A stretch of 64,000 nt of DNA from Rubritalea profundi (GTDB lineage Bacteria > Verrucomicrobiota > Verrucomicrobiia > Verrucomicrobiales > Akkermansiaceae): NCBI RefSeq assembly GCF_002954445.1, contig NZ_MQWA01000001.1, positions 1,771,781-1,835,780 of the forward strand, read 5' to 3'. The position numbers and the translations under genes were made by a program. Shown piece by piece: positions 1-64,000 of the stretch (position 1 is the first letter of the stretch; each line of letters begins with the position of its first letter). The notes under the pieces are model-generated. The model was not told the DNA's origin. It saw nothing but the letters and a program-made list of their open reading frames with translations, and made no database searches.

Positions 1-720
1 TTGGGCCATCGCCTCGGGCACTTCCGAGCTGTATTCGGTGATGGGTCCAAGGGGATCGGTCTTTTGGAGTTCGATTATTTCATCGAGTGGAGTCTGGATC
101 CATGGGTGTCCACCCGCGAGGGCGTGAAAAATGAGCTGACCAATGGCGTAAATCTGCGAGAGTTCGCTGGCAGGTTCGCCCTTGGCTTGTTCCGGAGAAA
201 TGAGGTAGGGGGCTCCCACGTAGTCAGTATTGTCGTGCATCCGTTTGGAGACTTCAGCGAGACCGTAGTCAGTAATGGAGTAAAGTTTCTTGCCACTTGG
301 GCGGGTGATGAGACCGATGTGGTTGGCATCTAAAGCGCCATGGAAGTTTCCTGATGGCTTGGCCGCATCATGGATCTCAAGCATTTGGTAGGCGAGCTCC
401 CAGGCTTCAAACTCGCTCAGTGGACCAGACTCTGCCAAGCGGGTGTTAAGGACTGTACTATCTAGCAATTGACGAATGGTGTAGGGGCCATCGTCGTCTA
501 TACCGTGGGTATAGATAATCGGGAGCCCGGGGTGCGATGCAGTTGCTAGTTCTGCAGATGTAGCGTGGAAGGCTTCTTTCCACTCAGCTTCATTGCTAGA
601 AGTAGGGACGAAATAGCGGAAGATTTGCACTTTCCGCTGAATCAGCGTGTCTTCAGCTTCGTAAATATTACCGAAAGCGAGTTCTTCTATGAGCTGGCCT
701 ACTTGGTAGCGGTCGTCCAT
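1..720 (-). CDS. Protein-kinase-fold protein (probable pseudokinase), C-terminus beyond the window edge
   Basis: The minus-strand frame is open from ATG at 720 to the edge: MDDRYQVGQLIEELAFGNIYEAEDTLIQRKVQIFRYF...FHGALDANHIGL...ITDYGLAE...SPEQAKGEPASELAQIYAIGQLIFHALAGGHPW. Kinase architecture, but HRD is replaced by HGA and the VAIK Lys is missing. Not listed in the ORF track; checked codon by codon for stops. Confidence 0.75.
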   Translation of the reverse strand, partial: MDDRYQVGQLIEELAFGNIYEAEDTLIQRKVQIFRYFVPTSSNEAEWKEAFHATSAELATASHPGLPIIYTHGIDDDGPYTIRQLLDSTVLNTRLAESGPLSEFEAWELAYQMLEIHDAAKPSGNFHGALDANHIGLITRPSGKKLYSITDYGLAEVSKRMHDNTDYVGAPYLISPEQAKGEPASELSQIYAIGQLIFHALAGGHPWIQTPLDEIIELQKTDPLGPITEYSSEVPEAMAQ

Positions 721-966
721 TGTTGTGAGGTTTTTGGGTATTTGGATTGGTGGAGGACAGAGGGAATATAATCCGTTAACATTTAAGTAATAACAAATAA
801 AGATTTATTAGCAACAGTGGTTACTAAATAGCAGTAGGTAGACCTATTGAGGGAATGATGAGTCCATCCAATACCTTAAAACTGGCTAATCTCCAGCAGC
901 CCTTTTCCGTTTAAATGTGGAGTGTGTTGTTGGTGGACGGGCTGGGTCTCAGCGGTCCCAGTTAGA

Positions 967-3795
967 CTAACCAAGCTTTTCCTTCGCAGCAGCGAGGAGG
1001 TCAGCGGCTTTGTCGCGCTGGGGTGCTGCGCCGCGTGCTTGGTCAGGCTTGCCGCCGCCTTTGCCGCCAGCGATTGGGCCGAGCTCTTGGATCAGCTTGC
1101 CAGCCTGGAGACCAGCAGCGATCGAGTCAGGGCCACAGAAAGCACCGAGGTGGAGGCGATTGCCATCATCGACGATGACAAAAGCAGCACCAGAGAATTG
1201 CTTTTTCTTCAGACCGTTGAGTAGCTCTTGCAGCAGGTTGGCTGGTCCTTCGAAGATCTCAGCGATGTTGCCACCGTTTTCGAGAAGTTCTACGAGAGCC
1301 GTGTCAGCCATTGCAGCAGCAGCTCCGGCTTGAGCCTTCTTGAGTTTCTTGTCGGCAGCTGTGACCGTGTCACGCAGGCCTTGGATGTGCTTGAGCGAGT
1401 TGTTGAAGACGGTATTTACTTGGTCGAAAGTACCTTGGGCTAGCATGGCTGCCATGATGCGCGCTTCCTCTGGGTAGTGGACTTCCTCTGCACCTACAGC
1501 TTTGAAGCCAGCATTGATGGTCTCGAGTCTTGCTCTGAGTTCATCTTCTTCCTTCGCATTTTTCTCCGCGACTCCGCGAGCCCAGTCGTAGGCAGCGACT
1601 CCGCAAGCGGCTTCGATTCGGCGTACGCCAGATGCGATGGCTCCTTCGGATTTGATCTTAAAGATGCCGATGTCGGAAGTAGTATCGATGTGGGTTCCTC
1701 CGCAGAGTTCCATGGCGTAGCCGTCGAGCCCTAGCTCGTTGCCGCCGATCTGAACCACGCGTACCATCTCGCCGTACTTGTCGCCGAAGAACTGCATGAT
1801 GTCCTTGCGGTTCTTGACGTCGGCATGTGGGACTTCGTTGTAGAAGACGCCATCGCCAGATTCGATCTTCTCGTTCACCTTGATCTCGATGTCAGCGATC
1901 TGCTGGGCTGTGAGAGCGCCGGATGTGAAGTCGAAGCGGAGGCGGTCAGTGGTGACTAAGGAACCTTGTTGGGTAGCATCAGTAGAAACGACTTCGTGCA
2001 GCGCCCAGTGGAGTAGGTGAGTCGCAGTGTGGTGCGACTCTATTCTACGACGGCGTTTGACGTCGATGGTTAGAGCGACAGTGTCGCCTACAGCAAGAGT
2101 TGCTGATTTTGAAACTTCGTGAGCGACTGCTTGGCCGATTTTCTGGACCGAGGAAACTTCGATTGCTTCACCGAACTCACCATCCTTATAGAATGTTAGA
2201 ATTCCGAGGTCACCGAGCTGGCCACCCATTTCCACGTAGAATGGTGAACGATCGGTGATGACTAACAATGAGTCTCCACTCTCATGAATTTCTAGAATCT
2301 TTGCTTCGCTAGAGTCTTCGTCAAAGCCGGTGAACTCGGTCTCCACATCGGAGGAAATGTCGAGTGCGCGAACGATAGTCTTCTTTTGTGCTGCTTGGGA
2401 AAGTGTCCGCGCTTCGTCCATGCGCTTTTCAAAGCCTTTCTTATCGAGCTCCAGTTTCCGTTCTTGGCAGAGCAGCTCAGTGAGGTCGATCGGGAAGCCG
2501 AAGGTGTCGTAGAGGTCGAAGGCGAAGTCGCCAGTGATCTGACCTTTTTCAGCTTCTTTGTCGAACATACCTAGTCCGCGGTCGAGTGTGCGGTTGAAGG
2601 ATTGTTCTTCGCGGGTGAGTGTCTCTTTGATTGCTTCGCGGCGGGTTCCCATTTCTGGGAAGATGTGCTTCATCTGGTCGACCAATGTGTCGACTAGCTG
2701 GGTGAGAAAGAGCGAGTCACCCGTGAATCCGAGCGTGCGACCGTAGCGGACTGCGCGGCGGAGAATCCGGCGGAGCACGTAGTTGCGGCCGGTGTTACCC
2801 GGCAGGATGCCATCGGCGATCGAGAAGGAAAGTGTGCGGATGTGGTCGGCAATGACGCGGAAGGCGACAGCCTCTTTCATCTCAGCTGAGAGGGTGGATT
2901 TGTCGACTTCGACGGACTCTGGGTAGATGTCCTGGTACTTTTTACCTGAAATTTCTTCGAGCTTGGCGAAGAGTGGAGTGAAGACGTCGGTCGCGTAGTT
3001 AGTTGGCTTTTTTGAGAAGTCCTTGAAGCCATTGGTGCCTTGGTAGATCGAGCAAACGCGCTCGAAGCCCAAGCCAGTGTCGACGTGCTTGGCTGGAAGA
3101 TCGCGGAACGATCCGTCAGCCTCTGCATTGTATTGAATGAAAACCAGGTTCCAGATCTCGATACAGAGGTCGGAGTCCATGTTGACTAGCTTGCCGCCAG
3201 TGTCGCCATTCGGTGTGAGATCGACGTGGAGCTCTGAGCAAGGACCACAGGGGCCAGTCTCACCCATCATCCAGAAATTGTCCGCCTTGTTGCCATCGAC
3301 AACGTGCTTCACAGGATCGAGCCCTTTGGATTTGAAAAGCTTGGCCCATAGGTCGTACGCTTCCTGGTCGAATTCGGACGGGTCGCCGAGCGATTTGTCT
3401 GGACGGTAAACAGATGCGTAAAGGCGTTCGGCCGGGAAGCCCCAGCGCTCGACGATCAGATCCCAACCCCACTGGATTGCTTCAGGTTTGAAGTAATCGC
3501 CAAACGACCAGTTGCCGAGCATCTCGAACATGGTGTGGTGGTAGCTGTCGTAGCCGACATCATCGAGGTCGTTGTGCTTGCCACCAGCTCGGATGCACTT
3601 TTGGGTATCAGCTGCACGTGGTGGGCTGTAAGGAGCTTTCTCAGTGCCGAGGAAGAATGGCACAAACTGGTTCATTCCCGCGTTGGTGAAAAGTAGGCCA
3701 GGGGACTGAGGGAGCAAGGAAGCAGAGGGCACGATGGTGTGCTGGCGTTCCTTGAAGAAGTCGAAGAAAGATTGGCGAATTTCGTTGGCGGTCAT
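967..3795 (-). CDS. alaS: Alanine--tRNA ligase
   Basis: 942 aa; FTNAGMNQFVPFFLG, HHTMFEMLGNWSFGDYFK, HTATHLLHWALHEV, ELCGGTHIDTTSDIG motifs. Confidence 0.98.
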   Translation of the reverse strand: MTANEIRQSFFDFFKERQHTIVPSASLLPQSPGLLFTNAGMNQFVPFFLGTEKAPYSPPRAADTQKCIRAGGKHNDLDDVGYDSYHHTMFEMLGNWSFGDYFKPEAIQWGWDLIVERWGFPAERLYASVYRPDKSLGDPSEFDQEAYDLWAKLFKSKGLDPVKHVVDGNKADNFWMMGETGPCGPCSELHVDLTPNGDTGGKLVNMDSDLCIEIWNLVFIQYNAEADGSFRDLPAKHVDTGLGFERVCSIYQGTNGFKDFSKKPTNYATDVFTPLFAKLEEISGKKYQDIYPESVEVDKSTLSAEMKEAVAFRVIADHIRTLSFSIADGILPGNTGRNYVLRRILRRAVRYGRTLGFTGDSLFLTQLVDTLVDQMKHIFPEMGTRREAIKETLTREEQSFNRTLDRGLGMFDKEAEKGQITGDFAFDLYDTFGFPIDLTELLCQERKLELDKKGFEKRMDEARTLSQAAQKKTIVRALDISSDVETEFTGFDEDSSEAKILEIHESGDSLLVITDRSPFYVEMGGQLGDLGILTFYKDGEFGEAIEVSSVQKIGQAVAHEVSKSATLAVGDTVALTIDVKRRRRIESHHTATHLLHWALHEVVSTDATQQGSLVTTDRLRFDFTSGALTAQQIADIEIKVNEKIESGDGVFYNEVPHADVKNRKDIMQFFGDKYGEMVRVVQIGGNELGLDGYAMELCGGTHIDTTSDIGIFKIKSEGAIASGVRRIEAACGVAAYDWARGVAEKNAKEEDELRARLETINAGFKAVGAEEVHYPEEARIMAAMLAQGTFDQVNTVFNNSLKHIQGLRDTVTAADKKLKKAQAGAAAAMADTALVELLENGGNIAEIFEGPANLLQELLNGLKKKQFSGAAFVIVDDGNRLHLGAFCGPDSIAAGLQAGKLIQELGPIAGGKGGGKPDQARGAAPQRDKAADLLAAAKEKLG

Positions 3796-4221
3796 GGATG
3801 TTGGTGATCCGTTAGTAGTTAATAGAGAATGGGTATGTGCTGCTCTGGTGAGCAGTACGATTGATGGCTGATGGAGTAAGCGCTGAAGGGCTGAGTTTCA
3901 AGGGTTTTGTCGCTGCCGAAGGATTGCAGTGAATTCCTCAACCGTAAAAGATGCGAGAGTTTCGAAAAATCAGCACGAGGAAGTTGTCTAACCGCGAAAA
4001 AGACGAAAGCAAAACCAAACACTCCTAATTCCTAATTGGAGTAAAGCGACTTCTACCACCAATCCACACTAATTTCACGCATAGGATCACCTACGTTTTG
4101 ACCTACTCTTCGGAATTACAAATTGTTCATTGGGGCGCAGGGCATTAGCTATCAATTGTTTCTAACAAGTTTATATAAAGAGTATCGAACAATGTAAGAT
4201 GAGAAACTGATGAAGGGTAAC

Positions 4222-5205
4222 TTACTGTTCCCCCTTTTTCTTTCCATCAATGCTCTTGAAGAGGCTGAAGAGGTCGCTGTCGGTGGTGAAGATGGCGGTG
4301 GTGTCTTTACCGAGGGTGCGCTGGTAGGTCTCGAGTGTTTTGATGAACAGATAGAAGTCAGCGGCCACGGGGCTTGAGCTATAGGCATCTGCGTAGATAC
4401 TAGTCGCTTCAGCATCTGCTTTACCCTGGATTTCGCGTTCTTTGCGGTAAGCCTCTGATTTGATCTGCAATAGGTCGCGATCCTTGCGGCCGATGATTAT
4501 AGCCGCTTCACCCGCACCTTCTGAGCGGAAGCGATCGGCGATTTGCAACCGTTCGGAGGCCATTCGGCTGTAGATTTCGCCGATGACGTCGGATTTGTAA
4601 TTGATGCGTTTGAATCGGACGTCGATGAGTTCAATGCCCCATGCTTGGACTTTGGGTTGAGCGGCGCTGAGGATTTGCTCAGTGAGGACTTTGCGTCCGT
4701 GTTTGATGGCTGGGAGTATTCCGATGTTGGAGTTTGCTGCGATGAGTGACTCGTCGACTGCAGGCTTGCGGTCTTTTTCACTGCGGACGACTTCAATCAG
4801 GTCATTGGCAGCAATGGAGTCTCTTGTGGCGCTGCCGATGATGTCATCGAGTCGTGACAATGCGCTGCGTTCATCACGTAGTTTCTCGTAGTAGGTCTTG
4901 GGGTCAGAGATGCGCCAGCGAGCGAAGGTGTCTACGTTGATGTAAAGTTTGTCGCGAGTCGGCATATCGGTGGCTGGGCCATCCCATTCGAGGATACGCT
5001 TTTCGATGCTGTTGACCTTTTGGATGAATGGAGTCTTCCAGTGGAGGCCGGCTTCGTTTTTTTCAGGATCGGCGTTGATGGCATCACCGACAAACATACC
5101 AAACTGGGTGATGAAGACCTGTTCGGTTTGTTTTACGGTGTAGGCGCTGTTGCTAATGATGATGGAGGCAACCACCAATAGGACGATAGAGAGTATGGAT
5201 TTCAT
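4222..5205 (-). CDS. hflC: HflC protease modulator (SPFH/band 7)
   Basis: TVKQTEQVFITQFG; SPFH domain; adjacent to hflK. Confidence 0.9.
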   Translation of the reverse strand: MKSILSIVLLVVASIIISNSAYTVKQTEQVFITQFGMFVGDAINADPEKNEAGLHWKTPFIQKVNSIEKRILEWDGPATDMPTRDKLYINVDTFARWRISDPKTYYEKLRDERSALSRLDDIIGSATRDSIAANDLIEVVRSEKDRKPAVDESLIAANSNIGILPAIKHGRKVLTEQILSAAQPKVQAWGIELIDVRFKRINYKSDVIGEIYSRMASERLQIADRFRSEGAGEAAIIIGRKDRDLLQIKSEAYRKEREIQGKADAEATSIYADAYSSSPVAADFYLFIKTLETYQRTLGKDTTAIFTTDSDLFSLFKSIDGKKKGEQ

Positions 5206-5226
5206 GGGTGATATAGAGGCTAGAAA

Positions 5227-6186
5227 TTATTTTCCGAGGTTCATGAGTGGAAGAAACTGTTTGGCGTCTTCGTCGAGGATGACTTTTTTGCCTAGCTTCG
5301 GTAGCACTTCGCTCATGGTTTCTAGGTAAAGTCGTTGCTTGGTGATAGCGGGGGCTTTTTCGTATTGAGCGAGGAGGTCGCGGAATCGGGTGACATCGCC
5401 CTCGGCTTCGTTGACACGTTGGAAGGCATAACCTTCAGCACCGGAAATGCGTTGTTGGGCGGTGCCTTTGGCTTTCGGGATGACTCGGTTGTATTCGCCA
5501 TTGGCTTCGTTGATCATCCGTTCCCGTTCTTGCTGGGCTCGGTTGACTTCGCCGAACGATCTCTGGACGGGGCCGGGAGGGTTGACGTTGATCAACTCGA
5601 TGCGCTCTGCTGTGATGCCCATGTTGAGAGTGGCCACAATTTCTGATAAGCGAGAAAGAGACTCGACGCCAATTTCTGTGCGGCCAATGGTCAGAACCTC
5701 ATCCACGGTGCGGTCGCCGATGACTTCACAGACGACGCTTTCCGTTAGGTCGCGCAGGGTTGATCCTGGGTTGCGAAGTTGGAAGAGGTATTGATAGGGG
5801 TCGGTGATGCTGTATTGGAGGATCCACTCGACTTGAGCGGCGTTGAGGTCACCGGTGACCATGTCGCGCTCTTTATCGGGCTCTGTGCCTACTTGATGAG
5901 GATTGGTAACATCTCCTTGTCTGCCAAAGCCAAACTCGAGTTTGAGTTGGCGGTCGATGGGAACGATGGTCGCCTTATCCACGCCGAAGGGGATTTTGAA
6001 CCGAAGCCCGGGATCTTCGATGTGTGTGTATTTGCCAAAGCGTTGGACTACGGCTACTGATTCGGGGCTGACGGTGTAGAATGAGGTGAATATGCCGTAG
6101 AGTACGACTAGGGCAAGTGGCACACCGAGCAGTAAGCGCGGTGAAAATGAGACCGGATGGCCGTCGATGGTGATGACTTTATTCAT
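5227..6186 (-). CDS. hflK: HflK protease modulator (SPFH/band 7)
   Basis: FYTVSPESVAVVQRFGKYTHIEDPGLRFKIPFGVDK; paired with hflC. Confidence 0.9.
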   Translation of the reverse strand: MNKVITIDGHPVSFSPRLLLGVPLALVVLYGIFTSFYTVSPESVAVVQRFGKYTHIEDPGLRFKIPFGVDKATIVPIDRQLKLEFGFGRQGDVTNPHQVGTEPDKERDMVTGDLNAAQVEWILQYSITDPYQYLFQLRNPGSTLRDLTESVVCEVIGDRTVDEVLTIGRTEIGVESLSRLSEIVATLNMGITAERIELINVNPPGPVQRSFGEVNRAQQERERMINEANGEYNRVIPKAKGTAQQRISGAEGYAFQRVNEAEGDVTRFRDLLAQYEKAPAITKQRLYLETMSEVLPKLGKKVILDEDAKQFLPLMNLGK

Positions 6187-6620
6187 TGGAGTTGGCTTCT
6201 TGAGATGGATTTGGTTCAGTTATTGAACTGTTTCGAGCGCGATTTTCCGGATACTAACTCAATCTGCTCCGAATGAAACCTAGAAATATTGTTTATCTTT
6301 GGAATTGACGCTCAGGCTCTGGAAAAGTTGCCGCTGGTCGTTGTGTCGTTAAACTAACAGCGACGATGGAGAGATGAAATTGCTCAAGCCGGGGCGCGAT
6401 CTAGCTAATGTTGGTCGCGAGTGGGACAACCTCACGTGCGGTCTTTGAAGTCGTAGATCCATCTGGAAAACTAAAAATACCTAGTTTTCAGCAGCTGATA
6501 GATATTCTTTAAAAGTAGTATAATTTCAGCGATTTGGCTGAGAATTTACAGAGGATTTACACACGAAGCTGAATCTGTGTGGGAGAATGATGGTGTTAAA
6601 AAATACAAAATCAAACCATC

Positions 6621-7828
6621 ATGAAACCATCAAAATCCAGTAATATCTCCGTTGTTCAAGTCACAAAATCCACTCTCATGCTCTGTGCTCTGGGGTTGTT
6701 GAGTGTGACATCACTGCAATCAAAGGGGGTGGATGCAATTCCTGCTACTAAAAAATCATTGCACCAGCGAAGCGGGCGGCTCAGCCGAAAGTGCAGATAG
6801 CCATTTTACTAGATACTTCTGGGAGCATGGATGGGCTTATCGAGCAGGCGAAGTCGGAGCTCTGGAGTATCGTCAACAGCTTCAATAGCGCGAATAAGGA
6901 TGGAAAGGCTCCTCGGTTAGAGGTGGCGCTCTATGAATATGGCAAGCAGTCACTCAATGCTGAGAGTAATTGGCAGCAATGCATTGTCCCATTTAGCAAT
7001 GATCTAGACTTGATCAGCGAGACGCTTTTCAAGCTAAAGACGAATGGGGGCGACGAGTATTGCGGCGCGGTGATCGAGCGCGCAGTCGCTGACATGAAGT
7101 GGGATGAAGCAGCGGGGACTTATAAAGCCATCTTCATCGCAGGCAATGAGCCATTCACCCAAGGGCCCATCAATGTGACTCAGAGTTGCCAGTCAGCGAA
7201 GAAAAAGGGCATCGTTGTCAATACGATCCACTGTGGAAATCAACAAGTGGGAGTCCAGAGAGGTTGGAATATAGGGCCGGTGGTGGCTGGCGGAAGCCTG
7301 CTCACGATAGATCATAATGCACAGGTCGCTCATATTGATGCACCTCAGGACAAAGTGATCATCCAGCTAAATATCGAACTCAACAAAACCTATGTCCCTT
7401 ACGGGAAATCGGGTGTGAAGAATAAGGTGCGCCAAGAGGTGCAGGACAACAATGCGCTGCAGAAAAAGAGTTCAGGAGCGAATGTGCAACGTGCGATCTG
7501 TAAATCGTCTCACAATTATTCTAATGAGAGCTGGGACCTTGTGGATGCGGCGAAAAAAAAGCAATTTGACTGGGGCTCGGTCGAGAAAAAAGACCTTCCC
7601 AAACCTCTGCAGAAGCTGAGCGATAAAGCGCTCCAAGCCTATGTAGCTAACAATGCGAAAAAACGTACGGAGATTCAATTAAAGATCCAAAATACGAGCC
7701 AACAAAGGCAGAGGTATATCGCAAAAATCAGCCAGGAGAAAAGTGAAAATGGTGCCCAGACGCTCGATAAAGTCGTAATCGAGACAGTGCGTAAACAGGC
7801 CAAAGAACTAGGCTACACCTTCAAGTGA
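6621..7828 (+). pseudogene. Secreted vWA-domain protein with signal peptide and vWA domain in different frames (frameshift at A6 run 6750-6755)
   Basis: Frame of ATG 6621: MKPSKSSNISVVQVTKSTLMLCALGLLSVTSLQSKGVDAIPATKK. The -1 frame then reads IIAPAKRAAQPKVQIAILLDTSGSMDGLIEQ (MIDAS DTSGS). The ORF track shows only 6791..7828 with a GTG start. Confidence 0.7.
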
Positions 7829-7992
7829 TCAAAGAAAAGCAGGGTGCTGCTGACGTTGGACGGTTGTGTTCGGCTATAACGTGGTGTCACGTGGTGAGAC
7901 TTGAGACACCCAGGTCTAGATTGGCAAATCCGAGCTGTGAATCCATGGATGAAATTCTATTAATTTTGTCTAAAAACCACACTGGATGGTAC

Positions 7993-8409
7993 TTAGTGTT
8001 TCTTTCCCCATTTTTTCTTATCAGTTGTCTGGGGGTTCTCCACCGAGCTGAGTACCAGCTCTTTGCCATTTGGGCTGAGGGTGAATACCTTTCTCGTGGT
8101 CGCGTTTTCCTTGTGCAGAGTCACGGCCTCCAGTGCTCATTGGAGCGAGATGAGTCGGCCAGAAAAGCTCTAGGGCTCGGTCGGTAGGGTGAACTCGAAT
8201 GATTGCTCGCCTTGCGCTTGGGCATCCCAATTGCGTTCTTCTATCAGCTCGATGTCCTGGGTGCCACGGCCCTCGGTGAACCAGAAGAGGCGAAGCTCTA
8301 TTTTTTTGGTTGTAGCAGCAGCCGACCAAATGACTTTACCGGAAATGGTGGTCCCCGTTTGGAACTCGGAGCTCGTTTGGTCGAGCTGGATGGAGATGGA
8401 GTCAGTCAT
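7993..8409 (-). pseudogene. Arrestin-like small protein interrupted by in-frame TAG (8170-8172) and TGA (8137-8139)
   Basis: Single frame reads MTDSISIQLDQTSSEFQTGTTISGKVIWSAA...FEFTLPTEP*SFSGRLISLQ*ALEAVTLHKENATTRKVFTLSPNGKELVLSSVENPQTTDKKKWGKKH*. The sequence stays protein-like after both stops. Confidence 0.7.
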
Positions 8410-8413
8410 GTGC

Positions 8414-10126
8414 TTAGTTTTGAGTATCTGTTGGAAGGACGGTTACTTCGTAGTTGTCCTTAATGTCGGGCCAGAAGGAGATTTCACCGCGCACGCGCAG
8501 TGACCACTTGATCGCGTTGTTTGAGCTCTTCCAGCTTGGCATGGTGTCTGAAGGTAAAACGATTTCGGCCTCGCCACGTCTCACCTTTCGCGGGTCTTTG
8601 GTATCGATCAATGCTTGCTCGTAGAAGATGGATGTGTCGGTGACGGTGTCGGTTCCACGGCGGTATCTGGCTTCTTCTTCGCCGACTAGGTAAATGGCGA
8701 AGTGGCTGAGTTTGTGTTCGCCGCTGAGGGTTTTCCACTTCAGCTGTGTGGCTTGTCCCAGTGTGATCTCTGCAGGAGCTAGCGTGAGTATTGGAGCTGC
8801 ATTGAAGCACGCGAGGATGCGGTAAAAGACATGGAGAATCATTCCGATGCCAACGGCCACGAAGGGAGTGAGAAAAAGGGTGAGGAACCAATCTGGCTCA
8901 CCTTTTTGCCATGTTGGGATCAGCTGGCAAAGAAACACCGAGACGATGCCATTCCAAAATGCTGCGATGAAGAGTACTCCGAAGATCCAGCCGATGCGCT
9001 TTCCGCGCGGGCTAAATTCCTTGCGATGACTGGAGCGATACGCCGAGGTATCTGGGCGTGATTTTGACTTGCGTAGTTTGGCTCTCGCGCTGAGTGCTTT
9101 CTTTTTCTTTTTGAGTCCCCAAATGAGGCCGCCGACTCCGACTACTATGAAGGGAAGGGGGAACAGTGAGAAGGCTGCCCACCAGCCCATTTCACGTTCT
9201 AACAAGGCATCGTGTGGGTTGTCTGGATTGACAAAGCAGGTGATCTGTTTGCCTGGTGGGTGGGCCTTTACTTTATCTTGCTTGCCGCCTCTACCGCTTG
9301 AGCTACCACCCATCAGGTCGACGTTGTTGGACTTATAGACTCGCTCACCGTAATTGTATTTATAGAAAATATCAGCGCTGTAGGTGTCGCCATCATCGCC
9401 ATCGTGGGTACGCACTTTACTCCAGACCACTGTGGCGGTTTTAGACTGCCAAGATTGCGCATCGAAGTACTTCGTCCACATAGGGATGACAAAGAAGATC
9501 AGCACAGCAAATCCAGCTAAACCAAATATGCCGAAGAAGGGGATCATAATCAGGTTACCGACTTTTTCTTTTTTCTTGGAAGAGAGCGCCTTGTCCTTCT
9601 TTCGGAAAGATTTGAATCCCATGGTCAACACGCCAAGCCCTATCAATACGAAGAAACCACCAAAGATAGCAAAGCCGATGCCGCTTCAGCTGGAATCGCT
9701 GGTGGGGTAGATCACCGCCTCTGAAGGGTCTTCTGGATTGATGTAGCACTCGGTGATCTCACCTTGGTGCTGGAGGTCTATCAGCTCGGCGAGTTCGTGG
9801 TAGTCGTCCTCGCCCTTTTTGTCCTGCCATATTTTGGTGCCAGTGTGTTCAGAGCCCTCCCAGCGGTAGCTGTATTTGATGACTGGCTGAAAAGCTGGGT
9901 CTAACCCACTATTGGAATTGATTTTAAAGTGCTCCACCTCGCAGGGAGCTGTCGGCCACGAGGATCGTTCAGCATCAGAGAGGCTGGATTTGACCCCAAG
10001 GACCACAAAAATGCTACTGAAAGCGGTCCAAATGAGGCCAAAGATGATCAGAGAAAATTTACCACCCTTGTTGGAACCATGAGCTCCACGGCCTTTGTTG
10101 GAGCTTCGGAATCGGATGGTAGCCAT
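8414..10126 (-). pseudogene. Tandem DUF3592-type membrane protein interrupted by an in-frame TGA (9686-9688)
   Basis: ORFs 9686..10126 and 8414..9646 share one frame (starts differ by 480 nt). The join is ...EAVIYPTSDSS*SGIGFAIFGGFFVLIGLGVLTMGFKSF..., with the TGA just before a TM helix. Both halves have CxxNPxxPxxA motifs. Confidence 0.75.
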
Positions 10127-10141
10127 GCTTTAAAGTGATGT

Positions 10142-11107
10142 TTAGCGAAGACCTACGGCCTTGCGGACGCGGTCGAGAACCTTGGTGGATTCTGCGCGGG
10201 CACGCTCGGCACCTTTTGCGATCACGCCATTGACGTAGTCGAGGTTGTTTTCCAGCTCCTCACGCTTTTCGCGGATTGCTGAGAAATGCTCCCAGTAGGC
10301 ATCGAAGAGAGTTTGTTTAAAGTGGCCGTAGCCAAACCCGCCAGCTTCGTGCTCGGCAATCATCTGGTTGAGCGCAGCTTCATCGGCGAAAAGTTTGTAG
10401 AGAGCTATGATGTTAGACCCTTCTGTTGCTTTAGGGTCTTCCACAGCAGTGGAGTCGGTGACGATGCGCATGATGGTCTTGCGAATCGCTTTTTTACCAC
10501 CAGAGAGTGGGATGGTGTTGCCGTAGCTTTTACTCATTTTCTGGCCATCGATACCAGGAACGACAGCGGTGTTTTCCCGGATTTGAACCTCGGGGACAGT
10601 GAGGGTGCCTTCGCCAAACTTGTCGTTGATTTTCTGCGCTAGGTCGCGGGTGACCTCCACGTGTTGCTTCTGGTCCTTGCCTACTGGGACGATGTTTGCA
10701 TCGTACAGCAAGATGTCCGCTGCCATCAATGCGGGGTAGGCGAAGAGTGCGTGGTTGGCTGAAATGCCTTTAGCTACTTTGTCTTTGTAAGAGGTGCAGC
10801 GCTCCAGCAAGCCCATCGGGCAGACGGTAGAGAGAATCCAAGCGAGCTCGTTGACCTCAGGGATGTCGCTCTGGCGGAAGATCGTGGCCTTTTCTGGATC
10901 GAGCCCACATGCGAGGAAATCAATGGCTAGGTCTTGGACGTTTGCTCGGAGAGTCACGGCATCAGTCATCGAGGTCATCGCGTGGTAGTCCGCGAGAAAG
11001 TAGAAGGCGTCGCCCTGGTCCTGTAGCTCGACGGCTGGCTGCACCGCGCCGAAGTAGTTGCCGATGTGGAGTTTGCCGCTCGGCTGGAGTCCTGTGAGAA
11101 TTCTCAT
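10142..11107 (-). CDS. trpS: Tryptophan--tRNA ligase
   Basis: LTGLQPSGKLHIGNYFGAV; GQKMSKSYGN (KMSKS). Confidence 0.97.
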   Translation of the reverse strand: MRILTGLQPSGKLHIGNYFGAVQPAVELQDQGDAFYFLADYHAMTSMTDAVTLRANVQDLAIDFLACGLDPEKATIFRQSDIPEVNELAWILSTVCPMGLLERCTSYKDKVAKGISANHALFAYPALMAADILLYDANIVPVGKDQKQHVEVTRDLAQKINDKFGEGTLTVPEVQIRENTAVVPGIDGQKMSKSYGNTIPLSGGKKAIRKTIMRIVTDSTAVEDPKATEGSNIIALYKLFADEAALNQMIAEHEAGGFGYGHFKQTLFDAYWEHFSAIREKREELENNLDYVNGVIAKGAERARAESTKVLDRVRKAVGLR

Positions 11108-11152
11108 GGTGGGAAAGTGATAGAAAAAAGTGTGACGTGAGTTAGGAACCGA

Positions 11153-11365
11153 CTATTGAGTTACGGTGGTTTGTGGCACCTGTGCTGGTTGTTGCTGTGG
11201 CTTGGAATTCTGGGTACGTGGCTCGCCCTTCCAGGTCTTGCCATAGGCTGTATTCTCTACGCCACTGCCGAGGCTCTTGAAGTCGCGGCCAACACCGACG
11301 AAAGTGTTACAGGAATTGAGTGTGAGAGCTGCTGCAGATGCGAGTAGTAGAGCGCTGAATTTCAT
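11153..11365 (-). CDS. Small entericidin-like lipoprotein
   Basis: MKFSALLLASAAALTLNSCNTFVGVGRDFKSLGSGVENTAYG; lipobox Cys; internal Met preferred over the track start. Confidence 0.65.
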   Translation of the reverse strand: MKFSALLLASAAALTLNSCNTFVGVGRDFKSLGSGVENTAYGKTWKGEPRTQNSKPQQQPAQVPQTTVTQ

Positions 11366-11522
11366 GGGCGCAGTGTCGTGCTGCCCTACCAACTTTTCAA
11401 GCGCCAAGTTTGATCAATGCTATGCCTATATTGAACCGCTAAATACGCGGGAATTTCGACAAATAAGTACGAGGAAGCTGTTCTACCACTCCTTTGGCTA
11501 CGAATCTGGGAACCATGGATGA

Positions 11523-12125
11523 TTAGGCTGCAGACGAGATGAGGAAATGATCCCAGTCGGCGATGGCGAGGAGGTTTTTGAGGGTGAGTGTGATCGGGAC
11601 AGGTTTGGGCGCGGCGGGACGTTTGATCAGCTTGAGGCCCGCTTCGGCGGGTGTTCGCGCACCTTTGTTAGAGTTGAGGAGACGTTCTGCTAGGACGCAG
11701 TTTTCCCAAGTGGTTGCTCCACCTCTGGACTGAGGGATGATGTGATCGATACTAGCTTCGTTGGCTTTGAGCATACGTCCTGAGTACTGGCATTGGCCGC
11801 GGTCGCGCACCCAAACATTCTTGAGTGAAAATTTAGGAATAAAAATGGGAACTTTGGCAAAATCCTTGAGAACGATCACTGTGGGAACACGAATGGCACC
11901 GTGGGCGGTGCCAATGGTTCTGTCCTGCGCTCTCACGGGAAGCTTCATCCAGTCGCTCAAACGGGTGGGGTTCATTGTATCACCGCCCTCGATGTCGAGA
12001 CCATCGGCATTGTCGGTGGACATGTGTGAGAAAGCGTCCGCTGGCGAGACAATGGAGATTGCTTGCCATTGGCGATTGAGTACCAAGACGCATTTTTCGT
12101 GCACAGGATTCATTTTCATAGACAT
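11523..12125 (-). CDS. HNH endonuclease family protein
   Basis: VWVRDRGQCQYSGR...ASIDHIIPQSRGGATTWENCVLAERLLNSNKGARTP. Confidence 0.85.
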   Translation of the reverse strand: MSMKMNPVHEKCVLVLNRQWQAISIVSPADAFSHMSTDNADGLDIEGGDTMNPTRLSDWMKLPVRAQDRTIGTAHGAIRVPTVIVLKDFAKVPIFIPKFSLKNVWVRDRGQCQYSGRMLKANEASIDHIIPQSRGGATTWENCVLAERLLNSNKGARTPAEAGLKLIKRPAAPKPVPITLTLKNLLAIADWDHFLISSAA

Positions 12126-12335
12126 ATAAGAATTACACTTATCTAAAATAATACACCAATTACTCCTGTGGAATCAATGGGTAAATGTCAGAAATGTGTG
12201 AATATTTTGTAACGAAGTGATTTATGTAGAGTGAGATGTGTGATTTGATTATTTATTTGAGCGATGGATGTTGGGGATTGATGAAATGAGACTTGTTGTA
12301 GCTGTGGGTATAGTTGAAGGTGGCGATGTTGGCCG

Positions 12336-13544
12336 ATGAGTGAGAATTTAGAAGATCTGGAACAGTGGGGTGAGGACGTCATTTTTGGACGCGTGAAGGG
12401 ATTTCGTGCGGCATTGATGCGCTGCGTCCTGCGTGGATTTTCTTGGCTCTATCGCGCCGCCGTGCTGCAACGCTTGAGGCTTTTCCGCAAGGGCTGGAAG
12501 GATCAAGCGTATCTGGGAACCATGGTGATTAGTATTGGTAATATCACGGTGGGTGGTACGGGTAAGACTCCAGTGGTCGAGCTGTTCTCTAAAACCTTAC
12601 GTGACCGTGGACGCAAAGTGGCGATCCTCTCGCGTGGTTATAAATCTAAAAAGTTAGATGAACCACAGGAATGGCGTCGGAAGTCTACTGGTGAACTAGT
12701 AGAGGAAGATGAGATGCCTAAGCTGGTGAGTGCTGGAAATGGCCTCCTTCTCGATGTCCATCACGCTGGTGACGAGCCCTACATGCTGGCTAAAAATCTG
12801 GATGGAGTGGCGGTGGTTGTGGACAAGAACCGAGTCAAAGGTGGGAAGTTTGCGATTGAAGAATTAGGCTCAGATTTACTTTTGTTAGATGATGGAATGC
12901 AATTTTTAAAAATTGCCCATTCATTAGATATTGTGTTGGTTGATTTCAATTCCCCCTTTGGGACGGGCTCGATTTTACCGCGCGGGACATTGCGTGAGCC
13001 GCCGAAGAATCTGTGCCGGGCGGATTACATTTTCATCACAAAGTGCTACAAAGCGGGGAATACAGAGCTGATAGAAAAAATAAGAAAGCACAATGCTGTG
13101 GCTGAGATCATCGAGTGTACTCACGGCCCTCAGCACATTGAGAATGTTTTCACTGGCGAGATTTTACCGCTAGAGTTTTTGGAGGGAAAGTTTGTGGCCG
13201 CGATCAGTGGTATTGCAGTACCGGAGAGTTTTGAAGAAAAGCTCACTGACTATGGTTCAAACGTGCTATTCCACCGGACTTTCGCCGATCATCATTCCTT
13301 TTCCCAAAAAGATGTGGACGGATTCATGCGCCGCTGTGTGCGCCGAGATGCCGATATCATAGTGACCACTGAAAAAGACGCGGTGCGCTTCCCCAAACCT
13401 GCTGAGATGGATGTGGAGGTGTATTTCCTGCGGATCGAAGTGGATATACTCAGCGGACAAGATGTCTGGGAGCGGCTCGTCGACCGCGTTTGCATGGAGA
13501 AGAAGTCGGTAGACCCGCTTCTGCTTTATGAGGAGGCTATCTAG
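12336..13544 (+). CDS. lpxK: Tetraacyldisaccharide 4'-kinase
   Basis: [55 protein letters not shown]. Confidence 0.93.
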
Positions 13545-13623
13545 CAGTACAGAGCCATCATGTCACCATTTGGCGTATACGGTAGTTTTGCGACCGAGAC
13601 GGTCACGCTACGTGGGCTTTGAG

Positions 13624-15177
13624 CTAGACGTTATATAGAGTGTCTACGACGTCGCGACCGAGGATTTGCTCATAACGTTCTATGTAAGCTGCAGCAGTGG
13701 CCTGGTGGTTAAAGAGTTCTGCGCTCTCTTTCATGATCCGGCGGATGGTCTTATTTTTCCTGGCTGGCTCCCATTGGTAAAACTGGATGGCTTCATCGAT
13801 AGCCCAGCGCAGTCCGTTGGCGCTGTAATGTTCGAAGCGGAAGCCATTTCCTAGTTTCCCGTCGTAGTGGAGGTGGTGGATGGTGTCGTGGATTCCGCCT
13901 GTATCATGGACAATGGGGATACAGCCGTATTTGGGGGCAACCATTTGCGGAAGTCCACATGGCTCAAAGAGCGATGGCATGAGCATAAAGTCAGAGCCAG
14001 CGTAGGCTAGGCGAGACAGTGATTCATCGAAGTCACACATGACGACCTTTCCGCCTAGGTTGTGGAGGGCGATGATATCATGAAAATGTTGGGAAAATGA
14101 TCCACTGGCGACAATGACAATTTGTAGACCAATATGGGAATAGTCTGAGACCGTTTGATACATGATGTCCGCAAGGAGTTGGCAGCCTTTTTGCATGGGG
14201 TCGAGTCGGGATGGCCAGAAGAGAATAGGTGCATCAGGGTCGATATTTAGCCCAGTTTTTTCTTGGAGTTGCGCTTTATTGAGCGCCTTTCCCTTGACAA
14301 AATTTTTCGAGTTATAGTGGTGGTCGAGCTCGGAATCTGAGTTTGGATTTAGTGCCTCGTCTGGCGCGTTGAGAATCCCGCTGGCGCGACCTGCATAGAG
14401 TTTGTTCGCCAGCTCCTTACGAATGGCATCTGGGACGAAATCGTGGCGACCTTCTACGACTTCATAGAGGAAGGTAGGACTGACTGAGTTGACGTGATCT
14501 GAGGCGAAAATTCCAGTGGCGAGTAGGTCGACAGGCTTGCTCTCTCGCGCTTCATCGTAGCTTTCAGGGTTGTCAGTGAAGTAGAGATTGTGCCAGAAAT
14601 CTGCAGCATCTATCCCTTTATCTTCAATATGCGCCATGGTGAGACGCTCGGAGTGGATGTTATGGCAGGTGAAGAGGCACGGGATTCCTAGACGCTTGGC
14701 CGCTGCTGGGATGAGGCCTGTCATCCAATCGTTACAGTGAATGAGGTCTGGCTGTACGCGCGGGATGATATTGTTGATGACTTCGCGCTGGAAGGCGAGC
14801 GCTGTGTTCTGATTCTCCATGGCGTCGTACACGGTACTACGGCGGTAGAAAATGCGGTCTTCTGCTAGATGAATGCGCTTTTCTGGAATCACTTTTGAAA
14901 CGCAACGCTCCACTTCGCCGTCAAAGATTTCCTTCATGTCCATGTGAAACATCTTACGGTAGTTAGGGATGGCAACGTGGACGTCTGCCCCTTGATCGTA
15001 GAGTGCTTTCACTAGCGACGCTGAAACGTCAGCCATGCCACCAGCTTTGGCGTGCATACGCTGGGCTAAATTTCCCATGCCGTCCGGTAGGTAAGTAATT
15101 TCCGGTGTAACAACAAGAATGCGGGTTTTACTTTTGTTAGATTCCGGGGGCTTGTTGTTAGGGTGTGGCTTACTCAT
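13624..15177 (-). CDS. glgA: Glycogen/starch synthase (GT5 family)
   Basis: KAGGMADVSASLVKAL; HCNDWMTGLIP; MPSLFEPCGLPQM...GGIHDTI. Confidence 0.88.
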   Translation of the reverse strand: MSKPHPNNKPPESNKSKTRILVVTPEITYLPDGMGNLAQRMHAKAGGMADVSASLVKALYDQGADVHVAIPNYRKMFHMDMKEIFDGEVERCVSKVIPEKRIHLAEDRIFYRRSTVYDAMENQNTALAFQREVINNIIPRVQPDLIHCNDWMTGLIPAAAKRLGIPCLFTCHNIHSERLTMAHIEDKGIDAADFWHNLYFTDNPESYDEARESKPVDLLATGIFASDHVNSVSPTFLYEVVEGRHDFVPDAIRKELANKLYAGRASGILNAPDEALNPNSDSELDHHYNSKNFVKGKALNKAQLQEKTGLNIDPDAPILFWPSRLDPMQKGCQLLADIMYQTVSDYSHIGLQIVIVASGSFSQHFHDIIALHNLGGKVVMCDFDESLSRLAYAGSDFMLMPSLFEPCGLPQMVAPKYGCIPIVHDTGGIHDTIHHLHYDGKLGNGFRFEHYSANGLRWAIDEAIQFYQWEPARKNKTIRRIMKESAELFNHQATAAAYIERYEQILGRDVVDTLYNV

Positions 15178-15467
15178 GGTCTGCTGTGATACGTAACAAA
15201 TACGTGCGGAGGATTCAAATAAAGAGTCGTTTGAAAGTCAGATTTTTTTTCAGCGGAGTGATAGATATACGGGTAGAAAATTTTCACGAGAATAAAAGGA
15301 AGAACCACTGGCAGTCTCTGTCACGTTTATCCATGTGAAATAAGTAAAAGGAATCTCAATGGCGGCATGGTTTATGAGGGGAATGGGGAATCCTTATTTT
15401 TGTCATCTTCCTAGGTGACAAATGGGATAAAGCAGCTTTAGTGGAATATATCAAAAAACGAGATTTT

Positions 15468-17552
15468 ATGCAGCACCCATTTCTATCTGACGACTACCAT
15501 ATTCGCTGGTCAACTTTGACCCCAGAGCACATCGAGGCCGACATCAAACAAGCACTTGAGCTCGCTGAGCAAAGGCTAGACGCTATCCGCAATCTTCCTG
15601 CGGGAAAAGTGAGTTACGCTACTACTTTCGGCGCTTTGGAAAAAGCGGCCGAAGAGCTGGAGCGCGGTTGGGGGAGGTTGAGCCACCTAGATAGTGTCGA
15701 TGATAACCCTGAGCAACGGGTTGCGATGAATGCGATGCTTTCTCAGGTTTCGGCGTTCTATTCACAGATTGCTTTAGATGCTAAGATCTGGGCATCGCTG
15801 AAGGCATTTTCTGAGAGTGCCGCCGCGGAAGCTCTGAGTTCCGTGAAGCAGCGCTTCATCGAGGAGACGTGTGCAGACTTTATCCAATCTGGAGCAGACC
15901 TCGACCAGAGTCAGAAGACTGAAGTTGCAGAGATTGATGCTGAGCTTTCACAAAAGACAAAGAAATTCTCCGAGAATGTATTGGATTCTACTAACGCGTG
16001 GGAGATCGTGATTCATGATGAAGCGCGCCTCGCTGGGTTACCTGAGATGGCAAAGGAATCGGCTCGCTTAGATGCGCTGGAAAATAGCCATGGTTCTGAA
16101 GACGAGCCGAAGTGGCGCTTCACATTACAGCACCCATCAATGGGACCTGTGATGCAACACGGTGAGGATGATTCCTTGCGCAAAGAAATTTGGCAGGCGA
16201 ACTGCACAGTTGGCCGTGATGGCGAGTACGATAACACCGACTTGATTTGGGAAATTCTTGAGCTTCGCCAGCGAAAAGCTGAAATCTTGGGACATAAATC
16301 CTTCCCAGATCTCATCCTCCAGCGCCGTATGGCCAAGACTGGCAAGGCTGCGCTCGACTTCACTGAAGACCTCCACGGTAAAATCCAACAAAAATTTCTT
16401 AAGGAAACTCAGGAGCTTCAAGACTTTAAAGCGGGGAAAACGGGTGGAGCTTCAGCACCACTGGAACCATGGGAGACTGGCTACCTGGCTGAAAAACGCC
16501 GTAAAGAGCAATACGCATTCGACGACGAAGCACTGCGTCCCTATTTCCCGGTGGATAGCGTGATGGAAGGAATGTTCACCATCACCTCTAAACTTTTCGG
16601 TATCGAGATCGCTGAGAGAGAAGCAGTCTTTGGTAAAGATGAAGAGGGCAAGATTCAGGTCTGGCATGAAGAATGTAAATTTTACGATATTAAGGACACT
16701 GCGACTGGTGAGTTGCTCGGCTCGTTCTACGCCGACTGGCATCCCCGCCCGACTAAGCGTGGTGGCGCGTGGATGAACTCGCTCAAAACTGGTGGACCCG
16801 CTGCTGATGGTGGAGCACGTGAGCCTCATCTAGGATTGATGATCGGAAATATGACCAAGCCTGTGGGCGATAAGCCTGCTTTGGTAGATCACCGAGAAGT
16901 TGAGACCATCTTCCACGAATTTGGTCACTTGCTGCATCATTTGTTAGGTGATGTGGAGGTGAAGTCGCTTTCAGGCACGAATGTCCCTTGGGACTTCGTA
17001 GAGCTTCCTTCGCAGATCATGGAAAATTACTGTTGGGATCGCGAGTCGCTCGATATGTTTGCGAGGCACTATGAGACCGGTGAGACGATTCCTGAGGAAC
17101 TATTCCAGAAGATGTTGGCAGCTAGAAACTACATGAATGCTTCAGTTTTCATGCGCCAGCTTGCACTAGGAAAGCTCGATCTAGAGTTACATCAAAATTT
17201 TGGCCAGTATAAAGGCGGAGACCTCGATGCAGTGGATGCTCAGATATTGGCTGACTACAGAGCGCCAATGGCGACAGAATCGCCAACTATGGCTCGCCGA
17301 TTCTCGCATTTGTTCTCAGGTCCAGTAGCATACGCTTCGGGCTATTATTCCTATAAATGGGCAGAGGTGTTAGATGCCGATGCATTCACTCGCTTCCAAG
17401 AAGAAGGCATCCTGAATACTGAGACAGGGATGAGCTTCCGCACGGAAGTTCTGGCACGTGGCAACTCGCGTCCGGTGGATGAATCCTATCGCGCCTTCAT
17501 GGGCCGCGACCCAGAGCTCACACCATTGCTTGAACGTGCGGGATTAGCATAA
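15468..17552 (+). CDS. M3-family metallopeptidase (oligopeptidase A-like)
   Basis: VETIFHEFGHLLHHLLGD (HEXXH); QIMENYCWD; SGYYSYKWAEVLDADAF. The track start is 15441; MQHPFLSDDY at 15468 is a plausible start. Confidence 0.93.
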   Translation: MQHPFLSDDYHIRWSTLTPEHIEADIKQALELAEQRLDAIRNLPAGKVSYATTFGALEKAAEELERGWGRLSHLDSVDDNPEQRVAMNAMLSQVSAFYSQIALDAKIWASLKAFSESAAAEALSSVKQRFIEETCADFIQSGADLDQSQKTEVAEIDAELSQKTKKFSENVLDSTNAWEIVIHDEARLAGLPEMAKESARLDALENSHGSEDEPKWRFTLQHPSMGPVMQHGEDDSLRKEIWQANCTVGRDGEYDNTDLIWEILELRQRKAEILGHKSFPDLILQRRMAKTGKAALDFTEDLHGKIQQKFLKETQELQDFKAGKTGGASAPLEPWETGYLAEKRRKEQYAFDDEALRPYFPVDSVMEGMFTITSKLFGIEIAEREAVFGKDEEGKIQVWHEECKFYDIKDTATGELLGSFYADWHPRPTKRGGAWMNSLKTGGPAADGGAREPHLGLMIGNMTKPVGDKPALVDHREVETIFHEFGHLLHHLLGDVEVKSLSGTNVPWDFVELPSQIMENYCWDRESLDMFARHYETGETIPEELFQKMLAARNYMNASVFMRQLALGKLDLELHQNFGQYKGGDLDAVDAQILADYRAPMATESPTMARRFSHLFSGPVAYASGYYSYKWAEVLDADAFTRFQEEGILNTETGMSFRTEVLARGNSRPVDESYRAFMGRDPELTPLLERAGLA

Positions 17553-17557
17553 AATTT

Positions 17558-17583
17558 GAATGCCGAGCTAAAGCTCGGCATTC
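17558..17583 (+). terminator. Intrinsic terminator after the M3 peptidase gene
   Basis: Perfect arms GAATGCCGAGCT / AGCTCGGCATTC followed by TTTCTT. Confidence 0.75.
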
Positions 17584-17597
17584 TTTCTTGCTCTAGA

Positions 17598-18062
17598 TTA
17601 TTTTCCTTCAGCGCGCTTTTTCACCTTTTTCATCATGCCGTTGTAGGCGAGCTTTCCGCTGGCGACTAGACGGTGATTGGCCTTCATGAGTGAGGAGCCA
17701 TGTTCGCGCATATAAACATCGCAAAGCACCGCGTAGTTGCCATTGCCGAGGACGACGAGTTCGACTTCAGGCTCGACGGCGACACCTTCGGTGAACCATG
17801 TGCCGTAGACAATTTCAGTGGAGCGTCCTCCCCATTTCTGGAATTGGTAGGTGTTGCCGCTTTGTGAAACGAGCGAGAAACCATCTTCGCGGAAAACAGA
17901 ACGAATGGCTGAGTCAACGCTGCTGCGTGATGAGTTGTGAATCTCAGTGGAGGCAAAGGCATTTGAGCTTGAGCCTATTCCTACTGTGCCGCGACAGCTT
18001 GTGCTGAGAGTGAGTGTGGCTGCGCCAAGTGCGCAAACGCTGAGAAGTGGTAGTAATTTCAT
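17598..18062 (-). CDS. Putative lipoprotein, unknown function
   Basis: MKLLPLLSVCALGAATLTLSTSCRG lipobox; internal Met at 18062 preferred. Confidence 0.6.
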   Translation of the reverse strand: MKLLPLLSVCALGAATLTLSTSCRGTVGIGSSSNAFASTEIHNSSRSSVDSAIRSVFREDGFSLVSQSGNTYQFQKWGGRSTEIVYGTWFTEGVAVEPEVELVVLGNGNYAVLCDVYMREHGSSLMKANHRLVASGKLAYNGMMKKVKKRAEGK

Positions 18063-18063
18063 C

Positions 18064-18579
18064 TTAGAGTGAGTCGATAGCAGATTGTAGTTCACAAGCC
18101 AAAGCTTCATTAGTGATTTCTCCGTTAGAGAAGTTATCATAGAATGAGGGGACCGAAAGACTGGCTTTGAGCTCCGCCCCCATGCGAGGGAATGTGGCTT
18201 TGGCAGCTTCCATCACTGTGGCTCCTCCACGTGGACCTGGGGAGGTGGAAAGTAGTAACATCGGCTTGTCGGACCAGAGCTTTTGCTCAAGTCGCGAGGT
18301 CCAGTCGTAGAGGTTTTTAAAAGCAGCACTGTACGAGCCATTGTGCTCGGCGAGTGAAACGACGATCGCATCGTGCGCGCGTATCGTATCGAGAAAGCGT
18401 TGAGCACCCGCTGGAATCCCGTTGGCTTCTTCTTCATCAGAAGAATAGATCGGTAAGCTCAAGTTTCGTAAATCGAGGTCGGTGATCTCGGCTCCAGTTA
18501 CTTTACCCGCTGCGTATTTAGCGAGTTGGCGGTTGATCGACGATGAGCTGGTAGAGGCTCCAAAGGAAAGTATCTTCAT
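18064..18579 (-). CDS. NAD(P)H-dependent FMN reductase-like flavoprotein
   Basis: GASTSSSSINRQLAKYAA...AEHNGSYSAAFKNLYDW...STSPGPRGG. Confidence 0.85.
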   Translation of the reverse strand: MKILSFGASTSSSSINRQLAKYAAGKVTGAEITDLDLRNLSLPIYSSDEEEANGIPAGAQRFLDTIRAHDAIVVSLAEHNGSYSAAFKNLYDWTSRLEQKLWSDKPMLLLSTSPGPRGGATVMEAAKATFPRMGAELKASLSVPSFYDNFSNGEITNEALACELQSAIDSL

Positions 18580-18681
18580 AGAAAGTACACGTTAGAGTCC
18601 ACCACTGTGGCTGGGGAAGGTTAAAATCTGAGGGATTTTATAATGGTAGAGTTCTAACGGGAAATGTAGAGTAACTGACAT

Positions 18682-19434
18682 ATGAAATGGGTATTTGTTG
18701 ATTATGAAAATGTGAACTCATTGGATGCTCTAAAATTGAGCGATTACGAATGGGTGATTTTGTTTTGTGGACCGAAAGATAAGAAGGTCAATATCGATCT
18801 AGCGAGTATTGCTGTAGGTAAGGTGCCCAAAATAGAAATCGTCCGAATCGATAAGAGCGCTAAAGACAATCTCGATTTCCACCTAGCCTTGTATCTAGGG
18901 AGGTATCACGAGCTTGTGGACGAAAATGTAGAATTCGTGGTTTTTTCCAATGACACGGGGTTTGATGGAATCATAGGCCACATGAAAACACTCGGGCGAA
19001 AGTGTAAGAAGGTGAAGCAGGCTGCCCAACAGGCTAAGAAAGCGGCTAAAAAATCTGTGAAGAAGGCCGTCAAAGCGGCAACGAAAAAAACGACAACAAA
19101 GAAGGCATCTAAAAAAGCGGTGAAGAAAGCGACGTCAAAAGAGGTAGATAAAAAAGTAACGGAGAAAACCAATGAAGGAGGAGAGATCCAAATCAAAGGA
19201 AATGCCCAAAATTTGATGGAGGCTCGGATTTCTGCTTTGAAGGCTTTCAAGAAATCTCCAGAAAAAAATTGGCCAACGAAAGAAAGCTCACTTTTACATT
19301 GGTTGGAAAGTAGCTTAGCGATTGATGCTGAACTAGCCAGCTTGCTGATGGATAGCATGAAGCGATTGAAGTATTTTTCAGTGGCCGATAATAAAATAGT
19401 TTATTCTATGGACCTTAGCAAAGTGGAAGATTGA
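18682..19434 (+). CDS. NYN/PIN-like domain protein with histone-H1-like Lys/Ala-rich linker and C-terminal domain
   Basis: MKWVFVDYENVNSLDAL...SAKDNLDFHLALYLGRY...SNDTGFDGIIGHM, then KKAAKKSVKKAVKAATKKTTTKKASKKAVKKA. Confidence 0.75.
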   Translation: MKWVFVDYENVNSLDALKLSDYEWVILFCGPKDKKVNIDLASIAVGKVPKIEIVRIDKSAKDNLDFHLALYLGRYHELVDENVEFVVFSNDTGFDGIIGHMKTLGRKCKKVKQAAQQAKKAAKKSVKKAVKAATKKTTTKKASKKAVKKATSKEVDKKVTEKTNEGGEIQIKGNAQNLMEARISALKAFKKSPEKNWPTKESSLLHWLESSLAIDAELASLLMDSMKRLKYFSVADNKIVYSMDLSKVED

Positions 19435-19566
19435 AGCATTGAGCATATTTAAAAAATAAATTAAGTTAGATGAAAAAGATTGAAACTTAGTCACGTATGA
19501 CTATAAGTAGATTACCTCTCCCGAGAGGGTAGTTAAACAGGTTCAACGACCTACAAAAGTCATTCA

Positions 19567-20288
19567 ATGACCGCGATCGAATACATTGGCCCGATCCCCC
19601 AAAAAAAGAAACGCAAACCGGTACTAGGCGGTTGGGTTATTCTACTTATGTCTGGGCTATTTGTGTCTTACTTCGCTTGGCCGACCTTTGCGGACTACGT
19701 GAAGACCCAGCAAGATGTCGCAACAGTTGATAAGGCGAGCTTGGCGATTGATTATTTGATTGAGAGCGAGAATTTTGGTGAACGCTTGGCTGGAGCAGCA
19801 TTGAAGCGAACACAAACTCCGAGTGTTTACGATGGCTCGTATTATTCGATTGCCTACCCAATGGGCGATGTGCCCGAGGGCAAAGGAGTGGGGCTGATGT
19901 GCTAGTCCGCAGCTACCGAGCAGTAGGTATCGACCTGCAGCAGCAAGTGCACGAAGATATACGCGATAACTTCCGACTCTACCCGCAGCTCTGGGGGCAG
20001 AAACAACCAGATACAAACATTGATCACCGTAGGGTTCCTAACCTACAGCGCTTTCTAGTACGCAATGGGCTGGAGATTCCAGCATCTCGAGTGCCTTCAG
20101 ATTATAGCTTTGGTGACATTGTGGCTTGGCGTTTACCTGATGGTGAGACCCACATCGCGGTGGTTGTGCCCGGACCTGGATCTCGACGTGATGAGCGCTG
20201 GGTCGTGCATAAGCAAGGGGACGGCACCAAATGGGAAAATACATTATTAGACCACGATATAGTAGGCCATTATCGCTACGGCAAGTAA
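19567..20288 (+). pseudogene. DUF1287-like protein split by a 1-nt frameshift at the G4 run 19890-19893
   Basis: Frame 1 ...MGDVPEGKGV|GLMC*; next frame reads ADVLVRSYRAVGIDLQQQVHEDIRDNFRLYPQLWG..PDTNIDHRRVPNLQRFLVRNG...FGDIVAWRLPDGETHIAVV. Confidence 0.75.
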
Positions 20289-20465
20289 CTCAGGCTTAGC
20301 TTCTCACCCTAACAATTGATTGGGATGATTGGACTAAATTAATCAAGCTGTAGTAGAAGAGATTTCGATAGTTGGACTGCTTGCAATTATCGATAAACCG
20401 CTATAGGTATCCCCGCGGGCCGTGTAAGCGTCTCAGAATTCACCACAAACAATTTTTTTAGACAC

Positions 20466-21428
20466 ATGGAAGGTATCGCAATTATGACATCCGGCGGAGA
20501 TGCCGCCGGAATGAACCCTGCAGTAAAAAGTGCCGTGGATTACGCACGTAAAAAAGGCCTCACGCCATTTCTTATTCGCAACGGCCTTCGTGGTATGATC
20601 GATGGAGATATTGCACAAGCAAAGCGAGAGGATGTCTCGGGCATCCTCCACCGTGGAGGCACAGTACTACGTTCTTCACGATCCAAGCGATTTTTTGAAT
20701 ACGAGCACCGTAAGACAGCGTATGAAAACCTCCAAAAACACGGCATCAACAAGCTGATCGTCATCGGTGGCGACGGCTCATTTGCCGCTCTCAACCAATT
20801 TTATGCTGACTTCGGCGTGCCATTTGCAGGTATCCCAGCAACCATCGACAACGACATTCCGGGCACTGATTATTGTCTCGGTGTCGATACAGCCCTGAAC
20901 ATGATCCGCGATAGTATCGACTCTATCCGTGACACGGCTACTTCCTTTAGCCGAGCGTTCGTGATCGAAACCATGGGTCGCCATTGTGGTTATCTCGCTA
21001 TGGTCAGTGCGCTTTCTAGCGGAGCCGAGATCTGTATCGTTCCAGAGCTAGAGTACGACCTCGACGCCATGGGCGAGCGCCTCCGCAAGGATGTGAAAGA
21101 TGGCCGTGGCTACATCTTAGCTATCGTAGCTGAAGGCACCAACATGGCTGAGTACCTGACACGTTGGATCAAAGTGAACCTCAACATGGACGCTCGACTT
21201 ACCGTCCTCGGACACGTCCAGCGTGGTGGTTCGCCAACAGTGCGTGACCGTATCATGGCTTACAAGTTTGCCGTGAGTGCTGTGGACTCACTCATAGCAG
21301 GTAACACCAACAAGATCATGATCTACAAGGATGGAACCATGGGCTCTGTGGATATTGAGACAGTGAATAGCACCAAGGTGGAACTCAATAAAGATATCCT
21401 GCAGCTTTGTGAGCACCTCAGCAAGTAA
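20466..21428 (+). CDS. pfkA: ATP-dependent 6-phosphofructokinase
   Basis: IAIMTSGGDAAGMNPAVKSAV; IGGDGSF; PATIDNDIPGTDYCLGVDTALN; ETMGRHCGYLA; LGHVQRGGSPT. Confidence 0.96.
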   Translation: MEGIAIMTSGGDAAGMNPAVKSAVDYARKKGLTPFLIRNGLRGMIDGDIAQAKREDVSGILHRGGTVLRSSRSKRFFEYEHRKTAYENLQKHGINKLIVIGGDGSFAALNQFYADFGVPFAGIPATIDNDIPGTDYCLGVDTALNMIRDSIDSIRDTATSFSRAFVIETMGRHCGYLAMVSALSSGAEICIVPELEYDLDAMGERLRKDVKDGRGYILAIVAEGTNMAEYLTRWIKVNLNMDARLTVLGHVQRGGSPTVRDRIMAYKFAVSAVDSLIAGNTNKIMIYKDGTMGSVDIETVNSTKVELNKDILQLCEHLSK

Positions 21429-21448
21429 GCTGCGGGCTTAAAAATTCT

Positions 21449-21481
21449 AAAGCCAACGCAGTCCATGCGTTGGCTTTTTTG
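21449..21481 (+). terminator. Intrinsic terminator after pfkA
   Basis: AAAGCCAACGCA-gtcca-TGCGTTGGCTTT followed by TTT. Confidence 0.85.
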
Positions 21482-21574
21482 CACTAGCCATTGGAGTAGT
21501 TCTGATTCTTTGCTCCGGAATCAGACGAGTAAAGTAATCTGTCTAATTTACGGTCAAAAACCACCTACTTTGGT

Positions 21575-22603
21575 TTACTCGTCTTCTGGGCCGCGCAGTT
21601 CATGAGATTTGTCGATGATGAGGTTCCTGAGGTGGAACACGTGGACGCGGAGGTCTTCGAATTTATCGTCTTCCATGGTCAAGGTGTTACAGGCTGCGAC
21701 GGCGCTATTACACGCCTCGAGCGCGCGTTTGAGTACCGCGACGATGTAGCCATCTTCAAGTTCTAGTGGTTTCTCGGGCCAGGTTTCATCGAGGGTATCG
21801 AAAATATAGGCGGTCGAGAGTGCTAGTTCGCTCCTTGGGCCTTGATCAAGCATAGCGTCGCCTAGTAGATCGAGCGCTTGGGACTGAACTAGAATGGCAT
21901 GTTGGACGACGGGTTCACGTCCATTGAGACTGACCTCTTCGATCTCATAGTCGTCCGCATCAATTTCTGGGCGAGGCCCTTCACCGAGGAACCAGGCTGC
22001 CTCTTCAAGGGTGTCGCGCACTCTGAGGCGCTTTTCCCATTCAAATTCGTCGACTTCGCCTTCGATTTCTTTGACCTCTGACTGGGCTTCCGAGGCGGTG
22101 AGCATGAGTTCCATAAAGTGCTCCATGGCCATGGCATTGTCGCGCCGCTGCTTTTTTTCACCGGCCTGATCGAGCTCCCATTGGTGGGTCGAAATACGCA
22201 CGTCGTATCCAGTGGTTTCGAGCATGACTCGACCATTGACTAAGCTGAACCACTCGAGACTGAGGGCATTTTTCCAGCCGAATGAGATGTCTTTTTCTTC
22301 GAGACCAAATTCCTCAATTTCTTCTGGGGTGATGAGTGGAATTTTGATTTTTTTGGAAGCTGTCATATCACCGATCACTCCGCGTTGGAGGTTGTGAAGT
22401 TGATCGATGAGTTCCTCTTGTAGTTCTGGGTGCGGATTGGTGAAATCGATCCGCGTGCCGGCCAAATCTCGCCAACAATTTCCTCGGAGCAGGATCTTCA
22501 CAGGTCGCTCCATCCCCTTGATTTCAAGGCCGCCTCGAGTAATACCGGGTGTGGTATTGTCAATCCAGCCCTTCACTATCGCCTTATCAATACGGAATGC
22601 CAT
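21575..22603 (-). CDS. Hypothetical protein, 342 aa
   Basis: Long uninterrupted ORF starting MAFRIDKAIVKGWIDNTTPGITRGGLEIKG; no family recognised. Confidence 0.7.
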   Translation of the reverse strand: MAFRIDKAIVKGWIDNTTPGITRGGLEIKGMERPVKILLRGNCWRDLAGTRIDFTNPHPELQEELIDQLHNLQRGVIGDMTASKKIKIPLITPEEIEEFGLEEKDISFGWKNALSLEWFSLVNGRVMLETTGYDVRISTHQWELDQAGEKKQRRDNAMAMEHFMELMLTASEAQSEVKEIEGEVDEFEWEKRLRVRDTLEEAAWFLGEGPRPEIDADDYEIEEVSLNGREPVVQHAILVQSQALDLLGDAMLDQGPRSELALSTAYIFDTLDETWPEKPLELEDGYIVAVLKRALEACNSAVAACNTLTMEDDKFEDLRVHVFHLRNLIIDKSHELRGPEDE

Positions 22604-22709
22604 ACTTACATGATGGCTTAAATATCTGGTGAGTCAATAGGTCGATGAAGGAAATTGAGGTATCCTCTTGTCATTGGCACTTTTAGGCGTAGATTCTCCA
22701 TCAATATTT

Positions 22710-24188
22710 ATGGAAACCTTTCTGACAATCCTTAAGAACATCGGAATCATTCTCGCTGTTGTTTTCAGCTTCAATGTTATCATCTTCGTCCACGAACTCG
22801 GGCACTTCATGGCCGCACGCTGGCGTGGGCTTGAAGTCGAGCGTTTCCAGATCTGGTTCGGTAAGCCAATCTGGAAAAAAACCATCAATGGCGTTCAATA
22901 CGGATTGGGGTCAATCCCCGCTGGTGGATTCGTTGCTCTACCACAAATGGCACCGATGGAGTCGATCGAAGGTGGCAACAGCGACCGAAAGAATCCGCTG
23001 CCACCGATCTCACCATTGGATAAAATCATCGTCGCCTTTGCCGGGCCACTGTTCAGCTTCTTACTCGCTATCGCTGCTGCTGTGGTCATCTGGCAAGTGG
23101 GCAAGCCAAAGGACATGCTAGAAACCCAGACAGTCGGCTACGTCGCAGCAGAGATGCCTGCTGCCAAGGCCGGTCTCAAAGAGGGTGATAAAATTATCAA
23201 GATCAATGGCGAGGAAGTGAAAGGCTTCGGCGGGAGCCTTGACTCGATTGCTGAGCGAATCGTTTTTAGTACCGGAGAACAAATTACTCTCACGATCGAA
23301 CGACCAGGAGTCGGCGAGATGGAGATTGTGACTGGATATTATGTGGAACAGGCGAGCAACTTCACCAAGCGTGATGGTGTGCGTCAGATCGGTATTGGGC
23401 CCATTTCAGATGTCATCGTAGGAAGTCTATTTAAAGGCGGGCCAGCGGAGTTCAGCGGCTTTGAGGTCGAAGATAAGGTGCTCAGTATTGAAGGTCAGAA
23501 GATTTGGAGTAGCAGTCAGTTTTCCAGCATCCTGCAGGAGAACCCAAACAAGCTCCTCAATGTATCAGTGCTAAGAGACGGCAAAGAACTCACTCTTCAA
23601 ACGATGGCTTTGCTGCCGTCCAATGACTATAAACTTGATCCTGAAAAAGACGCATTACCAATGATTGGCATGGGCTTCAAGGGATCAATGAAGAAGACTG
23701 AATTGATTTACCCTGGCCCATGGGAGCAAATCACAGCGACCAGCCGGATGATGGCGGTGACGATTGGGGCTTTGACCTCGAGCGACTCTAGCATCGGCGT
23801 ACAGCATCTCTCAGGTCCAGTAGGCATTGGTAAAGTAAAATACCACATCTTTCATGGTGAGTACCCATTCCGCCACATGCTCTACTTTTGGGTGCTGTTC
23901 AATGTAAACTTAGCGATCTTCAATTTGCTACCTTTCCCAGTGCTTGATGGTGGTCACATCACCATGGCGACAATGGAATGGATCCGCAAAAAGCCACTCA
24001 ACACCAAGGTGCTCGAAGTAGTCCAATCAACCTTCGTCGCGCTCCTGCTTACGATGTTTGTCTACGTCACCATGAAGGATAGTTTCACCAGCTTTGTCAG
24101 ATCTGCACCTGAACGTGAAGAAGACTCGCCCAAGCTTCCTGAGTGGTCGAAAGAGGACCTCGAAAAAGCACTCAAGCCGAGCGCTTAA
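22710..24188 (+). CDS. rseP: RseP-like M50 site-2 protease with PDZ domains
   Basis: VIIFVHELGHFMAARW (HEXXH); NVNLAIFNLLPFPVLDGGHI; PDZ segments. Start METFL at 22710. Confidence 0.93.
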   Translation: METFLTILKNIGIILAVVFSFNVIIFVHELGHFMAARWRGLEVERFQIWFGKPIWKKTINGVQYGLGSIPAGGFVALPQMAPMESIEGGNSDRKNPLPPISPLDKIIVAFAGPLFSFLLAIAAAVVIWQVGKPKDMLETQTVGYVAAEMPAAKAGLKEGDKIIKINGEEVKGFGGSLDSIAERIVFSTGEQITLTIERPGVGEMEIVTGYYVEQASNFTKRDGVRQIGIGPISDVIVGSLFKGGPAEFSGFEVEDKVLSIEGQKIWSSSQFSSILQENPNKLLNVSVLRDGKELTLQTMALLPSNDYKLDPEKDALPMIGMGFKGSMKKTELIYPGPWEQITATSRMMAVTIGALTSSDSSIGVQHLSGPVGIGKVKYHIFHGEYPFRHMLYFWVLFNVNLAIFNLLPFPVLDGGHITMATMEWIRKKPLNTKVLEVVQSTFVALLLTMFVYVTMKDSFTSFVRSAPEREEDSPKLPEWSKEDLEKALKPSA

Positions 24189-24206
24189 AACTGTGTGAGG
24201 TCAGCA

Positions 24207-24668
24207 CTAAGACTTAGACTGCGCTAATTCTAGGTGATGCTTGGCGGCGCGGCCGCTGATGGATTCGTGTTCTAGTAACTCTTTGGCAATCGCTTTGACT
24301 GCCGCCCATGTGCCTTTGCTGGAAAGCAGGTGCTGGGTTTTATCGAGCATTTTGTGAATCAACTTAGTCGCCTGTCTAGCATTGCCAGCGCGCGACATCG
24401 CGAGCTTTTCGGTCATCCGTAGGTCTTGCGCTGCCCCTTGCAGGTTGTATTGACCAGAGATCCGGCCCTCCGCCGCCATGCCCGCGAGCAGGATCAGCAT
24501 CTCAGCCTCGAGCTTGTCTTGCACCTGCTTGCTGCGCCCTTTCTGGATCGTCACAGCCCCGAGCCTATTCTGCGAGGGAATGATGCTAACCTTCTGCACT
24601 GAACGCCCCATCAGCAGAGCCATGACGGCGTGGCCGGCTTCGTGGTAGGCTGTGAGTTCTTTGCGCAT
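24207..24668 (-). CDS. Stand-alone FtsH-type (M41) peptidase-domain protein
   Basis: MRKELTAYHEAGHAVMALLMGRSVQKVSIIPSQNRLGAV...EAEMLILLAGMAAEGRISG...GAAQDLRMTEKLA; no AAA ATPase domain. Confidence 0.8.
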   Translation of the reverse strand: MRKELTAYHEAGHAVMALLMGRSVQKVSIIPSQNRLGAVTIQKGRSKQVQDKLEAEMLILLAGMAAEGRISGQYNLQGAAQDLRMTEKLAMSRAGNARQATKLIHKMLDKTQHLLSSKGTWAAVKAIAKELLEHESISGRAAKHHLELAQSKS

Positions 24669-24845
24669 GGTGGGAATGGATAAAGCAAAGAGTGGTTTGG
24701 TTAAGGTGTCTACCATTTTTGGTGGCGAAATATTCTATTGCTGAAAAAAGAACAAAAATGTTCTAAGGATATCCTCGTTGGTGTGTCGTACTTAATAGAA
24801 CGCGATGTCACAAAACAATGACCCCCGTGCCAATACAGTTAGTTG

Positions 24846-25373
24846 ATGGGAACTCCCGAACAAGCCGAAGCCTGCGCCCCGAAAGAGTCTATAGAAGGCT
24901 GCTTTCGCGATGAAGAGTCGCCGCTACTCCGCTATGCGTATTCTTTTGTACGCCGACGCGAGGTCGCCGAGGAGCTGGTGCAAGAGGCCTTCATGCGGGC
25001 CCACCAACATTGGAACGATGTCGAACAACCGAAAGCGTGGCTCTACCGAGCGGTGCGGAATCTAGCACTCAACCACCTGCGTAAACACAAACGCGAGTCG
25101 CTGAGCGAGGAGGAACCCCATCAGGAATCGCAAGTTCTACCAGACCAACAAACCCGCCGGTTAGAAGTGGCCGCTCAGTTGCGGGCCTTGATGGCCGAAA
25201 TGTCGGAGCCGGATCGTGAATTGATCCGGCTGAAGTATGAAGAAGATCAATCCTACGCAAACATCGCCGAGAAGCTGGGCATCGGCGTAGGGAATGTCGG
25301 CTACCGGCTCCACCACCTGCTCAAATCGCTCGGCGACGGGCTCAAGCGTGTGGGAGTAGATAGCGCAGAATAA
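24846..25373 (+). CDS. ECF-type RNA polymerase sigma factor
   Basis: LLRYAYSFVRRREVAEELVQEAFMRAHQHW...PKAWLYRAVRNLALNHLRK...LIRLKYEEDQSYANIAEKLGIGVGNVGYRLHHLLK. Confidence 0.93.
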   Translation: MGTPEQAEACAPKESIEGCFRDEESPLLRYAYSFVRRREVAEELVQEAFMRAHQHWNDVEQPKAWLYRAVRNLALNHLRKHKRESLSEEEPHQESQVLPDQQTRRLEVAAQLRALMAEMSEPDRELIRLKYEEDQSYANIAEKLGIGVGNVGYRLHHLLKSLGDGLKRVGVDSAE

Positions 25374-25395
25374 TTTTAGAAAGGAAACAACGACC

Positions 25396-26529
25396 ATGAA
25401 AGATGAAACAATAGGTGTGTGGCGCGACCCAGAGGTAGAAGTGCGCATTGTGGCCATGGTGTTAGGCGAAGCCAGTGACTTCGAAAAAGCCGAGCTCGAG
25501 CGGATGATCGCCGAGGACTCGGGCTTGAAACAATTTTACCTAGAGATGAGTGAACTCCATGGTGGTATTCACTCGGCGGTACAGAAAGATGATGACGCCG
25601 GCTGGAAACTCTCTACCGAGCGCCGCAATAGCGTGCTCGGAAAGCTCGGCCAGCCGACGGAGCTCGTGGTTCCTGCAGCAGCCCAGAAGGAATCTAACAC
25701 AAGCCGTTACCAATGGCGCAGCATCATGAGCATCGCCGCCTGCTTACTGATTACTTTGTTCATCATGGCTGTGATGTTCCCTGTGAGAATGATGAAGAAT
25801 GTTAAATCTCCACTCGAGATCATTACGTACAGTGCTGCTTATAAATCCGATGAGCAGAGTGAATTAGAAGGCGAGATAGAGATGGTAAAAAGGGTTCTCC
25901 CTAAAATAAAATACAAAGATGACCCATTTGCTTCTGATGGCGCGGTTTTTCCAAAAAATCCAGCGACACTGATCGACAAGTTAGAGGATAAAAAAGGTTT
26001 CATCAACCCTACGGAGTATGATGCGTTTGCTGAGGAGAGTGGCCCCGTCGTCACGGAGGAGAGGAGACGCGTAGTAGGGAAAAAGGCCAAGATGCCTAGT
26101 AAGAAGGCTGAGGCAAGTAATGGATTCTTCGCTGATGAAAAATCTGTTGATAGGCCAGAAATGGCTCAAGGAATAGAGCGCAAGCCGTCGGCTCCTAGCT
26201 CAAGCATGGCGAAGGCCGTTGGTTCTCGGTTCAGTAGCTCAACAGCGGTCCCAGTCCCAGATTTTGCAGTGGCAGAACCTTCTCTAGATTTTGGCAATGG
26301 AGACGATTTCGGAGGTGGCTGGGGCGACGGTGATGGTTCTGGTGGCGGAGGATTTGGAACCACTCATGGAGATACCTCTCCGAATGTGGCTAATATTATC
26401 TCTGTCGGCAAGCGCTCAGGCGATTATGCCATCGCAGGTGACAGCGGCTTGAAAAGTGCAGATCAAGAAAGTCGCCAGATTGTGATAGAAGGATCTGTCT
26501 ATGCCAAGAAGCTGCGGTCGACGAACTAA
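25396..26529 (+). CDS. Anti-sigma-like membrane protein (probable N-terminal part of an anti-sigma/vWA protein)
   Basis: N-terminal ~90 aa resembles anti-sigma N-termini; TM SIMSIAACLLITLFIMAVMFPV; Gly-rich tail; directly downstream of the sigma factor. Confidence 0.7.
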   Translation: MKDETIGVWRDPEVEVRIVAMVLGEASDFEKAELERMIAEDSGLKQFYLEMSELHGGIHSAVQKDDDAGWKLSTERRNSVLGKLGQPTELVVPAAAQKESNTSRYQWRSIMSIAACLLITLFIMAVMFPVRMMKNVKSPLEIITYSAAYKSDEQSELEGEIEMVKRVLPKIKYKDDPFASDGAVFPKNPATLIDKLEDKKGFINPTEYDAFAEESGPVVTEERRRVVGKKAKMPSKKAEASNGFFADEKSVDRPEMAQGIERKPSAPSSSMAKAVGSRFSSSTAVPVPDFAVAEPSLDFGNGDDFGGGWGDGDGSGGGGFGTTHGDTSPNVANIISVGKRSGDYAIAGDSGLKSADQESRQIVIEGSVYAKKLRSTN

Positions 26530-26540
26530 CCTTTGACGCC

Positions 26541-28733
26541 TTGAAAGCTTCAGAGAGGCTTGAAAGCCCAAAGTTAAATAGGCCGATATTGCTGTCTCTC
26601 GGTAGTACATCTGACACTGACGCAGTGAGGATTCAGAGTTTGAAAGATGCTCCCAGTGATGGGTCAGAGTTTAAAAAATCAAAGTCAGAAGCAGTCAGGA
26701 AGAACCTCTACCGAGGTGAGGGCTATATAAACCTCGGAAAATACGACGAAGCTCAAGAGGAATTCAAAGAGGTCTTAAGAAAAGACCGCTATAACAAAGC
26801 GGCTCGTCGTGGTTTGGAAAAAATTCCTAATTCCAAGTCTGACTACTACCGCGCCGCCTACGACCAAACACGCGCCGAGTTGCTGATGGAAGTAGATAGG
26901 GCGTGGGAGATTGCTGTGCCTCCAACCGTGGATTTCGATTCAAAGCAAAAAGGTTCTACGGATGCCCCGCTAGCCAAGAATAAGCGACTCGAAGCAGCTC
27001 GACAGCAAATGCTTTCTGAGGTGGAGCTCAATGAAGAGGATGAATCACTAGCAAACTCAACTGGATCACGGAGCCTTGTTCAGAAAGAAATGGCGCGTCG
27101 TGCTGCCGGTGTGCAAGAGAGCGATGCGGTTTTACTCAGAGGTCGCAAGCTCTACGCCGAAGGCAACTACAAGTCTGCTGTAAAGTCCTATGAAAAAGCT
27201 CTAAACATGCTCCCTTCTGGTCCAGCAGTGGTAGACCGTCGACGCGGCTACACAGGCCACCTTGTTGATGGTTCGATCGCGTTAGCAGATGATTTGAAGA
27301 GTGCAGGCAAGCTGGCGGACGCTAAGGTTGTCCTCAAGTGGGCCCTAGAGAAGGATGAGAAAAATGCCAATCTCAATGGAAGGCTTAAGGAATTAGAAGA
27401 GCAGGAAGAAATCCCTGTAGTCGACGAAATATCGGCGACTGATCAGACCCACTCAACTTTCTCGCTGAATGTCAGTGATGCTTCGTACAAGCTCGCTAAG
27501 GCAGCTTTGTTAGAGCGTGGCGAGTGGCCTGTTGCCGAATCAGTAAGAACGGAAGAATTCATCAATGCCTTTGACTACGGCGATCCAAAGCCGAGCATGG
27601 CTCAGAAAGTGGCCTGTGTGCAGGAGCAAGCGGTGCACCCATTCGTACAACAACGGAATTTACTTCGAGTCTCAATGAGCACTGCAGCCCAAGGGCGCTC
27701 GACTCCGCTCAACCTCTTGGTATTGCTCGATCAGTCAGGATCGATGGAGCGTCCTGACCGCGCAGCCACGGCTTTGCGTGCGATGGAGGAGCTCGGCAAA
27801 CAGCTCGGTCCAAATGACCGTGTGAGCCTGATGAGCTTTGCCCGCGATACTCGGCTGTTAGTCGATGGCCTCAGCGGCGATCGTGCTGGCGAGTTAGTCA
27901 AAGTAATGAAGAACCGCCCCAGCGAGGGAGGAACCAATCTTGAGCAAGCGGTGCAGGTCGCACAGCAGCATTTGCTAGCACGACAGAAGAGGGGCGTGCA
28001 GAGCCGAATCGTGGTACTCACTGATGGTGCGGCAAACCTCGGCGATGCGAATCCAGAGAATATGACCGCGATGGTCGAGAAAATGCGTGATGCTGGAATT
28101 GCCTTTGATGCTTGTGGAATCGGCTTTGACGGGCTGGATGACGGAATCCTGGAAGCGCTCACACGCAAAGGTGACGGGCGCTACTACGTGCTCGATAAAC
28201 CAGAAGACGCCGACGAAAGCTTTGGTAAACAGATCGCCGGCGCACTGCGACCTGCTGCAAAAAATGTAAAAGTCCAGTTGGTCTTTAACCCCGACAGAGT
28301 GGGTAAATATAAGTTGCTAGGGTTTGAGAAACATCGACTTAAAAAAGAAGACTTCCGCAATGACGCGGTGGATGCTGCTGAAATGGCTGCTGAGGAAAGC
28401 GGCAGCGCGCTCTACCAGATCGAGACGCTGGCAGATGGTTCTGGCGCCCTAGGCACCGTCTTTGTCCGCTTCCAGGACATGGCAACTGGCGAAATGGTCG
28501 AACGAAGCTGGACGATCCCTTATCAGGGAAATGCCAAATCACTCGCTGAATCGAAGCCTTCTATCCAGCTCGCCGCAGTCGCAGGACTACTCGGTGAGAA
28601 ACTGCACCAGAGCGATGGTGGCACTGTAGATTTTAGCCAGATAAGTAATGTGTTAGGCGACCTGAACTCTCAGTATTCAGGAAACAAGAAAGTCAAAGAA
28701 CTCCTTCAAATGGTCCGCAAGGCCCAACAATAA
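26541..28733 (+). CDS. TPR + vWA domain protein (YfbK-like), lacks an ATG start; probably continuous with the preceding ORF
   Basis: NLYRGEGYINLGKYDEAQEEFKEVLRKDRYNKAARRGLEKI (TPR); LNLLVLLDQSGSMERPDRA (MIDAS). The track start is TTG and the frame is open upstream. Confidence 0.85.
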   Translation: MKASERLESPKLNRPILLSLGSTSDTDAVRIQSLKDAPSDGSEFKKSKSEAVRKNLYRGEGYINLGKYDEAQEEFKEVLRKDRYNKAARRGLEKIPNSKSDYYRAAYDQTRAELLMEVDRAWEIAVPPTVDFDSKQKGSTDAPLAKNKRLEAARQQMLSEVELNEEDESLANSTGSRSLVQKEMARRAAGVQESDAVLLRGRKLYAEGNYKSAVKSYEKALNMLPSGPAVVDRRRGYTGHLVDGSIALADDLKSAGKLADAKVVLKWALEKDEKNANLNGRLKELEEQEEIPVVDEISATDQTHSTFSLNVSDASYKLAKAALLERGEWPVAESVRTEEFINAFDYGDPKPSMAQKVACVQEQAVHPFVQQRNLLRVSMSTAAQGRSTPLNLLVLLDQSGSMERPDRAATALRAMEELGKQLGPNDRVSLMSFARDTRLLVDGLSGDRAGELVKVMKNRPSEGGTNLEQAVQVAQQHLLARQKRGVQSRIVVLTDGAANLGDANPENMTAMVEKMRDAGIAFDACGIGFDGLDDGILEALTRKGDGRYYVLDKPEDADESFGKQIAGALRPAAKNVKVQLVFNPDRVGKYKLLGFEKHRLKKEDFRNDAVDAAEMAAEESGSALYQIETLADGSGALGTVFVRFQDMATGEMVERSWTIPYQGNAKSLAESKPSIQLAAVAGLLGEKLHQSDGGTVDFSQISNVLGDLNSQYSGNKKVKELLQMVRKAQQ

Positions 28734-28802
28734 TCCTCCAAGTTGTGTGTCTCCGGCTGACAAATTACAAACCCTTTACAATATGAACCCCCATTTTTTG
28801 GT

Positions 28803-30380
28803 ATGAAAAGAAGTATGAATAATTTCGTGTGTGTTAGTAACAAGGTGGCTCGTGTGAGTCGTTACTGTGTGGGCGCTGTCATAGGACTCAGTTCTATGAC
28901 GGCGCTGTCTCAGGACAATGTCTCAGTCGGTACAGAAGATGCTAAGAAAACGGTGATTTCCGTGACAGGCATTCCTCCCGCAGCCCCAGTCTTCTACACA
29001 GCTAAAGCTCAGAATAATGTGCACTTAGGCAACTCCAAGATTGAGCAATCGATCAATGTGACCCTCAATGTGGTGCAGGGTGAGCCAAAGCTCCTTAGCC
29101 TCGAGTTAGTCGGAAATATTTCAGATCTCCAAGTCGTAGGTGCTCAGTTAGAGTCATGGTCGGTGCGGAAAAATCCTTCTGGCAATAAAGTCTTCCTCGA
29201 CCTTATCCCAAAGAACCCTAAAGCGAAATCGTTGGAGGTAGTTATTGCGCGCGTGTTTAAGCGTGAAGACGCATTGGTAAAAGTACTAACACTCGGGCCA
29301 GCGAAGGCTAGCGGGTTCCAACACCAGTTAGATATCAAATGGGATGCTGGAGCGCATGTGGAGCTCAGTAAGGCTGATGGTTGCCAACCAGTAGCACTCT
29401 CAAGAATCGAGCAGCGTGTTCGCAAATCTCTAGTTTCTTCAGGAGCCAGCAGGGTAGAAGCCAGGTTCAATCAAGCGGGTTCAGCCTTTTCTGAAGTCGA
29501 ACTGCGCAATCTGAACGTGGAAGCAAAAGCATCTGAGGACGGGCTGAGCGCCATCGTTCACCTCACCGGAGATGCCGTCGTGCGTGATGAAGATGGTGGC
29601 TCGATCGAACTCGTCACTGGACCAATGGCTTTGCAAAAATCCCCACTAGGGAATGGATATAGCTTTGCTCTAACCAGTGGTGGGAAAGAAAAAAATAGCA
29701 CCCGCTACACAATAGAGTTTGAAAAAAACGGGAACTACGATCTCGACCTAGAATTTGCAGTGAGCCTTGAGCAAGTTAGTGGCTGGACCGGTCTTCGTTT
29801 CCGTATTCCCCATGCACCAGTGGTGCCAGTGAGCCTCTCGGGCGTGCCGGAGAAAAGCAGATTCTTACTCGGTGAAACTGAGGTGGATGGTGCTGCAGGT
29901 GTGACTCAATGGCAGACTTATCTGCCCGCAAGTGGTCAGTGTCTGCTGCGTTGGAAACCACAGCGTAAAGATAGCTCAGGAGAATTATTCTTCACCACTC
30001 AGGCATTAGTCGATGTGCAGGTCGGCGCGGGAATGCTGCGTGAGCGCACTCAGATCGACACCAAAGTGCTCCAAGGGAAAATGCTTAAACTACAAATGGA
30101 GCTAGATGGAGCGGGCGATGTGCTCGATCTCCAAGGCCCACACGTGGGAAGCTGGATGGTGAAAAAGGAAGGGGACAAGAGGTTGTTAGAAATCGTCCTC
30201 AATGGTGAGCGCACCGATGTGGGCTCAATCACCATCCTCACCCAACACCCGATCGGTAACTTCCCAGCGAAGGTGAAGCCGCTACAGATCACTCCCGTGG
30301 GAGCGATGCGCCATGCTGGCTATGTGCGGCTGAGTAACCGTGGGGCTGTGAAACTGGGGGTGTCTTCTCACAATGGATGA
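28803..30380 (+). CDS. Secreted repeat protein, N-terminal part of a putative giant protein
   Basis: Signal-peptide-like N-terminus; repeat motifs LLSLELVGNISDLQVVGAQLESWSVRK and LKLQMELDGAGDVLDLQGPHVGSWMVKK; ends 4 nt into the next ORF. Confidence 0.75.
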   Translation: MKRSMNNFVCVSNKVARVSRYCVGAVIGLSSMTALSQDNVSVGTEDAKKTVISVTGIPPAAPVFYTAKAQNNVHLGNSKIEQSINVTLNVVQGEPKLLSLELVGNISDLQVVGAQLESWSVRKNPSGNKVFLDLIPKNPKAKSLEVVIARVFKREDALVKVLTLGPAKASGFQHQLDIKWDAGAHVELSKADGCQPVALSRIEQRVRKSLVSSGASRVEARFNQAGSAFSEVELRNLNVEAKASEDGLSAIVHLTGDAVVRDEDGGSIELVTGPMALQKSPLGNGYSFALTSGGKEKNSTRYTIEFEKNGNYDLDLEFAVSLEQVSGWTGLRFRIPHAPVVPVSLSGVPEKSRFLLGETEVDGAAGVTQWQTYLPASGQCLLRWKPQRKDSSGELFFTTQALVDVQVGAGMLRERTQIDTKVLQGKMLKLQMELDGAGDVLDLQGPHVGSWMVKKEGDKRLLEIVLNGERTDVGSITILTQHPIGNFPAKVKPLQITPVGAMRHAGYVRLSNRGAVKLGVSSHNG

Positions 30381-33300
30381 TGCAGCTAGCGCCGACCCAA
30401 TTTCCCGAAGTTGGCTTTTCTGCTCCAGCAGGTAAGCAAGTTTTTGTCTATAGATTTCCCGCAGCTGAGCGCAGCTGGGAGGTGATGGCTGACCAGATTT
30501 TACCTGAAGTTTCAGTCAATGAAGTCCTCATTTACAAGCTTTCAGAAACCGACCGCGAACTGCATGCCGATGTGGAATTAGACATCCGCGAGGCTCCTCT
30601 CCGCGAGTGGGAAATGCGCATTCCGGCAGACTACGCGGTCGCCAGTGTGACCAGTGCCGACATGGGACAAATGGTGGTGGGTCGTACCGTGACCGATGGG
30701 CAACGCTCGCTCAAAGTGACTTTTAAAAAAGCGGTGATGGGCCGCCAGTTGATCAAGGTGCGCCTAGCGCGCAACGTGGCGACAGCTGAGGGAGAATGGA
30801 GTTTGGTGAAGTTGTCCTACCCTCAGGCGAAGACTGTCCGAGGCAACCTCGGCGTGGAAGCTGCGCTCGGCTGGAGGGTTGTTTCTTCCGCTGTCGATAA
30901 ATTGGTGGAAATGCCACTCGCGTATTTCCCAAACAAGAGCCCGAATTTACAGCAAGCATTCCGCCTGCGCGAAGCGGACTGGAGTGCGACGATGCAGATC
31001 GAGGCGCTGGAGCAAAGTGTCCAGGCTGACGTTTTCCACCTCTACTCGCTGAAGGAAGGAATGGCCTATGGCAGTGTGTTAGTGAATTACTTCGTAGTGG
31101 GAGCACCGATGCATGAATGGAAAATCAAAGTTCCCAAGCTCGGTGAGCAAGGGGAAATTGGCAATGTGATGGTGGAAGGGCAAAATGTCCGGAGTTGGAG
31201 ACAAGAGGGAGATGTCTTGGTGGTGACTCTGCACCAGCCAACCCTTGGCGGATCTACATTGTTAGTTTCCTTTGAAAAGCCGATGAGCGCACGTGGTGGC
31301 GTGATAGATCTTGGAAAAGTCCAACCATTGGATGCGAAGAGCGAAAGCGGCTTCATCCAAGTGGTGAGCCCTACCCAGGTGAAACAAAGCGTCAAAGTCT
31401 CTAGTGGATTACTCAAGCTCGGAGCCACGGAATTACCCGCCGAATACCGATTGATGAGCTCGGCCCCTTCGCTGGCCTCTTGGCAGTACGCAACACGTGG
31501 CTTCGATCTCCAATTGCAAATCGAGTGGTATGCTCCGAGCAATACCGTCGCGCAGGTGGTGGATTTTGCCAGCTTGAGCACCCAGGTCTCTCGCGATGGT
31601 GAAGTGGTGACGGAAGCCAAATTCTTTGTGAAAACTCGTGGCCGTAAAGCGCTAGAAATGCGTCTCCCTGCGAATGCCAAATTACTAGAAGTGCGTGCAG
31701 ATGGCCACGCGCTGAATGCGAGGAAGGATGGAGAAATCTACCTACTACCACTGCCAGCAAAAGTGGATCCAAATGCTCCTGTGCAAGTGGAACTCCGCTA
31801 CGGTGGTGCTTCTGAGAACCCGAGCAGGCCAGTGATTGCTGTCCCTGTGCTCTCGGCTCCAGTGGTCATCAGCGAATGGAAAGTGCGCTCAGATCGCGGT
31901 TACCTTCTTGATGTTGTGGGCGGCAATGTCTTGCCTGTGGAACCGAATCTCACGGAAACTGGCTTCGAGTGGATTCAATCTAGAATGATCATTTTAGTTG
32001 GCTCATTGTTGCTGCTGTTAGCTGGATCGTGGGCCTGTGGCCGTGCTGGATCTGGCGGCTGGAAACCATGGATCGGCGCGCTCTGGCTGGTGCTTGCGGC
32101 GGTGATCTCTCTGAATACTTCGATGGATGCTAAAAAACATCGTCGAGTCAACTCCCAGACATTTGAAGTAGTGGCTCCAGTCGTTTCACCTGACCAAGCA
32201 GTGGTGTTAGAGCTTTCTAATCAACCGAAGTCATCAGCAATGCGTTCCACAACATGGACGCTCGTGGCAGCAGCAGGAACTCTCGCCTTGGTAGCGAGCG
32301 TTTTCCTGAGTGCGCTACAGCCTCCTTTGGTCCGTGGCATAGCGATGACCGCTATTGGCTTAGGCTTATTAGGTCAACGTGGAGGAGCCATTCCATTCTT
32401 CTTAGTGCTAGCCCTAGTCGCTGGACTATTGATGCTTCAGCTTGGCTGGAAATGGATGAATGGTGCCAAAATTCGCCGCGCCGCGCGGGTGGTGCGTGAG
32501 ATGGCTGTGACTGCACTAATCGTGTTAGGAATGGCGATGATGCCAGGCTCAGCCGATGCCGCCGAGGTGGCTGACTCTATTGAGCAACGCTGGGATGTCC
32601 GCGGCGAGCGAGTCTACGCCGAGGCCGATGTCCTGTGGCAGGCGAATGCCGGTGAGAGCATTCTACTAGTAGAGGCCCCTGCTAGTCTCACCTCGATTAT
32701 TTCAGAGGGAACTCGGGTGAATAAGCTGACAACTAAAGGAAAAGTACAATGGGTTTTAGTGGCCGAGCGTACTGGCTTGATCAGTGCTAAAATGCGCTAT
32801 GAAATGCCAGTCAAAGGACTCGCTGATAGACTCTGGACCGTGCCGACTGGTGGCAGTGCGCTTCGCCAAATGCAGGTGACTGTAGACCGTGCAAACTGGG
32901 AAATCACCTCAGATCAGGCGATTCTCCACGAGGTGGTAGAAAACGCCCAGAGTAGCACCGCTAAAATGCGTTTTGCTCCGATCAAATCGATCCAGCTCAA
33001 GTTCCAGCCGATGGGACGCGACCCGAAGACTGAGGAAACCCGCTTCTTCGTCGAGAGTGCCGACCTCTACATTCCTTCACCAGGAGTCGTGGATGGCTGG
33101 CATAGTCTTTCGATCCGGCCAGTCAGTGGTGAGTTAGATCATTTGTCGATCGAGGTACCTGAGGGTATGATGGTGGGCGACGTACTTGGGCAGCGCTTGG
33201 AAGATTGGCGATTTGATCCAAAGACGCGTGTGCTCAGCGTGCAATTGACCGAAGCACAATCGAAACGCTTCTCGTTGTTAGTGCAGACTCAGCGCGGTAT

Positions 33301-35704
33301 GGAGACATTGCCACAGGTTTTGGCCCTGAGTCCACTGCGTGTGCGTGAGGCCGATTCTGTAGTAGGCGTGTTAGCTCTAGCCTTCGGAAATGATGCGCAG
33401 CCAGACGCGCTCAAGCCACAGGCTCTGGCGACAGCAAACTTGTCTGACTTTAACGCTCGACTGTGGCAGCAAGCGAGGGGCCAGCATGGTGACGCAGTTC
33501 TGCAAAAAGTGTACCGATACGGTAAGGACAAAGCTCAGCTCAATCTACAAATTGACCCAGTTGCCGCCGAACTTAGAGTCATTTCTAAACAACGACTCTC
33601 ACTCGGTGAAGAGCGTATGTTGCTGGCTGTGACCACAGATGTAGAGATCGTGCGTGCGGGTGTATTTGAGCTTCGCTGCGTGATCCCAGACGGGATGGAA
33701 GTAGAATCTATCAGCGGCTCAGCATTGCGCGATTGGACTGAGATTGAAACCGATGGAAAGCGCTATGCTCTGCTCCAATTGACTGGTCGGACCTTAGGAA
33801 AGCAGCAATTTCACCTCAGCTTTACCGGGGTTTCTCCAGTGATGAAGGGCAGCGTGACCGACTGGGTGGTGCCGCATGTGGAGCTACTCCACGCCATGCG
33901 CCAGACTGGCGAACTTCTGGTTGTACCGGAACAAGGAATCCGGGTGCGAGTTGTCAAACGGCAGCATGTGACTCAGCAAGATGCCCGCCAGAGCGGCACT
34001 CACCGCAAGGGAGATTTGGCCTTCCGTTTGCTCCAGTCAGATTGGAGCTTAAAGTTAGGTATTGAGAAGCTCGACCCTTGGGTGCGTGCTACTTGTTTGC
34101 AAGAAATGAGCCTGCGCGAAGGCCAAACCCGCACTCGACTCAGCCTCGACTACGTGATTGAAAATGCCGCTGTCAAAGTGCTGCACCTTCGGTTACCTGG
34201 TTTGACTGTGGATGAAGCTAAGACCGTGCGTGCCAGCGGTGGATCGGTGAAGGAAATGGTCCAAGTAGAGGACGACAAATGGGAGCTGCGCTTGCGCCGT
34301 GGAATTATCGGTAAAACTGCTTTAGAAGTCGAATTCCAACGCTCTGTGGATCAACGCGACGGCAAAGAGCTTCTTCGTCCAGTGCTGTTAGATGGTGTAC
34401 GTCAGGTCCAACATTATGTGACTGTTCGCTCGAGTGGCCGACTCGACATCCGTGCGACCGATGTGCTCGGATGGCGCGCCAGTGATTGGTCAGCAGTTCC
34501 TAAAAAATTGCGCAACAAGGCGGACAGCAGCGTGCCAGCACTTTGTTACCTACTCTCAGAACCCGAAGCACCTTTGGCTGTCGCTGTCAAACGTCACGAA
34601 ATTGCGAAAACCCTAAAGCTCCGTGTGTTAGAGAGCAAGCTCACCAGCCTGTTTAGCGCGGATCAATCCGCCCTAACTCTGGCAGAGCTCAGTGTGCGAG
34701 TGGTCGAGAAGGACACGATGCGTGCGACTCTCCCCGAAGGAGCCCAGCTATTCAGCGTGACAGTCAATGGCGAGAGCGTGGAAGTGGTGAGCCAAGGGAG
34801 CGAGCAGCTCTTTTACGTCACCGCTGGAGCGGAAGATGATGAGCGTGCTGAAGTGAAGCTGATGTACCGCACGCTTGGCACTGGCAAAGCAAGTAAGCAG
34901 ATTTCTCTGATAGGGCCACGCTTTAGCGCGCCGCTGGAGAAGATTGATTGGTTTGTCAGCCTTCCCGAGGGCTATCGTCTCACGGGGAGAGGGGATGCCT
35001 TCGACTTTATGGGCGGCCAAGGTGATGGCGTAGCATACGGCATGAAGGAATATCAGACTTCGATGACTAGCCAGAAGCAACAGCTCGCTGAACTCGCAGA
35101 AGTGCAGATTGATCAAGCGAATAGCTGGATTTCTAGTGGTGACTATAAGAAGGCTGAGAAAGTGCTCAGCCAAGTATCTAAGAACCGTGCGGTGGATGCT
35201 GCCTCTAACGAAGATGCGCGAGTGCAGCTCCGCAACCTGCGCAACCAGCAGGCAATGATGGGCCTCAATACCCGCCGCCAGAAGCTCTATCTTGAAAATA
35301 AGTCGGTGGGCAACATGGTGGACTTCAATGACGCTTTTGAAGAAGCCGCGAATAATAACCCCTTGTTTCAAGGCAAAGACAACTACCAGCCTGAGCAGGT
35401 GGAGCAGTTGCTGATGGGTAACTCCGCTGAAGAGCGAGATGCCATGCAGCGTATTGCTGACCGTATGGTGAGCCAACAATTGGCCGCCCAACCAGCTGCT
35501 CAAACCATCGAAGTCACCTTGCCACAAGCCGGTGCGTTACTCCACTTCAGCCGTGCCAGCCAACTCAACCCAGACATGCCACTCGTGCTGGAGTTAGAAA
35601 TAGAGCACCCTAGCAATTACGGAGCCGGCCATGTGATCGGCCTGTTAGTCATTCTCTTTGCCGCTGCGCTACTGCTACTTTTACTCCGCAAGACTGCTGC
35701 GTAG
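30377..35704 (+). CDS. Giant (1775 aa) membrane-anchored protein with repeated ~55-aa beta-rich motif
   Basis: Repeats such as LREWEMRIPADYAVASVTSADMGQ.., LDHLSIEVPEGMMVGDVLGQRLEDW.., VFELRCVIPDGMEVESISGSALRDW..; central TM helices (about residues 535-740) and C-terminal TM VIGLLVILFAAALLLLLLRK. Confidence 0.85.
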   Translation: MMQLAPTQFPEVGFSAPAGKQVFVYRFPAAERSWEVMADQILPEVSVNEVLIYKLSETDRELHADVELDIREAPLREWEMRIPADYAVASVTSADMGQMVVGRTVTDGQRSLKVTFKKAVMGRQLIKVRLARNVATAEGEWSLVKLSYPQAKTVRGNLGVEAALGWRVVSSAVDKLVEMPLAYFPNKSPNLQQAFRLREADWSATMQIEALEQSVQADVFHLYSLKEGMAYGSVLVNYFVVGAPMHEWKIKVPKLGEQGEIGNVMVEGQNVRSWRQEGDVLVVTLHQPTLGGSTLLVSFEKPMSARGGVIDLGKVQPLDAKSESGFIQVVSPTQVKQSVKVSSGLLKLGATELPAEYRLMSSAPSLASWQYATRGFDLQLQIEWYAPSNTVAQVVDFASLSTQVSRDGEVVTEAKFFVKTRGRKALEMRLPANAKLLEVRADGHALNARKDGEIYLLPLPAKVDPNAPVQVELRYGGASENPSRPVIAVPVLSAPVVISEWKVRSDRGYLLDVVGGNVLPVEPNLTETGFEWIQSRMIILVGSLLLLLAGSWACGRAGSGGWKPWIGALWLVLAAVISLNTSMDAKKHRRVNSQTFEVVAPVVSPDQAVVLELSNQPKSSAMRSTTWTLVAAAGTLALVASVFLSALQPPLVRGIAMTAIGLGLLGQRGGAIPFFLVLALVAGLLMLQLGWKWMNGAKIRRAARVVREMAVTALIVLGMAMMPGSADAAEVADSIEQRWDVRGERVYAEADVLWQANAGESILLVEAPASLTSIISEGTRVNKLTTKGKVQWVLVAERTGLISAKMRYEMPVKGLADRLWTVPTGGSALRQMQVTVDRANWEITSDQAILHEVVENAQSSTAKMRFAPIKSIQLKFQPMGRDPKTEETRFFVESADLYIPSPGVVDGWHSLSIRPVSGELDHLSIEVPEGMMVGDVLGQRLEDWRFDPKTRVLSVQLTEAQSKRFSLLVQTQRGMETLPQVLALSPLRVREADSVVGVLALAFGNDAQPDALKPQALATANLSDFNARLWQQARGQHGDAVLQKVYRYGKDKAQLNLQIDPVAAELRVISKQRLSLGEERMLLAVTTDVEIVRAGVFELRCVIPDGMEVESISGSALRDWTEIETDGKRYALLQLTGRTLGKQQFHLSFTGVSPVMKGSVTDWVVPHVELLHAMRQTGELLVVPEQGIRVRVVKRQHVTQQDARQSGTHRKGDLAFRLLQSDWSLKLGIEKLDPWVRATCLQEMSLREGQTRTRLSLDYVIENAAVKVLHLRLPGLTVDEAKTVRASGGSVKEMVQVEDDKWELRLRRGIIGKTALEVEFQRSVDQRDGKELLRPVLLDGVRQVQHYVTVRSSGRLDIRATDVLGWRASDWSAVPKKLRNKADSSVPALCYLLSEPEAPLAVAVKRHEIAKTLKLRVLESKLTSLFSADQSALTLAELSVRVVEKDTMRATLPEGAQLFSVTVNGESVEVVSQGSEQLFYVTAGAEDDERAEVKLMYRTLGTGKASKQISLIGPRFSAPLEKIDWFVSLPEGYRLTGRGDAFDFMGGQGDGVAYGMKEYQTSMTSQKQQLAELAEVQIDQANSWISSGDYKKAEKVLSQVSKNRAVDAASNEDARVQLRNLRNQQAMMGLNTRRQKLYLENKSVGNMVDFNDAFEEAANNNPLFQGKDNYQPEQVEQLLMGNSAEERDAMQRIADRMVSQQLAAQPAAQTIEVTLPQAGALLHFSRASQLNPDMPLVLELEIEHPSNYGAGHVIGLLVILFAAALLLLLLRKTAA

Positions 35705-35713
35705 ACATAAAAA

Positions 35714-35744
35714 ATGCCCTGACCAAGTGATTGGTGCAGGGCAT
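35714..35744 (-). terminator. Terminator hairpin between convergent genes
   Basis: ATGCCCTGaCCAA-gtga-TTGGtgCAGGGCAT; on the minus strand followed by TTTTTTATG. Confidence 0.7.
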
Positions 35745-35763
35745 GAATTTGAGAAGGATTTTT

Positions 35764-36222
35764 TTAGCGGGTGATGCGCGTGGTGGAGCCGTTACTGAGA
35801 ACGCGGACGCGGTCACCGACGTTGAAGGATTCGCGCTTATTGACTTCTTGAACAGCAGAGATGCTGCGGCCGCTGTCGAGTTTCACAGTAATTTCGAGAC
35901 CCTGCTTGGTGCCCATGGACTGCTCGAGTCGTGAGCCTAGAGCGGCACCTGCGGCTGCACCACCTACAGCACCGAGCGTGTTAGCTGTGCTGCCGCTGCC
36001 GATTTCATTACCGAGCACACCACCAGCAATACCACCGATGATCGCTCCGGCTGCGCTGTTACCTTGGATCGCGACATTGCGGATAGAAGTGATTTTTCCA
36101 GTGCTTACAGATTGAGCGCGTCCAGCTTCACCGCGCGAATAGGTGTCGCCAGTGAGTGATTGTTGAGCACAGGAGGCGAAAAGTAACGGCGCTGCACTAG
36201 CGAGGATAAGTAGCTTTTTCAT
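35764..36222 (-). CDS. Glycine-zipper outer-membrane lipoprotein (SlyB-like)
   Basis: MKKLLILASAAPLLFASCAQQ; GAIIGGIAGGVLGNEIGSGSTANTLGAVGGAAAGAALGS. Confidence 0.85.
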   Translation of the reverse strand: MKKLLILASAAPLLFASCAQQSLTGDTYSRGEAGRAQSVSTGKITSIRNVAIQGNSAAGAIIGGIAGGVLGNEIGSGSTANTLGAVGGAAAGAALGSRLEQSMGTKQGLEITVKLDSGRSISAVQEVNKRESFNVGDRVRVLSNGSTTRITR

Positions 36223-36375
36223 AGATCATTCTAGACTACACTTCTTTAATTTTTGTGCAAGTGGCATGAGGTGATTTTGCTGTCAACCAGCAGCCTTCCG
36301 TTCTTTGGTCGTATTTACCATTATCAGTTTACAAAATGTCTAGATGAGTTATTTTTTAAGTAGTTTACCCTTTTT

Positions 36376-37578
36376 ATGAAATTCCCAATTGCGTCAATTT
36401 GTATCGGCTCGAGCCTGTTTTTATCCTCAGCTCTCTATGTGGGAGCTCGGACATGGACAGATGTGAAGGGCCGCAAGATCGATGGGGAGATTATCTCTAA
36501 AAACATCACGAAAGTGAAGGTGGATGTGAAGGGGAAGTCTGTAGAGATACCGCTAAAAAAGCTTTCTCAGGCGGACCGCAACTTCGTGACTGGCTGGGAG
36601 CCAAAGGCTGCTGCTACGGATAAGAAGCAGACGGTAAATCCTGGTAAGCCAAGCAATGCTGAGGTCGAATCTTATTTTAACATCCCGTGGCCAGAACTGG
36701 TTTCTGCCGATGTGGGAATGGAGATTGAGGTGGAAGCGGGCCCAGAGAATACGTTTATTTATCGTAGTGAGAACTATGAATTTGTAAGTAATACCAAGCT
36801 GAGTAAAGTGGTGGTGAAGCGTTTCGCCATGTTGTTTGAAGCCACACGTCTCTATGTGCAGCAAATGCCCTACGCGAGCTTGAAATCCCATAAAAAGAGT
36901 GCAAATTATAAGGTCATGCTGTTTGACACGATGAGCTCGTATCATCGTGCTGGTGGGCCAGAGGGCTCCGCTGGTGTGTACGTGTCTTCGAAGGATGTGA
37001 TCATGGTTCCTTGCGCTAGCTTGGGCTTGATCAAGCGTAGGAGCAGCTGGGCACTCGATTACGATAAAACAAATAAAACACTGCCACACGAAATCACCCA
37101 CCAAGTGACGGACCGTGAATACTACGCGCAGGGAGCACGTGGCTGGTTTAGCGAAGGGATGGCGGAATACATCGCCGCGACACCCTATCGCAGTGGCAAG
37201 TTTAGTGCGAATAAAGCGGAGTCAGCAATCGAGCAATACGTGACCAATTTTTCAAAGAAAGATGGCCGTGGCAGAAACTTAGGAACAGAAATCAATGCTC
37301 CAGATTTGAAGCAATTTATGATGATGAGCTACAGCCAGTTTGCGGGAGCAAATGGCAATTTCAACTACGGTCTTGGTGCTCTGTTAGTGACCTATTTCAA
37401 CCACTACGATGGCGAGGGGGACGGAGAAAACATCAAAAACTTCCTGCGTGCCTTGAAGGCTGGAAAGACCGGCGAAGAAGCTATCGAGGTGCTGCGCGCT
37501 GGACGTAGTTTCGAGGAGCTAGAGGCTGATATCACCAAGGGCTGGCGCAAGCGTGGGGTGAAAATCAAGTTCAGCTAA
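36376..37578 (+). CDS. SHD1-domain protein with HEXXH-containing metallopeptidase-like C-terminal domain
   Basis: RTWTDVKGRKIDGEIISKNITKVKVDVKGKSVEIPLKKLSQADRNFV; LPHEITHQVTD...GWFSEGMAEYIA. Confidence 0.8.
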   Translation: MKFPIASICIGSSLFLSSALYVGARTWTDVKGRKIDGEIISKNITKVKVDVKGKSVEIPLKKLSQADRNFVTGWEPKAAATDKKQTVNPGKPSNAEVESYFNIPWPELVSADVGMEIEVEAGPENTFIYRSENYEFVSNTKLSKVVVKRFAMLFEATRLYVQQMPYASLKSHKKSANYKVMLFDTMSSYHRAGGPEGSAGVYVSSKDVIMVPCASLGLIKRRSSWALDYDKTNKTLPHEITHQVTDREYYAQGARGWFSEGMAEYIAATPYRSGKFSANKAESAIEQYVTNFSKKDGRGRNLGTEINAPDLKQFMMMSYSQFAGANGNFNYGLGALLVTYFNHYDGEGDGENIKNFLRALKAGKTGEEAIEVLRAGRSFEELEADITKGWRKRGVKIKFS

Positions 37579-37583
37579 AAAAG

Positions 37584-37615
37584 AATGCCCAGCTGTGAAA
37601 TACAGACTGGGCATT
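37584..37615 (-). terminator. Terminator hairpin (convergent with dapF)
   Basis: AATGCCCAGcTGT-gaaat-ACAgaCTGGGCATT; minus-strand T tract from the AAAAAA at 37578-37583. Confidence 0.65.
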
Positions 37616-37640
37616 GAAAGGGTTTAAATCTAGTGAGACT

Positions 37641-38453
37641 TTAAACGAGGTCAGTCTTGCCGCTGAAGACAAAGTCTGCTGGGCCAGTGAGTGTGACATT
37701 GGTGAACTTGTTATCGCCAACTGGCTCGAAGCCGATCTCCAGCGTGTCGCCGCCAGCGACGTCGACCTTCACTGGCGACTGAGCACCGGTGAGGATGTGG
37801 TGGAACAACGCGCAAGCACACATGCCTGTGCCACAAGCGAGGGTTTCACCTTCCACCCCGCGCTCGTAAGTGCGGATAGCAATGTGGTCGTCTGCGATGA
37901 TTGCCGCAAAATTCGCGTTCGTGCCATTAGGCGCAAAGCGATTGTGATAGCGGATAGCCGCACCATTTTCCAGAACATCGAGAGCCGGGAGGTCATCGAC
38001 AAAGCCTACAGCGTGCGGCACGCCAGTGTTGACGAAATGCACTTGATTGAGGTCTTCGAGTTCAACTGCCGTATTCATTTCGAGGTCGAATGGATCAGAC
38101 ATCGCGATTCGAACATTGCTGCCGATAAGCTCGGCGCTGAGTGTTCCAGCAATGGTTTCAAAAGTAACGAGCTCTTTTGTTGGAGACGAAGAAAGTTGAG
38201 CGGTGTAGGCGCCAAAACAGCGGGCACCATTGCCACACATTTCAGCTTCTCCACCGTCCGCGTTGTAGTAGCGGAACTTGTAGTCAGCACCCTTTTCGGC
38301 AGGCTCTACTGCGAGCAGGCCATCGGCTCCAACACCGCGGTGGCGGTCGCAAAGCAGCTCGATTTGTGCGGTGGTGAGATTTGTTTTTAGATCGCGGTTG
38401 TCAATGACAACGAAGTCGTTGCCCGCGCCATTCATTTTAGTGAAATTTAGCAT
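37641..38453 (-). CDS. dapF: Diaminopimelate epimerase
   Basis: FTKMNGAGNDFVVIDNRD; MCGNGARCFG; LACGTGMCACA. Confidence 0.95.
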   Translation of the reverse strand: MLNFTKMNGAGNDFVVIDNRDLKTNLTTAQIELLCDRHRGVGADGLLAVEPAEKGADYKFRYYNADGGEAEMCGNGARCFGAYTAQLSSSPTKELVTFETIAGTLSAELIGSNVRIAMSDPFDLEMNTAVELEDLNQVHFVNTGVPHAVGFVDDLPALDVLENGAAIRYHNRFAPNGTNANFAAIIADDHIAIRTYERGVEGETLACGTGMCACALFHHILTGAQSPVKVDVAGGDTLEIGFEPVGDNKFTNVTLTGPADFVFSGKTDLV

Positions 38454-38483
38454 AACAGTGAGGTGTTATAGATTATTTGAAAA

Positions 38484-39296
38484 CTAGGTGGTTAGGAGCC
38501 CTTTAGACGCCTGGATGAGCGGGGTGGTGAAGGCTGCGACTTTGGCCGCGACGTCAGCACAGTCAGCATTTTCTGCTACCTGATTGACGATGCATGAGCC
38601 TACGACAACTCCATCACAAACGGATCCAACCATAGCAGCTTGCTCAGGTGTGTTGATTCCAAAGCCAATGCAAACAGGCGTGTCAGTGTACTTCTTAATG
38701 CGGGCCACTGTGTCGCCGATCGCGGCAGATGGTGCCGCCTGCGCACCAGTCACGCCGGAGCGAGAAAGCGCGTAAATAAAGCCTTCGGATTGCTGAGCCA
38801 GTGCTGCGATACGCTCTTCTGGAGAAGTCGGAGCAATCAGAGTGATGTGCTTGAGTCCTTCGTGAGCCGCGAGCTCTTTGTTGTGCTTCACTTCGTCCGG
38901 TGGAAGGTCGAGCAAGAGCACGCCATCCGCACCAGCCGCTGCTGCGTCGCTGTGGAATTTCTCGAAACCGTATGTGTAAATCGGGTTGAGGTAAGTGAAG
39001 AGCACGATCGGAGTCTCGTGGGTCTCGCGGAAGTCGCGAACCAATTGAAGAATTTTCACGAAAGTAGTGCCGGCCTTGAGCGCGCGCTCAGCAGCCAGTT
39101 GGTTGACTACGCCGTCGGCCAGTGGATCGGAAAAAGGAACGCCTAGCTCGATCACGTCGGCACCCGCGTCTGCAAGACCACGGATGATTTCGAGAGACTT
39201 TTCCAAGTTTGGATCACCCGCAGCGACGTACGCGATGAAGGCTGGAGTGTGAGTTTCGGCCAACTTTTGAAAAGTGGTATCGATGCGGTTGCTCAT
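38484..39296 (-). CDS. trpA: Tryptophan synthase alpha subunit
   Basis: AFIAYVAAGDPNLEKSLEIIRGLADAGADVIELGVPFSDPLADG; GVTGAQ; CIGFGINTPEQA. Confidence 0.95.
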   Translation of the reverse strand: MSNRIDTTFQKLAETHTPAFIAYVAAGDPNLEKSLEIIRGLADAGADVIELGVPFSDPLADGVVNQLAAERALKAGTTFVKILQLVRDFRETHETPIVLFTYLNPIYTYGFEKFHSDAAAAGADGVLLLDLPPDEVKHNKELAAHEGLKHITLIAPTSPEERIAALAQQSEGFIYALSRSGVTGAQAAPSAAIGDTVARIKKYTDTPVCIGFGINTPEQAAMVGSVCDGVVVGSCIVNQVAENADCADVAAKVAAFTTPLIQASKGLLTT

Positions 39297-39365
39297 GAAA
39301 GAAAGCTGGCTCTGGTTGGGCTGATTTTCAAGCTGAATATGCAGTCTTTAGCAAGGATGCTATCA

Positions 39366-39935
39366 TCACCTTCTCTTGTTAACCCTATTTTTTAAGTTAA
39401 CTTCCGCTAAGCTCACGCGTGCGTCAACAATAGTCAGCTTGATTGAATACGCATACCAATCCTCTGGTAAATCTGATGGGTTACTTACCCACTCTGTCCA
39501 ACTTCCTTCACTATCGAAAGATAGGACATTATTTTCCCACCTTAGGTGCTTGGCAAATGAATCCCTCCCTCCCTTCAACCGCTTGTGACGCCCATAAATA
39601 TTCTGGTGATAATCAGGTAATTTGAGTTCTTCAGCGGTATCATTATGAAATCGGATAATCCTGACTTCGGATGTGGTTTTAGTCCCACCACTAATTACAG
39701 CCAACAATGTTGAATCGGGACTCCAAATCAGCTCGATAAATCTATTCGGTTCATACGTAGAGGCAATGGTTCGACATATAACCTTCCCCCCTGACTTCAT
39801 CCTAATGGTCAGGTTATCTTCATATAGTATCTTAGACGTATATATGACCTCATACTTACCATCAGGAGAATCACGAACTTCATCAGCATGACCTAGTGAT
39901 ATGAAAAAGAATAGTGCCAGCGCGATGAATTTCAT
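39366..39935 (-). CDS. Hypothetical secreted protein
   Basis: Signal peptide MKFIALALFFFISLGHADEV; WSPDSTLLAVISGG. Confidence 0.6.
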   Translation of the reverse strand: MKFIALALFFFISLGHADEVRDSPDGKYEVIYTSKILYEDNLTIRMKSGGKVICRTIASTYEPNRFIELIWSPDSTLLAVISGGTKTTSEVRIIRFHNDTAEELKLPDYHQNIYGRHKRLKGGRDSFAKHLRWENNVLSFDSEGSWTEWVSNPSDLPEDWYAYSIKLTIVDARVSLAEVNLKNRVNKRR

Positions 39936-39987
39936 TATAATTGGCGAATTTTAGAGCAATGGCTCGCCTGGGTAAAGTTCGAATTGA

Positions 39988-40017
39988 GCAGACGGCTTTT
40001 TCGCAGCCGCCGTCTGC
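39988..40017. other. Intergenic hairpin with 9-bp perfect arms
   Basis: GCAGACGGC...GCCGTCTGC. Confidence 0.5.
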
Positions 40018-40113
40018 GCCTGGATTACCCGAGGCCTCACTAGGTTCGGGCTTGGGGTAGTATGTGGTGTCACTTCGTGAGACTTTGAAGCTCCAGAGGA
40101 CTAGCTCAAAGAA

Positions 40114-40141
40114 AAAGGCGACTCGTTGCCGAGTCGCCTTT
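40114..40141 (-). terminator. Intrinsic terminator of lpdA
   Basis: AAAGGCGACTCG-ttgc-CGAGTCGCCTTT, 12-bp perfect arms; T-rich tract on the minus strand. Confidence 0.8.
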
Positions 40142-40186
40142 GGGGAAATATGTTGCTGCCGAGCTGGGGCCCGGCGCTCCCAGGGT

Positions 40187-41566
40187 TTAGAAGTGGATTG
40201 CGTGGCCGTCTGCGTCGAGAGTGGCCTCGTGGATTGCTTCTGCGAGTGTTGGGTGGGCGTGGATGGTGCTGTGGATTTCATCCGCAGTACATTCCATTTC
40301 GAGCGCGAGACCCATTTCAGCGATAAGCTCAGTGGCGTTATCGCCGATGATGTGAGCGCCGAGGAGTTCGCCGTGCTCTTTTCCGAAGAGGAGCTTAACG
40401 AAGCCTTCAGTGTCAGCTGCAGCTTGTGCTTTGCCGATCGCAGCGAATGGGAATTTACCCACTTTGTATTCTACGCCTTCTTCCTTGAGTGCGCGCTCAG
40501 TCTTACCGACTGATGCCACCTGTGGGTGAGCGTAAGTACAACCTGGGAAGTTGCCAACCTTGCGTGGAATCTTGCCTTCGACGAAGAGACCTTCAACACA
40601 CTGAACAGCCTCGAATGAAGCGGTGTGTGCGAGCCATGGTGGGCCAGAGATATCACCGCATGCGTAAACGTTAGGGATTGATGTCTCGTAACGATCACCG
40701 ACTTTGATGAAGCCGCGGTCGAGCTCGGGCTCGAGGCCACCAGGAAGTACTGGAGCCACACCGATAGCCACGAGGCAGACATCAGCGGTGATTTCCTGTG
40801 AACCCTTAGCATTTTCAACTGTGAGAGTCACGGAGTCGCCGTTGTCCTTAGTGCCAGTCACCTTAGTGCCAGTGAGGCAGTTGATGCCTTGCTTCTTGAA
40901 GGACTTGCCGATTTCAGCACCTATCTCGTCGTCTTCGACAGGAAGGATGTTAGGAAGCATCTCGATGAGAGTCACCTTGGTGCCAAATGCATTGTAGATG
41001 TAGGCAAACTCAACACCGATAGCGCCAGCGCCGATGATGGCGAGGGACTTAGGTTGCTCAGCAAGGTTCATTGCTTCTTTAGAAGAAATGACGGAGGTGC
41101 CGTTGAATGGAAGTGGTGGGAGCTCGCGGCTCTTGCAACCAGTAGTGATGAGGATGTTAGCACCAGTGATAGTTTGCTTAGTGCCGTCCTTTGCTGTGAC
41201 TTCTACAGTGTTCTCACCAGTCACAGCGCCGTAGCCTTTGACGTAGTCGACCTTGTTCTTCTTGAAGAGGAACTCGATGCCGCCAGCGAGACGTGAGGAA
41301 ACTTTACGTGATCGTCCAACTACTTTGGTCCAATCGAACGCAAGGTTGTCGAAGGAAATACCAAACTCGCCAGCCTTCTTGGTGAGTGTCTGGTAGAGTT
41401 CAGCATTCTTGAGAAGTGCTTTTGTTGGGATACAACCCCAGTTGAGACATGTGCCGCCAGCGCGGTCTACTTCTACACAAGCTACCTTTTTACCGAGTTG
41501 AGCTGCGCGGATAGCGCCAACATAACCGGCAGGGCCGCCGCCAATAACAATGAGGTCGTATGACAT
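40187..41566 (-). CDS. lpdA: Dihydrolipoyl dehydrogenase
   Basis: DLIVIGGGPAGYVGAIRAAQLGKKVACVE; GGTCLNWGCIPTKALL; HAHPTLAEA. Confidence 0.96.
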   Translation of the reverse strand: MSYDLIVIGGGPAGYVGAIRAAQLGKKVACVEVDRAGGTCLNWGCIPTKALLKNAELYQTLTKKAGEFGISFDNLAFDWTKVVGRSRKVSSRLAGGIEFLFKKNKVDYVKGYGAVTGENTVEVTAKDGTKQTITGANILITTGCKSRELPPLPFNGTSVISSKEAMNLAEQPKSLAIIGAGAIGVEFAYIYNAFGTKVTLIEMLPNILPVEDDEIGAEIGKSFKKQGINCLTGTKVTGTKDNGDSVTLTVENAKGSQEITADVCLVAIGVAPVLPGGLEPELDRGFIKVGDRYETSIPNVYACGDISGPPWLAHTASFEAVQCVEGLFVEGKIPRKVGNFPGCTYAHPQVASVGKTERALKEEGVEYKVGKFPFAAIGKAQAAADTEGFVKLLFGKEHGELLGAHIIGDNATELIAEMGLALEMECTADEIHSTIHAHPTLAEAIHEATLDADGHAIHF

Positions 41567-41703
41567 AATTTTTATTTAGGTTGAAAATTTCCCGAGCGGC
41601 ATTGAATACACGCCCCGAACGCGGCCAAGGTAGGGTGAAAAGACTACATTTCAACCCTAAAGCGAGAAGTGATATTCATGAGAGAAATGAGAATACTATC
41701 TAA

Positions 41704-41952
41704 TCAAGAAATGGGAGTCGGGAGGGTGAGCATTGCTGCGCCAATGAGCAGGCCGCCAATAACTACTGTGGCTGCCGGTTTGGAGGCTTCTTTCCAGTGA
41801 ATGAAGAGGAATAAAATTTCGGCTAGTGGAATGAATATGCACGCGAGCACCCACCATAAGCTCTTCATGAAGCAAGTGATGAGAAACCATAGTGCTCCAA
41901 TAGTGGTCAAAGTTAAGCCTAGCATGAGGAATAAATATCCTAAAATCTCCAT
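41704..41952 (-). CDS. Small integral membrane protein
   Basis: 82 aa hydrophobic ORF immediately downstream of rpe. Confidence 0.55.
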   Translation of the reverse strand: MEILGYLFLMLGLTLTTIGALWFLITCFMKSLWWVLACIFIPLAEILFLFIHWKEASKPAATVVIGGLLIGAAMLTLPTPIS

Positions 41953-41959
41953 GACGTTA

Positions 41960-42628
41960 TTACGCCTCGCGCATGGCGGTGATGGCAGCCTTCATGTCCG
42001 TTGCTCCGAAGGCGGATGAGCCTGCGACTAGGACATTGGCTCCTGCTTTTGCTGCGATCGCTGCGGTGGTGGGGTTGACTCCGCCGTCGACTTCGATGTG
42101 GAACTCAAGTCCATGTGCTTCACGGTAGGCTGCTGCTGCTTCTACTTTACGCATCATGTCTTCCATAAATGCTTGGCCACCAAATCCTGGAATTACGGTC
42201 ATCGGTAGCAGGAGGTCGATGTGGGCAAGGTGGGGGACGACTTCTTCAAAAGGCGTCGCTGGGTTGAGTGCTAGGCCTGCGAGGACACCGGCTTTGCGGA
42301 TCTCAGCAAGCGTGTGAGCTACGTTGTGGTCAGCCTCGACATGGACGGTGATCATGTTGGCCCCACAGGCGAGGAAGCGTGGCAGGTAATGGTCTGGGCG
42401 TGAGATCATCAGGTGGACGTCGAGAAAGATGTCGGTGCTCTCGTGAATGGCCTGGATCATTTGTGGTCCAAATGAAATGTTGTCTACAAAGTGGCCGTCC
42501 ATCACATCGAGGTGCAGCCAGTCAGCTCCCGAGTTGATGGCTCTAGTGACTTCTTCAGTGACCCTGCCCCAATCTGCAGCGAGGAGTGAGGGGGCGAGGA
42601 TGCGATCTGTGTGGTGCCATTTCTTCAT
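41960..42628 (-). CDS. rpe: Ribulose-phosphate 3-epimerase
   Basis: ILAPSLLAADWGRVTEEV; LDVHLMISRPDHYL; VDGGVNPTTAAIAAKAGANVLVAGSSAFG; start MKKWHH at 42628. Confidence 0.95.
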   Translation of the reverse strand: MKKWHHTDRILAPSLLAADWGRVTEEVTRAINSGADWLHLDVMDGHFVDNISFGPQMIQAIHESTDIFLDVHLMISRPDHYLPRFLACGANMITVHVEADHNVAHTLAEIRKAGVLAGLALNPATPFEEVVPHLAHIDLLLPMTVIPGFGGQAFMEDMMRKVEAAAAYREAHGLEFHIEVDGGVNPTTAAIAAKAGANVLVAGSSAFGATDMKAAITAMREA

Positions 42629-42701
42629 GTGATGAATGCTAAGTAAAAATTTCAGAGGTTTCAAGTTGGCAGTTAGCCATAGACTGATTACATCTAGCTG
42701 C

Positions 42702-43241
42702 ATGAGCGAGAATTTCTTGATCGAAGGCAAGAGTGATGAATTTTACATGGAGCTGGCACTGCGCGAGGCGGTGAAGGCTGCCAATGCTGGAGAAGTGCCT
42801 ATTGGCGCGGTGATCGTGAAGGACGATAGGGTGATAGCTCGGTCGTGGAATCAGGTGGAAACTCTGAAGGACGCTACAGCTCACGCTGAAATGCTGGCCC
42901 TAACTTCAGCGATGAGTTCTGTAGGTGACTGGAGGTTAGAGGGCTGCACAGTCTTCGTGACCAAAGAACCATGTCCGATGTGTGCGGGTGCCTTGGTGCA
43001 CTGTAGACCTGATAGAGTAGTCTTCGGAATTCCCGACCCAAAAGGGGGGGCGGCTGGTGGATGGATCAATTTATTAGACTCGAATCCGCCTTTAAATCAC
43101 AAGTGTGAGGTTACTTCCGAGGTTTTAAAGGATGAATGTTTGGCTATTTTGCAAAGTTTTTTTAGAGAGGCTAGAGCGAAGAAAAAAGCGGAGAAAGACG
43201 CTAAAAAGCAAGACTCTTCAAATGAAGTAGAGGATTCCTAA
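42702..43241 (+). CDS. tadA: tRNA-specific adenosine deaminase
   Basis: GEVPIGAVIVKDDRVIARSWNQVE; HAEMLAL; EPCPMCAGALVHCRPDRVVFG; start MSENFL at 42702. Confidence 0.92.
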   Translation: MSENFLIEGKSDEFYMELALREAVKAANAGEVPIGAVIVKDDRVIARSWNQVETLKDATAHAEMLALTSAMSSVGDWRLEGCTVFVTKEPCPMCAGALVHCRPDRVVFGIPDPKGGAAGGWINLLDSNPPLNHKCEVTSEVLKDECLAILQSFFREARAKKKAEKDAKKQDSSNEVEDS

Positions 43242-43548
43242 CTGTTTTAAAGGGCTGATTGATTTGCGATTATGTCACAACGTCCATAGAAACCTCTAGA
43301 CAAGGTAAGGTATTCCACCCAAATTGGTTCCGCCACCTTGAGGTAATAAAAGCAAAACGACACACACAATATGGCGAGGACTTCGGTTCCTCGCCTTATT
43401 ATTTCACCAACATCGGCTCAAGACATCCTCGCTGGTTGCTTGCAGTCAAAAGCTTCCATTGGGCAACCGAAGGTCTCAATCTCGCAAGTCCGGATACATC
43501 ACGTGATCGTGATTGTAGAGGAGAGCCGGGCGCTTTCTTCACAGGCAC

Positions 43549-43581
43549 AAAAAAGCGAGACCGTGACGATCTCGCTTTTTT
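43549..43581 (-). terminator. Intrinsic terminator of accBC operon
   Basis: AAAAAAGCGAGA...TCTCGCTTTTTT, 12-bp arms. Confidence 0.8.
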
Positions 43582-43606
43582 TAAATGAAATGCTAGTTTG
43601 GAAAGC

Positions 43607-44971
43607 TTATGATTTTTCCGCGATTTTCTCTTCGAGGAATCTACCAACCCAAGCAATATCGTACTTGCCAGCAATGAAGTCTGGGTGGTTGATGATTTCG
43701 ATCTGGAATGGGATCGTTGTCTTGATGCCGGTGACCATGAACTCACGCAGTGCGCGATTCATGCGGGCAATAGTGATTTCACGGGTGGCTCCAGTACAAA
43801 TGAGCTTAGCAATCATTGAGTCGTAGTACGGTGGGACCGAGTAGCCTGAGTAGACGTGGGTGTCTACACGGACGCCTTTGCCGCCTGGTGCATACCAGAG
43901 ATCGATCTTGCCTGGGCTAGGAGCGAAGTTGTTGTACGGGTCTTCCGCATTGATGCGGCACTCGATGGCCCAGCCGCGAGGTGTGGCTTCGAGCACGTGA
44001 TGGGAAAGTGCTTCGCCAGCAGCAACACGAATTTGTTCCTTAATGAGCTCGCAGCCCATGACCTCTTCGGTAACCGGGTGCTCTACCTGGATACGTGTGT
44101 TCATCTCCATGAAGTAGAAATCAGTGGCTTCGGCATTGACCAAGTACTCGATAGTTCCAGCATTCTCGTAACCGATGTTCTTTACCAGCGAAACGGAGGC
44201 ATCAGCCATGCGCTTACGGAGTTCTGGGGTGATGAGGGGCGATGGACATTCCTCGATGATCTTCTGGTTGCGGCGCTGCATGGAGCAGTCGCGCTCACCG
44301 AGCTGGATCGCATTGCCGTGGGTGTCACCAAAGATTTGGAACTCCACATGGTGCGGGTTGATTACTAACTTCTCAAGGTAGCATTCGCCGTTGCCAAAGC
44401 AGGCAATCGCTTCTTGCGACGCTTGGTTGTAAAGGTCGATGAAGTCGTCTTCGCTGAAGGATGGGCGCATGCCGCGACCACCACCACCAGCAGTGGCTTT
44501 GATCATCACTGGGAAACCAATTTCCTTCGCAAGTTCAAGACCGTGCTCGGCAGATTCTAGAATGCCGTCAGAACCTGGTGTGACTGGAACGCCATTCTCT
44601 AGCGCTGTGGCACGAGCGGTGTTCTTGTCGCCCATCTGACGAATTGTGTCGGCGCGAGGTCCGATGAATTTGATGTCGCAGCTTTCGCAGATTTCTACGA
44701 AGCGGGCATTCTCAGAGAGGAAGCCATATCCTGGGTGAATAGCATCTGCTTCGGTAATCTCGGCGGCCGCGATGATGCGGTCGGGCATAAGATAGGAATC
44801 TTTGGAAGGGCCGGATCCAATACAGACTGCTTCGTCAGCGAGCTGGACGTGCATGGAGTCGACATCGGCTTCTGAATACACAGCGACAGATGGGACGCCG
44901 ATTTCACGACAGGCTCGGATGACTCGGAGGGCGATTTCGCCACGGTTAGCGACTAAGACTTTTTTGAACAT
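43607..44971 (-). CDS. accC: Acetyl-CoA carboxylase, biotin carboxylase subunit
   Basis: KVLVANRGEIALRVIRACREIG; KATAGGGGRGMR; EMNTRIQVEHPVTE. Confidence 0.97.
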   Translation of the reverse strand: MFKKVLVANRGEIALRVIRACREIGVPSVAVYSEADVDSMHVQLADEAVCIGSGPSKDSYLMPDRIIAAAEITEADAIHPGYGFLSENARFVEICESCDIKFIGPRADTIRQMGDKNTARATALENGVPVTPGSDGILESAEHGLELAKEIGFPVMIKATAGGGGRGMRPSFSEDDFIDLYNQASQEAIACFGNGECYLEKLVINPHHVEFQIFGDTHGNAIQLGERDCSMQRRNQKIIEECPSPLITPELRKRMADASVSLVKNIGYENAGTIEYLVNAEATDFYFMEMNTRIQVEHPVTEEVMGCELIKEQIRVAAGEALSHHVLEATPRGWAIECRINAEDPYNNFAPSPGKIDLWYAPGGKGVRVDTHVYSGYSVPPYYDSMIAKLICTGATREITIARMNRALREFMVTGIKTTIPFQIEIINHPDFIAGKYDIAWVGRFLEEKIAEKS

Positions 44972-45029
44972 GATACAAAAATCTACCTAGGTAGCTCAGG
45001 TAAAAGAGGTGGTTCGGCAGCTGCCGGGA

Positions 45030-45500
45030 TTAGCTGAGAGTGAAGAGCGCGTCGCCGAACTGGACTGGTGTTGCCTCGTCCACGTTGATGGATGTGACTG
45101 TACCAGATGTCTCGGCTTTGATTTCGTTCATCACCTTCATTGCTTCGATGATGCAGATGGTCTGACCTTCACTGATAGTGTCGCCGACTTCTACGAAGTT
45201 TGGAGAATCTGGTGACGGCTTGCAGTAGAACGTTCCCACCATTGGTGAGTCAATTGTCTTACCTGCTGGAGCAGCTGCGGCTTCTGCAGGTGCACTGGCG
45301 GCTACTGGAGCCGCTTGTGCTACTGGAGCAGGTGCTGTTGCATACTGAGGTGCTGGCATGGAGGCAAAAGCTGCCTGAATAGATTCGGTATCGAGACCTT
45401 TCTTAAGCTTGAGATTGAAGTCTTCCTTCTCAATATGGAAGTAGGAAAGATCGTGCTCGTCCATGAGCTCTACGATTTTACGGATTTCGTTGTGGTCCAC
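45030..45500 (-). CDS. accB: Biotin carboxyl carrier protein of acetyl-CoA carboxylase
   Basis: IIEAMKVMNEI biotinylation motif; PMVGTFYCKPSPDS; adjacent to accC. Confidence 0.95.
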   Translation of the reverse strand: MDHNEIRKIVELMDEHDLSYFHIEKEDFNLKLKKGLDTESIQAAFASMPAPQYATAPAPVAQAAPVAASAPAEAAAAPAGKTIDSPMVGTFYCKPSPDSPNFVEVGDTISEGQTICIIEAMKVMNEIKAETSGTVTSINVDEATPVQFGDALFTLS

Positions 45501-45691
45501 GATAGTATGTTAGCTAAATTAAATAAATCACCGACGCCCGAGTCAGTGTGAAGGCTTACAAGGTAACTGTGCGGATGAGAGAGCGTCAAGCGCGGATCAG
45601 TGATAGTTTACACGTATTGTTCACAACTTATTTACAATAGAGAGATAATTCCTTGTCTAATTTTAGGCAATCTGTCTAAGTTGTTAAATGT

Positions 45692-46588
45692 ATGGCAGAA
45701 CGATATCGTATTGAACAAGAACTAGGCACAGGGAGGGCGGGAGTTGTGTATGCTGCATTCGACACTGATCTCAACCGACAGGTGGCATTTCGGCGTTTCG
45801 ATACAGCGGAAGAAAATTTTCATGACGAGGAATGGCGTAAGCAGTTCTTTGATGTGGTGAGTGACCTTTCCCGGATCAATCATTCTAATATCCTGAGTGT
45901 GCTGGATGCTGGCATTGATGACGATGGCCCCTATCTGGTGACAGCTCACGTGGAAGGACTCAGTTTGAGTCAGCTGATTAAGCATTCCGGTCAGATGGAA
46001 ATTAAAGAACTCTATTCATTGACTTGTCAGTGTTTAGACGCGCTGCAGGCTGCAGAGGAATTTGGTTATTTCCACCACGCTCTTTGTCCTTCTTCGGTGA
46101 TAGCAACTCCCAAACCGTCTGGAGGCTACCACTATACTATGATGGACCTAGGGCACAGTAAGTTGATCCCCTTGGTGTCAACTGAGGGAGAATTTGGTCT
46201 ATCCAAGACCCTCGACCCAGCTTTGATGGCTCCTGAAATATATGAAGGAAAGCCTCAAGGCATTCGTAGTACATTATATATGTTAGGTCAGTTGCTCTAT
46301 TGGATGGTTGCTGGCGGGCATCCGCTAGCTGGCTATTCTCTCGAGCTAGCACATGCGAAACATAAAGCCGGTGAGATTCCTTATCTTAAATCGTATAGGG
46401 CTGACTTCCCCGAGCCATTCCGCCAGTGGATCTATTGGCTGATCCAGCCAGATCCAGCCAAACGACCAAAATCGATGATGGATGCTATCAAGCATTTGCC
46501 TCCCTACGAGGCGGCAACGACTCAGCCTACTTTACCTCAGCCGATCCGAATGGATGCTCAGGCTATAAGGCCAGATTACGAAGCCTAG
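45692..46588 (+). CDS. Protein-kinase-fold protein (probable pseudokinase)
   Basis: MAERYRIEQELGTGRAGVVYAAFDTDLNRQVAFRRFD...YFHHALCPSSVI...TMMDLGHSK...APEIYEG. HRD replaced by HHA, DFG by DLG, and Arg at the expected VAIK Lys. Confidence 0.85.
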   Translation: MAERYRIEQELGTGRAGVVYAAFDTDLNRQVAFRRFDTAEENFHDEEWRKQFFDVVSDLSRINHSNILSVLDAGIDDDGPYLVTAHVEGLSLSQLIKHSGQMEIKELYSLTCQCLDALQAAEEFGYFHHALCPSSVIATPKPSGGYHYTMMDLGHSKLIPLVSTEGEFGLSKTLDPALMAPEIYEGKPQGIRSTLYMLGQLLYWMVAGGHPLAGYSLELAHAKHKAGEIPYLKSYRADFPEPFRQWIYWLIQPDPAKRPKSMMDAIKHLPPYEAATTQPTLPQPIRMDAQAIRPDYEA

Positions 46589-46658
46589 TCGCTAGGCCTT
46601 GGCTAGCGGGCGTTTTTAAAGTATCGTTTTTTCGAGTAAAGTCGTTTACTGATCGGTC

Positions 46659-47495
46659 ATGATCGAACTCGGTAAAATGAACACGCTAGAGGTAGTGCGT
46701 GAAGAGGACCATGGCATCTACCTTGAAGCAGGGATTGATGGCGAAATATTGGTCCCGGTTAGAGAAGTGGCCGAGGGGACGCGTATCGGGGACATGCTAG
46801 AGGTGTTCATCTATCGCGATTCAGAGGACCGCTTGATCGCTACGACTAAAACGCCTATGGCAATGGTCGGAGATTATGCAGTGTTAGAAGTGATGCAGGT
46901 GACTCCGCACGGAGCCTTCCTTGACTGGGGCTTGATGAAGGATTTGATGCTGCCATTTGGTGAGCAAAAACGTAAGGTGAGCCAGGGCATGCATGTCGTG
47001 GTCAGAGTCTATGTCGACGAAGAAACTCGCCGGATTGCAGCCACTGCAAGACTTGGCCGATACCTCGGGAAAACTGATCGAAAGTATCTAGAGAACGAAG
47101 AAGTCAACGTGATGATCGTGGACCGCACTGATCTAGGCTACCGGGTGGTGGTAGAAAAAGAGGACTGGGGTCTACTCTATCATAATCAGATTTTCCAAGC
47201 TCTCCACGTGGGGCAGGGCTTGAAAGCGTATGTATTCAGTACCCGTACAGACGGGAAGTTAGATCTCATTTTAGAAAAGCCAGGTCCAGAAAAGGCAATG
47301 ACTCTGAGTAAGCAGATTCTTGATCGTCTCCAGCAAAGCGATGGCTATATCGATGTGGGTGACAAGTCAGACCCTAGCCAGATTCTAGCGATGTTCAACG
47401 TGAGTAAGAAAACTTACAAACGCGCGTTGAGCCAGCTCTACAAAGAGAAGAAAATCGTCTTTGAAGGCGAAGGTATCCGTTTGGTCGTGAAGTAA
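46659..47495 (+). CDS. CvfB-like S1 RNA-binding protein
   Basis: S1-type segments GDMLEVFIYRDSEDRLIATTKTP, GAFLDWGLMKDLMLPFGEQK; C-terminal winged-helix-like region NVSKKTYKRALSQLYKEKKI. Confidence 0.85.
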   Translation: MIELGKMNTLEVVREEDHGIYLEAGIDGEILVPVREVAEGTRIGDMLEVFIYRDSEDRLIATTKTPMAMVGDYAVLEVMQVTPHGAFLDWGLMKDLMLPFGEQKRKVSQGMHVVVRVYVDEETRRIAATARLGRYLGKTDRKYLENEEVNVMIVDRTDLGYRVVVEKEDWGLLYHNQIFQALHVGQGLKAYVFSTRTDGKLDLILEKPGPEKAMTLSKQILDRLQQSDGYIDVGDKSDPSQILAMFNVSKKTYKRALSQLYKEKKIVFEGEGIRLVVK

Positions 47496-47511
47496 ACTTC
47501 GAGGGGAATCT

Positions 47512-47760
47512 ATGATCGCTCAGGAAATTCAAAAACTGATAAGCGAGGCGGCCGCTGGTGATATCGCCTCGATCCTTGCGCTGGTCTGTTTCAGTGGGAT
47601 CTACCTTTGTGTGAGTTTCGCTTTGATGACTAGGCTATGGAAACGCGAGGGGACTACTGGCAAAAAGGCCTTTTGGTCGCTGACTCTTTTTATTCCAGTG
47701 CTGGGTTGGTTGTTCTACTTGGCCTTTTATAAAGTGCCGGTGAGCAAGCCTCCTTGCTGA
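47512..47760 (+). CDS. Small membrane protein (PLDc_N-like)
   Basis: LALVCFSGIYLCVSFALMTRLWKREGTTGKKAFWSLTLFIPVLGWLFYLAFYKVP. Confidence 0.55.
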   Translation: MIAQEIQKLISEAAAGDIASILALVCFSGIYLCVSFALMTRLWKREGTTGKKAFWSLTLFIPVLGWLFYLAFYKVPVSKPPC

Positions 47761-47790
47761 GGGTAGTCATTCCAACAGGCGGTCTGCCTG

Positions 47791-48525
47791 TTAGTTACTT
47801 AACTTATCAAGATAAGCCTTTGCAGCCTTTAGTATTTCTAGGCTGTTAGGTGAATCCGAGTGCACGCACGCGGTGATGTATTCGTAGTGCGCAGGTAGCT
47901 CTATCGTTGTGCCGTCGAATGCGATGAGAGAATGCTTATCGGTGAGTAGTTCTAAGCGTTCAAGAACCTCGCTGACCGAGCTAATCGTCGCGTGTGGGTG
48001 AGTGCGCGGGAGTAGGTTGCCGTCGGCTGCGTAGTGGCGGTCGAGAAAGACTTCTGGGATAATTGGCATGCCGCGGTCATCAGCCTCCTCAGCTATTTTT
48101 CCACCGGCAAGACAGACGATGGAAATGAGGCATCGGCTACGGACGAAATCTAAGTAGGTCTTACGGTATATTTCGTCGGTTTCTACTAGGTGGTAGAGAG
48201 CTCCGTGGAGCTTGATGTGGTTGAGGTCAGCAGCGCCGATGAAGCGCTGGATTTGAATCTCTAGCAGCGCTCTAAAATCCTCTGGAGAAAAGTCATAGGG
48301 CAGGCTGCGTCCACGGTCGGCTGATGGGACACCTGGGTGGGCGCCAGTGCTCACTGCGATAGGTTTTCGATTTTCTGCGAGAGTGGCGCAGTCTAGGATA
48401 GACTGGCGGTCGCCGGCGTGGCCACCGCAGGCGATGTTTGCCATGTGAAGGTGGGTCATAAGCGCGGCGGTCTGAGCGGGAGACTCCCACTCACCGAGGT
48501 CGCAGTTGAGAAAAATTTCTGGCAT
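47791..48525 (-). CDS. pxpA: 5-oxoprolinase subunit A (LamB/YcsF family)
   Basis: MPEIFLNCDLGEWES...MANIACGGHAGD...GAHPGVPSADRGRS...HIKLHGALYH. The track ORF is over-extended; the true ATG is probably 48525. Confidence 0.9.
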   Translation of the reverse strand: MPEIFLNCDLGEWESPAQTAALMTHLHMANIACGGHAGDRQSILDCATLAENRKPIAVSTGAHPGVPSADRGRSLPYDFSPEDFRALLEIQIQRFIGAADLNHIKLHGALYHLVETDEIYRKTYLDFVRSRCLISIVCLAGGKIAEEADDRGMPIIPEVFLDRHYAADGNLLPRTHPHATISSVSEVLERLELLTDKHSLIAFDGTTIELPAHYEYITACVHSDSPNSLEILKAAKAYLDKLSN

Positions 48526-48596
48526 AGCGGGATTATGTGCAAGCCACTGCCCAGGCGAGTCTAATCGATGCGGATTTCTTTTCCTAGCATCGACCT

Positions 48597-49457
48597 TTAT
48601 ACCCAAATAAATGAGAGGGGACGCTGGGCGTGTTGTTGGACTAGCCAGCTCAAACCTTCTGCTGCGACTCGACCAATGATCGGGTAGCCGCCAACGGTTG
48701 GGCCGTCGTTGAGTGTGATGATTGGTTCGCCAGAGGGTGGAAGCTGGAGGCTGCCAACGAGAGTGGGAGTGCTGTGGATGCTGTGTTGGTGCGCTAGCTG
48801 TGACGAAACATCGCTGAGCAATCGGTACCCGGTGCGATCCGAGCGTGAGGAGACCGTCCAAGTCTGCTGAGTGATACGCTGCATTTGCGCGTCAGTGAAC
48901 AACTGGGTGTGAGGGCCAGGGTAGAGACGAAGATTGGGTGGCTGGGTGTAGTCGCGTTGAGCTGCTGCAGGTGTGCGGCGAACAATCAAGTGCTGGGGTG
49001 ATGGCTGCGCCAAATGCGCGTGGAGCGGGCTGTCTTGTTGGATAAGATCGCCTAGATCGGATCTATCATGGCGCGAGGTGGAGCCAAAAACTTTGCCAGC
49101 ATCCCAGCCGCCAGCAATGGCGAGGTAGCTCCAGACGCCCTTGGCGCTGGGAGTGAAGCGTAGAGTCTCGCCTGCATACACATAGCGGCCGGACCAACTA
49201 GGCAGTTGTTTGCATTGATGTCCACCCACATGGGCGAGCCAGCAACCACGGAGGATTTCTATTTCAGCACCACCTAACATCAGTTCTAGAACCGTGTCGC
49301 TGGCGAGGTTGTGGACCAGTGCGTTTGCGGCAGAGGCGGCAAAGGGATCGATTACTCCAGCGGGGGCAACGCCGTAGTTGAGCCAGCCGGTTCGTCCTAG
49401 GTCTTGGTAGCTGATCCCCGCGCCCAACTGCGTCACTTTTGCGCTACTTGCTGTCAT
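48597..49457 (-). CDS. pxpC: 5-oxoprolinase subunit C
   Basis: YQDLGRTGWLNYGVAPAGVIDPFAASAANALV; SDRTGYRL; LNDGPTVGGYPIIGRV. Confidence 0.9.
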   Translation of the reverse strand: MTASSAKVTQLGAGISYQDLGRTGWLNYGVAPAGVIDPFAASAANALVHNLASDTVLELMLGGAEIEILRGCWLAHVGGHQCKQLPSWSGRYVYAGETLRFTPSAKGVWSYLAIAGGWDAGKVFGSTSRHDRSDLGDLIQQDSPLHAHLAQPSPQHLIVRRTPAAAQRDYTQPPNLRLYPGPHTQLFTDAQMQRITQQTWTVSSRSDRTGYRLLSDVSSQLAHQHSIHSTPTLVGSLQLPPSGEPIITLNDGPTVGGYPIIGRVAAEGLSWLVQQHAQRPLSFIWV

Positions 49458-50080
49458 GCTGTTGGGATAAATTTTAGATGATCCCCTGGCTGGAGGGCGA
49501 AGGCGGTTGTTCCGTTACATGAGGGGTCAAAAAGTGGATGGTCTGTGTGGCCTAACCAATTCCAACCGCCTGGGCTAGGGATGGTGTAAATGCCCGCGTG
49601 AGAGCCGCCGATGGCCACAGCTCCCGTCGCCATCTTAGTGCGAGGAACTTTCCTCCGTGGCAGATGAAGCTGGGGAGCTAGCCCATCAAGGTAGGCGAAG
49701 CCTGGGCTGAATCCTAGGAAACGAACAGTGTAGAGCGCATCGCTGTGCAGTTGGATGACTTGCTCTTCGCTCAGACCTATCAGTGCTGCGACTTCCGCTA
49801 GATCAGGGCCATCGTAGTGCACTGGAATGCTGTGGAGAGTCGGCTCGGGCTTCGAACTCTCAGAAGACGACTTGGCGCTTTGAATCTCAGCGAGGACCTC
49901 TTCAGCGGAGGTGTTTGGGCGGGTGCGCAGCAGTAGGCTATCGTAGCCCATGATCGATTCCAAAATGACCTCAGAGTGCTGGTGGTGGATTGTGAGTAGC
50001 ACAGCATAGTCATCGCTCGACTCTAACTGGAGAAGCCAGTGGTCTGGACCATAGGGTAGAATGGAAAATGGGTGAGCCAT
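49454..50080 (-). CDS. pxpB: 5-oxoprolinase subunit B
   Basis: YDGPDLAEVAALIGLSEEQVIQLHSDALYTVRFLGFSPGFAYLDGL; AVAIGGSHAGIYTIPSPGGWNWLG. Confidence 0.92.
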   Translation of the reverse strand: MAHPFSILPYGPDHWLLQLESSDDYAVLLTIHHQHSEVILESIMGYDSLLLRTRPNTSAEEVLAEIQSAKSSSESSKPEPTLHSIPVHYDGPDLAEVAALIGLSEEQVIQLHSDALYTVRFLGFSPGFAYLDGLAPQLHLPRRKVPRTKMATGAVAIGGSHAGIYTIPSPGGWNWLGHTDHPLFDPSCNGTTAFALQPGDHLKFIPTA

Positions 50081-50231
50081 GTTGGCGGATATTAGCCGCA
50101 GTCATCCATTGTGCAAAGCTAGATATCTCTCATTCCGCTAGATTGGCGCTTCTAAAATACCATCCAAGCCAGCGATGGCGAGTCATCCAATTTGCATGAT
50201 TCCGAGATCTCTGATAGAGATTCGGTGAAGA

Positions 50232-50882
50232 ATGCAGAAACGATTGCTTATCACTGGTGGAGAAGGCGGCTTAGCTATGGCATGCCGTGAGGAATTTCAG
50301 TCGCATGGCTGGGAGGTTCTTGCGCCGTCTAGGCAGGAGTTAGACGTGAGTGATCCAGAGTCCGTCGAGACTTTCATCAGCAACTGCGGGCCGATTGATT
50401 TATTGCTCTGCGCCGCTGGAGTGACAGAGGATTGCCTGTTAGGTCGGATGAGCGAAACGAGCTGGGATAAAGTGCTCGATGTGAACCTCACAGGAGCCTT
50501 CCGCTGCGCGCGGGCAGTGAGTCGGCAGATGCTGCGTCGCCGGGCTGGTCATGTCATTTTCTTCTCTAGCCACTCAGCGTTCAATCCACCAGTGGGACAG
50601 GCGAACTACGCCGCGGCAAAAGCCGGTTTGGTGGCGATGGGAAAGTCCTTGGCAAAAGAATGGGGCAGCCGCTCGGTGCGCGTCAATGCCATCACCCCTG
50701 GGTTTTTAGAAACTAAAATGACCGAGGGAGTGTCCGCTGAGGCCCGCCAGAGCGCGTTAGATAAGCACACCCTAGGCACATTCAACACCGCTGAAAATGT
50801 CGCAAAATTTATCCGCTTTCTGGATGAAACAATGCACCAGACCTCTGGCCAAGTATTCCACCTAGATAGCCGAGCAATCTAG
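50232..50882 (+). CDS. SDR-family oxidoreductase (FabG-like)
   Basis: LLITGGEGGLAMACREEF; LLCAAGVTEDCLLGRMSETSWDKVLDVNLTGAF; NYAAAKAGLVAMGKSLAKEWGSRSVRVNAITPGFL. Confidence 0.92.
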   Translation: MQKRLLITGGEGGLAMACREEFQSHGWEVLAPSRQELDVSDPESVETFISNCGPIDLLLCAAGVTEDCLLGRMSETSWDKVLDVNLTGAFRCARAVSRQMLRRRAGHVIFFSSHSAFNPPVGQANYAAAKAGLVAMGKSLAKEWGSRSVRVNAITPGFLETKMTEGVSAEARQSALDKHTLGTFNTAENVAKFIRFLDETMHQTSGQVFHLDSRAI

Positions 50883-51066
50883 GAGCAACGCAACGGATCT
50901 CCGAATTCGAGGCGAGCACCTTTTTTTGACAGAATTCACAGAATGAACAGAATTTTCTAGAAATTGGAAGTCAGCCAGCACGGTGAAGTATCACCTATGT
51001 CCTGACCGTACCAAAGCACTGGAATTATTAATTCTTCATTGCTAATTCATCATTGGAGCGCAGCGA

Positions 51067-51339
51067 CTAGTGGCGTCTATGTCCCCCATGGCCATGGCCA
51101 CGGCCAGAGTGGCATGGTGCAGGTTGGTAGTAGTCGTGGCGTGAGCCGTGGTAGCCTCTGTCGTTGGTATTGTTGCTAGCTATGGCTGCACCTAAAAGGC
51201 CTGCGCCGACAATGCCAACGGCTGCGAGCCCTGGATCGACAGACTGGACTGGTTGACCATTACGATCATAGGTGGTCATGCAGCTAGGAAGTACAAGGCT
51301 GGTGGCGGCGACGAGACTGAATATTTGGAGTTTGTTCAT
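51067..51339 (-). CDS. Small glycine-zipper protein with His/Gly-rich C-terminus
   Basis: MNKLQIFSLVAATSLVLPSCMTTYDRNG...VGIVGAGLLGAAIASNN...CHSGRGHGHGGHRRH. Confidence 0.65.
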   Translation of the reverse strand: MNKLQIFSLVAATSLVLPSCMTTYDRNGQPVQSVDPGLAAVGIVGAGLLGAAIASNNTNDRGYHGSRHDYYQPAPCHSGRGHGHGGHRRH

Positions 51340-51448
51340 GCTGATAGTTATTGATTTCAGCCGATTGGACGCACTCATCTCCAGATCTATTCAATCTTTT
51401 TTAGCATGCTCGTTTTGGGTGGACTTAGAGCATCTTCAAAGCGGTTGG

Positions 51449-52612
51449 TTAAGGGCGCATCCAGGCGCTGCCGAACTGGATGTAAATCGCTTCACTTTCT
51501 TCCGAGAAGGCTAGGTCGATTCCAGCGTGCATGCCGTGACGGCGTGAGATTAGGTAGCGTAGCCCAACACCACCGGTGGCGATGGTTTCAGAGCTGCTCC
51601 ACTTGCCAAAATCGTTCGAAACTGCGCCGATGCCAGCGAATCCTAGGATGCCCCAGCGTGGGTGGACTTGCCAACGAAGTTCGGTCTCGGCTTCGATCAC
51701 AGCTTCGCCTTAATAACGCATGGCTGGAGCTCCACGTAAACCGATGAAGGGCTGGCGGTAGAAGGGGGTGTCGCCAAAACTATGAGAGGCTTTAGCCTGT
51801 AGGCCAAGGTAGAGCGTGTCTTTGATCAGAGGTTTGTACTGTAGGGTCTGGAGATTAAGGATCTGGAAGTTATCGCTAGCACCTAACAAGGCGTCGTTCC
51901 ACGTGATTGAAAGCTCACTGAATTGCCCTTTTGTGGGGGTGAATATATTGTCCCGTGTGTCATACAGAACGTTGGTCTTGATCGAGCTAAAGGTGGTTTC
52001 TATGCCGAGAGTCGGGAGATCGAGTTGTGGAGGGAGCAGCGTGGCGTCAGAGGAGCGATTTAAAGAGGTATCTACAGTGCCATAGAAATAATGCATGCCT
52101 ACTTTCCAAGGCGAGTCAGCGATCTGCCAATTTCCACCGAGTTGCGCGCCCGTGAGGTCGAGGTTGTACTGCAGAGACCGACCTCCAGGAATCAAAGAGG
52201 AACCTAAGCCGTGGAAGTCTAGATTGACTGAGGTTGTTGTGATAAAGGACTGAATGTGGAGTTTTTCATCGAAATGGTAGCCAGCGTAGCCACCAAAGAT
52301 GCCCTCGGTGCCGTTCTCCGTTTTCATAGCCCCAGCAGCATAGAAGTTAGGACGTTTCTGACCTTCGGGACGCTTGATGAACACTGGTACGATTGCCGCT
52401 CCATAGCCAACTGCTGGCTCGGTGATAGGCATGACCATCGGGTAAAACCCGTAAGGTTTGTCGAGAAACGAACCGATATCAAAGTAGCCGTCCTTGTCAT
52501 CAAAAAAACGGCTTCCAGACGTCTCCTCTTTTTCTAGCGCGATGTCCTTGGTGAAATCTTGGGCAACGAGAAGGCTCGTGCTAAGTAGGCTGATGGAGAA
52601 AACGAGGTTCAT
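51449..52612 (-). pseudogene. BamA/D15-like outer-membrane barrel protein interrupted by an in-frame TAA (51710-51712)
   Basis: ORFs 51710..52612 and 51449..51700 share one frame. The join is FIGLRGAPAMRY*GEAVIEAETELRWQVHPRWGILGFAGIGAV...; the barrel sequence continues to the C-terminus. Confidence 0.8.
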
Positions 52613-52678
52613 GTGAAGCGCTGGTTAGAATGGGAAAGCGTTGGCTTACTGAACAATAAACAAATCAAGTAGAAATAA

Positions 52679-52859
52679 AAGAAGCAACGCACGAGGGCGT
52701 TGCTTCTTGAAGCAAATTCGAAGTGCTGTAGCTGAGATAGCTACAGTGGCTGGCTATTGGCATATGCTATGGGACAGTTTGCTACAGATTGCCGAAAATT
52801 GTTCGGCGAGCTTCCCTGCTATACGGTTCAACCTAGCTGCTAAGAGACTCTGCTAGGTT
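52679..52859. other. Structured intergenic region with three perfect-arm hairpins between divergent genes
   Basis: AAGAAGCAACGC/GCGTTGCTTCTT (52679-52708), CTGTAGCT/AGCTACAG (52726-52746), AACCTAGC/GCTAGGTT (52830-52859). Confidence 0.6.
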
Positions 52860-52901
52860 TATGTTTGATCTCATCTAATAAGTGTGTTCAATGTTTATTA
52901 G

Positions 52902-53942
52902 ATGAAAACACTCTCGATCACAATCACCTCACTAACTCTCTCGATGGGAGCTTTGTTCGCTCAAGATGCGACTCCTAACAAAGAGCCAGCGAAAGCTCCC
53001 ATGACTTTAGAGGAGCGTAAGGCTTCTATCCCTAGCATCGAAGCGCACATCCAAGAGCGTCGCGACCGACTTGATGAAATTGGCGGAGATGTGCTTCGTC
53101 TCGACGATCGTCTCGAGACTAAGGTCGATAAGATCGTCAACAAGCTAGCCTCACTGAAGGACTCAGATGGATCCCGCCGCCGTGTGAGTCAAATAAAGAT
53201 GGCTGCTATGGAGAACCTTGTAGATAATGCTAAGAAATATCAGTCAAGGCGTGCTGAGCTTATTCGTGAACTAGGAAAGCATAAGCCGTCACAGCCGAAA
53301 GACTACGTTGAAGGTGACCTGAAGCGTACTGATGATCGTGTTGAGAAGCGTGTCGCTCAGGTGTTACTGCTTTCAAAATCCTTTTCGCAGGAAAAAGACG
53401 TACAGAAGTACACGGGCGGCGGAAGTCGACGTCATTACGGAAGAAACAATGATGGTTATAGTTACGAGCGCATCAGTGATGAATATCGCCAAAATAACAG
53501 GGACAAGAGCATGAACAAAAAGCAGCGTGATGCGGTCAAGGCTGCGCTCAAAAAGTCTGTCACCCGCTACGAGTCTCTTGCCAATGGAGTGACGCAAAAG
53601 CTCAAAAGTACTGAGATTTCAGCAGAATACCGATCGCTGCTCGAGTCAGAGCAATCGCATTACATGCAAGTATTAGAAAACCGTAAGAGCCAGCTCACTG
53701 ACTTTGTTCTTGTAGATACTCCAAACACCAAAGCGATCAGCCAGAGCCAGGCTATCGACATTGAGAGAGCTCTTGATGATGCGGCTGATGACTTCCAGTC
53801 TGATATCCGTCTGATCAAGCAAAAGTATTCTGAGATCGTCGACGAGCGCCGTCGTATTCAGAAACTTGAGGTCAATTTAGCAGCTCGCAAGAAGTGGCTC
53901 GAAGACTACGAAGCTGGTAAAGTAAAAGTTTCAGCCGAGTAA
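52902..53942 (+). CDS. Secreted coiled-coil protein, unknown function
   Basis: Signal peptide MKTLSITITSLTLSMGALFAQ; long charged helical segments. Confidence 0.7.
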   Translation: MKTLSITITSLTLSMGALFAQDATPNKEPAKAPMTLEERKASIPSIEAHIQERRDRLDEIGGDVLRLDDRLETKVDKIVNKLASLKDSDGSRRRVSQIKMAAMENLVDNAKKYQSRRAELIRELGKHKPSQPKDYVEGDLKRTDDRVEKRVAQVLLLSKSFSQEKDVQKYTGGGSRRHYGRNNDGYSYERISDEYRQNNRDKSMNKKQRDAVKAALKKSVTRYESLANGVTQKLKSTEISAEYRSLLESEQSHYMQVLENRKSQLTDFVLVDTPNTKAISQSQAIDIERALDDAADDFQSDIRLIKQKYSEIVDERRRIQKLEVNLAARKKWLEDYEAGKVKVSAE

Positions 53943-53953
53943 TCACAAATAGA

Positions 53954-54126
53954 ATGAAACACACACTGCCACTTAGCCTTTTTACAGTAGCGTCCATAGC
54001 GGCAGTGTCTCATCTTTACCCAAGATTTCCAACAAGACCTTCCTAGTGAGGTTTCTGTTAAGGTTTCTGTTAAGGATGAGCCAAATTCAATACGGATAAA
54101 ACTCCCCCTGGCAGGCATATCCATCA
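53954..54126 (+). pseudogene. Truncated/frameshifted remnant of a secreted-protein gene
   Basis: MKHTLPLSLFTVASIAAVS then frameshift to TQDFQQDLPSEVSVKVSVKDEPNSIRIKLPLAGISIKGGSS; protein-like sequence is lost where the lipase gene begins. Confidence 0.55.
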
Positions 54127-55992
54127 AGGGCGGATCTTCCGGCAGCTCGCGGGCACCCTTTCTCCAACATGTTCATAGAGTACGGCGCGGATATGCTCCA
54201 CATTGCTAGGGTCATTGGTCGCGCTCGTATGGGATGCTGGAATGAAATACTCCGAGTGGACACCATCCAAATGAGAGCTCCAGTATGGCACCACTCCGTC
54301 GGAACTTCCCTTGCCGCTCCCTTTGCCCCGGTCACCGATGATCGAGTGCATTTTCGGTTTGTATGGCATGGGCTGTTCCAGTAGAGCCAGCAGAATCGGC
54401 GAGTTCTCTTTCAAGTTGTTGATGCTGGAGCTGGGCTCATCAAACACCGACTGGCCCAATGCTGTGGTCGACGAAAGCATACTCCCACTTAATTCGTTGA
54501 CGGTATGAAGTGGCAGCCGGATCAGATTGGCCCCGAATCGGCCCAACCACGTATTTGATACGGGACTGCCCCGGTGCGGGCCACAAATGAAAACCACCCG
54601 TGAGATGTCCGGATTCGCTTTGAAATAGGCGCTGCGGCGCAATCGTTCCCGTTCATCGGCGGTGACATCCAGTTCAGTGATCGACTCGCTGAAAAACTTG
54701 GCCCAAAACTCATCCCCTCCGTCGTGAATCTGGAAGTTGGTTAAATTGCAACCCATGCTGTGTCCGACCATCACCATGTCACGCATCTTCGGGTTACTCC
54801 GTTGAGGGTCATAACGTTTCTGAAACGCCTTCAATTCATCCCTCAATTTCGCGGCATTCACTGAGATCGGAAATCCGGTCGGATAGAAAAACACCAGAGG
54901 CTGATAGTTTTTTCGAATCACAGGATCCGCATATACCTGATTAATGACCTCTCGCCAGGTCATCGGACTCGACAACAAACCGTGCACAAGGATCAACGGA
55001 ATCCGATCATCTCGATACGGTTCGAGTGTGTAGAGCCCATCAAAGCTTGTATTTTTCGTAGGCTTCATCATTCCGACCCATCCGGCGGAGGCAGGGGGGG
55101 CGACATTTGTCGCAGTGGCCAAAGCCGCGGTGAAGTCGCCGGCAAGGATATAACTCTTCCCTCCAACCGTGACTGATTCGTCTTCCACCAGATCGTGAAG
55201 CACTACTTTCGCAGCCCTTTCCTTTCCCCACTCCACCACGGCCGTAAGAGCAAGCGCATATCCAGAGTGGGGCGGCATGAAGGGATCCTTGGCGCGGCGC
55301 TCGGGCGTTGGGCCGCGGTAACCCACCAAGCTGCCACCGACTCCGGGTCTCACATTGACACGCTCAAAGCCCTTCACTTTGATCCGGCTCGCTGGAGTCA
55401 AGGTGTCATAGAATCCCGGTTGATTGCCGTCGCGCTGGCCCTTTGCCCAAGCAAGCACATAATCTCCCAGTGGCCCTCGGGCTTTGATTTTCTGATTCCC
55501 GGCAACATGCTGGTGAAGCAACCATGCCAGTTCTGCATTGGCTTCGTTGTAGATCTCAACCAGATTCGCATGCACGGTGGAGTTCTCCAACGGTAGTCCT
55601 TTTTCGCTCAGCTCAATGGCCGTTAGAAGATATCCAAACACACCACCGGTCTTCGCACGATAGTTCCGAAAAGCCTGATGGATCGACACTTCGGCTGCGG
55701 CGAGCCGAAATTCTGGCCGATCATCCGCTTTGAGCCGTTGTGCCAGATTCTGAACCGTCCCGGCTGGATCTTTACGTGCTAGCTGGTATAATCCTTCCTG
55801 TTTTAGAACAGCGCGGGTGACTGGCGAATACGTCTTCCCATCAATCACCAGGTCCGCCCCAGCGGATCGAGTCACCGGCTTGCTCAGCACCTCGATCCCA
55901 GGCTTCGTAGCGCACGCTGAGAAAAGTAATACCGCTGCAATGGCCCCGCTACTAGTGCCTAACCATTTAAAACGTTTTATGTTGAGTCTCAT
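54124..55992 (-). CDS. Lipoprotein alpha/beta-hydrolase (lipase/esterase-like)
   Basis: AAVLLFSACATKPG lipobox; LILVHGLLSSPMTWREVINQV; GHSMGCN (GxSxG); YFIPASHTSATNDPSNVEHIRAVL. Confidence 0.88.
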   Translation of the reverse strand: MRLNIKRFKWLGTSSGAIAAVLLFSACATKPGIEVLSKPVTRSAGADLVIDGKTYSPVTRAVLKQEGLYQLARKDPAGTVQNLAQRLKADDRPEFRLAAAEVSIHQAFRNYRAKTGGVFGYLLTAIELSEKGLPLENSTVHANLVEIYNEANAELAWLLHQHVAGNQKIKARGPLGDYVLAWAKGQRDGNQPGFYDTLTPASRIKVKGFERVNVRPGVGGSLVGYRGPTPERRAKDPFMPPHSGYALALTAVVEWGKERAAKVVLHDLVEDESVTVGGKSYILAGDFTAALATATNVAPPASAGWVGMMKPTKNTSFDGLYTLEPYRDDRIPLILVHGLLSSPMTWREVINQVYADPVIRKNYQPLVFFYPTGFPISVNAAKLRDELKAFQKRYDPQRSNPKMRDMVMVGHSMGCNLTNFQIHDGGDEFWAKFFSESITELDVTADERERLRRSAYFKANPDISRVVFICGPHRGSPVSNTWLGRFGANLIRLPLHTVNELSGSMLSSTTALGQSVFDEPSSSINNLKENSPILLALLEQPMPYKPKMHSIIGDRGKGSGKGSSDGVVPYWSSHLDGVHSEYFIPASHTSATNDPSNVEHIRAVLYEHVGERVPASCRKIRP

Positions 55993-56104
55993 AGAGTGAT
56001 TTCATGCCGCGTGTTCTTTGCCTGAATCATGGCGGCTTCGCTGCCCTCAGTTGCACAGACCCGCAAAGAGCAAAGCCGGAGCGATTCATTCTTCTTTTCC
56101 ATCG

Positions 56105-56923
56105 CTAAAAGAGAAACGTGATTTTGAAGCTAGTGCCGAAATCTTCAGGGCCGTTCTCCGGGCTTTCCGACCAGTAGCGTATGCCTGCTTGGAGCTGTAT
56201 TTTCTGGCCGCCAAACGTCGTCAGCTTGTTTACGAACACATTGATCGGAACGGACCATTCATTTGAATCCCAGTCGTAGCTCGTCTCCGATTGTAGCACA
56301 TAACTCCATGCATTTGCTGTTGTATAGACAAGGAACGGCTGCAGAAACGTGCTGTCGAGGTCGCCCGCGCTACTGCGGGTATCATGAATCCCCGTGATGT
56401 GATTGGTTAGCGCGCCATAAGTCCATCCGCCTTTTTGGATGAGGGCTACAGCTGTTAGGCCCGCACCCAAGGTGCCCGCCCCGAGAAGGCTATCCGTGCT
56501 TGTTGGCCAGAGGACCGCGGGGCCAACACCATAGGTAAGTGTCCCCAGCGCTGTTTCATCTGACTCTGGTACAAGGAAGAAACTCTGCAGTGTGTCACTC
56601 AATCCGAACTGACTTCCCGAAGGACCAGCGACATCGTTCTGCCAGACGACGGGAACGATTGTCCTGACAACGAGGGAGAAATCGTCGCTAAGTGAGAAGG
56701 GGATTACCGGTTGTATAGCGAGAGTTATATTGTCGCCGTCATCGGGACCAAGGCCAGTGTTGAAGCCGAAGTCAAACGGCACACTAATCATGGACGAGAT
56801 CGGGTTGGCGAGCTTTTTTGCGAGCTCCTCATCCGATGGTGCTCCCGAGTCTTGGGCTTGAACCGGTGCCACAGCGATGAGGGCGAGTCCAGTAATAATT
56901 GGGATAAAGGTCGATTGATTCAT
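56105..56923 (-). CDS. Outer-membrane beta-barrel protein (transporter-like)
   Basis: Signal peptide MNQSTFIPIITGLALIAVAPVQAQ; amphipathic strands; C-terminal Phe (SFKITFLF); start at 56923 preferred. Confidence 0.75.
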   Translation of the reverse strand: MNQSTFIPIITGLALIAVAPVQAQDSGAPSDEELAKKLANPISSMISVPFDFGFNTGLGPDDGDNITLAIQPVIPFSLSDDFSLVVRTIVPVVWQNDVAGPSGSQFGLSDTLQSFFLVPESDETALGTLTYGVGPAVLWPTSTDSLLGAGTLGAGLTAVALIQKGGWTYGALTNHITGIHDTRSSAGDLDSTFLQPFLVYTTANAWSYVLQSETSYDWDSNEWSVPINVFVNKLTTFGGQKIQLQAGIRYWSESPENGPEDFGTSFKITFLF

Positions 56924-57003
56924 GTGATTTAGTCTGGTTTGTCTGGTTTGTCTGGTTTTTGGTTGTCTGTTCAAACTATTTTATGGCAAATTTGTGTGAT
57001 CGG

Positions 57004-58305
57004 CTAAAACACCGTCCTGAACCGGAGGCTGAATACTGAGGCGTGATCGGTGCTGGGATTTAAAGCGGGATTAATCACTGATTGGTAACTCAATGTCGTG
57101 TCAACCCCGGGGAACAATGGGAAGCGGTAAAAGATCTCAGCGTTGTATTCGTCGCGTGATCCTGCGGCGGTCGGCTCCACCCAGTTGAGCCCGAGACCGA
57201 GGAGGTCATTTTTCATCCCCGCCTTCGAACCGAGCGGTTCGTAGAGGAGCACATTCGCCCCCGCCTGATACTTGTAGAGGGCTGCTTCATTAAAGCTCTG
57301 CCCCCAGCGGGTAATCCCGATGAGTCTGCCATCTTTTGACAATTCTTGCTCGTACTTGAGCGAGTAGCCCCAGCCGTCTTTACCGGTATTGGCATTAATT
57401 GGAGCTCCGTCCTCGGTGCCGTCGGTGTGCCAGATTGTGAGCTTCGAATAGTCCGCTCTTCCAGTTCCCGGCACGATTTTGGCAGCAACTTCGAGAGCGG
57501 TGTAGAAGTCGCCAGCTCCAATGTCTCCCCAGTCATAGCGATTACCATTCGCATCCGCAACCAGTCCTATGACCTTGAAGCTGTCGCTGGGGTGCCACGC
57601 TCCGACCGCTCCTAGGCCCGAGTCCGGGAATGCGTCCACGAAGAAACCGGTACCGGCATTCGGAAGAAACGTAGTGACTGGGGTGATGTGTTTGGAGGTG
57701 CCTAGGATGGCATCCGTGGTGATCTTGCCGGCTCGGAAAGCCCAGCCCGCTTCCTGACTGCCCTGCTCCCAGTAAAGGTTTCGAATCAGAACGGTTGGTT
57801 GATACTTCGAGAAGGCATTGCCGGTGCCAATCTGGCTTCCCAGATTCACGAAGCCGAGATCCTGTGGTCCCGTGGTCCCATAATCCCACCGTCCCTCGAG
57901 GTGTGCGAACAATTTTCCAGCGCTTGGTTTACCCCGGTTGATCAGTTCCCAAGACGCCACTAGATCTGCATCCGTCGTCGTTCCCCAAGTGTTCATACCC
58001 GGTTTGGCTTCTGACAAACCTTGGAAGAGATGGTTGATCGTCAATCCCAGCTTGATCCCGGATGCTTCGTAAATGGAATCCTTCATCTCACCCGAGGCGT
58101 CGTGAAGCGGCTTCAGAGGAGAAACCGGCAGCAGGGATTCCCGTTGGGCTCTTCTCTGATCAACTTCCAGCAAGAGGTTCGACGGATCCTCAGGAGCGCT
58201 ACTAAACGGAGAGCCAGATCCCGCCCCTTTTTCCTCATCCGCGTTCAGCATGGTGAAACTACCCAACAGACTAATAGACGCGATGGTGACAATTAAAGAT
58301 TTCAT
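57004..58305 (-). CDS. OprB-like (carbohydrate-selective) porin
   Basis: Signal peptide MKSLIVTIASISLLGSFTMLNA; SGIKLGLTINHLFQGLSEAKPGMNTWGTTTDADLVASWELI...; C-terminal VFSLRFRTVF. Confidence 0.82.
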   Translation of the reverse strand: MKSLIVTIASISLLGSFTMLNADEEKGAGSGSPFSSAPEDPSNLLLEVDQRRAQRESLLPVSPLKPLHDASGEMKDSIYEASGIKLGLTINHLFQGLSEAKPGMNTWGTTTDADLVASWELINRGKPSAGKLFAHLEGRWDYGTTGPQDLGFVNLGSQIGTGNAFSKYQPTVLIRNLYWEQGSQEAGWAFRAGKITTDAILGTSKHITPVTTFLPNAGTGFFVDAFPDSGLGAVGAWHPSDSFKVIGLVADANGNRYDWGDIGAGDFYTALEVAAKIVPGTGRADYSKLTIWHTDGTEDGAPINANTGKDGWGYSLKYEQELSKDGRLIGITRWGQSFNEAALYKYQAGANVLLYEPLGSKAGMKNDLLGLGLNWVEPTAAGSRDEYNAEIFYRFPLFPGVDTTLSYQSVINPALNPSTDHASVFSLRFRTVF

Positions 58306-58385
58306 GATGTTTCAGTTAAACGAGGTAAGTGTGTTAGTAAGTGAGAATCACCTTCAAAAGGGGGGGAGAAACACGAAAGTTTCAC

Positions 58386-58403
58386 CACTGGTGATCACCA
58401 GTG
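58386..58403. promoter_or_regulatory. 18-bp perfect palindrome, candidate operator
   Basis: CACTGGTGATCACCAGTG between the oprB-like start and the AcnX small-subunit stop. Confidence 0.5.
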
Positions 58404-58436
58404 ATCTCGATTTTTGGTGTGAGTTCGAAATGTGAA

Positions 58437-58467
58437 CGCTCGGTGGCATCAAGGAAACCGCCGAGCG
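58437..58467 (-). terminator. Hairpin after the AcnX small-subunit gene (terminator/attenuator candidate, weak T tract)
   Basis: CGCTCGGTGG...CCGCCGAGCG, 10-bp stem with one T-G wobble. Confidence 0.45.
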
Positions 58468-58480
58468 CGAGGTTGGTTGT

Positions 58481-58930
58481 TTAGCCGACCGTGACGGTGC
58501 CGTCTTCAGCGATAGATATAGGGTCACCGGTCTTCACTGCCTCAAGGAACTCGTCGCCGAGCAGATCGATGGTGATGACGCGACGATCGTACCAGACGTC
58601 ATCGATTATCAGTCCGCCGGCCGCGATGCTGTCGATGTGCGAGGAGAAGAGGAAGGCCTTGAGGCCCACACCCATTTCGCTCACACCCATGAGTGCTCCC
58701 GCGCCCATGGTGGAACCGACGCACTGTGAGGTGCACAGAATCGCATCCTTCATGTCCTTTTTGAACAGGTCCGGGTTGTTGGCGTCTGTGCAGGGCGCAG
58801 ACTCGGTATTCCCTGCGAACATGTTTTCGAAGTAAGACCCTGTGAGGTTGAAGGGCATCTTCGAGACCAGTGCCTTGCCCTCGAGTTTTCCGGAAAGAAC
58901 GGGACGTCCTTTAAATATTTTTTTAGCCAT
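58481..58930 (-). CDS. Aconitase X swivel-domain (small) subunit (DUF126-type)
   Basis: FKGRPVLSGKLEGKALVSKMPFNLTGSYFE...CTSQCVGSTMGAGALMGVSEMGVGLKAFLFSSHIDSIAAGG...VITIDLLGDEFLEAVKTGDPISIAEDGTVTV. Confidence 0.78.
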   Translation of the reverse strand: MAKKIFKGRPVLSGKLEGKALVSKMPFNLTGSYFENMFAGNTESAPCTDANNPDLFKKDMKDAILCTSQCVGSTMGAGALMGVSEMGVGLKAFLFSSHIDSIAAGGLIIDDVWYDRRVITIDLLGDEFLEAVKTGDPISIAEDGTVTVG

Positions 58931-58985
58931 AGTTTTATCTAGTTGAATGTTTTGTTCGAATTTTTCTCAATTTTGGTTTTCGTGC

Positions 58986-60584
58986 TTATGATGGGACCTT
59001 GCCGCTGACGATGATGTCGACCAGGGTCTGATCCGGGAAGTAGCGGATCGACGAGTAGTTCCGCGTCTTGGCGGAGTTGGTGATGCCCTGGACACGGTCC
59101 GAGAAACCCTTGGTGCCAGCCCAAGTGACGCCGCACATCGGGGTAGCAATCATGCCCGCTTTTAGCATCTTGCCGGCGAGTTCGCCGTCGTCTGCGATAA
59201 GTTGGAGCTTCACGACGTTGGCGCAGAACATGTAGACAGGAATCGCGGTCTTTTCCTTGCCATCCTTTTCGAGCCCCTCTGTGACCAGTTTCCCCCACTT
59301 TTTCATTTCGTAGAGAGTGTTGTGCGGGCATCCGATGAAGGCGGCGGTGGGATCTCCGTCTTTCCTCGGCCACAAGTTGTCAAAGGTCTTGATTGTTTTC
59401 TGCTCCTCGGCGTCGTCATAGACGTAGGTCTGGTAGCCCTCTTCTAGCAGCTTGCGGCCCTTCTCCTTGGCGTCCGGGGTCAAGTTCTCGACATGGTAGA
59501 GGCCCACCGCGCCAGAAGCTGCAGTGGCACTGCCCATGGCTTTCAGCAGGTGCATGTTGTCCTCGGTGACTTCGCTGCCTTCAAAGTACTTATCGATGCC
59601 GGCGACGAGGGGAACATCTTCTACTACTTTGCGTCCGATGGCGGTGCCGAGCACCCCCCAATCCGGAGCCTTAGAGGTCTTGACTTCCACCAGCCATTTC
59701 GCCTGGCGACCCTCGTCGGTCATGAGACCGAAGTAAGGAGCCTTGGCCGTAATGGCGCTGATCAGGTCAATGCCGGCGCCGTTCCTGTTGGTCCGGATAC
59801 CGAGTACAGAGTTGCCATAGTTCACCGCGGAAGACTCCGCCCAGGCCACCATGGTTCCGGGCTTGGGTGCGTTGCCCACTTCTTTCACATAGCAGGCACA
59901 CGAGCGTTTGTTGAGATCCGGTGCGCCGAGGCGGGCATGAACCCAGTCGAGTTCCTTCTGCAGCGGATAGCCCTCGTAAACGATCTGCATTTCCTTCTCG
60001 TTGTTCTGGACGTTGAAGCAATCGTAGGGGCGCGGGTTCACCGTATAGGGGGCATAGGATTTGAGTCCGGCCGTGGCGCATTCATCGAGCATCTTGATCA
60101 TCGAGCTGAGGTAGGGGGCGCCGGGGTAGAGGTTGCTGTGGGGTGCACCGCCGAGGTCGACGAGCTTCTCGGCACCGAATGTGTTGCCGAAGACCACCTG
60201 GATCTTCATGAGCTTGGCCATCTCCGGGCCCTTCGAGCCGCCCAAGATCGCCTGCTCATCCTTGGTTAGTTTCATTTTGTGCTTGGCGGCCTCTTCAGCC
60301 GTGGCATTGGCCTTGGACGCACCGGTGAAGGTGGCTTTCTGGCCTGTTGGCTTGCCGTCGGGTCCGAGACCCTGCATGTCGGAGTCGAGTAGGCTTCCAG
60401 CGAAGGCGGGAACCTTGCCGGTTCCTGCCGCGGCAGCCTTTGCGGCCGGGACCGCCGCTGCTTTAGCCTGGACTTGCGAAGCTGTGACTCCGGCTAGCGC
60501 GCCGGGTGTTAGTACTGACAGCGAAAGGGTCTTGGCGAAAGAGCGCCGGCCCATCTTTGATTTCATTTCTTCTTTAGGGGTCAT
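58986..60584 (-). CDS. Aconitase X catalytic (large) subunit (DUF521-type) with Tat-like N-terminal signal
   Basis: KLTKDEQAILGGSKGPEMAKLMKIQVVFGNTFGAEKLVDLGGAPHSNL...AWAESSAVNYGNSVLGIRTNRNGAGIDLISAI...AFIGCPHNTLYEM; N-terminus MGRRSFAKTLSLSVLTPGALAGVTASQVQA. Confidence 0.85.
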   Translation of the reverse strand: MTPKEEMKSKMGRRSFAKTLSLSVLTPGALAGVTASQVQAKAAAVPAAKAAAAGTGKVPAFAGSLLDSDMQGLGPDGKPTGQKATFTGASKANATAEEAAKHKMKLTKDEQAILGGSKGPEMAKLMKIQVVFGNTFGAEKLVDLGGAPHSNLYPGAPYLSSMIKMLDECATAGLKSYAPYTVNPRPYDCFNVQNNEKEMQIVYEGYPLQKELDWVHARLGAPDLNKRSCACYVKEVGNAPKPGTMVAWAESSAVNYGNSVLGIRTNRNGAGIDLISAITAKAPYFGLMTDEGRQAKWLVEVKTSKAPDWGVLGTAIGRKVVEDVPLVAGIDKYFEGSEVTEDNMHLLKAMGSATAASGAVGLYHVENLTPDAKEKGRKLLEEGYQTYVYDDAEEQKTIKTFDNLWPRKDGDPTAAFIGCPHNTLYEMKKWGKLVTEGLEKDGKEKTAIPVYMFCANVVKLQLIADDGELAGKMLKAGMIATPMCGVTWAGTKGFSDRVQGITNSAKTRNYSSIRYFPDQTLVDIIVSGKVPS

Positions 60585-60874
60585 ATTTTTTAGTTTATTT
60601 GGATTACCATAGAGCTCACCCCACCTTCCGTTTTGTTGATAGGGGAGAGTTGATAGAGGAGGAGTTAGACATTTTTCTAAGTAAAAAATATGAGTTTTCT
60701 TTCCTCGAAAATTAAAAAAGCAATTTATGATTAGCACAATAGATTGCTAGAATATTTAAAGTCAACACTTTAGTGTAAACCCCTCATTGGAAATGAGTTC
60801 CGCACAGCTGCTCACTGAGTAGTTGCAGGGCCCTAAACGTGCGGAAAAATCAAAAGAGCAGTCTGTGAGCTTTT

Positions 60875-62506
60875 TTATTGCGACTCGAGGTGCAGCTTGA
60901 GGATGCGGATCATTTCGTCCTGAGCCTTGCTGCTGTCCTGAGCATTGTGCCAGGCCGGGACTACGAGCTCAGAGTCTACTTCTGTTAGGTGGGAGCTGGT
61001 GTACTTAACGACCCCATCCGAACTGTTTTCTAACTTTCCGCCCCAGCCTCGATCGCCGATGATCGAGTGGTAGGTAACTTTCTCCAGCTTTGGCCTGGTG
61101 AGGTTATACTTCAATGTTGGGTTGTTGTACTTGAGCCGTTGGACGCCATCCATTCCTTCTTGGATATCAAAGATGCTTTTTCCCAAACTGGTTAGATCTT
61201 GACGGTAGTGTGCTGGATCAAGACCTACGATGTCTTTTGGAATTTCAATGAGATGTGAAGTGAGTTGGCCAATCCAGTTGTCAGCGTAGGATGAGCCTCG
61301 GTGAGGAGTTGCGATGAATACTGCGCGGGAAACACAGTCGAGTGGTGGTGTCTCTAAGAGCTCAACAATCGATTTTTTCCCCATTGTTTCGACGGTTAGA
61401 GTGTCGATATTTTTGTTGTATATTTCTGAAATGGCTCCTCGATAATCCCTGGTGATTGCACTTGTTAGGATGCCACCCATGCTATGACCTATCATGACCA
61501 TCTCATTGGCGTTGAAGCCTGCACCATGCTCCTTAAGATGCACGTGTAGCTCTTTGATTTCATTTTTTAAACCTGCAGCGCTGTGAGAGAGAGGTAGTCC
61601 TGTAGGATAGAAGTATGCATAGAATTGATAGTTTTCACGAATCACGGGATCTTCCAGTAGTTCGTATGTAGGCTTGATCCAAAGGTTAGGGGTGGCCGCG
61701 AGACCATGGACGAAAATCACAGGAATTAGTTTCGGATCAATAGGCTCGAAAGAGATAAGGCTCATTGACTCTATCCCATACTCAGGACGTAAGACGTTGA
61801 TCAAGCCTTGGTAGATGAGAGATTTAGTAGCAGCTTGGGAAAATGCATGGGGAGTGGTGTAGTTCGCTGAGAGCTGCGGACTCTCACGTGAGTCTATCAG
61901 TTGAAAGCTAACTGAGTTTCCGTCACTCCAGTGAGCAAGAGCTGTCACAGAGTATATGTAGCCAATTTTAGACATGAACGGGAATTTCTTGCTGCGTTCA
62001 ACCGACCAGGCTGAACGTGCGGTCATAGGCACACCTCTACCGTGAGTCTCTATCGCAGGACTGAGAGCTGAACTGGCGTATTGATTAGCATAATGAAGAG
62101 TGTCGATGTCGGTCAGCTGTGAAGCTTTTGTGTGACAGTGGGAAGCTATCTGGAAGCTGTGCTCACCTGAGCTTACAGAACTACCCCAGAGCTGGTGAGT
62201 TTGAATCAGTTCTAGCCCTTTACCTAGGGATTGCTGGTATGCTTTGTAAGCCCAATAGGCTTGCATATGGTAGGGCTCTAGCTCCTTTGCTGCAGACAAA
62301 TAGAGCGCAACTGCCTTCTCAGGTTGATGTTTGTACATCCCATTCGCTTTGCGGATTTTACTGAATGCAGGTTTAGCATAGCTTTTCTCAGCTCTAGGGA
62401 TTTTCCTGAGCAATTCGGTTTGCTCATTCTGCGAGAGCTCAATCACAGTGGAGACACATGAGCTCAATGCGTAGCATAGGAAGAGAGATAGAATGAGGCG
62501 AATCAT
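60875..62506 (-). CDS. Lipoprotein alpha/beta-hydrolase, paralog of 54124..55992
   Basis: LCYALSSCVSTVIE lipobox; VIFVHGLAATPNLWIKPTYELLEDPVIRENYQFYAYFYPTGLPLSHSAAGLKNEI; GHSMGGI. Confidence 0.88.
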   Translation of the reverse strand: MIRLILSLFLCYALSSCVSTVIELSQNEQTELLRKIPRAEKSYAKPAFSKIRKANGMYKHQPEKAVALYLSAAKELEPYHMQAYWAYKAYQQSLGKGLELIQTHQLWGSSVSSGEHSFQIASHCHTKASQLTDIDTLHYANQYASSALSPAIETHGRGVPMTARSAWSVERSKKFPFMSKIGYIYSVTALAHWSDGNSVSFQLIDSRESPQLSANYTTPHAFSQAATKSLIYQGLINVLRPEYGIESMSLISFEPIDPKLIPVIFVHGLAATPNLWIKPTYELLEDPVIRENYQFYAYFYPTGLPLSHSAAGLKNEIKELHVHLKEHGAGFNANEMVMIGHSMGGILTSAITRDYRGAISEIYNKNIDTLTVETMGKKSIVELLETPPLDCVSRAVFIATPHRGSSYADNWIGQLTSHLIEIPKDIVGLDPAHYRQDLTSLGKSIFDIQEGMDGVQRLKYNNPTLKYNLTRPKLEKVTYHSIIGDRGWGGKLENSSDGVVKYTSSHLTEVDSELVVPAWHNAQDSSKAQDEMIRILKLHLESQ

Positions 62507-62600
62507 TGGGTCTGTTTATGCTGAAGTGGTGACATTGTGTGCTAGAACTTAGGCGAGTACTATGCTGATGAAATGGAATCGCAAGTATGATGCTGATTTT

Positions 62601-63788
62601 TTAGAATTCGATATGCCCGCGCAACCCTACAACCATAGCGAAGTTTTTACGCAATCCATCGCCAACCAGAAGCTGGGCGTTAGGAGTTATTTGAATGTTG
62701 AAAGGGCCTTGGTACCTATAGAGTGTCTCAAATACGCCTTGAATATCAGCGGTGTCAGAGGACTGACCAGCTCCAACACCGAAGCCGAGAAAGTCATTTT
62801 CTCGCATATTAGAACCGAAGCCAACAACTGCCATCTTATTGAGATCAGTCTGACTGCCGTTGCTGTTAGAAAACCGAGCGAATAAGGATTTTTCGTTGTC
62901 ATCAAAGTGGTGCTCAAAGCCACAACTAAATCCGTAGTCCTCTTCGCGTTCCTCTGTAGAGTCGGAGCCCCAGAACATCGCTTGTATATGGTTTTCAGTC
63001 CCGTCTCCGAGCCAGGTGAAGCCCGGTTGAATAGCAGTAAAAATGTTGCCAGAATTAAGATCAAAGTCGACCTGTGCTCCTGTTTTGCTCGCTTGGACTT
63101 GGGTCAGAGCGTAGGTGAGGTCGAAATTGTCGTTAATCTGCCAGCGTGCTGTGGCTCCAGCGCCAAATCGAGGAAACGCGACAGTCGGGTTGGTTGAGAA
63201 TACACGGTTGAGAAATGCCTTCTTTGCTCCTCTAAGGGCGTGTGAGTCAAGCCGACTTTCTACACTCAGCTGGCCATAACGGAGTTCGATTCTTCCATCG
63301 TGGAGGATGTGTTGGATGTATAAGTCTGGAATTTCAAAACCACTGTCACTGAATCCATCAGTGGTTCCTAATATAGCTCCAATGTTGTTTGCTAACTCCG
63401 CAGCGGAGTTCTCTAGCAGCGCATGCCGGTGGCGCAGTCGAAACTTGAGAGCCAATAGCCCGTCGCGCTCACCTCCGATGCGCTCAAGTAGTCGGCTTGG
63501 GTATTCTTCACCCACAAATGTCCAGCGGCCCGCGAGCGAAAGTTCTCCAGATCCGCCAGACTCACTATCGCCAATAGCTCCTTGGAATAATGCACTGTAG
63601 CTCAGTGCGACATTGAGCCGATCGGTTGAAAATATGTATTTGAGCGGGAGTTCATTATCCTCTAGGCCCGCGATCGACAAACTCTCCCCCTCCACCCCGG
63701 TGGGGGCAGTGGCCTGTGTCTCGCTCATCGCAGTGTGGCAGCACGCAAAAATCAAGATTATATAGAGAGGATGGAGAATGCTTCTCAT
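62601..63788 (-). CDS. OprB-like porin / outer-membrane barrel
   Basis: Signal peptide; NVALSYSALFQGAIGDSESGGSGELSLAGRWTFVG; C-terminal VVGLRGHIEF. Confidence 0.75.
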   Translation of the reverse strand: MRSILHPLYIILIFACCHTAMSETQATAPTGVEGESLSIAGLEDNELPLKYIFSTDRLNVALSYSALFQGAIGDSESGGSGELSLAGRWTFVGEEYPSRLLERIGGERDGLLALKFRLRHRHALLENSAAELANNIGAILGTTDGFSDSGFEIPDLYIQHILHDGRIELRYGQLSVESRLDSHALRGAKKAFLNRVFSTNPTVAFPRFGAGATARWQINDNFDLTYALTQVQASKTGAQVDFDLNSGNIFTAIQPGFTWLGDGTENHIQAMFWGSDSTEEREEDYGFSCGFEHHFDDNEKSLFARFSNSNGSQTDLNKMAVVGFGSNMRENDFLGFGVGAGQSSDTADIQGVFETLYRYQGPFNIQITPNAQLLVGDGLRKNFAMVVGLRGHIEF

Positions 63789-63956
63789 AAAATGTCTTCT
63801 ATGGTTTGAGCTATGCTGTTGATTTTGTCAAATCATCAAGAGGTCGGCTGTGAGGATCGTATTTTCACCTAGCATGTAGAGTGGAAATAGGTTAGTAACG
63901 ATGTCTAACTTATTAAATAAACAACCTAACATTTTTGTAGTGAGGTATTTAGTGTC

Positions 63957-64000
63957 ATGAAATTTAACAGACTTTATATAATATTGGGCCTAGTGTCGGG
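63957..64000 (+). CDS. Start of a secreted protein gene truncated by the window edge
   Basis: ATG AAA TTT AAC AGA CTT TAT ATA ATA TTG GGC CTA GTG TCG = MKFNRLYIILGLVS, signal-peptide-like. Confidence 0.35.
   Translation, partial: MKFNRLYIILGLVS

Follow-up and report, generated by a model that had tools for sequence, protein, structure and literature searches.

A predicted twin-arginine-exported, two-subunit aconitase X in Rubritalea profundi

Two adjacent genes in a 64,000-nucleotide stretch of the Rubritalea profundi genome (hereafter the window) encode the large (catalytic) and small (swivel) subunits of an aconitase X (AcnX), which is the single AcnX in the whole genome (~4.17 Mb) (Table 1). 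Both open reading frames were found where the original prediction had placed them, and its identification of the large subunit as AcnX (DUF521) was confirmed by a Pfam match to PF04412 (254 bits, E 2e-75, large-subunit residues 104-512) and by fold; the peptides quoted from the large subunit (MGRRSFAKTLSLSVLTPGALAGVTASQVQA, AWAESSAVNYGNSVLGIRTNRNGAG, AFIGCPHNTLYEM) are all present. In the AlphaFold model, the core (residues 104-532) is confident, with pLDDT mostly 80-97, and disorder extends over residues 1-100. According to Foldseek, the best PDB match of this model is TkAcnX, the large subunit from Thermococcus kodakarensis (7cnr_A, E 4.6e-29, TM 0.87 on target); the next matches are the Agrobacterium enzyme and ordinary aconitases. 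Going by the orthologues, the large subunit may start at ATG 60554 (MGRRSF). The small-subunit gene lies 55 nt downstream, and its product scores 30.4 bits against the AcnX swivel family (cut-off 27) and carries no signal, in agreement with the signal-less DUF126 subunit described before.

A scan of genome contigs gave six further loci. Two come from MAGs of Verrucomicrobiota (L007; contig shared with L002/G041) and Desulfobulbaceae (L008), and a third from a Chromatiales MAG (L009) whose contig ends within the AcnX gene, so that the N-terminus is missing. The others belong to the Olavius symbiont Delta 1 (L010, two AcnX copies) and to a pair of Microbulbifer agarilyticus strains (L011, L012); one more Microbulbifer genome was added later. 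The relatives are 53-87% identical to the window protein, and the small subunits of the nearest loci share 88-95% identity.

Table 1. Features of the AcnX locus in the window and of related loci.
Feature	Position	Strand	Remarks
Alpha/beta-hydrolase lipoprotein, possible operon member	54124..55992	(-)	relative near L007 AcnX
Second outer-membrane-type protein	56105..56974	(-)	relatives beside AcnX in L007 and (truncated) L010
OprB-like outer-membrane porin	57004..58305	(-)	PF04966; 46-72% identity among loci
AcnX small (swivel) subunit, without signal	58481..58930	(-)	PF01989 (AcnX_swivel_put)
AcnX large (catalytic) subunit with N-terminal extension	58986..60584	(-)	532 aa from ATG 60584
AcnX catalytic core	58989..60275	(-)	residues 104-532
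Predicted Fe-S ligand C484	59133-59135	(-)	= TkAcnX Cys342
Predicted Fe-S ligand C419	59328-59330	(-)	= TkAcnX Cys283
Predicted Fe-S ligand C229	59898-59900	(-)	= TkAcnX Cys110
Clade-conserved R185 (NPR motif)	60030-60032	(-)	
Linker, residues 41-103, Ala/Pro-rich then conserved (...FAGSLLDSDMQGLGPDGKPTGQKATFTGAS...)	60276..60464	(-)	disordered in model; 61-103 under purifying selection
Tat-like signal peptide, residues 11-40 (MGRRSFAKTLSLSVLTPGALAGVTASQVQA), possible VQA cleavage site	60465..60554	(-)	RRxFxK + 22 uncharged residues
Twin-arginine motif RRSFAK, residues 13-18	60531..60548	(-)	R, R, F kept in relatives with N-terminus
Second alpha/beta-hydrolase lipoprotein, upstream, same strand as AcnX	60875..62506	(-)	association uncertain
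Second OprB-family porin	62601..63788	(-)	21% identity to first; association uncertain
L076/L106 type AcnX pair	L106:7856-8410 and 8392-9651	(-)	G1050:C88; also L076
Tat-tagged SDR-fold and BKACE proteins	L010:10701-16462; L009:1877-3910; L008:9009-9962		

The same-strand genes around the window AcnX all look like envelope proteins. An orthologue of the OprB-like porin stands beside AcnX in L007, L009, L011, and L012, making it a conserved partner, and L008 has a DcaP porin instead; the second outer-membrane-type protein has no Pfam match. No dedicated chaperone gene was recognised, and promoter and terminator scans, which returned fewer sites than in shuffles, were uninformative. Elsewhere in the window (47791-50080, (-)), three adjacent genes resemble a 5-oxoprolinase PxpB/PxpC/PxpA set; the longest open reading frame of the last one overlaps the previous gene by ~260 bases, and its true start is probably further downstream.

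The N-terminus of the large subunit had been described as an RRxF(L/A)K-like twin-arginine signal followed by an Ala/Pro linker. The window protein meets the features of a Tat substrate, namely RRSFAK, a stretch of 22 uncharged residues, and an AxA-like site (VQA-K), with an h-region that is rich in Ser/Thr. RRxF was kept in all relatives that have an N-terminus (6/6), giving six distinct signals when that of the window is counted; these N-termini follow the form M-x-RR-x-F, reading MGRRSFAK in the window and MKRRNFVK, MDRRKFIK, MNRRQFIK, MNRRKFIK, or MKRRNFCQ in the others. While the core of the window protein is identical to that of L007 at 398 of 429 residues (93%), residues 11-40 of the signal are identical at 10/30 (~33%), with ten gaps, and this alignment is too poor to separate replacement from divergence. 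The signals have diverged or been replaced almost wholly with the twin arginines retained, as for functionally constrained signal peptides.

Profile searches gave a divided answer to the objection that no Tat signal would be predicted. The TIGR01409 scores of both L010 orthologues (22.9 and 19.0 bits) were above the cut-off of 16.7, that of the L008 orthologue was just under it (14.4 and 15.7 bits in two runs), and neither TIGR01409 nor PF10518 matched the window's own signal. A chance RR motif was rejected: just 14 of the 657 ORFs at the fetched loci combine RRxFxK with a following stretch of 13 or more uncharged residues. Apart from one AcnX small subunit, all of these (13, with re-fetched duplicates counted) are AcnX large subunits or neighbouring Tat-tagged SDR-fold proteins (Tat-SDRs) from loci of this type. 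TatC is present in all seven host genomes.

These features could also belong to a twin-arginine-like or Sec-like anchor on the cytoplasmic face, with catalysis staying inside the cell. Such an anchor would be consistent with the failure of the Tat profiles on the window signal and with the absence of a clear signal peptidase site from L007, and the long flexible linker would suit an anchored enzyme as well; however, it is RRxF, not just hydrophobicity, that is retained while the rest of the signal changes, the window, L008, L010, and L011 show AxA-type sites, and the neighbours are porins and other Tat-tagged enzymes. We consider anchoring unlikely, though it cannot be set aside lightly.

Between signal and core lies a linker of ~60 residues. 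Other AcnX large subunits that were inspected either have their start at the M-x-LT-x-EE core or are type I fusion proteins, and an ATG exists at the corresponding Met104 (MKLTKDEQ), so the start might have been mis-called and the upstream frame might be fortuitous. Against this, residues 61-103 are under purifying selection, with pN 0.076 vs pS 0.613 between the window and L007, pN 0.12-0.16 vs pS 0.65-0.80 in other comparisons, and pN/pS of ~0.12-0.22 among four distant loci, so they are translated. Moreover, the open frame with RRxF is kept by all relatives, and no conserved Shine-Dalgarno sequence precedes Met104. A start at Met104 is hardly credible, and the possibility raised earlier that close homologs would lack the extension did not hold.

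In this clade, the small subunits begin MAKK or MANQ, and none has a signal. Export of multi-subunit Tat substrates through one signal is established, as in hydrogenases and PaoABC (PMC10924467, PMC4273604), where the signal likewise stands on one subunit of a folded, cofactor-loaded complex; those are redox enzymes, whereas the window complex would be a hydro-lyase of the aconitase superfamily. On a different AcnX branch (L076/L106), from a genome that belongs to the phylum of the Olavius symbiont, the arrangement is reversed: here it is the small subunit that has the Tat signal (MATTRREFLKTAGVTLVASGMVMSGLNEAAAQ; TIGR01409 18.5 bits, above cut-off), and the large subunit begins MELTKREQ without one. 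Owing to this reverse arrangement, Tat tagging of AcnX heterodimers has apparently originated two or more times, with the signal on one subunit or the other. The suggestion that the small subunit hitch-hikes on the large one therefore gains support from the signal-less small subunits of the whole clade and from an independent lineage of opposite arrangement, while co-export itself is an inference. As a separate observation, the L106 large subunit reads AWASSGS, in which the conserved catalytic Glu is lost; a DUF362-like protein with a Tat tag and a urocanase-like one are encoded near the L106 AcnX.

Residues of the active site were assigned by the published position correspondences between AtAcnX and TkAcnX (PMC8184944). 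C229 and C419 were aligned directly to 7cnr; C484, K506, and Y510 lie beyond the directly aligned stretch and were assigned by family alignment and spacing, the spacing (C+22=K, K+4=Y) being identical to that of AtAcnX C508/K530/Y534. The three cysteines are invariant in the Tat clade, and so are E250, S251, S252, K506, Y510, and S73-T74 of the small subunit (equivalents of TkAcnX Ser62/Thr63), which match catalytic residues. All eight large-subunit residues are kept in the Tat clade together with its sisters, and most ligand and catalytic residues are also invariant in more distant aligned proteins, so the loss of Fe-S ligands that would have refuted the original prediction has not occurred. 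Membership in type II AcnX is met by family and fold, by a separate adjacent swivel subunit, and by the three Cys ligands; the active cluster of the type II Aeropyrum enzyme is [4Fe-4S] (PMC10040528).

The exported complex might nevertheless be a scaffold or binding protein that is no longer an Fe-S dehydratase, considering that Fe-S hydro-lyases are sensitive to oxygen and uncommon outside the cytoplasm and that the substrate-specific residues differ from both known enzymes. The invariance of ligands and catalytic residues in the clade, the strong purifying selection on the core (dN 0.041, dS 0.737, window vs L007), and the presence of anaerobic lineages among the hosts speak against a purely structural role, which we regard as improbable.

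Compared with TkAcnX, an archaeal mevalonate-5-phosphate dehydratase (7cnr, 7cns; PMC8184944, PMC10040528), the window protein shares the fold, the two-subunit organization, the three cysteine ligands, the catalytic Glu/Ser/Lys/Tyr, and the small-subunit Ser-Thr at ~28% identity, but it has a signal and a linker, and an NPR motif replaces the phosphate-binding loop. In the test for mevalonate-5-phosphate dehydratase (type IIb), which failed, Gly48, Val49, Ser50, and Asn53 of that loop correspond to N151, L152, a gap, and G155. AtAcnX, which is cytoplasmic, shares the core fold, the cysteines equivalent to Cys273/Cys508, and the Glu, Lys, and Tyr; its Cys510 is Val486 in the window protein, in line with the type II ligand set. 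The hydroxyproline contacts Trp35, Thr72, Asp203, and Ile206 are not kept (the TkAcnX-mapped positions being Thr30(S), Met75(S), Ser150, and a gap), and in the same test the NCBIfam equivalog scored 126 bits vs a cut-off of 700. Alignment to the AcnX structures, which the original prediction had put forward as a check, thus places C229 and C419 but keeps the substrate residues of neither known enzyme. R185, conserved in the clade and its sisters, lies two residues past the equivalent of TkAcnX Asn79, a substrate-phosphate contact, and by inference it may bind a second anionic group. Because both known substrate signatures are lost and because of the position of R185, the most likely substrate is inferred to be a 3-hydroxy acid that carries a further negative group and differs from both known substrates.

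Further enzymes with Tat tags neighbour AcnX at other loci: an SDR-fold protein at L008, L009, and L010 (twice), and a BKACE-family protein at L009 and L010. PF10518 was above cut-off for the L008 Tat-SDR and TIGR01409 for the L009 BKACE, and in the genomes searched, close matches of both were found only at the AcnX locus. Both are absent from the window's locus, and the genome of the window has no BKACE match and only generic SDRs. The best PDB match of the Tat-SDR is halohydrin dehalogenase 7wkq (E 4.5e-40). Like HheG-type halohydrin dehalogenases (7wkq, 8h8y, 5o30), all four Tat-SDRs have S-x12-Y-x3-R (motif 2) and lack the NAD glycine motif; they differ in being Tat-tagged and in motif 1, T-x4-F/Y-x-G (PMC11976700), whose aromatic residue is Gln/Asn in 4/4. 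An ordinary NAD dehydrogenase was rejected, since there is no NAD glycine motif and Arg stands in place of the catalytic Lys. The Tat-SDR is accordingly described as halohydrin-dehalogenase-like by its motifs and is not assigned as a halohydrin dehalogenase; an enzyme without need for free NAD would suit the periplasm. In the literature searched, nothing joined halohydrin dehalogenase with twin-arginine. In the Olavius symbiont, the intact Tat-SDR gene is adjoined by a short, broken repeat of its C-terminus (G431:C493:8207-8353; 45% identity, internal stops), suggesting duplication and decay.

The BKACE proteins of L009 and L010 match PF05853 with 120-137 bits and keep the HxH and RxGxED residues, which we take to form the metal site. 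The BKACE reactions known so far use acetyl-CoA, whose presence outside the cytoplasm would not be expected; as a result, the reaction of the Tat-tagged proteins is undetermined. A CESH[D]-type epoxide hydrolase was rejected, because the positions of Arg11 and Glu14 of that cis-epoxysuccinate hydrolase (PMC6429283) read Ala and Gly, a mapping that assumes a 20-residue tag in the PDB chain. A route from halohydrin through epoxide and tartrate to oxaloacetate is attractive, and it was not adopted, as the CESH[D] residues are missing.

Taken together, we favor with reasonable confidence the reading of the window complex as a type II AcnX heterodimer that is exported folded by Tat and acts as a periplasmic (de)hydratase, its substrate arriving via a porin. 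The heterodimer would be assembled and its Fe-S cluster loaded in the cytoplasm; the twin-arginine signal on the large subunit would then target the complex to the Tat translocase, and the signal-less small subunit would cross together with it. Cleavage of the signal after VQA would leave the flexible linker of ~60 residues ahead of the core. In the periplasm, a 3-hydroxy acid, probably with a second anionic group, would be dehydrated or hydrated, having entered through the neighbouring OprB-like porin. Sequence analysis supports the AcnX identity, intact cluster and catalytic residues, the loss of both known substrate signatures, a twin-arginine signal conserved in one clade, TatC in the hosts, and a porin neighbour; actual export, cluster type, co-export, activity, and substrate are inferred. 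The earlier proposal of a Tat-exported AcnX with a hitch-hiking small subunit is hence supported as far as sequence can, with export and activity remaining inference. Counting against it are the window signal, which is unmatched by both Tat profiles and has a Ser/Thr-rich h-region, the L007 signal without a clear signal peptidase site, the rarity of periplasmic Fe-S hydro-lyases, the lack of a recognised dedicated chaperone gene, and the missing Tat-SDR and BKACE at the window locus.

To our knowledge, the aconitase superfamily members characterised so far reside in the cytoplasm or in mitochondria. The Tat signal in all close relatives with an N-terminus points to an unrecognised Fe-S dehydratase outside the inner membrane, and the novelty lies in the compartment, which is new for an otherwise known enzyme family, the export being inferred. 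In the literature searched, nothing combined 'aconitase X' and 'twin-arginine', and the AcnX literature that was found treats other members. A periplasmic AcnX, if true, would give Fe-S hydro-lyase chemistry a new location and limit the substrate search for uncharacterised AcnX subclasses to porin-permeable molecules; Microbulbifer is a culturable host genus, which makes the proposal directly testable.

In a tree of 58 large subunits, the eight Tat-clade members (the truncated L009 counted in) fall on one side of a branch with support 100/100, apart from 50 signal-less ones; therefore, the label was gained once in this clade. The four nearest sisters (L093, L094, L087/L099, and a plasmid gene of Rhodococcus opacus PD630, WP_005245199.1) are signal-less and begin at the core. 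The sister clade (L093, L094, L099, and R. opacus) shares 38-39% identity, an NPR/DPR motif, and an adjacent small subunit, whereas it has no extension and lies in sugar/polyol, transporter, or aromatic catabolic neighbourhoods. In R. opacus PD630, the AcnX subunits form one fused ORF in CP003953.1 (L105) and two overlapping genes in NZ_CP080955.1 (L104), a disagreement between assemblies that is probably a sequencing frameshift.

The homolog search that had been proposed thus found Tat-type AcnX in Verrucomicrobiota, Desulfobulbaceae, an Olavius symbiont, and Microbulbifer, with a scattered distribution. Among 58 relatives of the window's genome, a real match was found only in G041; in 388 genomes drawn from the phylum, nothing turned up besides the window's own genome and a single weak, partial hit; 1/258 genomes had a match in the class of the Desulfobulbaceae MAG, and 3/48 in Microbulbifer. 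This scatter, the 87% identity of the window protein to the Chromatiales protein (L009), and the G+C of the large-subunit gene (58.8% vs 51.1% for the window) point to horizontal transfer of the AcnX locus, as judged from sequence. No member of the close clade was found on plasmids, only distant signal-less AcnX (best 39% identity).

A further reading, which we offer tentatively and hold to be possible rather than probable, is that a mobile periplasmic catabolic module around the Tat-exported AcnX has been passed among marine and sediment bacteria of several phyla. It would comprise a porin, the Fe-S (de)hydratase, the SDR-fold enzyme without NAD motif, and the metal-dependent BKACE-fold enzyme, each enzyme being folded and loaded inside and exported by Tat, with no free NAD and presumably no CoA needed. 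The mobile-module reading rests on three or four loci. A PpiC-type isomerase gene adjoining a HupE/UreJ-like gene was also observed near AcnX in the Verrucomicrobiota MAG (L007:7992-9934) and in the Desulfobulbaceae MAG (L008:251-2442).
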